From contig JAFWNG010000046.1 of NCBI GenBank assembly GCA_017510405.1, forward strand, positions 1 through 33,332: a DNA stretch of 33,332 bases, given 5' to 3'. Numbering within the stretch: position 1 is the stretch's first letter; each line of letters starts with the position of its first letter. This document shows, one piece after another, positions 1 to 33,332 of the stretch. The notes below the pieces were generated by a model. It was not told the origin of the DNA. It ran no database searches and worked only from the letters and a program-made list of their open reading frames with translations. Both the position numbers and the translations under genes were made by a program. This DNA is from Solobacterium sp. (lineage in GTDB: Bacteria; Bacillota_I; Bacilli_A; Erysipelotrichales; Erysipelotrichaceae).

Positions 1-315
1 CGGTCCGAATACGCTCAGCAGCCTGAAGAAGTTTCCATGTATCCCTCCTACAGTAATGAACGGGGAGAACAGGAACGACGTGATGCCCGGGGCGAATGTC
101 GCTCTCAGCATGGACGTAAGTCCGAAAACGAAGCCTGTCAGCGCGCCGTAGGATGTACCGAGGAAGATACCGGCAAGAATGACCGGTATATGCATAGTAG
201 TGATGTTGATGGCTCCGACGGGAATATAACCGACCGGCGTCAGGGTCATGATGATCTGGATGGCGATAAAGAACGCGGCCAGTGTCATCTGACGGATCTG
301 TGTATTCTTTTTCAT
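1..315 (-). CDS. ECF transporter S component (N-terminal part)
   Basis: Partial gene: the window edge cuts off the C-terminus and 105 residues are visible. The protein starts MKKNTQIRQMTLAAFF and runs through hydrophobic helices containing VGYIPVGAINITTMHIPVIL and then a GxxxGxxxGFVFGLTSMLR-like stretch. That layout is typical of substrate-binding S components of energy-coupling factor vitamin importers (pantothenate/folate/riboflavin-like group). In such systems the S component binds the vitamin in the membrane and works with a shared EcfA/A'/T module, which is not in this window. The substrate cannot be told from this fragment. There is no Shine-Dalgarno sequence before the ATG, and a perfect TATAAT lies 7 nt upstream, so the mRNA may be leaderless. 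It is divergent from the oxidoreductase at 376. Family call fairly sure; substrate unknown. Confidence 0.75.
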   Translation of the reverse strand, partial: MKKNTQIRQMTLAAFFIAIQIIMTLTPVGYIPVGAINITTMHIPVILAGIFLGTSYGALTGFVFGLTSMLRATFAPGITSFLFSPFITVGGIHGNFFRLLSVFGP

Positions 316-322
316 GGACAGT

Positions 323-328
323 ATTATA
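323..328 (-). promoter_or_regulatory. -10 box of the ECF S-component gene, 7 nt from ATG
   Basis: TATAAT on the minus strand is followed by ACTGTCC and then the ATG at 315. At normal spacing, transcription would start at or next to the A of the start codon. No convincing -35 is visible. A second TATAAT at 348-353 on the plus strand probably serves the divergent oxidoreductase gene. Confidence 0.5.
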
Positions 329-375
329 CCACCGTCACGGAAAAAGATATAATAAGAATATAAATGGAGGCCTTT

Positions 376-1344
376 ATGAAACTCGGTATTGTCGGAAACG
401 GCGGAATCGTCGTCAGCGCACTGGAATCATTGAAAGATACAGACATAGAAGTAACCGCACTCTGGTGCAGAAACGCGGACAAGGGAGCGCCGCTGAAAGA
501 AAAATACGGTATCCCGGCACTGTATACGGATTATGCCGAATTCCTTCAGTCACAGGACTTTGATACCGTATACATCGGACTGATCAACAGCCTGCACTAT
601 GAATACACAAAAAAGGCGCTGCAGGCAGGCAAGCATGTGATCTGCGAAAAGCCGTTCACCGTGACGCGCGCCGAAGCAAAAGAACTCTATATGATCGCAA
701 TGGACCGGGATGTCCTGCTGTTTGAAGCAATCATGTCCCGCTACAGCGCAAACTATGATGCTCTGGAAAAGAATCTGCACAAAGTGGGCGACGTGAAGAT
801 CGTGCGGTGCAGCTACTCCCAGTATTCCCGCCGCTTTGACGCATATCTGGAAGGAAAGGTGCTTCCGGCATTTGATCCGAAGCTGGCAGGCGGTGCGCTC
901 ATGGATATCAATGTATACTGCCTGCACTTTGTGACCGGACTGTTCGGAAAACCGGAGAAAGTCACATACTACGCAAACAAAGGCTTCAACGGCGTGGATA
1001 CCAGCGGCGTCATCATCCTGGAATACAACGGCTTCACAGCTGTGTGCACCGGCGCAAAGGATTCGTTTGCGGAAAACGGCGCTGTCATTCAGGGAACAAA
1101 GGGAACGATCACAATGAAGTCCCGTCCGGGCGTGATCAAAGAACTGACGTATACCGATCTGGAAGGAAATACGGAAGTTCTGGACGCTGCGCAGGAAGAG
1201 AATCCGATGCGTCAGGAATTCCTTGTCATCCGCGACATGATCGGCCGCATGGATGCAAAGAAATCCCACGAGTGGATGCTTAAGTCGCTTCTGGTCATGC
1301 AGGTGATCGAAGATGCACGTACAAGTGCCGGGATCAGGCTCTGA
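376..1344 (+). CDS. Gfo/Idh/MocA family oxidoreductase
   Basis: 322 residues, the usual length of this NAD(P)-dependent sugar/inositol dehydrogenase family. The N-terminal Rossmann fold begins MKLGIVGNGG, and the family's EKP motif is intact at residues 91-93 (CEKPFTV). The C-terminal alpha/beta domain carries the GGALMDINVY stretch expected at the substrate site. The start at 376 is chosen because GGAGG sits 5 nt upstream; an in-frame ATG at 364 lies before that ribosome site and would not be served by it. A TATAAT at 348-353 is the likely -10. These enzymes oxidise or reduce a hydroxyl on sugars or cyclitols, and the specific substrate cannot be read here. It is monocistronic, next to the PTS/glycosidase block, so a sugar role is a reasonable inference. 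Confidence 0.9.
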   Translation: MKLGIVGNGGIVVSALESLKDTDIEVTALWCRNADKGAPLKEKYGIPALYTDYAEFLQSQDFDTVYIGLINSLHYEYTKKALQAGKHVICEKPFTVTRAEAKELYMIAMDRDVLLFEAIMSRYSANYDALEKNLHKVGDVKIVRCSYSQYSRRFDAYLEGKVLPAFDPKLAGGALMDINVYCLHFVTGLFGKPEKVTYYANKGFNGVDTSGVIILEYNGFTAVCTGAKDSFAENGAVIQGTKGTITMKSRPGVIKELTYTDLEGNTEVLDAAQEENPMRQEFLVIRDMIGRMDAKKSHEWMLKSLLVMQVIEDARTSAGIRL

Positions 1345-1383
1345 ATCACATCAAAATAACACAAAGTTGTCAGGGGTTTCTGG

Positions 1384-1410
1384 TTGATTTAAGCGCTTAC
1401 ATGTTATAAT
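1384..1410 (+). promoter_or_regulatory. Promoter with embedded CcpA cre box
   Basis: TTGATT (1384-1389) and TATAAT (1405-1410) are separated by 15 nt, with a TG one base before the -10 (extended -10, TGTTATAAT). Between and overlapping them is TTTAAGCGCTTACA (1388-1401), one base from the ideal catabolite-response element TGTAAGCGCTTACA. CcpA bound here would block RNA polymerase, so the genes downstream should be repressed when preferred sugars are present. The box is read directly; CcpA control is inferred from the consensus. Confidence 0.75.
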
Positions 1411-1436
1411 TACATCAGCAAAGGAGATTTAAGAAA

Positions 1437-1700
1437 ATGAAAATCAATTTTTTCTCAGCATTACAGAAAGATAAGATCAAAGCCTTACTCGAAGCAAACG
1501 AAGATCCGAAGTATGTTTATCTGAAGGATACAAAACCGAATGAGATGCAGTTTGAAGTTACATACGCAGACGGCGTCGAAGCAGGCAAGGATCCGGCAGG
1601 ATATGCAAAGAAACTCGTTCAGAAGCAGCCGTGGGGCGCAGCTCTGTACATGCGTGTTCTGATCGACGGTCAGGCATTCACAGGCGGCAAAGTAGGCTAA
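1437..1700 (+). CDS. Small conserved-looking protein of unknown function
   Basis: 87 residues, beginning MKINFFSALQKDKIK and ending GGKVG. AAGGAG lies 10 nt before the ATG. The protein is soluble, with no signal peptide or membrane helix, and mixes charged helical segments with a C-terminal stretch rich in small residues. I do not recognise the family. It is not an EIIA or EIIB PTS domain: neither the phospho-His nor the CxxG(M/T)ST loop is present. It is expressed from a strong cre-containing promoter and ends 10 nt before a hairpin terminator. The 6-phospho-beta-glucosidase gene follows with no promoter of its own in the gap, so the small protein is probably made in excess in the same sugar-responsive transcript. 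Confidence 0.8.
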   Translation: MKINFFSALQKDKIKALLEANEDPKYVYLKDTKPNEMQFEVTYADGVEAGKDPAGYAKKLVQKQPWGAALYMRVLIDGQAFTGGKVG

Positions 1701-1710
1701 GAACAAAATT

Positions 1711-1735
1711 GCATCCGTTTTCGGATGCTTTTTTT
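1711..1735 (+). terminator. Hairpin terminator/attenuator between the 87-aa gene and the GH1 gene
   Basis: GCATCC-GTTTTC-GGATGC followed by seven T. Only 28 nt separate the T-run from the GH1 start codon and they hold a ribosome site but no promoter, so partial readthrough is probably how the glycosidase is expressed. Confidence 0.85.
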
Positions 1736-1742
1736 ACATTAG

Positions 1743-3209
<1,467 letters not shown>

Positions 3210-3221
3210 GGAAGTGTCAGA

Positions 3222-3253
3222 GGGCATCCGGAGTGATCCGGATGCCCCTTTTT
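3222..3253 (+). terminator. Terminator of the GH1 gene
   Basis: An 11-bp perfect stem (GGGCATCCGGA with TCCGGATGCCC), GTGA loop, then a C and five T. Confidence 0.9.
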
Positions 3254-3264
3254 CTTTCGGTCAG

Positions 3265-3286
3265 AAAAAAGAAGCCGTACGGCTTC
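3265..3286 (-). terminator. Terminator of the rpiR-type gene
   Basis: GAAGCCGTACGGCTTC is a perfect palindrome with six A on its left, read on the minus strand as a hairpin followed by six T. It lies 14 bases past the stop of the regulator gene. Confidence 0.8.
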
Positions 3287-3300
3287 CGGGAATGAATGGA

Positions 3301-4050
3301 CTATTTCAGTTTTTTCTGGATGCTTTCGATCACCATCTCGATAGCAAGATAGAAACAGATGGCATCGTCCAGAAGATGGGTACTGTTGGAATGGGCTGCA
3401 CTGGGAAGAAAGAATATATGGTCTGTATGAGAAGTCAGCGGGGTATTGACATTCATTGTAAAGAGAATGATACTGACCCTTCTGCTTCGGAATGCATCAC
3501 AGATTTCTGCCAGTGCTTTTTTTCCGGAAATCGAGAAGATGATCAGCATGTCTCCGGATCCCAGTATATCCTCATAACTTCGTATGACACTGTCATCACC
3601 GGTATAGGTAGCATCGACCTGGTTCCTGGCGAGACGGAATGCCATCTGCTGTGCAGAGTAGCGGGAATGATCCTGACCGTAGCACAGGACACGACGGGCA
3701 TGTGCTGTCAGATCCCCGATCACAGCAAGTTCGGCAGGATCTGTCTTCTCCCGCAGCTGTTCAATGCATGACTGATATACATCCAGAACCGTGGTTCCGG
3801 CAGAGCCGGCAGAAGGTTTGGATACTTCGAGTTCGCTCAGCAGTGCTTTCTGAAAGTCGGAGAAACCGGTAAAACCGAGTTTCTGACAGAAACGTATGAC
3901 CGCGCTTCTGGAAACGCCGCAAATATCGGCAATGTTAATGCTTCTGTAGCGCTGCAGATCATACGGATATTTAAGGATATGATCTGCGATCCTGCGTTCA
4001 TTTTTTGAAAAATCCGGCAGCATTTCCTGCATCTTTTCCATGACTGTCAT
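3301..4050 (-). CDS. RpiR/MurR family transcriptional regulator
   Basis: 249 residues. The N-terminal HTH_6 domain (about 1-75) contains the recognition stretch NIADICGVSRSAVIRFCQKLGF. A SIS sugar-phosphate-binding domain (about 105-245) follows, with the typical GSGDMLIIFSISGKKA loop. Members sense a sugar phosphate and control sugar catabolic operons. The gene is divergent from the EIIC-membrane protein-sulfatase operon and convergent with the 6-phospho-beta-glucosidase gene, so it is the obvious local regulator for both. GAGG lies 7 nt before the ATG, and a TATAAT at 4076-4081 (minus) is the probable -10. The effector is unknown; a disaccharide 6-phosphate or its cleavage product is the natural guess. 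Confidence 0.92.
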   Translation of the reverse strand: MTVMEKMQEMLPDFSKNERRIADHILKYPYDLQRYRSINIADICGVSRSAVIRFCQKLGFTGFSDFQKALLSELEVSKPSAGSAGTTVLDVYQSCIEQLREKTDPAELAVIGDLTAHARRVLCYGQDHSRYSAQQMAFRLARNQVDATYTGDDSVIRSYEDILGSGDMLIIFSISGKKALAEICDAFRSRRVSIILFTMNVNTPLTSHTDHIFFLPSAAHSNSTHLLDDAICFYLAIEMVIESIQKKLK

Positions 4051-4173
4051 AACGGTACCTCATCTGTATATACGCATTATACAACATATATCTCAATAAT
4101 GTGTCATTTCTGAACACTATATTGGCTGAATGTTAGGAATTACTCTAATTATATGTTCATATCCAAAAATAAA

Positions 4174-4188
4174 GTTCAAATATGAAAC
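4174..4188. promoter_or_regulatory. Candidate RpiR operator
   Basis: GTTCAAATATGAAAC holds the inverted repeat TTCA-AATA-TGAA about 20 bases upstream of the -35 of the EIIC operon, in the divergent region between regulator and target. Further GTTCA/TGAAC half sites occur at about 4112 and 4155. Position and symmetry suit a regulator site; the assignment is a guess. Confidence 0.35.
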
Positions 4189-4206
4189 GTTTATTCTACA
4201 TTAGTG

Positions 4207-4235
4207 TTGCAAAAACGAACACAGCACGCTATACT
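4207..4235 (+). promoter_or_regulatory. Promoter of the EIIC-sulfatase operon
   Basis: TTGCAA, 17-nt spacer, TATACT. Predicted start near 4242, giving a leader of about 40 nt with the ribosome site AAAGGGG before the ATG at 4282. Confidence 0.7.
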
Positions 4236-4281
4236 GTGATCGTGGATAAATTCTCATAAAGAGAGTACAGAAAGGGGTTTT

Positions 4282-5556
4282 ATGAAAAACGAGTCCATCA
4301 GTCTCTGGATACAGGAAAAACTGATTCCTGCTATCGCAAAATTCACAAGTTTCAAGTTCGTCAAGTGTATGCAGGAAGGCGTCGTCGCATGTATGAACGC
4401 AACCATGATCGGTTCGATCTTCATGCTTCTGATGATTCCTCCGTTCCCGGCGACCGCTACCGGCGGCTTCGTGGAAGCGTGGAGAGCATTCTCTGCCGCA
4501 AATGCCGGCTGGCTGAATATGGGATACCAGATCGGTCTGAACGCAGCCGGATTCTACATCCTGCTCGGTATGGTCAATGCTGTATGCAAACACGACAACG
4601 CTCCGCTCGTCAATAACATGGTTCTGGCAGTCTTCTCCTATATCTGTCTGCAGTGCTCCTTCCTGGAAGGCGGCGGTCTGGATATCGGTTTCTGGGGCGC
4701 CAAGGGAATGATGGCAGCGCTCATCGTCGGTTATTTCGTTCCGCAGCTCAACATCTGGCTGAAGAAAAACGGAATCAAGATCCGGATGCCGGACTCTGTT
4801 CCGCCGTTCATTTCCAATCAGCTGGAAGAAATGTTCTCCAGTGTTGGTACAGTCATCGTCGTATTCGCAGTCAAGCTGCTCTTCGCACACTTCGGAACAA
4901 CACTCGGTGCATTCGTCAACAGTCTTTTCGCACCGCTGTTCAGCGCTTCGGATTCTCTGACAGCTGTGCTGATCTACTGCATTCTGGTCCGTATCCTCTG
5001 GTTCTTCGGTCTTCATGGCAATAACATTGCCGGTGCTGTCGTCAACGTCGTTCTGGCACAGAACTTCGTCGCCAACGCTGAAGCAGTCGCAGCCGGCGGA
5101 AAGCCGACCTTCATCTTCAACACAGCTTTCCAGAACTGGACAACACAGGGCATTCTGTTCATCGTCATCGCCGTCATTCTGGTAGCAAAATCCGAACAGC
5201 TCAAAGCGGTATCCAAAGTTTCCCTGGCACCGGCGCTGTTCAACATCGGTGAACCGACGACCTTCGGTCTTCCGCTGATCCTGAACTTCGATATCTTTAT
5301 TCCATATCTGATCGTTTTCGCTCTTAACGGTGCAATTCCGTATCTCGCATGCAAGTTCGGATTCATGAATATCCCGTATATCGATGTACCGTTTACGGTT
5401 CCGGCATTCATCAAAGTCTTCTTACAGACCATGGACTTCCGTGCCATCATCGTTTACCTCATCAACGCCGCTGCCTGCATCCTGATCATGATCCCGGCAA
5501 TCAAGAAATACGATGCCAAGCTTCTTGCCCAGGAACAGGCTGACGCAAATCAGTAA
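4282..5556 (+). CDS. PTS sugar transporter subunit IIC (lactose/cellobiose family)
   Basis: 424 residues, full length for the CelB/LicC-type EIIC channel of the phosphoenolpyruvate phosphotransferase system. It is a multi-pass membrane protein with the conserved FGLHGNN segment and the NIGEPTTFGLPLILNF motif (sugar-binding region with the essential Glu). It carries a beta-linked disaccharide across the membrane while EIIB phosphorylates it. No EIIA or EIIB gene is present in this window, so those parts must be encoded elsewhere, as is common for this family. It is first in an operon with a small membrane protein and a sulfatase, divergent from the RpiR regulator. The 6-phospho-beta-glucosidase upstream is the likely next enzyme. 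The substrate is inferred only. Confidence 0.93.
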   Translation: MKNESISLWIQEKLIPAIAKFTSFKFVKCMQEGVVACMNATMIGSIFMLLMIPPFPATATGGFVEAWRAFSAANAGWLNMGYQIGLNAAGFYILLGMVNAVCKHDNAPLVNNMVLAVFSYICLQCSFLEGGGLDIGFWGAKGMMAALIVGYFVPQLNIWLKKNGIKIRMPDSVPPFISNQLEEMFSSVGTVIVVFAVKLLFAHFGTTLGAFVNSLFAPLFSASDSLTAVLIYCILVRILWFFGLHGNNIAGAVVNVVLAQNFVANAEAVAAGGKPTFIFNTAFQNWTTQGILFIVIAVILVAKSEQLKAVSKVSLAPALFNIGEPTTFGLPLILNFDIFIPYLIVFALNGAIPYLACKFGFMNIPYIDVPFTVPAFIKVFLQTMDFRAIIVYLINAAACILIMIPAIKKYDAKLLAQEQADANQ

Positions 5557-5585
5557 TTATAAGTAGAATATAAAAGGATAGTGTT

Positions 5586-6041
5586 ATGAACCTGCTGATC
5601 ATCGGTCTTAAGATCCTGTTGATTCTGAGCTGGTGCCTCACCGCTCTGGATGTTGTAAAACTGTACCGGTCAGATACCGGCGTACATATGAAGTTTGACT
5701 GGCTTTCCTGGCTGAACATCTCCGGGACCGTCGGGTTTACCCTGGTATCCCTGTTCGCAGTCATCAACAGCAGTACATATGTATTTACTGTATGTCTGAT
5801 ACTCGTAAGTATCTTTCTGGTATGGTTTCTGAAACTGAGATTGATGATCGCAGGCGATCATAAAGTTCTGCTCGGATCAAAAATCATCGACCAGTCGGAT
5901 CTCCGTAAGGTATCCGCCAGGTTTCTGACACTGTATGTTGAAACAAAACAAGGAACGATCAAACTGTACGCACCTGTTACAGAACGGTCTGTAACGATGC
6001 AGCTGTACAATGCCGCTGCCGGAAAGAGAGGAAAAAAATGA
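5586..6041 (+). CDS. Membrane protein of unknown function, sulfatase operon
   Basis: 151 residues. Three hydrophobic helices (about 2-22, 41-61 and 64-86) are followed by a soluble, basic C-terminal part (about 90-151) that looks like a small beta-rich domain (KVLLGSKIIDQSDLRKV, RFLTLYVETKQGTIKLYAPV). I do not recognise a family; the layout resembles small PH-like membrane proteins. It starts 30 bases after the EIIC stop, with AAAAGGA upstream, and its stop overlaps the sulfatase start by four bases (ATGA), so the two are translationally coupled. Its role is unknown; the operon suggests a link with uptake or processing of the same sugar. Confidence 0.8.
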   Translation: MNLLIIGLKILLILSWCLTALDVVKLYRSDTGVHMKFDWLSWLNISGTVGFTLVSLFAVINSSTYVFTVCLILVSIFLVWFLKLRLMIAGDHKVLLGSKIIDQSDLRKVSARFLTLYVETKQGTIKLYAPVTERSVTMQLYNAAAGKRGKK

Positions 6042-7504
6042 GAACGATCATGGTCATGTTTGACACACTGACAAGAAAGTTTCTTCCGAACTACGGAAAC
6101 GACTGGGTATTTGCACCGAATTTCAGAAGGCTTCAGGATAACTGCACACAGTTCAATAACTTCTATTCCGGAAGTCTCCCGTGTATGCCGGCAAGAAGAG
6201 AACTGCATACAGGAAAATACAATTTTCTTCACCGCGGATGGGGTCCGCTGGAACCGTTTGACCGCTCTTCCTTTGAGATCCTGTCACAGAACGGGATCTA
6301 TACGCACCTGATCACGGATCACTCCCATTACTGGGAAGACGGCGGCGCAACATATCACAACCGCTACTCCTCCTGGGAAGGATTTCGCGGACAGGAAGGA
6401 GACCGCTATGTGGCAAGAGATGTCCGTTCCTGCATGCCGGAACATTCCCATCCGCTGAACAAACAGGGTATCTCCGTTGTTCAGCATTACCGCAACCGCA
6501 CAAGACAGCGTACACAGGAACAGATGTCCAGTGTCCGTACCTTCCAGGCCGGTCTTGAGTTCCTTGAGGAACATAAAGAACTGGATAACTGGTTTGTTCA
6601 GATCGAAGCATTTGACCCGCATGAACCGTTCTATGTACCGCAGAGGTTCCGGGAAATGTACGGACTGCCGGAAGAAGAAACGCTGTTCTGGCCGCGGTAC
6701 GGCGGGCTCCCGGAAGAGTATAAGAAAGATATGGATCTCTGCCGGAAAGAATACGCAGCTTTGATCAGTATGTGTGATGAAAGCCTCGGCAGAGTACTCG
6801 ACTTCATGGATGAACATGATATGTGGAAAGATACAGCCCTGATCGTCAATACCGATCACGGCTTCCTTCTCGGAGAACATGAATATCTGGGAAAGAACTT
6901 CCCGCCCTGCTACGACGAACTCGTACATCTACCGTTCTTCCTTCATATTCCAGGTCTTGCGGAAGGCGGCACATGCAGTGCGCTTTGCTCGACTGTGGAT
7001 ATTGCTCCGACACTGCTGGAACTGTACGGATGCGATGTATCACTCCTGAAAGGAACGGACGGAAGATCGATCAAAGCCGTTCTTGAAAACCGGGAAGAAG
7101 AAAAGAAACATGTCCTGTTCGGCATGCACGGCAGCTTTACCTGCTGGACGGACGGCCGCTGTGTCTATATGAAGGCAAACACGGATGAAGAACAGGAACT
7201 GTATGAGTATACGATGATGCCGACAAATATCCGCGGATATTTCGCCGAAGATCAGCTTCGTCAGGCAGTGATCACGGACGGCGGACGCTATTCAAACGGG
7301 CTGCCGGTCATGAAAATGCCTTCGAAGCCCATGTCACTGGCTCACCGGTTCGGCGATCAGCTGTTTGATCTTGAGACAGATCCGGAAGAAGAAAACAATC
7401 TTGCCGGCAGTGCGGATACATCTGTGTTCCGTGAAAAACTCAAAGAAGCACTTAAAGAAGCAGGTGCGCCGGAGGAAGAATTTATCCGGCTCGGCCTTGC
7501 GTGA
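6038..7504 (+). CDS. Cytoplasmic sulfatase of the formylglycine type
   Basis: 488 residues of the alkaline phosphatase/sulfatase superfamily. The sequence SLPCMPARRELHTG carries the C-x-P-x-R activation motif, with C49 as the residue to be converted to formylglycine, and D9 in the first strand binds metal. NTDHGFLLGEH near residue 273 supplies the second metal pair (D273, H274). No signal peptide is present, so it acts in the cytoplasm, unlike most mucin sulfatases of Bacteroidota. A cysteine-type enzyme in an anaerobe needs a radical-SAM maturase (anSME), which is not in this window. It is third in the EIIC operon, implying that an imported sulfated sugar, probably already phosphorylated, is desulfated inside the cell. 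A phosphonate monoester hydrolase or phosphodiesterase of the same fold is the main alternative. Confidence 0.87.
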   Translation: MRTIMVMFDTLTRKFLPNYGNDWVFAPNFRRLQDNCTQFNNFYSGSLPCMPARRELHTGKYNFLHRGWGPLEPFDRSSFEILSQNGIYTHLITDHSHYWEDGGATYHNRYSSWEGFRGQEGDRYVARDVRSCMPEHSHPLNKQGISVVQHYRNRTRQRTQEQMSSVRTFQAGLEFLEEHKELDNWFVQIEAFDPHEPFYVPQRFREMYGLPEEETLFWPRYGGLPEEYKKDMDLCRKEYAALISMCDESLGRVLDFMDEHDMWKDTALIVNTDHGFLLGEHEYLGKNFPPCYDELVHLPFFLHIPGLAEGGTCSALCSTVDIAPTLLELYGCDVSLLKGTDGRSIKAVLENREEEKKHVLFGMHGSFTCWTDGRCVYMKANTDEEQELYEYTMMPTNIRGYFAEDQLRQAVITDGGRYSNGLPVMKMPSKPMSLAHRFGDQLFDLETDPEEENNLAGSADTSVFREKLKEALKEAGAPEEEFIRLGLA

Positions 7505-7511
7505 AAAATTG

Positions 7512-7536
7512 AGAACTCTGCGGAGTTCTTTTTTTT
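7512..7536 (+). terminator. Terminator of the EIIC-sulfatase operon
   Basis: AGAACTC-TGCG-GAGTTCT stem-loop followed by a run of T. Confidence 0.9.
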
Positions 7537-7571
7537 CGTGACCCCTGTGAATCGGTTTTCCCGGAATCCTG

Positions 7572-7577
7572 TATAAT
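7572..7577 (+). promoter_or_regulatory. -10 box of the zinc-ribbon operon
   Basis: A perfect TATAAT 37 nt before the ATG at 7615, preceded by TG. The -35 is not clear. Strong ribosome site AAGGAGG upstream of the ATG. Confidence 0.5.
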
Positions 7578-7614
7578 AGGAAGGTGATATGCCGGGAGGC
7601 ATAAGGAGGTCAAC

Positions 7615-8478
7615 ATGAAAGTCTGTCCTAACTGCGGCGTACTGATCGAAGAAAACTCTCAGTTCTGCCCGGAATGCGGAACAAAGCTTACGGTCAGTGA
7701 GAATACCGAACCGATCGAGATCATAAATATGCATCATGAAGAAGCCGAAGAACCGGAAGTGCATGAAGTACCGGAAGAAACTGTACCGAAGGGACCGGAA
7801 CGCAAAGGCGTGAATCTGTCACAGACCATGAGCGGAATCACAAGTTCCGCCAAAGGACTGTTTGATTCCTTTACGGAATCGTCCGGCAAAGCCATCAGCA
7901 ATGCAAAAGAAAACTATAACCGTTCGGTCGCAGAGGCGGCGGAAAACCATATCGTGCTGGCGGACGGCGAAGTCGTGATCCGTGAATACGAAGCGACAAA
8001 AGTACGTTTCCCGCATGCTGTCGGCAAACTGATCGTGACAAATAAGCGTATTATGTTCTATTCCGGATCTCTCAAGTCCAAGATCATGAGTTCCGTACCG
8101 ATCGAATCTGCAGGTTCGATCAGTATGTTCAACGGCTACGCGCTCAATTTCATCGCTATTGCGGTGACACTGGTCATGCTGTATCTGTTCATTACACTGT
8201 GCCAGTCCCGCTTTACGATCCCGTATGCGATCCTCTGTCTGCTCATTGCCGTTGTCAGCGTATATTTCGCTTACCGCAGGGCAATGTTCCTGAGCATCGC
8301 TTCCGTGAATTCCTCAACAGGACTTATGATCGGCCGCTCCAATATCCTCGGCGCATCCATTTACTCGGTGGACGGCTATGCCGGAAAGGACGCAGAAGCG
8401 ATCATGAACGAGATCGGTGCGATCGTTCTGGATCTGAAGCAGAACGGTGATCTTGCCGTTGAAAAGTGGAAGCATTAG
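7615..8478 (+). CDS. Zinc-ribbon membrane protein with PH/GRAM-like domain
   Basis: 287 residues. An N-terminal double-CxxC zinc ribbon (C4, C7, C18, C21) is followed by an acidic linker rich in Glu/Pro (about 35-65), a helical segment (75-110), then a beta-rich domain (about 115-175). That domain contains VRFPHAVGKLIVTNKRIMFYS, which resembles bacterial PH/GRAM domains. Two membrane helices (about 182-202 and 206-224) and a further domain complete the protein. Such zinc-ribbon/PH proteins are widespread in Bacillota and functionally uncharacterised; membrane-associated sensing or scaffolding is possible. The next gene begins 4 bases after the stop and also starts with a zinc ribbon, so the two probably form one unit. 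Confidence 0.82.
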   Translation: MKVCPNCGVLIEENSQFCPECGTKLTVSENTEPIEIINMHHEEAEEPEVHEVPEETVPKGPERKGVNLSQTMSGITSSAKGLFDSFTESSGKAISNAKENYNRSVAEAAENHIVLADGEVVIREYEATKVRFPHAVGKLIVTNKRIMFYSGSLKSKIMSSVPIESAGSISMFNGYALNFIAIAVTLVMLYLFITLCQSRFTIPYAILCLLIAVVSVYFAYRRAMFLSIASVNSSTGLMIGRSNILGASIYSVDGYAGKDAEAIMNEIGAIVLDLKQNGDLAVEKWKH

Positions 8479-8481
8479 ATC

Positions 8482-9294
8482 ATGAATTATTGCAGTCAGT
8501 GCGGTGCTCCGATGAAACCGACCGCGAAGTTCTGCAGTCAGTGCGGTGCCCCGGCGCAGACTTCCTCACAGCCGTCCGGAGCCGCCGGATCCAAAACAGA
8601 ACCGAACCGGGAAAGACCTGTACCGGTCCGGAATGAACGCAGAACAGGTGTCACGATCCTGCTTGCGGCAATATTACTGACGGCAGCGGCAGGCGGAGCA
8701 TTTCTGTGGAATAAACTGATGCAGAAAAATGCCCGAAAAGAACTGTATGACAGCATAGAACTGCAGTATACCGAATATGCCCAGGACGATCCCATTGTCA
8801 TTACATGGTATGAAAGCGGCAAAGTAAATCCATTGAGTTATATTGTTTCGAGTGAATATACCGTTACTGCTTCTCCGGATGCCATTGAAGCGTCCGTACT
8901 CGGAGATACAACAGTAACCTATACGGTCAAAGCAGAAACAGAAGAGACCGGTATCGTGGAGAAAACCTTCGTCAGAACGTTCTCTGTACGGGATACACAT
9001 GCGCCGTTGATAACCCTTGTAAAGGAAAGTGTAATGGTCAGTGAAGAGGACGGCTATTCTATCACTGACAACATTGACCGGATCTGGGACGATCATGACG
9101 GCGAGCTGGAATACCGGAAAGAAAAAACAGACGCGAAAGGTACCGCTTACTACACACTGAGCACAAACGGCGATCCTTCCCTGCCGGGAACTCACACAAT
9201 AACTGTGTATGCAGTTGATGCGTCCGGAAATGAAACAACAGAAATATTTGTTTTGAGGGTACGTGAAGAAGAAAAAACGGCAGATACCCCCTGA
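8482..9294 (+). CDS. Zinc-ribbon, single-pass protein with extracellular Ig-like domains
   Basis: 270 residues. The zinc ribbon uses C4, C7, C18 and C21 (NYCSQCGAP ... FCSQCGAP). A Ser/Pro/Arg-rich linker and one membrane helix (about 55-72, GVTILLAAILLTAAAG) follow. The outer part (about 85-265) consists of beta-strand-rich repeats similar to DUF5011/Ig-like domains (VTYTVKAE ... VRDTHAPLITL ... HTITVYAVDASGNETT). It therefore has a cytoplasmic zinc ribbon and an extracytoplasmic beta domain. It is coupled to the upstream gene (3-base gap, weak ribosome site). After its TGA the same frame stays open for 41 more codons to another TGA at 9418, just before a terminator, so the present stop may be a recent truncation. 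Confidence 0.82.
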   Translation: MNYCSQCGAPMKPTAKFCSQCGAPAQTSSQPSGAAGSKTEPNRERPVPVRNERRTGVTILLAAILLTAAAGGAFLWNKLMQKNARKELYDSIELQYTEYAQDDPIVITWYESGKVNPLSYIVSSEYTVTASPDAIEASVLGDTTVTYTVKAETEETGIVEKTFVRTFSVRDTHAPLITLVKESVMVSEEDGYSITDNIDRIWDDHDGELEYRKEKTDAKGTAYYTLSTNGDPSLPGTHTITVYAVDASGNETTEIFVLRVREEEKTADTP

Positions 9295-9420
9295 ACGGAT
9301 ACACATGTTGTCACACCAACGGAAGTCTGCTCAGTCAATTTCAATGATATGGACCGTGTGCACCATCAAAGAGATTCCGAACATGAATGGATCTTCTGCG
9401 ACAATAACCCTTATAAGTGA
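9295..9420 (+). pseudogene. Possible cut-off C-terminal tail of the zinc-ribbon protein
   Basis: The 41 codons after the TGA at 9292-9294 continue in the same frame and read as plausible hydrophilic protein (VVTPTEVCSVNFNDMD ... EHEWIFCDNNPYK). They end in TGA at 9418-9420, seven bases before a hairpin terminator. The simplest reading is that the gene once ended here. Stop readthrough is possible but not supported by anything else seen. Confidence 0.35.
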
Positions 9421-9426
9421 TTTTGG

Positions 9427-9458
9427 AGAGGAATACGTACTGTACTTCTCTTTTTTTT
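9427..9458 (+). terminator. Terminator of the zinc-ribbon operon
   Basis: AGAGGAATAC and GTACTTCTCT pair over ten positions (one G-T wobble, one mismatch) around a 5-nt loop, followed by eight T. Confidence 0.7.
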
Positions 9459-9641
9459 ATCTATATATTCTTCTTCTGCTTTCCGTTTCTGTTCGGATGT
9501 ATATTTTGTTTTTCTTCCAAATGATAAAGTCCCGCTTCCGTGGGCAACGTTTTGGATATTTGCGTTGTCTGCTTTAGTAGGACTGTATCAGGTGCTATCC
9601 TCTTTTTCATGTGAAGTAAAATCACTCTGCTGTGCCGACAA
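9459..9641. other. Gene-poor, AT-rich stretch left of the CRISPR array
   Basis: I see no convincing gene here. One plus frame, the same as that of the zinc-ribbon protein, stays open from 9421 to a TGA at 9670 and includes a hydrophobic stretch (PLPWATFWIFALSALVGLY). It has no start with a ribosome site and crosses the terminator, so it is at most the trace of a decayed membrane gene. Confidence 0.3.
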
Positions 9642-9669
9642 GAGAATACTGAGTTCATACAGTATTCTC
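9642..9669 (-). terminator. Hairpin at the trailing end of the CRISPR array
   Basis: GAGAATACTG and CAGTATTCTC form a perfect 10-bp stem with an 8-nt loop, 10 bases beyond the degenerate last repeat. In the direction of array transcription (leftward) it could end or stabilise the pre-crRNA. The U-tract is poor (UUGU), so it is not a classic terminator. Confidence 0.45.
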
Positions 9670-9679
9670 ACTTGATAGG

Positions 9680-10053
9680 CGCTGTATTCCTTATAGGAAA
9701 GCGTAGACGTCTCAGTCTGGATCCAGGACCGCAGACAACGACAACGGGTTTCAATTCCTTATAGGAAAGCGTGGACTATCGTCGTAGCTCGTCATAGCAA
9801 GAATACAGGTGGTCATGTTTCAATTCCTTATAGGAAAGCGTGGACGTGCCGATAAAGCCCACCTGCACTTCCTTAAAGATCATAGGTTTCAATTCCTTAT
9901 AGGAAAGCGTGGACTCGGCGTGAACGATATACACCTTCTGACGGACGATCACGTTTCAATTCCTTATAGGAAAGCGTGGACCTTCTTAAGAGATCACGCA
10001 TACTGGGAAAGAGCATATGCGCTCGTTTCAATTCCTTATAGGAAAGCGTGGAC
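9680..10053 (-). CRISPR. CRISPR array: 6 repeats, 5 spacers, no cas genes in the window
   Basis: Five identical 29-nt repeats lie at 9748-9776, 9817-9845, 9886-9914, 9953-9981 and 10025-10053. A degenerate copy (six mismatches, five in its first six bases as written on the plus strand) is at 9680-9708. Spacers are 39, 40, 40, 38 and 43 nt and all differ. On the minus strand the repeat begins GTCCACGC and ends ATTGAAAC, the end that becomes the 8-nt 5' handle in many type I and III systems, and it holds a short hairpin TTCCT-ATA-AGGAA. Both this end and the decayed leftmost copy say that transcription runs leftward with the leader on the right. No cas gene is present anywhere in this window, so the array relies on distant cas genes or is orphan. 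The subtype cannot be fixed from the repeat alone. Confidence 0.97.
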
Positions 10054-10410
10054 TAAGGTAAAAAGCTTACCTTTGAGACCAGTATATCATAATGAGTTAA
10101 GGAAAAGAATCGAATACCTAATGAAAAATCTCCCGATCTCCGCATCATGAAACTATTTACAAATGCGTCAAAATGCCTATAAATAAGCACTTTTTAGATA
10201 ATGACAAAGATAACTGAAGTGGCGTTGGAAACATCGGGAGAAAAAACGGCTCAAAACCAGCAGGAAAACGGGCAAAAAATCTCCCGATCCCAACATAATT
10301 GCAAATAATGAGAAATTCATCAGAATGTAAGCATCTTACATTTTATATGAATGAATAGAGATTGCTGAGAGAAAACGTGTTTGTCCGGGAAAGCATAAGG
10401 AATCAGTAAT
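10054..10410 (-). promoter_or_regulatory. CRISPR leader region
   Basis: About 360 bp, AT-rich and without genes. Reading leftward it ends in TGATATACT (10089-10081), an extended -10 that would start RNA about 20 nt before the first repeat. A hairpin AAGGTAA-AAAGC-TTACCTT (10055-10073) touches the first repeat. A 15-bp direct repeat, AAAAATCTCCCGATC, occurs at 10124-10138 and 10275-10289, with a partial inverted copy ATCGGGAGA at 10233-10241. These repeats may be leader motifs used in spacer integration or binding sites; that part is inference. Confidence 0.6.
10124..10289. repeat. 15-bp direct repeat pair in the CRISPR leader
   Basis: AAAAATCTCCCGATC at 10124-10138 and again at 10275-10289, 151 bp apart, with a 9-bp inverted core copy (ATCGGGAGA) at 10233-10241. 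Confidence 0.8.
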
Positions 10411-10414
10411 AGAA

Positions 10415-10462
10415 AGAAAAAACTTCTGTATATTCATCATTGTCGGAGATGAAATACAGAAG
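10415..10462 (-). terminator. Terminator of the LysR-oxidoreductase operon
   Basis: On the minus strand CTTCTGTA...TACAGAAG, extended by TTCATC/GATGAA inside, is followed by six T. It starts 12 bases after the stop codon at 10474. Confidence 0.85.
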
Positions 10463-10473
10463 ATTCCTGCTGG

Positions 10474-11550
10474 TCAGCGTACCGGAACAAATGTTCCTTC
10501 GGCAGCGCTTTTTTCTAATGCTTCAATAATCCGGAGTACATGCAGTGCAAGTTCTGCATTTGCCCGATGTTTTGAACTGTTTCGGATCGCTTCTGCCATG
10601 TCACAGGCACCAAGTCCTCTGCAGTTCGAGCTGTAATCATTTACCGGGTCCAGGATAACAGGGGTCTGGGGTTCTGTGAAACTGGCCGGTATGGCAGGCA
10701 CAAAGCGTACCGGATCGCCGAAATTATTGGGATTTCCTAATAGCAACATTCCCCTGGTGCCGTAAATGACAAAGTCAGCACGGTCAATGAGGCAGGTCTC
10801 GCTGTCATCGTGGAACGTCCCCGTGATGCCGTTTTCGAGCTTCAGGACGGCTGTCAGAATCGCCTCGTTCGGTGTTGTGATAGTTTTGCCGCAATCGGGG
10901 GATCCCGGGAAATTACAGGTACGTTCCGGATACGGTGTCTGGAGAAAGGCTGCGACGGTATCGGTACGGCCGAGCAGTGTGGTCAGTGCTGTCAGGTAGT
11001 AGACGACATAATCCCGCAGGATGCCTGCGCCAGGCTGGCGCAGAAACGGAAACATTCCTGTGAGAATATCGTTGTTTCTGGTGATCGATGCTGTAAAAGA
11101 GTGGATCTCACCAAGCATTCCGTCATCGATGGCTTTCTTCGCTGTTGCAAAAGAACTGCCGAGAAACGTATCCGGAGCACTGCCGAGATACAGTCCTTTT
11201 TCCTTTGCCAGCAGGATCAGTTCTTCGGCTTCACTGCTGTTTACCGTGATCGTTTTTTCGGTATACACATGCTTGCCTGCTTCCAGAGCAGAACGGATAA
11301 GGGATCCGTGGACAGCTACCGGTGTCAGAATAATGACCATTTCCACTTCAGGATCATTCAGAATGACATCATTGGTACAGCCGATGACTCCGTACTGAGC
11401 TGCTTTCTTTTCTGCTCGTTCGATATGGGAAGCACTGATATATTTCACTTTGATTCGATCGGAAAAACGTCCGGTCAGGTTGCTCAGATAAGCGTCGCTG
11501 ATCGCTCCGGCTCCGATCACACCGGTAATAACTGGTCGAAAATCACACAT
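10474..11550 (-). CDS. Gfo/Idh/MocA family oxidoreductase
   Basis: 358 residues. The Rossmann fold has GVIGAGAISDAYLSNL at the N-terminus. The dinucleotide motif usually written EKP reads EKT at residues 98-100 (YTEKTITVNSSEAEEL), keeping the Lys but losing the Pro. The C-terminal domain ends in RIIEALEKSAAEG, typical of this NAD(P)-dependent sugar/cyclitol dehydrogenase family. GGAG lies 10 nt before the ATG. The LysR gene ends 28 bases upstream on the same strand, so the two are probably cotranscribed, with an extra -10 (TAGAAT near 11573) possible. It is only distantly similar to the other family member at 376-1344. Substrate unknown. Confidence 0.9.
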   Translation of the reverse strand: MCDFRPVITGVIGAGAISDAYLSNLTGRFSDRIKVKYISASHIERAEKKAAQYGVIGCTNDVILNDPEVEMVIILTPVAVHGSLIRSALEAGKHVYTEKTITVNSSEAEELILLAKEKGLYLGSAPDTFLGSSFATAKKAIDDGMLGEIHSFTASITRNNDILTGMFPFLRQPGAGILRDYVVYYLTALTTLLGRTDTVAAFLQTPYPERTCNFPGSPDCGKTITTPNEAILTAVLKLENGITGTFHDDSETCLIDRADFVIYGTRGMLLLGNPNNFGDPVRFVPAIPASFTEPQTPVILDPVNDYSSNCRGLGACDMAEAIRNSSKHRANAELALHVLRIIEALEKSAAEGTFVPVR

Positions 11551-11578
11551 GATATTGTTCTCCTTTTCCAGTATTCTA

Positions 11579-12484
11579 TCATGAAACGGAATCTTCGGAA
11601 GTGACCTGAAGACTGAATGCAGTACGGATCTGGCACAGGAAGCGTTCCGCTGCGGGAGTAAATGAGTGACTGCGGTTCCAGATCAGACATACCGGTGTCT
11701 CAAGGACCGGTGAGAGGGGACGGAATACCAGTCCGCTTTCTTTGGAAGTGTCTATAATTCCGTCAAATGTAAGCAGTACGCCAAGGCCTTCCCGGACGAA
11801 CAGGGAAGCGTTGTAAGAAAGACGGAAGCTTCCCTCCAGGTGCAGCTTCGGCATCATTGCGCCTGCCCAGTGAGGAATATCATTGCGCCATGCCTGCTCT
11901 GACGCAAACAGCGGGTGACCGGCAAGATCCTGTACAGTGACGGAAGTTTTTGAGGCAAGCGGACTGTCAGCGCGGATGACAGCGCCCCATGTATCTTTTT
12001 CCGGGAAGACAAGATATTCGTATTTCCGGGAATCCGGGATGTCGCACAGGACAGCAAAGTCCAGCAGTCCCTTATCCAGTTTTTCAGTCACCTGTTCGGT
12101 ATCGCCGCTGGTCACATGCCAGCGGAGGTTCGGGCAGGTGTTTTTCAGTATGCGGATCTGTTCGGCAAGTTTCTGGATGCGGCGTGTTTCCGCAAGGCCG
12201 AAATACAGGTCGCCGCCGTCCGTGCTGTCCAGTGTCAGGAATTCCTGTTCGATCTTATCTGCCATACCGACGAGGTCTTCCGCCCGTTTCCGCAGAAGTG
12301 CGCCTTCTTCGGTGAGAGAGATACTGAAGGAATGGCGGACGAACAGCTTTTTGCCGAGCTCATCCTCCAGAGTGTGCAGAGTGCGGGAAAGGGTGGGCTG
12401 CGTAACATGCAGGTATTCTGCTGCCCGGGTCATGTTTTCTTCCCGTGCGGCGGCGAGGAAATAACGCAGAGAACGGATATCCAT
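11579..12484 (-). CDS. LysR family transcriptional regulator
   Basis: 301 residues. The winged HTH at residues 1-60 (MDIRSLRYFLAAAREENMTR, then AAEYLHVTQPTLSRTLHTLE) is a textbook LysR DNA-binding domain, and a type 2 periplasmic-binding-fold effector domain fills about 90-295. The start at 12484 has AGGAGG 6 nt upstream; an in-frame upstream extension has no ribosome site. It is divergent from the alpha/beta hydrolase (117-bp gap with an inverted repeat) and is followed at 28 bases by an oxidoreductase gene. The usual LysR arrangement predicts that it controls the divergent hydrolase and probably its own operon. Effector unknown. Confidence 0.94.
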   Translation of the reverse strand: MDIRSLRYFLAAAREENMTRAAEYLHVTQPTLSRTLHTLEDELGKKLFVRHSFSISLTEEGALLRKRAEDLVGMADKIEQEFLTLDSTDGGDLYFGLAETRRIQKLAEQIRILKNTCPNLRWHVTSGDTEQVTEKLDKGLLDFAVLCDIPDSRKYEYLVFPEKDTWGAVIRADSPLASKTSVTVQDLAGHPLFASEQAWRNDIPHWAGAMMPKLHLEGSFRLSYNASLFVREGLGVLLTFDGIIDTSKESGLVFRPLSPVLETPVCLIWNRSHSFTPAAERFLCQIRTAFSLQVTSEDSVS

Positions 12485-12520
12485 GATGGCCTCCTGTGAT
12501 ATACATAGAAAGAATAACAC

Positions 12521-12549
12521 GATATGCGATATAAGTATTCGCAAATATC
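12521..12549. promoter_or_regulatory. Candidate LysR binding site in the divergent region
   Basis: GATATGCGA and TTCGCAAATATC form an imperfect inverted repeat across TATAAGTA. It overlaps the likely -35 (TTCGCA, 12538-12543) of the hydrolase promoter, whose -10 would be CATACT at 12562-12567 (18-nt spacer). Symmetry and place suit a LysR site; this is inferred. Confidence 0.4.
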
Positions 12550-12601
12550 AGTGACACATGGCATACTGTGCTCGTAAAAGAAAAAGAGAGGAAAGAAACG
12601 C

Positions 12602-13597
12602 ATGAAAAAGGAAGAACTGACACTCGTACAGGAATGGGATAAAACATTTGCGAAAAGTGAAAAAGTCGATCACCGCAAGGTGACATTCGTGAATCGCTAC
12701 GGCATCACGCTGGCAGGCGATCTCTATACACCGAAGAACGCGGAGGGCAGACTTCCGGCAGTTGCGGTATGCGGCCCGTTCGGAGCGGTCAAGGAACAGT
12801 GCTCGGGACTGTACGCACAGATCCTGGCAGAGCGCGGATTCATCACCTTGGCGTTTGATCCGTCCTTTACCGGGGAAAGCGGCGGAAATGTCCGTTATAT
12901 GGCTTCTCCGGATATCAATACTGAAGATTTCATGGCGGCAGTCGACTGCCTGTCCCTTATGGATAATGTGAATGAAGACCGCATCGGTATCCTCGGTATC
13001 TGCGGCTGGGGCGGAATGGCCCTCAATACAGCAGCGCTGGATACACGCATCCGGGCAACAGTGGTATCGACCATGTATGATATGACCCGTGTGAATGCGA
13101 AGGGATATTTCGATTCTGAAGACAGCGAAGAAGCACGCTATGAAAAGAAAAAGGCTATGAACGCACAGCGTCTGGCAGATCTGCGCAATGGTACATACCA
13201 GCTCGGCGGCGGTGTTGTGGATCCGCTTCCGGAAGACGCGCCGTACTTCGTCAAAGATTACTACGCGTATTACAAGACACCGCGCGGCTATCACGTACGG
13301 TCGCTGAATTCCAACGGCGGCTGGAATGTCATCGGCTGCGAATCGTTCATCAACCAGCCGATCCTGCAGTACTCCAATGAGATCCGCAGCGCAGTCATGA
13401 TCATGCATGGTGACAAAGCGCATTCCTTCTACTTCGGAAAAGATGCCTACGAAAACATGATCAAAAACAGCAAGTATACGGACAACAAAGAGTTCGTCGT
13501 GATTCCGGGCGCTTCTCATACAGACCTGTACGATCAGACCGATATCATTCCGTTTGACCGGATCGAAGCATTCTTCACCAAATATCTGAACGCGTAA
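12602..13597 (+). CDS. Alpha/beta hydrolase (dienelactone-hydrolase-like)
   Basis: 331 residues of the alpha/beta hydrolase fold. The nucleophile elbow reads GICGWGG, placing Cys134 where most members have Ser; dienelactone hydrolases and YcjY-like proteins share this feature. The acidic residue is probably the Asp in MIMHGDKAHS and the histidine the one in IPGASHTDLYD, completing a Cys-Asp-His set. No signal peptide is seen, so it is cytoplasmic. The ribosome site GAGAGGAAAG precedes the ATG. Divergent from the LysR gene, which is likely its regulator. The substrate is unknown, probably a small ester or lactone. Confidence 0.88.
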   Translation: MKKEELTLVQEWDKTFAKSEKVDHRKVTFVNRYGITLAGDLYTPKNAEGRLPAVAVCGPFGAVKEQCSGLYAQILAERGFITLAFDPSFTGESGGNVRYMASPDINTEDFMAAVDCLSLMDNVNEDRIGILGICGWGGMALNTAALDTRIRATVVSTMYDMTRVNAKGYFDSEDSEEARYEKKKAMNAQRLADLRNGTYQLGGGVVDPLPEDAPYFVKDYYAYYKTPRGYHVRSLNSNGGWNVIGCESFINQPILQYSNEIRSAVMIMHGDKAHSFYFGKDAYENMIKNSKYTDNKEFVVIPGASHTDLYDQTDIIPFDRIEAFFTKYLNA

Positions 13598-13607
13598 GAA
13601 AAACAGA

Positions 13608-13644
13608 CAGCCCTTCCCCGCTGATTACGGGGAAGGGCTGTTTT
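13608..13644. terminator. Shared terminator between hydrolase and GNAT gene
   Basis: A 13-bp stem CAGCCCTTCCCCG/CGGGGAAGGGCTG with a 7-nt loop. It has T-runs in both directions (TTTT on plus, interrupted T-run on minus), so it can serve both convergent genes. Confidence 0.9.
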
Positions 13645-14180
13645 CAGTGCTCTTCTTTTAGTTCTTTCCGCATCTGCTCGGTAAGATGGATACTGCGATT
13701 GTTCCATAACGGCACAGGGTCATCGTACAGGGCTTTGGAAAAGATCAGAATAGGGTACGTATAGCAGGCGGGATCGTCCGGATTGTCATATGTTTCGGAT
13801 GTATAGCCGCAGGACGTATAGAAAGCTATGGCTGTATCGTTGTCATAGCGGTCGGTATAGATGCGGGCATAGCGGAAACCGGCGGAACGCGCCTGTTCTT
13901 CAAAAAGAGCGATGATCGCGGAACCGTAGTGCCGGCGGCGGAATTCCCCGCGTACGCCGAACCAGCCAAGCCAGGCATTGTCCGGGTCGTCCGGATCGCT
14001 GTACAGACCGGTGATCCCGATACAGGCATCTCCGTCATATACGAGATAGTACCTGTTCTTCGTCTTCCCGGTCACGGCGTCCCGGTAGTTTTCTTCGGCG
14101 CTGTAAGAAGGAAAGATGACATGCTGGAGAAAGACGGCGTCATCGAGATTGTCTTTTGTGACCGGTACGAGAGTTAACAT
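13644..14180 (-). CDS. GNAT family N-acetyltransferase
   Basis: 178 residues. The acetyl-CoA-binding stretch reads GWFGVRGEFRRRHYGSAIIALFEEQAR, a good match to the R/Q-x-x-G-x-G/A motif A. It is followed by the YTDRYDNDTAIAFYTSCGY strand-helix typical of the fold. AAGGAG lies upstream of the ATG. It is cytoplasmic, and the acceptor (amine, protein or antibiotic) cannot be predicted. It is monocistronic, with its stop inside the shared terminator. Confidence 0.88.
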   Translation of the reverse strand: MLTLVPVTKDNLDDAVFLQHVIFPSYSAEENYRDAVTGKTKNRYYLVYDGDACIGITGLYSDPDDPDNAWLGWFGVRGEFRRRHYGSAIIALFEEQARSAGFRYARIYTDRYDNDTAIAFYTSCGYTSETYDNPDDPACYTYPILIFSKALYDDPVPLWNNRSIHLTEQMRKELKEEH

Positions 14181-14225
14181 ACGGGGTACTCCTTATAAAG
14201 CAAATATACCATGGACGTGCAGTTT

Positions 14226-14253
14226 TTGGCATGCCGGCGAAGCATGCTATACT
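14226..14253 (+). promoter_or_regulatory. Promoter of the membrane protein/HD hydrolase pair
   Basis: TTGGCA, 16-nt spacer, TATACT, with TG one base before the -10 (extended -10). GAAGGAGG follows 11 bases before the ATG at 14278. Confidence 0.65.
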
Positions 14254-14277
14254 AAGCACATAGAAGGAGGGACAGAT

Positions 14278-15096
14278 ATGTTTCGTGATTTCCTTGCAAA
14301 AAGAAAAAAACAGGATTACTTCTGGATCGCCGGACTGCTCGTGCTCCTGCTGTTATCCATGACCGTTCTGCGCTCATACTACACGTCGGAAGGCTATACG
14401 GCTCCTAAGATCGAATATCTGGACCAGAAGAAAGGGACAGTTATGGAACTCGCCGCAGTATCCACGACCGCTTCGGCTGCGATCTCTGCGATCCCCGGTG
14501 ACGCCGGTACGCCGATCTCGGAAAAGCTCGCGGATCTCAGTACGTACTCACTGATCGTGATCTGTGCGCTGTTTCTGGAAAAATATCTGCTGGCGCTGAC
14601 CGGAGATGCAGTGTTCCTGATCGTTATTCCGCTGGCCTGCCTGCTCGGAATTGCCTACTATGCCGGTTTCCGGCGGGACGGGCTCAGGCGGTTTGCGGTA
14701 AAACTGGCCTCGATCGGGCTGGTACTGCAGTTCATCGTTCCTACCAGCGTATATGTGTCGGAAAAGATCGAAGAGACCTATCAGTCTTCGATCACAGAGA
14801 CGATCGAGAACGCCAAGGAGAGTTCCACAGAGATCCAGGAGAACACGCAGAACCAGACTCTGTGGGATAAGTTCATTGCCGGTGTTGCCGGAGGGATCAC
14901 CGGGCTGACCGAGCGTCTTCAGATGATCCTGAACAATCTGATCGAGGGAATCGCCGTCATGATCGTAACGTCATGTCTGATCCCGATCGTGGTGATGCTG
15001 TTCTTCTCGTGGATCATCAAGGCGATCGTCGCCGAGACCGGCATGAGCGACCGTATGCGGCTGCCGAGACATATGCATATGGGAAGACCGGAGTAG
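14278..15096 (+). CDS. Multi-pass membrane protein of unknown function
   Basis: 272 residues. Hydrophobic helices lie at about 15-32, 98-118, 120-136, 145-163 and 228-258. Between the last two is an amphipathic, Glu/Gln/Thr-rich helical stretch (about 165-200, SVYVSEKIEETYQSS) likely to be a coiled coil. No catalytic motif is visible and I do not recognise the family. AGGAGG before the ATG at 14278 decides the start; an upstream in-frame start inside the GNAT region has no such site. The gene for a ppGpp-hydrolase-like HD protein begins 4 bases after its stop, so the two are cotranscribed. Confidence 0.85.
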   Translation: MFRDFLAKRKKQDYFWIAGLLVLLLLSMTVLRSYYTSEGYTAPKIEYLDQKKGTVMELAAVSTTASAAISAIPGDAGTPISEKLADLSTYSLIVICALFLEKYLLALTGDAVFLIVIPLACLLGIAYYAGFRRDGLRRFAVKLASIGLVLQFIVPTSVYVSEKIEETYQSSITETIENAKESSTEIQENTQNQTLWDKFIAGVAGGITGLTERLQMILNNLIEGIAVMIVTSCLIPIVVMLFFSWIIKAIVAETGMSDRMRLPRHMHMGRPE

Positions 15097-15100
15097 TGCA

Positions 15101-15547
15101 ATGATCTATACCGAACTGACAAAGAAAGCGATGAAGCTCATGTTCAAAGCGCATGAGAAACAGAAAGACCGTTCCGGCATACCTTATGTCTTTCATCCGT
15201 GGCACGTTGCGGAATCGATGGAGGACGAGATCACATGCTGTGCTGCGCTTCTCCACGATACGGTGGAAGATACGGAACTCACGTTTGATGATCTGCGGCA
15301 GGAAGGATTCCCGGAAGAGGTCATACGGATCCTGCAGCTTCTGACGCACGACCCGGCAGAAGACTATTATGACTACGTAAAAAGGATCGCTGAGGATCCT
15401 CTGGCAAGAAAAGTTAAACTGTCAGACCTGTACCACAACAGTGATCTCAGCCGGCTGAATAAAGTCAGTGAGAAGGATATAGAACGGCGGGAAAAATACC
15501 TGCGGTGCATCCGGTATCTCGAAGAGATCGAGGCATCCGGCAGCTGA
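15101..15547 (+). CDS. Small HD-domain (p)ppGpp hydrolase-like protein (MESH1/SAH type)
   Basis: 148 residues, hydrolase domain only. It has H18 and R24 in AHEKQKDRSGIPYVFHP, H52-D53 in ALLHDTVEDT (with E56, D57) and D109 in KLSDLYHN. These are the Mn-binding and catalytic positions of the RelA/SpoT hydrolase domain, all kept. There is no synthetase, TGS or ACT domain, so it is a small alarmone hydrolase or a related nucleotide pyrophosphohydrolase in the cytoplasm. GGAG lies 8 nt before the ATG, and the stop of the upstream membrane gene is 4 bases away. It converges with ydcF with only 3 bases between stops and no terminator. (p)ppGpp as substrate is inferred from motif identity. Confidence 0.88.
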   Translation: MIYTELTKKAMKLMFKAHEKQKDRSGIPYVFHPWHVAESMEDEITCCAALLHDTVEDTELTFDDLRQEGFPEEVIRILQLLTHDPAEDYYDYVKRIAEDPLARKVKLSDLYHNSDLSRLNKVSEKDIERREKYLRCIRYLEEIEASGS

Positions 15548-15550
15548 TAT

Positions 15551-16306
15551 TCAGAAGAAGCGTTCGTACAGGATCGCGTACATCTCGCGGACGGCATAGG
15601 TGGGATACAGCCACCATGCGGTCGGCGCGGGGAGCGCGCAGTGATCCAGTTCCAGCTTGTCCGCGATCTGTCCGGCGCGGTATTCATGGAACTCATTTGT
15701 AACGATGCGGATACGCATGGGAAGATCTTCCGTCTGGAGGATCTTTTTTGTGAACTCGAGATTCTGGCGGGTGGATACAGACCTGTCTTCCTTGTACAGA
15801 CGGTCGGCGGAGATGCCTTTGGCGGTCAGCCAGCGGTACATGGCTTCGGCTTCGCTGATATCCTCGCCCTGTCCTTTTCCGCCGGAAAGCACGCACGAAA
15901 CATCCGGATGTTCGCTCATATATTCGTACGCCGCCTGCATACGTTCTATCAACATCAGACTGGGCCTTTCGCCATAGACTCCGCAGCCAAGAATTACAAG
16001 GGTACGCTCAGCGTCGTCCCGGTTATTTGCCTCCCGGATCATGACGTATTCGAGCACGCCGGCCAGGGTAAAGATACAGATCAGCACAGCTGCCAGCACA
16101 GCCAGCCAGGAGCTGCCGGAACGGGTACTGCGCATCAGCCGGATCCACGAAAAAAAGCGGTCACTGTTCAGCGCAAGCAGGAGCAGCGTACCAAATACGA
16201 TCGCTCCGGTGATATTGCCGATATTAATGATCAGCCCGGAGAAGACCGGCAGAAGAAACCATAGTAAGCCGAGTGCTCCGGCAATGATGCAGATCCATCT
16301 TCCCAT
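15551..16306 (-). CDS. YdcF/SanA-family (DUF218) membrane protein
   Basis: 251 residues from the ATG at 16306. Three hydrophobic helices (about 3-20, 24-42 and 62-82) are followed by a DUF218 domain (about 95-250) with VILGCGVYGERPSLMLIERM, CVLSGGKGQGEDISEAEAM and DRSVSTRQNLEFTKKIL, all signatures of the family. Homologues are linked to envelope integrity and vancomycin tolerance in other bacteria, but the reaction is unknown. Start choice is unusual. The ATG at 16315 follows GGAG by only 4 nt, but TATAAT (16314-16319) overlaps it and lies exactly 7 nt before the ATG at 16306, which would give a leaderless mRNA. The two options differ by three residues. Confidence 0.9.
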   Translation of the reverse strand: MGRWICIIAGALGLLWFLLPVFSGLIINIGNITGAIVFGTLLLLALNSDRFFSWIRLMRSTRSGSSWLAVLAAVLICIFTLAGVLEYVMIREANNRDDAERTLVILGCGVYGERPSLMLIERMQAAYEYMSEHPDVSCVLSGGKGQGEDISEAEAMYRWLTAKGISADRLYKEDRSVSTRQNLEFTKKILQTEDLPMRIRIVTNEFHEYRAGQIADKLELDHCALPAPTAWWLYPTYAVREMYAILYERFF

Positions 16307-16313
16307 GTCTGTC

Positions 16314-16319
16314 ATTATA
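16314..16319 (-). promoter_or_regulatory. -10 box of ydcF-type gene, 7 nt from ATG
   Basis: TATAAT, then GACAGAC, then ATG at 16306: same geometry as for the genes starting at 315 and 21737. Confidence 0.45.
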
Positions 16320-16379
16320 CTCCGTATTTACAAAGAGTTGATAATGGAAGAATGTATTTACACAAAAAAATGAAATATG

Positions 16380-16408
16380 TTGACATCCCAAATTTAGTGT
16401 CATATTAT
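16380..16408 (+). promoter_or_regulatory. Promoter of rpoE
   Basis: Perfect -35 TTGACA (16380-16385), 17-nt spacer, -10 TATTAT (16403-16408). AAAGGA lies 5 nt before the ATG at 16435. Confidence 0.85.
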
Positions 16409-16434
16409 ACCCGTGCTACGAGGTGAAAGGAATT

Positions 16435-16773
16435 ATGAGTCACAAGTCTACAATTGATGTTGCCTATGACATTCTTGCGGCAGATAGAGATCCGCTTCCG
16501 TTTTCGGAACTGTTTCGGAGAGCTGCAGAAGAACTGCAGATCCCGGATGTAAAACGTGCCAAGAAGAAATCTTCCCTGTATTCCGCACTGATGCTGGACA
16601 ACCGGTTTGTTTCCCTTCCGGGAAACGTTTGGGACCTGCGCAAGCGCCACCGGTATGAAGATGTTCACATCGAGATCCCGGAAGACGAAGAGGATGAAGA
16701 GGAAGAATCCGAACTCGACGAAGAAGAAGAGGACGGACTGGAGATCCCCGAAAACGAAGATAATTACGACTGA
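16435..16773 (+). CDS. rpoE: DNA-directed RNA polymerase subunit delta
   Basis: 112 residues. An N-terminal HARE-HTH domain (about 1-75: STIDVAYDILAADRDPLPFS ... KKKSSLYSALMLDNRFVSLPGNVWDLRKR) is followed by a very acidic tail (about 80-112, runs of Glu and Asp). This is the exact architecture of the Bacillota delta subunit, which binds core RNA polymerase, lowers non-specific DNA binding and speeds recycling. The tail is shorter than in Bacillus. The ATG at 16435 is chosen for its AAAGGA; an in-frame GTG 12 bases earlier is not supported. A strong promoter and its own terminator make it monocistronic. Confidence 0.95.
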   Translation: MSHKSTIDVAYDILAADRDPLPFSELFRRAAEELQIPDVKRAKKKSSLYSALMLDNRFVSLPGNVWDLRKRHRYEDVHIEIPEDEEDEEEESELDEEEEDGLEIPENEDNYD

Positions 16774-16775
16774 AA

Positions 16776-16815
16776 AACTGTGGGCCTGAATTACCGGATC
16801 CCACAGTTTTTTTTT
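16776..16815 (+). terminator. Terminator of rpoE
   Basis: AACTGTGGG and CCCACAGTT form a 9-bp stem, followed by nine T including the last stem bases. A-runs on the left may let it also serve the convergent VirD4-like gene. Confidence 0.9.
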
Positions 16816-16818
16816 CGT

Positions 16819-18054
16819 TTATCGGTCGGATGAGTGTACCTGAAGGTACAGCGGGTCTTCGTATGTATCGTAGCGGCGGTCGATCACTGCCCTGTGTCCT
16901 TTGCGGAAGATGCAGATCTTGTCGACCGGCATTTCCAGGACTTCCTTGACCGGAAGATCGATACGCTTACTGACGGATACGGCGGTGTCGTAGTCCATTG
17001 TCGACATGCTGATGTACGTATCACAGTTATTGATGATCGTACGGGCAGCCTGTTCGCCGTACATGTTGTTCAGCTGTGTTTCCGACTGCAGCAGCAGGAC
17101 ACAGCTTACGCCGCATTCACGGAAGATGGAGATGTACTCATCAAAGTGCGGGATGACGCTGCCGGTGGCGAAGTCATCGCAGCACATGCGCACTTTGCGC
17201 GGCAGACGCTGGTCTTCGGTTTCCTGCGCGTATTCCAGCAGCTCTTTGAAAGCAGCGGACCAGAACAGGTTGATATAGCGGTAGGAAGACATGTTGACGG
17301 GGGAAGCCAGGATAAACAGCACGCTCTTTTCTTCGGCAAACTTGCGGAAGTCGATCGACGGCATGTCCGCGATCATGCGGCGGCAGTTCTCGCTGAACAT
17401 CTGTTCCAGCGGCGCGGCAAGCGATGAGTAGACACAGGAGCCGGTGCGGTACGGAAGACAACTGTAGATATGCCACTTGCGGACGGCGAAGCTTTCCGGT
17501 GCCAGCTTGGCGAGTCTCTCCATTTCGCTGTCGAGGTCGGTGCGGATGGAGTAGGAATCCTCACGCGGTGCAGCCTTCTCATACAGCTTCAGGACATCGT
17601 ACATCGTCGCGTTCTCATTCAGCATCAATGCAATTCCGATCAGCGCGCACAGCAGGGTGACAGCACTTTCGTCCCAGTACGGATCCATGCGGGAATTGGT
17701 CTTTTTTTCGGAGTTGCACATGACGATATTATGGGCAAGGTTCTGAATGTCGTCTTCACTGCAGATGTAGTGGACCGGGTCGAAACAGACATTTCCCCTG
17801 TCGGGATCCTGCGTGTTCAGGTAATAGACGTGATAGCCGCGCTCTTCGAGCATCCGGCCGTATTCTCTGGCAAGACGCTGCTTTGTCAGGCTGATGATGG
17901 CATTGGAATCGAAGGTGCCGTGCAGAAGCAGCGGTTCCATGACGGAAACTGTCTTGCCGGCGCCGGTTCCGCCTGTGACCAGGATATTTCCGTTAAGGCC
18001 GGTTTCTGTTTCCGGTGTGAAGGTGGTACTTCGTCCGAGTGGGATATTTTCCAT
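16819..18054 (-). CDS. Stand-alone VirD4/TraG-like ATPase
   Basis: 411 residues of the type IV coupling-protein (TraG/TraD/VirD4) ATPase family. Walker A is GGTGAGKT at 28-35. Family stretches include DPYWDESAVTLLCALIG, and the Walker B region VRMCCDDFATGSVIPHFDEY uses an Asp-Asp in place of the usual Asp-Glu, followed by CGVSCVLLLQSETQLNNMYG and IINNCDTYISM. True coupling proteins have one or two N-terminal membrane helices; here the protein starts just 27 residues before Walker A, so it should be soluble. AGGAGG 7 nt before the ATG at 18054 fixes the start. No relaxase, VirB4 or other conjugation gene is near; neighbours are rpoE and an LTA-synthase-like gene. It may be a relic of an integrated element or a domesticated DNA/protein translocase. 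Confidence 0.87.
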   Translation of the reverse strand: MENIPLGRSTTFTPETETGLNGNILVTGGTGAGKTVSVMEPLLLHGTFDSNAIISLTKQRLAREYGRMLEERGYHVYYLNTQDPDRGNVCFDPVHYICSEDDIQNLAHNIVMCNSEKKTNSRMDPYWDESAVTLLCALIGIALMLNENATMYDVLKLYEKAAPREDSYSIRTDLDSEMERLAKLAPESFAVRKWHIYSCLPYRTGSCVYSSLAAPLEQMFSENCRRMIADMPSIDFRKFAEEKSVLFILASPVNMSSYRYINLFWSAAFKELLEYAQETEDQRLPRKVRMCCDDFATGSVIPHFDEYISIFRECGVSCVLLLQSETQLNNMYGEQAARTIINNCDTYISMSTMDYDTAVSVSKRIDLPVKEVLEMPVDKICIFRKGHRAVIDRRYDTYEDPLYLQVHSSDR

Positions 18055-18079
18055 TGCTTGACCTCCTTTTGGCATACCA

Positions 18080-18085
18080 AGTATA
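18080..18085 (-). promoter_or_regulatory. -10 box of the VirD4-like gene
   Basis: TATACT, 25 nt before the ATG at 18054, downstream of the preceding gene's terminator. It suggests independent transcription; the -35 is not clear. Confidence 0.4.
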
Positions 18086-18119
18086 GCGGTCAGAGCAGGA
18101 AAGACAGGCAAGGGGATAC

Positions 18120-18146
18120 AAAAATGACTGCCGGTTAGCAGTCATT
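18120..18146 (-). terminator. Terminator of the LTA-synthase-like gene
   Basis: AATGACTGC and GCAGTCATT form a 9-bp stem overlapping the end of the coding sequence, followed on the minus strand by T. Confidence 0.75.
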
Positions 18147-20103
18147 CGTATACAGCGTCCGCGATCGTTTCACGCTGCGCAAAATAGTCATTGCGGAAGA
18201 TCAGCGAGCTTACTTTGAACAGATTCTGGACGTCTGTATTCTTCCGGTCGATCTGTTCCTGTGTCAGGTCATGCCCTTCGAAGGGCTCGAAGGTGCCGGA
18301 ACTGCTGTACCAGATCCCGTCCTCGGTGATCCAGCTGCCGGTGGTGAAATACACCGTTGTGCTTTCTTCCGCGAAGCAGTCCGTTCCAAGATACAGACGC
18401 GGGTCATAGGAAAGACCGTAGAGATTCGCGACTGTGGGAAGAAGGTCGAAGGTACTGGTGACGCGGTCCACCTTCCGGGCGCCGAGGGACGGGCAGTAGA
18501 TGACGCACGGCGTGCGGTCTTCGTTCATGCCTTCCGTACGGTCGATTTCCTCCGTATAGCGTGTCATGTACTGCATCGGCATATTCAGCGGGTGGTGGTC
18601 GGCGTAGAAAACGATCGCCGTATCGTTCAGCTTTCCTGCTTCGGTGAGACGTTCCAGCAGATATGCCATGGCCTTGTCCAGTTCGATTGCCTTGGACAGG
18701 TAGCGTTTGACTTCCATCGGATAGTCGGGATGAACGGCATTGATCTCGCTCAGATAGCGGTTTCCGAGGACACTGTCCAGGTTGTACGGGAAATGCGTGC
18801 TGGATGTGACATACAGGGTGAAGAAACGCTCCTGGTCAATGAAATCATCCACCGTAAGCGTCATCATCTCATAGTCGCTCTGCCATCCCTGGATCGAACG
18901 GATCGGCAGGTCGTCGTAATTCTTATACACCTGGCAGCCGGAGTTGCCGTAGATCGTCCGCCGTTCGTAGAACTCGTCTTTCCAGTTGTGATAGGCCTGG
19001 GTATTGTATCCGGCATTGCGGAACAGCTGGAAGATCGATTCATTCCATGTATTGTCCCGGTACTGGTTCGGTGTGCATGTGTCGGACTCAGGGATCAGGG
19101 AAACCTCGGATATGAATTCGGATTCCCCGGTCGTACAGCTGTATTTCGGCGTATAGTGCCGGGTAAGATCGATGCCTTCCGCTTTCATCATCGTGAGCGT
19201 CGGCGTCAGTTCCGGATCCAGAGCGATATAATCAAATGCTTCGATCATGATGTAGATCAGATTCTTATCTTTCATCACGCCGGTCATTTCGTTGAAATCC
19301 GTGACCGGTCTCTGCATCAGGTACCGGTCAACGGACAGGATATCTTCGTTTTCCTCACTGTCGACGACGGCGAGCCATGCGGTATCGTCGATCACCCGGT
19401 GCTTTTCTTCCGGTGCCGGTGTTTCTTCGGGAACCTGCGTCTGTTCCGGAAGCGTGGTTTCCTGCGGACCGGTGTCGATCGTCAGGTCTTCTTCTTTTCC
19501 CAGGGCGAGGATATCGCGGAACAGAAACCGCTGCGGACCGAACTCACGGAGTGCCTTTTCGAGGAATTTCGGGTAGAGATAGAGATCCATCTGTCCGGCT
19601 TCGTATACCGTCCATACGCCGCAGAGATCAAGGATCACTGCAAGTACAAGGGCAAAAAGGCGCGTCTTTTTGCTCAGCACCGGCTTCTGCGCGTGCGTAT
19701 GCGCATAGATGCTGAAGAGAAGCGGCAGGATCAGCACGGTAAGATAGACCGGTTCGATCTTGATGATAAACTGACCTATGAACTCCGTGATCCGCACAGC
19801 ACCGTCGCCGCCCGCCTTGATCGACATATAGTTTCCCATGAAGTTTTTGAACTCCATCTCGGTCACTGCATACAGGGGAAAGAACCAGGAAAGCACCGCG
19901 GTCAGCACACCGGATGTTTTTTCGGAAAGAAACGATGCGCCAGCGGCACAGATGCCGGCAGTCCCCAGGGTGAACAGCGTGATCCGCAGCAGCACCATAA
20001 AAGACGCTCCGCCGAAGCTGATCAGCTGAAACAGCAGCTCAGCGGCATACCAGCAGACAAAGAGGCGGATCAGTGAAAAAAGAAAACGGTCCTGTTGTTT
20101 CAT
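18142..20103 (-). CDS. LTA synthase family phosphoglycerol transferase
   Basis: 653 residues. About five N-terminal membrane helices (within 8-170) are followed by a Pro/Glu/Thr-rich linker (about 210-240) and an extracellular sulfatase-fold domain (about 275-600). The catalytic threonine is T325 in CTTGESEF, aligning with T300 of Staphylococcus aureus LtaS (TSDSEF). NLIYIMIEAFD holds the first metal-binding Glu and FYADHHPL the Asp-His pair. It should transfer glycerol phosphate from phosphatidylglycerol to build or decorate a lipoteichoic-acid-like polymer on the outer face of the membrane. The start at 20103 has GGAG 6 nt upstream; a GTG and an ATG just upstream lack a site. Whether it is the main LTA synthase, a primase or a decorating enzyme is not decidable. 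Confidence 0.93.
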   Translation of the reverse strand: MKQQDRFLFSLIRLFVCWYAAELLFQLISFGGASFMVLLRITLFTLGTAGICAAGASFLSEKTSGVLTAVLSWFFPLYAVTEMEFKNFMGNYMSIKAGGDGAVRITEFIGQFIIKIEPVYLTVLILPLLFSIYAHTHAQKPVLSKKTRLFALVLAVILDLCGVWTVYEAGQMDLYLYPKFLEKALREFGPQRFLFRDILALGKEEDLTIDTGPQETTLPEQTQVPEETPAPEEKHRVIDDTAWLAVVDSEENEDILSVDRYLMQRPVTDFNEMTGVMKDKNLIYIMIEAFDYIALDPELTPTLTMMKAEGIDLTRHYTPKYSCTTGESEFISEVSLIPESDTCTPNQYRDNTWNESIFQLFRNAGYNTQAYHNWKDEFYERRTIYGNSGCQVYKNYDDLPIRSIQGWQSDYEMMTLTVDDFIDQERFFTLYVTSSTHFPYNLDSVLGNRYLSEINAVHPDYPMEVKRYLSKAIELDKAMAYLLERLTEAGKLNDTAIVFYADHHPLNMPMQYMTRYTEEIDRTEGMNEDRTPCVIYCPSLGARKVDRVTSTFDLLPTVANLYGLSYDPRLYLGTDCFAEESTTVYFTTGSWITEDGIWYSSSGTFEPFEGHDLTQEQIDRKNTDVQNLFKVSSLIFRNDYFAQRETIADAVYE

Positions 20104-20177
20104 AGGCTTCTCCATCCTCACAAGGATACCCTAAAATAATAAAGAAGAAAATCATTGTGAAGAAAGAGGCTGTGCAT

Positions 20178-20381
20178 ATGTCTGAACATCCGAAAGAACT
20201 GTTCCGCATCCTGCAGGGAAACCTGGAGAACGAGACCGATCCGCTCCGGCGGGAGTATTTAAAAGGGGTCCTGAGCGGTATTACGATTGCTATGTATACC
20301 TATGATAAAGAGGGGATCGCAGCGCTTCTGCAGGAAAAAAAAGAGACTGTCATTCCTGCGGACCAAGGGGGGTTGCGTTAG
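20178..20381 (+). CDS. Short protein of unknown function
   Basis: 67 residues (MSEHPKELFRILQGNLE ... VIPADQGGLR), soluble, mostly helical and charged, with one more hydrophobic helix (GVLSGITIAMYTY). The ATG at 20178 has AGAGG about 9 nt upstream; a GTG at 20157 in the same frame has no ribosome site. It is followed by a hairpin terminator at 20438. No family recognised. Codon use and terminator support a real gene. Confidence 0.6.
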   Translation: MSEHPKELFRILQGNLENETDPLRREYLKGVLSGITIAMYTYDKEGIAALLQEKKETVIPADQGGLR

Positions 20382-20437
20382 AATAACAGTCAGTGTCCTG
20401 AAGCTTCCAGACTTCCTTACTATAGTATGGAAACGGG

Positions 20438-20459
20438 AATCAGGCAACACCTGATTTTT
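20438..20459 (+). terminator. Terminator downstream of the 67-aa gene
   Basis: AATCAGG-CAACA-CCTGATT stem-loop running into TTTTT. Confidence 0.75.
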
Positions 20460-20509
20460 AAAAATATGAATTTTTCATTTTTCCTGTAAAGTCAAGCAAA
20501 AGGAAAAAA

Positions 20510-20529
20510 TATAAGAGTACGTGATACTC
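20510..20529 (-). terminator. Weak terminator of the DUF4097 gene
   Basis: GAGTA-TCACG-TACTC on the minus strand, followed by TTATATTTTTT, just past the stop codon. Confidence 0.45.
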
Positions 20530-20531
20530 GT

Positions 20532-21737
20532 TCAATGGATGTGAACACGCCCGGAACCGGTCCGGATCGTAATGAGAAACGGATCGTCATCCACGTGCGG
20601 GGAAAGACTGCGGGTCCGCTTTACCGGCAGGAATGTATCGTTGATCAGTTTTCCGCGCGAAGAGGAAAAGAGGATCGATCCGCTGTTCTGCGGCACAACT
20701 GCTTCGATATTTCCGGAACCGGTCTTCAGATACAGAGAGTAGAACGTTCCGTTCATCCGCAGGGAAATGCGGCCGCCGGTCGTTTCCGCCGAGACGGTAT
20801 CGCTTACGGTCTCGAGATTCTGGGAGCCCTTCGTCGAAAGACATGTCAGAGAGCCGCCGGAATGACCTCTCAGCGTGATGGCGCCGTGCTTGGAGCGCAT
20901 CTGAAGAGGACCGTGAAAGAAACTGCACTGAATGGTGCTGTTGTTCGTTTCCAGATAGCCTTCCCGCGTAGTGATATTCTCGGCAGTGATCTCCGCGTTG
21001 CCCGCCTGTACCGTCAGAGAATCTGTTTTCAGATCTTCCAGAAGAACAGAACCGGAAGACTGCCGGGACAGCAGATGGATGCCGTTCAGACCGCGCACAA
21101 TGGTCCGTCCGTAGCGGTTATCGATCTGTACATGCTCGACATACGGCGGAACGGTGATCGTCAGGGAAGCAGCCGGTGAGCTCGATCCGCTGCAGACCAC
21201 GCGGAACAGCAGGCCGCCGTTCTGTTCTTTTATCGTCGTACGGCAGCGCGGCTGGGAAAACAGCGTTTTCCGGGTGGAGAAGCCGTAGGAAATATCGTCG
21301 GCCGGAAGGATGGTCAGCAGCAGGTCGGCACGGTATGACACGACGGTGATCACATCCGGCTGTACGTCGGTAAAGACCGGCTGGAGCGGCGGTTCTTCCT
21401 CATAGCCGTCCAGGCTTTTCTGTACTGTCTTTACGCCGTTCTCTACGAACTCCGTAAAAGAGTCCCAGGTGTCGCGGAATGACATGGCGGTATCGCGCAC
21501 TGTGCTGCGGGGGCGTTCCGGGCGGGCATAGCCGGCCGGGTCGCCGTGCAGCATGAAAATGGAATCGGCTGTATCACGGGGCGTACCGAGCGATTCCAGG
21601 ATCTCCTCATCCGGGATCTTTTTCCGCTTCTGGCTGCGTATATAGATGTACAGGTCATCGATGATCTGCCGGCGTACCGGCTCCGGGTAATCCCAGATGT
21701 ACGTTTCTACCTGTTTGAGATATTTTGTCCAGTCCAT
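20532..21737 (-). CDS. DUF1700/DUF4097 protein (HAAS plus putative adhesin beta-helix)
   Basis: 401 residues. The N-terminal helical part (about 1-60: YLKQVETYIWDYPEPVRRQI, then DEEILESLGTPRDTA) matches HAAS/DUF1700 domains. A linker leads into a long beta-solenoid-like region (about 200-400) of short repeats with alternating Ser/Thr/Gly (SSGSVLLEDLKTDSLTVQAG, GAITLRGHSGGSLTC, TGGRISLRMNG, TGSGNIEAVV), typical of DUF4097. No signal peptide or membrane helix is seen. In related bacteria DUF1700 partners are often encoded with PadR regulators; none is here. The ATG at 21737 has no ribosome site but lies exactly 7 nt after TATAAT, so a leaderless mRNA is likely. Function unknown. Confidence 0.85.
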   Translation of the reverse strand: MDWTKYLKQVETYIWDYPEPVRRQIIDDLYIYIRSQKRKKIPDEEILESLGTPRDTADSIFMLHGDPAGYARPERPRSTVRDTAMSFRDTWDSFTEFVENGVKTVQKSLDGYEEEPPLQPVFTDVQPDVITVVSYRADLLLTILPADDISYGFSTRKTLFSQPRCRTTIKEQNGGLLFRVVCSGSSSPAASLTITVPPYVEHVQIDNRYGRTIVRGLNGIHLLSRQSSGSVLLEDLKTDSLTVQAGNAEITAENITTREGYLETNNSTIQCSFFHGPLQMRSKHGAITLRGHSGGSLTCLSTKGSQNLETVSDTVSAETTGGRISLRMNGTFYSLYLKTGSGNIEAVVPQNSGSILFSSSRGKLINDTFLPVKRTRSLSPHVDDDPFLITIRTGSGRVHIH

Positions 21738-21744
21738 ATTCACT

Positions 21745-21750
21745 ATTATA
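21745..21750 (-). promoter_or_regulatory. -10 box of the DUF4097 gene, 7 nt from ATG
   Basis: TATAAT, then AGTGAAT, then ATG at 21737, with no Shine-Dalgarno sequence between or just upstream. Confidence 0.5.
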
Positions 21751-21794
21751 ATAAGACCGGAAGAAAATAACACTTGGAAAGACCGGAGGTACGT

Positions 21795-22217
21795 ATGATC
21801 CGAAAAGCGCTGGAAACTGACATCGCCGATATTCATGCACTGTGCGAAGAACTGGAGGAATGCGTCTTTCCGCCGGAGACCTTTTCCCGGATCTGCCGGG
21901 GCATTCTCGCAAATAACGATCATGTCGTTCTGGTGTATGAGGATGAGGGCACTGCCTGCGGCTTTCTGCATATGCGCATGGAATACCAGATGCACCACTG
22001 TGCCCGCATCGCCGAGATCCTGGAACTGGATGTACGGGCAGAGCGGCGGTCGGAAGGCATCGGAAAAGAACTGTTTCTGGCCGCGTGCGAACAGGCGAAA
22101 AGAGAAGGCTGCGTACAGATCGAACTGGTCTCAAACCGGCGGCGTACTGACGCGCACCGTTTCTACGAAACAAAAGGCATGGTGCGCACCCATTACGGGT
22201 TTACCATGCCTCTGTAG
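21795..22217 (+). CDS. GNAT family N-acetyltransferase
   Basis: 140 residues. Motif A reads ELDVRAERRSEGIGKELFLAACEQAK with the R-x-x-G-I-G acetyl-CoA loop, followed by IELVSNRRRTDAHRFYETKGM, the usual strand and helix of the fold. GGAGG 5 nt before the ATG at 21795 fixes the start. Divergent from the DUF4097 gene and convergent with asnA, only 2 bases separating the stops. Acceptor substrate unknown. Confidence 0.9.
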   Translation: MIRKALETDIADIHALCEELEECVFPPETFSRICRGILANNDHVVLVYEDEGTACGFLHMRMEYQMHHCARIAEILELDVRAERRSEGIGKELFLAACEQAKREGCVQIELVSNRRRTDAHRFYETKGMVRTHYGFTMPL

Positions 22218-22219
22218 GA

Positions 22220-23230
22220 TCATAAGAGCGGAATATTGTGCTTGGCGCACTTCTCGACCATTTCCTTCGGCCAGATGGACGCCTGTACTTCGCCGATATG
22301 CGCTTTATTCAGCAGTAACATACACAGTCTGGACTGTCCGATGCCGCCGCCGATGGTATAGGGCAGTTCTTTGTTTAAGACCATCTGGTGGTACGGCAGA
22401 GAGAGTCTGCCGCGGCAGTGGGAAGCTTCGCACTGGGTAACGATGGAGTTCTCATCCACACGGATGCCCATGCTGGAGATCTCCAGGGCACGCTTTAATG
22501 ACGGCAGCCAGAACAGCAGGTCGCCGTTCAGGTTCCAGTCGTCATAGTCCGGGGCGCGGCCGTCGTGGCTTCTTCCGCTTCCTTTGAGCGGATGCCCGAT
22601 CTTCTTGATGAAGACGCATTTCTTTTCCTTGACGATCGCGTCTTCACGCTGCTTGACGGTCAGTTCCGGATAAAGGTCTTCCAGCTCCTGACTGTCGATG
22701 AAGAATACGTCATCGGCCAGGTGACATACCGCCTGCGGATATTTGTACCAGACTTCGTGCTCCATGTGCTTGATGACCTTGAAGATATCGCGTACGACTC
22801 TTTCCAGTGTTTCGTCCGTGCGCTCTTCCTTGGCAATGACCATCTCCCAGTCCCACTGGTCCACGTAGGTGGAATGGAGGTTGTCGAGGATCTCATCCCG
22901 GCGGATGGCGTTCATGTTGGTGTACAGGCCTTCATGGATGCCGAAGCCGTATTTCTTCAGAGCAACACGCTTCCACTTTGCCAGCGACTGAACGACTTCG
23001 ATCGTATCGCCGGGCATCTCCAGGACGTCGAACGATACCGGACGTTCAATACCGTTCAGGTTATCGTTGAGACCGGAGCTTTTTTCAACGAACAGCGGTG
23101 CGCTGATACGGGAAAGATTCAGCTCTCTGCCCAGTTCTTTCTGGAACGTATCTCGGATGTATTTGATGGCTTCCTGTGTGTCCCGTACGCTCAGTACCGG
23201 ATCATAGCCTCTCGGTGTCTGGATATTCAT
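22220..23230 (-). CDS. asnA: Aspartate--ammonia ligase (AsnA)
   Basis: 336 residues, full length for the ammonia-dependent asparagine synthetase, a class II aminoacyl-tRNA-synthetase-fold enzyme. It makes asparagine from aspartate, ATP and ammonia, releasing AMP. Recognisable stretches include [21 protein letters not shown] near the N-terminus, [11 protein letters not shown] in the middle, and [19 protein letters not shown] near the C-terminus. AAGGGG precedes the ATG at 23230; an in-frame extension upstream has no ribosome site. A TAGAAT at 23257-23262 (minus) may be the -10. A palindrome lies upstream at 23299-23317 (see separate entry). Confidence 0.96.
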
Positions 23231-23298
23231 AGCAGTTCCCCTTACATAATAGCTGTATTCTAACACAGTCCCCCTGTACATGCGCAGACAATTGAAAA

Positions 23299-23317
23299 TG
23301 AAATTATGAAAATTTCA
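23299..23317. promoter_or_regulatory. Palindrome upstream of asnA
   Basis: TGAAATT-ATGAA-AATTTCA, perfect 7-bp arms, in the divergent region about 40 bases upstream of the asnA -10. It could be an operator for asnA; no regulator can be named. Confidence 0.4.
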
Positions 23318-23369
23318 TTACATTTCTTTCAGGAGACGGCTGAAATACCGGGTTATTTGCACTGCAGCG

Positions 23370-23402
23370 TTGACAACGCAATTAAATTGTATACAATATA
23401 GT
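23370..23402 (+). promoter_or_regulatory. Promoter with OhrR-type operator
   Basis: TTGACA (23370-23375) with the perfect palindrome ATTGTATACAAT at 23386-23397, inside AATTAAATTGTATACAAT. This matches the core of the Bacillus subtilis OhrR box (AATTGTATACAATT) and covers the -10 region (ACAATA or CAATAT at about 23393-23399). The regulator gene lies second in the operon, so the loop is autoregulatory. Confidence 0.75.
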
Positions 23403-23423
23403 TGTAATAAGGAGAATACAGAT

Positions 23424-24293
23424 ATGACACGTTATGACATCGCTATTATCGGAAGCGGTCCGGCCGGACTGTCCGCTGCGCTTACCGCAAAAGTTCGTAA
23501 TAAAAGTATTGCTGTGTTTGGAAATAAAGAACTCTCAAACAAAATGCAGGTGGTGGATCACCCGATCCTGAACTACCTCGGACTTCCATCCGTGACCGGA
23601 AAAGACATGGCAGCCGCATTCACACGGCAGCTGGATGAAATGGGAATCGAGATCACGGAACGCAAGGTGACCAGCGTCTACGCGATGGGTGACTACTTTG
23701 CGCTGCAGATGGATGACAACACGATGGAAGAAGCTTCCTCCGTGATCCTGGCGAGCGGCGTCGTTGCCGGCAAGCCGTATCCGGGCGAACAGCAGTTCCT
23801 CGGCCGCGGCGTCAGCTACTGCGCAACGTGCGACGCGCCGCTGTACAAAGGCAAGACCGTAGCTGTGATCGGCGGCAGCGCAAGGGAAGAGGAAGAAGCG
23901 GATTTCCTCGGCGAAGTATGCGGAAAGGTCTACTACATCCCGCTGTATAAGAGCGAGCCGGTATTTAAAAATGACATTGAAGTAGTCCGGGAGAAACCGG
24001 TCGAGATCACCGGTAAGATGAAGACATCTTCCCTGAAGACTGATCAGAACGAATATGCCGTTGACTGCGTGTTCATCCTGCGGGAAGCACAGTTCCCGGG
24101 CCAGCTCGTACCGGGTCTGGAAGTGGAGAACAATGCCGTAAAAGTCGATCTGCAGATGCGTACGAACCTGCCGGGACTGTTTGCGGCAGGAGATATTGCC
24201 GGTCAGCCGTACCAGTATATCAAGGCGGCAGGTCAGGGCAATGTGGCAGCGCTGTCCGCAGTCAGCTATCTGGCAGAACTGAACAGAAAGTGA
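23424..24293 (+). CDS. Thioredoxin-reductase-like flavoprotein without NADPH motifs
   Basis: 289 residues. The FAD-binding GSGPAG is at 10-15, the redox CATC at 133-136 (C133, C136) and the C-terminal FAD motif is GLFAAGDIAGQPYQYIKAA. This is the TrxB plan, but shorter than the usual 310-320. The second Rossmann motif, normally GGGxSAxEE, reads GGSAREEEE (150-158), missing a Gly, and the HRRxxxR that holds the NADPH phosphate is absent (KVYYIPLYKSEP instead). That pattern resembles ferredoxin-dependent flavin thioredoxin reductases and other divergent members described in clostridia, so the electron donor may be ferredoxin. AAGGAG precedes the ATG at 23424. It is first in an operon with OhrR and a CDF exporter under an OhrR-type operator, pointing to peroxide/thiol stress. 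Confidence 0.87.
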   Translation: MTRYDIAIIGSGPAGLSAALTAKVRNKSIAVFGNKELSNKMQVVDHPILNYLGLPSVTGKDMAAAFTRQLDEMGIEITERKVTSVYAMGDYFALQMDDNTMEEASSVILASGVVAGKPYPGEQQFLGRGVSYCATCDAPLYKGKTVAVIGGSAREEEEADFLGEVCGKVYYIPLYKSEPVFKNDIEVVREKPVEITGKMKTSSLKTDQNEYAVDCVFILREAQFPGQLVPGLEVENNAVKVDLQMRTNLPGLFAAGDIAGQPYQYIKAAGQGNVAALSAVSYLAELNRK

Positions 24294-24307
24294 GTGAGAA
24301 TGAGAAT

Positions 24308-24742
24308 ATGATCGAGGAAAACATGCGGCTGGAGAACCAGCTGTGCTTTGCCCTGTATGCGGCGTCGCGCAAGGTCGTCAGCCTGTATACGCCGCTGCTG
24401 AAGCCGCTCGGGCTGACCTATACCCAGTACCTGGTATTCCTTGTACTGTGGGAGAACGACGGTCAGACTGTCGGTGACATCTGCCGGAAACTGTACCTGG
24501 ACAGCGGGACGGTAACTCCGCTTCTGAAGAAGATGGAAGAGGCAGGATATGTGACGCGTACACGTCAGAAAGACGATGAACGTGTCGTTACCGTGTCTCT
24601 TACGGAAAAAGGCCGTCAGATGAAAGAGGTCTGCGCCAGGGTTCCGGAAAAAGTCGGCAGCTGCGTTCATATGGAAGCGGAAGATGCCGCAAAGCTCTAT
24701 GAGCTGCTGTACCGTACACTGGGGGCGGTCTGCAATGAGTGA
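24308..24742 (+). CDS. ohrR: OhrR-type MarR family peroxide sensor
   Basis: 144 residues, winged HTH of the MarR family. The N-terminus LENQLCFALYAASRKVVSLY matches B. subtilis OhrR closely, with C13, Y17 and Y27 in place of its C15, Y19 and Y29: the peroxide-reactive cysteine and its two tyrosines. No second cysteine is placed as in the two-Cys subgroup, so it is the one-Cys type that is inactivated by mixed disulfide formation. The recognition segment is YLDSGTVTPLLKKMEEAG. The start is uncertain: GTG at 24290 overlaps the upstream stop, and ATG at 24308 has only a weak site. The stop overlaps the next gene by 8 bases. An OhrR box sits in the operon promoter; no ohr peroxidase gene is in the window. 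Confidence 0.88.
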   Translation: MIEENMRLENQLCFALYAASRKVVSLYTPLLKPLGLTYTQYLVFLVLWENDGQTVGDICRKLYLDSGTVTPLLKKMEEAGYVTRTRQKDDERVVTVSLTEKGRQMKEVCARVPEKVGSCVHMEAEDAAKLYELLYRTLGAVCNE

Positions 24743-25859
24743 GGCAAAGAAACCCAACCGGGAAGCGATCATCATCCGCACCAGCATCATCGGTATTCTG
24801 GCAAATGTATTCCTCGCCGCGTTCAAGACGGCGGTAGGACTGCTGTCCCATTCAATTGCAATCGTACTGGACGCCGTCAATAACCTCTCTGACGCGTTCT
24901 CCTCCCTGGTGACGATCATCGGTACAAAGCTGGCAGGAAAGCCGGCCGACCGCAAGCATCCGTACGGCCACGGCCGTGTCGAATACATGAGCGCGCTCGT
25001 GATCGCGGTCATCGTCCTGTATGCCGGTGTTACGTCCTTTGTGGAATCGGTCAAGAAGATCATTCATCCGGCGCTTCCGGATTACAGCACGGTCACGCTT
25101 GTAATCGTGGCTGCGGCTGTCGTTGTCAAGTTCTTCCTCGGCCGATATGTCAAGAAAGTCGGTCAGGAAGTCGATTCCGATTCCCTGGTCAATTCCGGTG
25201 AAGACGCGCGTCTTGACGCGGTAATCTCCGCTTCCACACTGGCAGCGGCGGTCCTGTATATGACGATGAACATCTCCGTGGAAGCGTGGCTGGGTGCTCT
25301 GATCTCACTGGTCATCATCAAAGCCGGTGTGGAGATGCTGGGAGAAACGCACAGCCGGATCCTCGGACAGCGCGCGGAAGGCGAAGTGACCCGGGAGATC
25401 AAAGAGACGGTATGCAGTGTGCCGGGCGTGCTCGGCGCATACGATCTGATCCTGCATGACTACGGTCCGGACCGCACGCTGGCATCCGTACATATCGAAG
25501 TGCCGGATACCTATACCGCCGACCGAATCGACGCCATGACGCGTGAGATCCAGCATAAAGTCATGGAACAGAACCATGTCATCATCACCGCCGTCGGCGT
25601 CTACTCCGTCAATACGAAGGATGATGCCGTGCAGCAGATGTATCAGAATATCCGGGATACGGTCATGGCGCATGACCATGTCATGCAGATCCACGGCTTC
25701 TTCGCCGACCCGGAAAAAAAGACGATCCGTTTCGACGTCGTGATCGACTTTATGGAAGAAGATATGCACGGACTGTTTGATACCGTGCGGAAAGAGGTAC
25801 AGGAACTGTATCCGGATTATCAGCTTCATATGACCCTGGATACGGATGTCAGTGATTAG
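24735..25859 (+). CDS. Cation diffusion facilitator, manganese-type
   Basis: 374 residues. The CDF membrane domain has about six helices (about 12-210), KHPYGHGRVEY after helix 2, and a C-terminal cytoplasmic metal-binding domain (about 215-370). Metal-site residues in the helices are N49-x3-D53 (NNLSD) and D157-x3-D161 (DARLD). Zinc exporters have histidines there, whereas the Asn/Asp pattern is the one known from manganese exporters such as MntE, so Mn(II) efflux is the likely role. The ATG overlaps the end of ohrR by 8 bases (translational coupling). Cotranscription with OhrR and a thiol-redox flavoprotein links metal export to peroxide stress. Iron or another divalent ion cannot be excluded. 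Confidence 0.9.
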   Translation: MSEAKKPNREAIIIRTSIIGILANVFLAAFKTAVGLLSHSIAIVLDAVNNLSDAFSSLVTIIGTKLAGKPADRKHPYGHGRVEYMSALVIAVIVLYAGVTSFVESVKKIIHPALPDYSTVTLVIVAAAVVVKFFLGRYVKKVGQEVDSDSLVNSGEDARLDAVISASTLAAAVLYMTMNISVEAWLGALISLVIIKAGVEMLGETHSRILGQRAEGEVTREIKETVCSVPGVLGAYDLILHDYGPDRTLASVHIEVPDTYTADRIDAMTREIQHKVMEQNHVIITAVGVYSVNTKDDAVQQMYQNIRDTVMAHDHVMQIHGFFADPEKKTIRFDVVIDFMEEDMHGLFDTVRKEVQELYPDYQLHMTLDTDVSD

Positions 25860-26029
25860 TGCATCCCACGATTTTCCCAAAAAGAGAACATCATTTTCCA
25901 CATTACTGCCATATTTCTGCGTATTAAATACGATATATTAACGGTGTCAGATGAAGAGAAGACATCTGGCTGACCATACATACGAACCCCTTTCCCCTTT
26001 CTAGAATACATGTATGTGTATGAACGATG
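25860..26029. other. Intergenic stretch with inverted repeats
   Basis: No convincing gene. It holds hairpin-forming sequences: CAGATG...CATCTG at about 25949-25970, flanked by GGT and ACC, and CATACATAC...GTATGTGTATG across about 25974-26022. A small untranslated RNA or the 3' end of the CDF transcript could lie here; the terminator at 26030 would end it. Confidence 0.35.
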
Positions 26030-26064
26030 AGGCTGTCTGTTCCCCTTAGCAGGCAGCCTTTTTC
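26030..26064 (+). terminator. Terminator
   Basis: AGGCTGTCTG pairs with CAGGCAGCCT (one G-T wobble), followed by five T on the plus strand. It lies 170 bases after the CDF stop and next to the convergent serine dehydratase gene. Confidence 0.8.
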
Positions 26065-26065
26065 G

Positions 26066-27274
26066 TTATTCCGTGTTTTTTGCCGTCTGGCAGATGCGGG
26101 CCAGTCCGCCGTGGCTTGTTTCCCGGTATTTCTCATTGAGGTCTTTCCCGGTCTGGTACATCGTGGCGACGACTTCGTCGAACGAGATCTTCCGGGTCTC
26201 GTACAGGAAGCGGGACAGCGTTACGGAGCTGACGGCACGCATAGCCGCCACCGCGTTGCGCTCGATGCAGGGGATCTGCACCAGTCCGCCGATCGGATCA
26301 CAGGTCAGGCCCAGATTATGTTCCATGGCGATCTCGGCCGAATATTCGATCTCATCGAGACTCAGCTGATACAGGTGCGCCAGGCCGGCCGCTGCCATAC
26401 TGCAGGCGCTTCCGATCTCTGCCTGACAGCCGCACTCAGCGCCGGATATCGAAGCGTTGGTGCGGATCACATTCCCGATGACCGCCGCTGCGGCAAGCGC
26501 GTCCAGTATTTCGTTTTCCGGGAATCCCCGGTCTTTTTCCATGTAGTAGAACAGTGCCGGGATGACGCCGCAGCTTCCGCACGTCGGCGCGGTCACGACG
26601 ACGTTCTCGCAGGCATTTTCTTCACTGACGGCATAGGCGTACGACGCGATCAGCCGGTTCATGGTGATATCGCCGCTTTCGTTATAGCAGCGCTTTTCCC
26701 GCAGCATCTTTGCCTTGCGCGATACATTCAGTCCGCCCGGCAGAATTCCTTCCGCCGCAAGACCGCGCTCCACCGCGTCTTTCATGGCTTCCCAGATATG
26801 CTTCATATCCGCGCGGATGCCCGTTCCTTCCCGTTTTAGGATCAGATCGATCAGCCGGATATTCTCCGTCCGGCAGGTATTCATGATCTCGGTGAAATTC
26901 TGTTCCGGCCACACTTCACGTTCATCCTCGGATTCTTCGCCTTCCACCCGGATCGATCCGCCGCCGATGCTGAAAATACGCACTTCCTGCAGAAGTCCGC
27001 CGTTTCTGTATGCCTTAAAACGCATCGTATTGGGATGGGGAAGATCAAATGTCTGCGTGTCAAAAAGCACGTCTGCCTCGGGCATGATCGCCCGGATGGC
27101 TTTCTTTGTTCCGTGTCCTTCGCCGGTAAATGCCAGCGACCCGTACAGCGTTACTTCGAAGTGATCTGCTTCCGGATTGCGCTTCTGAAACAGCAGGGCA
27201 GCGTTATACGGTCCTACTGTATGGGAACTGGAAGGCCCGTTTCCAATCTTATATACGCTTCTGATCGTTTTCAT
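26066..27274 (-). CDS. sdaA: L-serine ammonia-lyase (iron-sulfur, single chain)
   Basis: 402 residues. The beta domain comes first (about 1-130: KIGNGPSSSHTVGP, SLAFTGEGHGT) and the catalytic alpha domain second (about 145-402). Likely [4Fe-4S] ligands are C235 in TCGSCGVIP, C291 in GSACSMAAA and C325 in LTCDPIGG. The enzyme turns L-serine into pyruvate and ammonia, and the cluster makes it oxygen-sensitive, in line with an anaerobe. It is somewhat shorter than the 454-residue E. coli enzyme, as usual for single-chain forms. GGAG lies 9 nt before the ATG at 27274. No partner subunit gene, as expected for the fused type. Confidence 0.95.
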   Translation of the reverse strand: MKTIRSVYKIGNGPSSSHTVGPYNAALLFQKRNPEADHFEVTLYGSLAFTGEGHGTKKAIRAIMPEADVLFDTQTFDLPHPNTMRFKAYRNGGLLQEVRIFSIGGGSIRVEGEESEDEREVWPEQNFTEIMNTCRTENIRLIDLILKREGTGIRADMKHIWEAMKDAVERGLAAEGILPGGLNVSRKAKMLREKRCYNESGDITMNRLIASYAYAVSEENACENVVVTAPTCGSCGVIPALFYYMEKDRGFPENEILDALAAAAVIGNVIRTNASISGAECGCQAEIGSACSMAAAGLAHLYQLSLDEIEYSAEIAMEHNLGLTCDPIGGLVQIPCIERNAVAAMRAVSSVTLSRFLYETRKISFDEVVATMYQTGKDLNEKYRETSHGGLARICQTAKNTE

Positions 27275-27364
27275 AGTGTCAAACTCCTGTTTCAAGGATA
27301 GCACAAAGGCAGGGGGAGAACGGGTATCTCTCATGTATAATGAACGAAAGAAGAGAGGGATGAC

Positions 27365-27910
27365 ATGAATATCACGGTATACCTCGGATCCAATGAGGGA
27401 AAGGATCCGGAATTCAGAAAAAGAACAGCAGAACTCGGCGACTGGATCGGTAAAAGCGGTCATACGCTGGTATACGGCGGCGCCAGGTGGGGATTAATGG
27501 GTGTTCTGGCCGACCATGTGACAGAGCACGGCGGCCGGGTAGTCGGCGTCATTCCCCATTTCATCGCTGACCGCGGCGTTACGCATCCCGGCATTACTCT
27601 GCTGGAATACGCGGATACGATGTCGGAGCGGAAAGCGCGCATGCTGGAGCTCGGTGACGCGTACATTGCCATGCCGGGCGGACCGGGAACGCTGGAAGAG
27701 ATCATCGAAGCGATCTCTCTGGCCCGGCTCGGACAGCATAAAAAGCCGTGCATGCTCTATGACATCAACGGCTACTATGCGGAACTGCGCAGTGTATTCG
27801 ACAAAATGATCGCTTACGGCTTCCTGAAGGAACAGGATATGAACTGTGTCCGGTATGTGCATGATCTGGATGAAGTCCGCGCCGTACTGGAAGAACACAG
27901 CGGTCAGTAG
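27365..27910 (+). CDS. LOG family protein (TIGR00730)
   Basis: 181 residues, Rossmann-like. It carries the two family signatures GGARWGLMG and PGGPGTLEEI, the second being the phosphoribohydrolase motif PGGxGTxxE. Members cleave nucleoside 5'-monophosphates (cytokinin riboside or AMP) to the base and ribose 5-phosphate. AGAGAGGG precedes the ATG, with a TATAAT about 25 bases upstream of the ATG. Its end overlaps the convergent PHP gene by 7 bases. Confidence 0.92.
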   Translation: MNITVYLGSNEGKDPEFRKRTAELGDWIGKSGHTLVYGGARWGLMGVLADHVTEHGGRVVGVIPHFIADRGVTHPGITLLEYADTMSERKARMLELGDAYIAMPGGPGTLEEIIEAISLARLGQHKKPCMLYDINGYYAELRSVFDKMIAYGFLKEQDMNCVRYVHDLDEVRAVLEEHSGQ

Positions 27911-28713
27911 AACATCTGTTTCCGCTTCTTCGCGGCAGAGATGATATCAAAGTCTTCCAGAATATTGCAGTCAAGACCTTCGATCACCTCCAGGGCGCGG
28001 TTCAGATACACATTGGTGAGAAACAGCTGGGGATCGTGGATATCCAGTCCGATCACGACCGGACAGTTTCTCTTTGCGAATTCTTCGAAAAAGATGCGGA
28101 CCGGGTAGGCATACCGTTCTCCGTCTTGGTACCTCTGCTTTCCGTAACGGACGCCGCTGCCGCAGTTGAGTTCTAACGGCATATCGTATTTCACGGAGAT
28201 CTCCGCAATACGCTGCGCCGCTTCCCGCACCGAACCGTCAATGGCCGGATAGCTGTACATCACGACGTCCGGATGCGCAATATAATCGCACAGGCCGTGG
28301 CGGCAGGCGCCTTCCAGGGCATCCACGTACTGAAACAGGCGCTTTGCGTCCCGGATGCCGTAAGCACTGCCGGCACCCAGTTCCAGCTGGTGCTGGCCGA
28401 GGATCAGGTATTCCATTTCTTTCCGGTAATATGTCAGGGTCTCCCACTGGCTCGGATAGTATTCCACTTCCATGCCGAGGTGAATATCGATCTTTCCGCT
28501 GTATTTTTTTTGCAGGGAACGCACCGAAGCGATATACGCCGGGACTTCTTCGATATTCATGCGTTCGGAAGGCCATGGTTCCTCATAGGCTGCGTGATCG
28601 GAGAAGCCGAGCGTTTTCAGCCCGCCCCGTATCGCTGCCTTTACATATTGTTCATCCGTCCCGCAGGCGTGTCCGCACCTGCTGGTATGTGTATGCCAGT
28701 TCGTCCGTATCAT
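27904..28713 (-). CDS. PHP-domain histidinol-phosphatase (HisJ-like)
   Basis: 269 residues. Starts MIRTNWHTHTSRCGHACGTD with the PHP metal-binding HxH pattern, followed by GLKTLGFSDHA, GMEVEYY and YIAHPDVVMYS, the expected metal-ligand segments of this TIM-barrel-like family. GGAG lies about 9 nt before the ATG at 28713; the upstream in-frame extension has no ribosome site. It would dephosphorylate histidinol phosphate if histidine is made, but no other his gene is near, so a different phosphoester is equally possible. Confidence 0.9.
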   Translation of the reverse strand: MIRTNWHTHTSRCGHACGTDEQYVKAAIRGGLKTLGFSDHAAYEEPWPSERMNIEEVPAYIASVRSLQKKYSGKIDIHLGMEVEYYPSQWETLTYYRKEMEYLILGQHQLELGAGSAYGIRDAKRLFQYVDALEGACRHGLCDYIAHPDVVMYSYPAIDGSVREAAQRIAEISVKYDMPLELNCGSGVRYGKQRYQDGERYAYPVRIFFEEFAKRNCPVVIGLDIHDPQLFLTNVYLNRALEVIEGLDCNILEDFDIISAAKKRKQMFY

Positions 28714-28833
28714 ATAAGTTTCTCCACAGTTATCATTGTACCGAAAAAATAAACAATAATCGTATCTGAGTGCATTGCATACAGGCGCAAAAAAAATCAT
28801 AATATGGAAAAGTTTCCCGAAGGAGTGCCACCC

Positions 28834-31800
28834 ATGAGAAAGATCATTTCCCTTCTGATCGCTGTGTTTATCAGCGTTTCTTCCGCAGTCGTATGCCGAG
28901 CGGAGAATATGGCTTCTCTTGAAGCATCGCTTCTGACCGTATACGCGACATATATGGATGAAAAAGTGGAAGTCAGCCGCCAGGTCATGGAGATCGACGG
29001 CAGTCTTTCAACACCGGTCAAAGTCGAAGTCATCATGAGCGGCGACGTAACCGGATATAAATACAGCATCATTCAGTATGACGGCAAAAAGCAGACGACC
29101 ATCGCGCAGTCGACGACAACGGAATTCAATTTCTATCCGGACGACCTGAAAGTGAATACGCCGCTCTATATCTCGGTCACAGCACCGGACGGTAAAAACG
29201 CGTATACGCGCATTCTGAATTTCCGCATCAATACCGGCGCGGCAGCGGAACGGACACCGGTGGATGTCGGCGCGGAATTCGGTTCCGGTCTTTTCATCGA
29301 CCTGAGTGAGTTCGTGCCGGGCATGCAGTTCAATCTTCTGCCCATCCTGATCCCAGTCACGGCAAAATCCTATCCGGACGGACGCTATGTCGTCGGCTTC
29401 GGCGTCAATTCCTCCGATGCAAAGTTCTGGAAAAACATCGCCACCGGCAACCAGCCGGAAGATCCGGACGCGGAAGCACTGGAAGCGGCGTTTAACGGCG
29501 ACGGGGAAAAGAAATCGGCGATCTCCGGAAAACAGCTGGGCTGGACGATGATCGTCTCCGGCTATGTACAGGGAAATATGAATACGAACGAGCCTCTGCG
29601 CGGCAAGCTTTCCTTCTATGTCGGCAACGGCTTTGACGTGGTAGGACAGTATTCCATCCTGACGTGGGAGATCACACTGACCGGCGGCGTGGACGGAAAT
29701 TTCCAGTTCTCGTTCGTATTTGATGAAGCGAGCAGTAAGTATTCCTTCCAGCCGGACGCCTTCATGGTCGGCTGGAAATCCGGACTTGAAATATTCGGCG
29801 GTCTCGGACTGGCCCGTATCTTCTCGGTCGGTCTGTACGGCGCTGGTTCCTTCGCCGGAGAAAACGAATTCTATCCCCAGGCAGGCGTGGATCATCTGAT
29901 CCTGGCCGGTGAGACCGGCATCAAGGTAAAACTGCTGGGGAAGAATCTGTTTGTGTTCAAGATCGTTTCGGGATCGCATGATTTTATCAAGCATAACAAG
30001 CTCGGTGAAGCGCTTCTGCAGGAACCGTCTCCGAATTATATTTCTTCACAGCTGCTGGCAAACGACTACGCTTCGATCCCGCTGCTTTCCGATGAACCGG
30101 AAGGAGAAGCGGTATGGCATACAGGCACGATCGATCCGGATGCGGCAAACAACGCCGGAGCAGTGGCAGCGGGATATCTGAATGAAGCAGATTACGCCGC
30201 GAAGATCGCAGAAAATATTTATTCCGACAACCATATTCAGCTGGTGCGTTCCGGCTCGCAGGCAATTCAGCAGATGAACGGTGTTTTCCTGGGAAATGAT
30301 TCTTCCCGCCCGGCCGGCAACCGCTCGCGTCTGATGAATTTCTATTACAGTCTGTATGACAGTTTCCTGTCCGACCCGAAATGGATCGACGAGGATTATG
30401 CGGACGACGGAACAGCGGATTTTGAGCCGTATGTATTCCACGATGACACCGACAGCAATACCTATCTCGTATGGCGGAACGCTCTGAAGATCCTGCCGGA
30501 GAAAGCGACACTGGAAGAGATCGCGGCCGGAAGCGACATATACTTTACGGAACTCGGCACCGGTTCATCCTGGCGAAGAGGCGAGCGGATCACGGAATAC
30601 GTCGGCTCTGACAGCGAAATATTCGCGGCCGGCGCCCGTGTCGGCACCGATGAAAAAGGCGCTCCGGTCGTCAGCTGGTATACCAACAGCATCCATGACC
30701 CGGCTGGTCTGGATGAATCGTTCACCCACGAGATCTGGATCGCCCGGAAAGAAGGCGCACAGTGGGTACGTGAAAAGATCACGGAAGTGACCGGCGTCAT
30801 TACCGAAGTGTCCAATGACCGCTTCCGGGGAAGCACTGCTGTCGCCGTCAGCTATACCACAGACGGAGGAAAGGCAGTCACGGAACTCTGGCAGTACGGA
30901 AAGCAGGTCTGGACAAGGGAAAATGCCGAAGTCGCCCGGTTTATCCGTGCCGGCTACGGCCATACAAATCTTACCTGGTATGAAAAGGGAGGCCTCTGGT
31001 CGCTCTCAGATACATGGAACGAGAAGCGCATCACGCCGGAAAACCTTGCGATGCCGACATCGGATTATGATATTTACGGTAAGTTCGGCGATTCTTCCGT
31101 ACTGATCGTCGGTACATCCAATAAAGATTCCCGCGGTGATCTCTACGGTCTTCTCAGTACTGACGGCGGTCTGAAGTGGAAACGCATCAACATGAGTTCC
31201 GTAGAGGAATACTCTCAGGTCAATCATGCCGGCATTGCCTTCACATATGACGATGAACCGGTCGTTGTATACAGTGTGCAGAATTACGACATCAACTACG
31301 ATCCGGACAGCACTGACGCGGAAAAACTGCTGAAGAGCGGCAAAGTCGAGGATACGCTTCTGACCGGCGGCCGGCGTCTGCTGATCGGGGAAGAGGATGA
31401 ACGTTTCACCGATACTCAGACCGATCTCTATATCAAAGCCGGAACGGCCAACCGTCACGTTACGATCACGGCCGCAGAATTCCCGGAAGAAGAAACAGCA
31501 CTGCCGCGTCACTATACGCCGCTGACGCTCACGGTGGAAAACACCGGTCTCGTGGATGTGAGCGAGATCACGGTCCTGCAGTATGACATACCGGTAAAGA
31601 CTGTTCCGGTATCCCTGAAGCCGGGTGATCAGACGGAAATTACGATCGATGTGAATGTGACCGGCTCCGGTGCTGAAAAGGAACCGCTGAAGATCCCGGT
31701 ATCGGTATCTACACATTCCGGAAGTACACCGGACAGCCGCTATACGGCAGAACTCGGCATGGGACACCTGAGTACGCTCATCGAGCATGAATATATTGAA

Positions 31801-32559
31801 GGAACCGAGCAGATGACATATACCGTCACAAACTGGGGCTTCACCAATAAGTCCTATAAGGTCGTTGTCCGTGACGAGGAACAGGGACGCACGCTGAGTG
31901 AAGAAACTGTCGATATTCATTACGGTCAGGAACTGAGACGCAGCTATTCCAGTTCCAGCGGGCTGTTCGTAAAAGACGGAATCAAAAAACTGACGCTCTA
32001 TATCCTGTTCGGCGACGAGACCATTGAGGACGATATCCCGTCCACGCGCAAACTGACGATCGTTCCGCTGGATGAGATCTACGGACAGGATTTTAAGGCT
32101 CCAAACGAGATCGATGAACCGGAGCCGACACCAACACCAACACCCACGCCGACGCCAAAGCCGACCCCGACGCCGACTCCGACACCGACACCAAAGCCGA
32201 CGCCAACACCGGTGCCCGGACCAACCCCGACGCCAGCACCGGCTCCCAAACCGAATCCTTCCCCATCCCCCGCACCTGAACCCGGCATCGAACCGACACC
32301 GGTGCCGTCCGCAGATCCGGAAAAAGGCGGAGAAACGACGCCGAAACCGGAAGATCCGCAGAAAGACGGAGAAAAGAAAGACGGACAGGGAAACTCCGGT
32401 GAACAGGAAGGAAACCCGGAAAAGGACCCGAAGGATGTCACGAAAGAAGGAGAAAAGAATGCTTCTTCGTGGGCATGGATCCTGGCTGTTCCGTTTGCCA
32501 GTGTTGTCGGCATCATGGTCTTCTTCCTGTGGCGCAGAAGAAACGATGAAGAAGAGTAA
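28834..32559 (+). CDS. Large membrane-anchored surface protein with Pro/Thr stalk
   Basis: 1241 residues. Signal peptide ([19 protein letters not shown], likely cut after CRA), then about 870 residues of beta-rich domains with no family I can name. Repeated motifs such as [43 protein letters not shown] and [15 protein letters not shown] resemble a BNR/sialidase-like propeller. A CARDB-like domain (about 895-970: [19 protein letters not shown]) follows, then a further beta domain. A low-complexity stalk (about 1097-1170, [11 protein letters not shown] units, then Lys/Glu/Gly-rich) leads to one membrane helix (about 1213-1233) ending in WRRRNDEEE. There is no LPxTG, so it is held by the helix, not by sortase. 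GGAG lies 9 nt before the ATG at 28834. Possible adhesin or glycan-binding protein. Confidence 0.87.
32122..32340 (+). repeat. Pro/Thr-rich low-complexity coding repeat
   Basis: Repeated CCGACNCCN and CCAACNCC units encode (PT)n with Lys, Val or Ala breaks: the stalk of the surface protein. Codons vary between units, so it looks maintained as protein and not as a fresh slippage tract. Confidence 0.8.
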
Positions 32560-32582
32560 AACTGTTATCTGACAGCTGTCAG

Positions 32583-32620
32583 CCGGTCTCTGGTATTTTA
32601 TGCCAAAGACCGGTTTTTTT
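32583..32620 (+). terminator. Terminator of the surface-protein gene
   Basis: CCGGTCT/AGACCGG outer stem with an inner TGG/CCA pairing, then seven T. Confidence 0.9.
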
Positions 32621-32633
32621 GCGTCTGCAGGAA

Positions 32634-32665
32634 TTGACACAGACTTGTCCGCATACTAGTATAAT
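32634..32665 (+). promoter_or_regulatory. Promoter of the metal-binding gene
   Basis: TTGACA (32634-32639), 17-nt spacer, TAGTAT (32657-32662); a TATAAT overlaps it at 32660-32665. Confidence 0.7.
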
Positions 32666-32685
32666 ATTTGAACAGTTGTTCAAAT
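32666..32685. promoter_or_regulatory. ArsR/SmtB-type metal operator
   Basis: ATTTGAACAGTTGTTCAAAT: perfect 9-bp arms around GT, directly after the -10, covering the start of transcription. TGAACA-n-TGTTCA symmetry is the hallmark of ArsR/SmtB-family metal sensor sites (CzrA, CadC, SmtB). The sensor gene is not in the window. Confidence 0.75.
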
Positions 32686-32696
32686 GAGGAATTATT

Positions 32697-33332
32697 ATGG
32701 CAGAGAAAGCTACATATAAATTCGATATCAAAGGCATTGACTGTGCCAACTGCGCCGCCAAGCTGGAGACGAAGATCAAAGAGATCGCCGGCATTTCCAA
32801 TGTGGTTCTGAACTATATGAACGAGACGCTGGTATATGACTGTGACCAGGACCGTGCAAAAGAAATGGAAGAAGCGGTCCGCGCAGTGGCTGCGAAGGAA
32901 GAACCGGAGTCAGTGATCACTGCAAAAGGCCATTCCCATCACCGCCATGAACATCATCATGACCACGAAGAACATGATCATTGTGACTGTCATTGTGAGG
33001 AACATGAGGAAGAGACAGCTACGTATAAGTTCGACATCAAAGGTCTCGACTGTGCCAACTGCGCTGCCAAACTGGAAGCGAAGATCAAAGAGATCGCCGG
33101 CATTTCCAATGTGGTTCTGAACTATATGAATGAGACACTGGTGTATGACTGTGACCATGACCGTGCGAAAGAGCTGGAAGAAGCAGTCCGTGCACTTGCT
33201 GCGAAGGAAGAACCGGAAGCCGTGATCACTGCGAAGGGGCATTCACATCACCACCATGAACATCATCATGACCACGAAGAACATGATCATTGTGACTGTC
33301 ATTGTGAGGAACATGAGGAAGAGACAGCTACG
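32697..33332 (+). CDS. Heavy-metal protein with tandem HMA and His-rich units (N-terminal part, probably P-type ATPase)
   Basis: The frame is open from the ATG to the window end (212 codons); the C-terminus is missing. Each 103-residue unit has a heavy-metal-associated domain with GIDCANCAAKLE or GLDCANCAAKLE (the metal-binding CxxC) and a His/Asp/Glu-rich linker (HEHHHDHEEHDHCDCHCEEHE). Two full units are seen and a third starts at 33327. GxDCANCAAK is the form common at the N-terminus of Zn/Cd/Pb exporters of the CadA/ZntA type, so this is most likely the start of such an ATPase; a stand-alone metal-storage protein is the alternative. TGAGGA precedes the ATG. An ArsR-type operator in the promoter predicts metal induction. 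Confidence 0.85.
   Translation, partial: MAEKATYKFDIKGIDCANCAAKLETKIKEIAGISNVVLNYMNETLVYDCDQDRAKEMEEAVRAVAAKEEPESVITAKGHSHHRHEHHHDHEEHDHCDCHCEEHEEETATYKFDIKGLDCANCAAKLEAKIKEIAGISNVVLNYMNETLVYDCDHDRAKELEEAVRALAAKEEPEAVITAKGHSHHHHEHHHDHEEHDHCDCHCEEHEEETAT
32709..33332 (+). repeat. 309-bp tandem coding repeat
   Basis: Units begin at 32709, 33018 and 33327 (exactly 309 bp apart). The last 75 or so bases of each unit (His-rich linker) are identical and the HMA part differs by scattered, mainly third-position changes, so the duplication is recent. Confidence 0.93.

Follow-up and report, generated by a model that had tools for sequence, protein, structure and literature searches.

A Solobacterium CRISPR array that is probably one of four dispersed arrays served by a single type III-D system

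The stretch of DNA analysed here (hereafter the window; 33,332 nucleotides, an entire contig of a Solobacterium sp. draft genome) carries a small CRISPR array with no cas gene near it. The question that this locus raises is whether such an array is an orphan, or whether it belongs to a CRISPR system whose proteins are encoded elsewhere in the genome (assembly of 3.27 Mb in 46 contigs, 96.6% complete).

Structure and orientation of the array

The main features of the array and of the leader end next to it are as follows.

9680..10053, minus strand: CRISPR array of six 29-nt repeats and five spacers (38-43 nt), apparently read leftward
10025..10053, minus strand: first (leader-proximal) repeat
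9953-9981, 9886-9914, 9817-9845 and 9748-9776, minus strand: other intact repeats
9680..9708, minus strand: terminal repeat, hairpin retained, five of the last eight nucleotides (the crRNA handle) altered
10054..10074, minus strand: leader hairpin AAAGGTAAGCTTTTTACCTTA, seven pairs, abutting repeat 1; common to four arrays, with compensatory changes in a relative
10081..10089, minus strand: extended -10 element TGATATACT, by sequence inspection; predicted start near 10074

The coordinates and counts given for this array in the first-pass annotation are correct. The repeats start at positions 9680, 9748, 9817, 9886, 9953 and 10025, and on the minus strand five of the six are identical and read GTCCACGCTTTCCTATAAGGAATTGAAAC, the leftmost one (9680) having 6 mismatches against the others. 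The spacers, in the order of transcription, are 43, 38, 40, 40 and 39 nt long. The locus thus combines identical direct repeats and unique spacers of similar length with a leader at one end and a decayed repeat at the opposite end, and since five identical 29-mers at near-regular spacing rule out chance, the array is real. A 113-aa open frame that runs through it on the plus strand (9809-10150), in which blocks of the type FQFLIGKRG/VSIPYRKAW recur, is an artefact of the repeats. As described earlier, the array is flanked on the left by two zinc-ribbon proteins and on the right by a Gfo/Idh/MocA oxidoreductase and a LysR regulator. The earlier statement that the 33 kb contain no cas gene is borne out by both profile matches and tblastn: none of the RAMP, Cas1, Cas6 and Cas3-core matches of the genome lies on the window contig (C21), and tblastn of nine proteins of the type III-D locus described below gave no match in the window. 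Further, no Rfam families or tRNA genes were found in the window.

The first-pass annotation had also inferred leftward transcription, and of the signs on which it relied, the decayed repeat on the left and the extended -10 element on the right are present; the leader, too, is located on the right. However, the distance from the end of the -10 element to the first repeat is 27 nt and not about 20 nt; the latter figure fits instead the distance between the repeat and the predicted start, which is located ~7 nt past the -10 element. This -10 element was missed by a generic sigma-70 scan due to its lack of a -35 match. The predicted transcription start coincides with the leader hairpin, and all four arrays of this genome that carry the repeat (see below) have the same leader end, TATACT..AAAGGTAAGCTTTTTACCTTA. 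In the cas-adjacent array of the relative G042 this hairpin reads AGAGGCAGCACTCTGCTTCA, where three pairs are changed on both sides, one is a G-U pair and 7 of 7 pairs are kept with a single gap in the loop; this compensatory evidence comes from one divergent sequence, and the number of double changes is two when the gap is placed automatically.

A further indication of direction is provided by the terminal repeats. The repeat folds as a five-pair hairpin upstream of AUUGAAAC, and an 8-nt segment of this type is the usual handle left by Cas6. Although decay of terminal repeats at their outer end is frequent in CRISPR arrays generally, in the terminal repeats of seven arrays 20 changes are seen at 56 handle positions versus 11 at 147 upstream positions (P = 3e-6, a value that serves only as a guide, as the seven arrays are related; the 8-nt boundary used follows the usual length of the handle). 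The handle of the last repeat is altered in six of these seven arrays, whereas the internal repeats show no handle-biased changes. Such a bias would arise if trimming of the last crRNA still requires the terminal hairpin, whereas the handle beyond it is dispensable, or is harmful by giving rise to an empty crRNA; it is the last repeat that yields this extraneous crRNA in class 1 systems (PMC13187072). Based upon the conserved leader, the hairpin at the predicted start and the loss of the handle in the terminal repeat, transcription of the array most likely proceeds leftward.

The type III-D locus and arrays with the same repeat

Genome-wide, 18 copies of the repeat (with 3 or fewer mismatches) are present, and they are distributed over four arrays. 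The first-pass annotation had proposed a search of the genome for cas genes and for other arrays with the same repeat, and this search led to a type III-D operon and a Cas6 gene on contig C15, together with three more mini-arrays.

C15:110040-110293: array adjoining the type III-D operon, in divergent orientation
C15:136507 onward: array
C20:77114-77349: array
Window: array described above
C15:110738-118438: genes of the Cas10d-Cas7-Csx10-Csx19 complex
G000:C15:121961-122740: Cas6 gene

The repeat of the window array and that of the array adjoining the operon are the same letter for letter. The genes on contig C15 encode, in order, Cas10d (506 aa), a Cas7/Csm3-like protein, a Csx10-type Cas5, a second Cas7, Csx19 and a large Cas7 (TIGR03986), which are followed by a Csx1-like CARF-HEPN protein, a CARF-TIR-Csx20 protein and Cas6. 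The PADLOC E-values are 8e-100 for Cas10d, 2e-48 for Cas7_IIId, 7e-55 for the Csx10-type Cas5_IIId and 2e-24 for Csx19; the TIGR03986 match passes its curated cut-off, and Csx10 and Csx19 are under their NCBIfam cut-offs, yet they are the best PADLOC matches. With a Cas10 of the III-D family, Csx10, several Cas7 proteins and Csx19 encoded together, this locus is a type III-D CRISPR system, and all matches to the RAMP family in the genome lie within this single operon. The Cas6 assignment is based on TIGR01877 (above cut-off, E 1e-25) and PF01881 (3e-22); PF10040, also tried as a test for Cas6, gave no match, which was a false negative as TIGR01877 recovered the gene. The cyclase motif of Cas10d has the form AGDD, a variant that occurs in loci with known effectors (PMC11229360), and the protein is without a recognisable HD domain, in line with nearly all III-D systems, an HD domain being reported for 3% of III-D loci (PMC11229360). 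No Cas1 was found in this genome with PF01867 and TIGR00287 (draft 96.6% complete), or in G042 with TIGR00287 (draft 85% complete), the controls being positive in both cases. Due to this, the arrays may have stopped growing.

In a set of 272 genomes from the family, only this genome and G042, a Solobacterium relative, contain the repeat, and the same holds for the leader at a credible length. The Cas10d proteins of the two show 82% identity, and the next closest, from G057, is 46% identical. In G042 the order of the operon is as on contig C15, and three arrays are present, one beside cas10 and two remote. The shared repeat and the joint presence of arrays and operon in a relative both link the window array to the III-D operon. 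However, co-occurrence in two related genomes is by itself not strong evidence, and the stronger point is the co-divergence of the repeats: those of G042 differ from the repeats of the window genome by 4-6 bases, while its cas-adjacent array and two remote arrays are 0-1 base apart from each other, which indicates that the arrays and the cas locus have diverged together. If a single Cas6 and a single complex read all of the repeats, those at different sites would be expected to change in concert within each species.

The remote arrays of both species have in common a leader of ~300 nt, which is absent from the cas-adjacent arrays. It contains a palindrome near its outer end and three GATCGGGAGATTTTT boxes in alternating orientation, which in the window are located as follows.

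10124..10138, minus strand: leader box GATCGGGAGATTTTT, promoter-proximal copy
10233..10246, plus strand: leader box, inverted copy, ATCGGGAGAAAAAA on the plus strand
10275..10289, minus strand: leader box GATCGGGAGATTTTT, distal copy
10324..10342, no strand assigned: palindrome AATGTAAGATGCTTACATT, close to where the ~300-nt leader ends on its outer side, homology extending to about 10371

The GATCGGGAGATTTTT box is almost limited in this genome to the leaders of remote arrays. The covariation term for an RNA fold in the distal leader is close to zero, hence the boxes are more likely DNA sites, and either regulation or a trace of the copying of remote arrays could account for this part of the leader. 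As far as the flanks were compared, the sites of the remote arrays do not match between the two species. Near the window array (window 10413-10465) and the cas-locus array (L019:9728-9788) there is also a palindromic CTTCTGTAT...ATACAGAAG element (77% identity), and in G042 a comparable element comes after the cas-adjacent array; these probably represent a terminator family.

Probable use of the array by the type III-D system and competing explanations

Based on the above, the window array is very probably one of four dispersed mini-arrays of one type III-D system, whose crRNAs would be used in trans, and it is most likely functional or was so until recently. The first-pass annotation had considered either an orphan array served in trans or part of a less common subtype. 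Service in trans and a less common subtype are both favoured by the identical repeat and hairpin at the III-D operon, but within the genome as a whole the array is no orphan; it looks like one because a contig boundary separates it from the cas genes. The geometry of the array, regarded earlier as non-standard, is so only relative to types I-C, I-E and I-F, as variable spacers of ~40 nt and a repeat ending in ATTGAAAC suit a Cas6-processed type III system. The same applies to spacer lengths overall (32-49 nt). The 34 spacers of both species have no 12-mer in common. The BLAST search of spacers that had been suggested yielded no credible protospacer for the window array (blastn against phages, plasmids and 70 genomes of the genus) and none for the other three arrays (blastn against phages), and eight exact spacer cores of 22-24 nt had no credible match in viral contigs; some weak phage matches (E 0.02-0.8, unrelated hosts) were read as chance.

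The steps of transcription, processing, loading, targeting and signalling may be envisaged as follows. The array would be transcribed leftward from the extended -10 element at 10081-10089, with the start at the conserved hairpin, and the Cas6 encoded on contig C15 would cleave every repeat hairpin at its base, leaving the 8-nt 5' handle AUUGAAAC. The resulting crRNAs would then be loaded in trans into the Cas10d-Cas7-Csx10-Csx19 complex. Upon pairing of a crRNA with an invader transcript, the Cas7 subunits are predicted to cleave the RNA and Cas10 (AGDD, no recognisable HD domain) to make cyclic oligoadenylate, by which the Csx1-like CARF-HEPN and CARF-TIR-Csx20 proteins would be activated.

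It could be argued that the array, although formerly part of the III-D system, is now an untranscribed or unused copy in decay. The failure to find Cas1, and hence of any renewal, the presence of only five spacers and the lack of a matching target are in keeping with such a relic. However, with five of six repeats identical, with leader, promoter and hairpin kept between the species, and with changes in the terminal repeat clustered in the handle rather than spread across it, we consider this improbable. It is less probable still that the array serves a different effector, i.e. a type I-B system or a class 2 nuclease that was missed in the draft. The ATTGAAAC repeat end is also present in type I-B arrays, the assembly is 96.6% complete, and the cas searches covered RAMP, Cas1, Cas6 and Cas3; but an identical repeat adjoins the III-D operon, no Cas1 was found, and in both this genome and G042 no Cas3 match exceeds the TIGR01587 cut-off, for which reason a type I-B assignment was rejected.

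The long leader raises the question of whether the remote arrays arose by copying of a leader-array module that is mobile or duplicates, and that would have its own role in regulation. The presence of this leader in all remote arrays and its absence from those next to cas genes, together with the lack of corresponding sites in the two species, would fit such copying. However, neither a transposase nor a target-site duplication nor defined ends could be identified, and the distal leader shows no covariation, and while this explanation is unlikely, it would be compatible with use of the arrays by the III-D system. On a similarly speculative level, a dedicated leader module of ~300 nt (palindrome, three GATCGGGAGATTTTT boxes, promoter and 5' hairpin) might have been copied to new sites, so that a III-D system without its own Cas1 spreads its spacer memory over several loci under separate regulation; the leader hairpin would then protect or order the pre-crRNA.

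The reading that we favour, of dispersed arrays served by one III-D system, agrees with what is known of this subtype. The gene content is the same, including CARF effectors and a Cas10 in which a cyclase motif is present but an HD domain is not recognisable; the differences are that no adaptation genes were found here, and that the memory is held in four small arrays, three of which are remote and have the longer leader. The distance of III-D arrays from the cas locus is very variable (PMC12814883), and thus the remote placement is an ordinary and already known arrangement. As in Flavobacterium columnare, where a VI-B array uses the Cas1 of a II-C system (PMC8092290), an array would work with proteins encoded elsewhere in the genome; however, that case concerns adaptation across types, whereas in the present one a single system with the same repeat would carry out processing and interference. 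Hairpins of the leader beside the first repeat are also found in Cas13 systems, where they block extraneous crRNA (PMC13187072), but the hairpin described here lies wholly inside the leader and is unpaired with the repeat.

An apparent orphan array thereby becomes part of a defined system, and contig boundaries are seen to make false orphans. Further, the two Solobacterium-like genomes, in which a III-D system without detectable Cas1 keeps several small arrays, provide a case for studying the upkeep, expression and remote processing of such arrays. The leader hairpin and the decay of terminal repeats specifically in the handle lead to testable predictions on processing by Cas6 in trans, and these two features, the leader module and the CARF-TIR-Csx20 effector are modestly interesting in addition.

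Other observations

Elsewhere in the window, a 1251-aa protein (28804-32559, plus strand) begins like a signal sequence, contains a long stretch rich in proline and threonine, and has a membrane anchor at its C-terminus, with no Pfam match. A TraG/VirD4-type coupling protein is encoded at 16819-18111 on the minus strand (T4SS-DNA_transf 1.7e-34), and among the few window proteins scanned no further conjugation genes were recognised.

In G057, a genome of the same genus (L074, L075, L098, L101, L104), there are two III-D Cas10 genes (about 42-46% identity). The genome also has four Cas1 matches, of which three lie in open frames of 644-702 aa and may be fusions such as RT-Cas1. One of its Cas10 contigs bears an array with a different repeat.

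The fused effector is found beside the III-D operon at L041:4346-5995 (G000:C15:120346-121995) and at L110:19573-21231. It comprises a CARF-like N-terminus (weak matches), TIR_2 (1.4e-12) and Csx20 (1.1e-28), the last being a ring-nuclease family (PMC12409355). An AlphaFold2 model made with no alignment had a pLDDT of 37 and was discarded. Judged by its domains, the protein, if active, would be an NADase carrying its own ring nuclease. It resembles the TIR-CARF NADase Cat1 (PMC12162218) in having a TIR domain and a CARF-like region, and it also adjoins a type III operon; however, its order is CARF-TIR with a C-terminal Csx20, whereas Cat1 is without detectable ring-nuclease activity (PMC12162218). 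Fusions of this kind would be overlooked by a survey of ring nucleases restricted to proteins of 250 aa or less.
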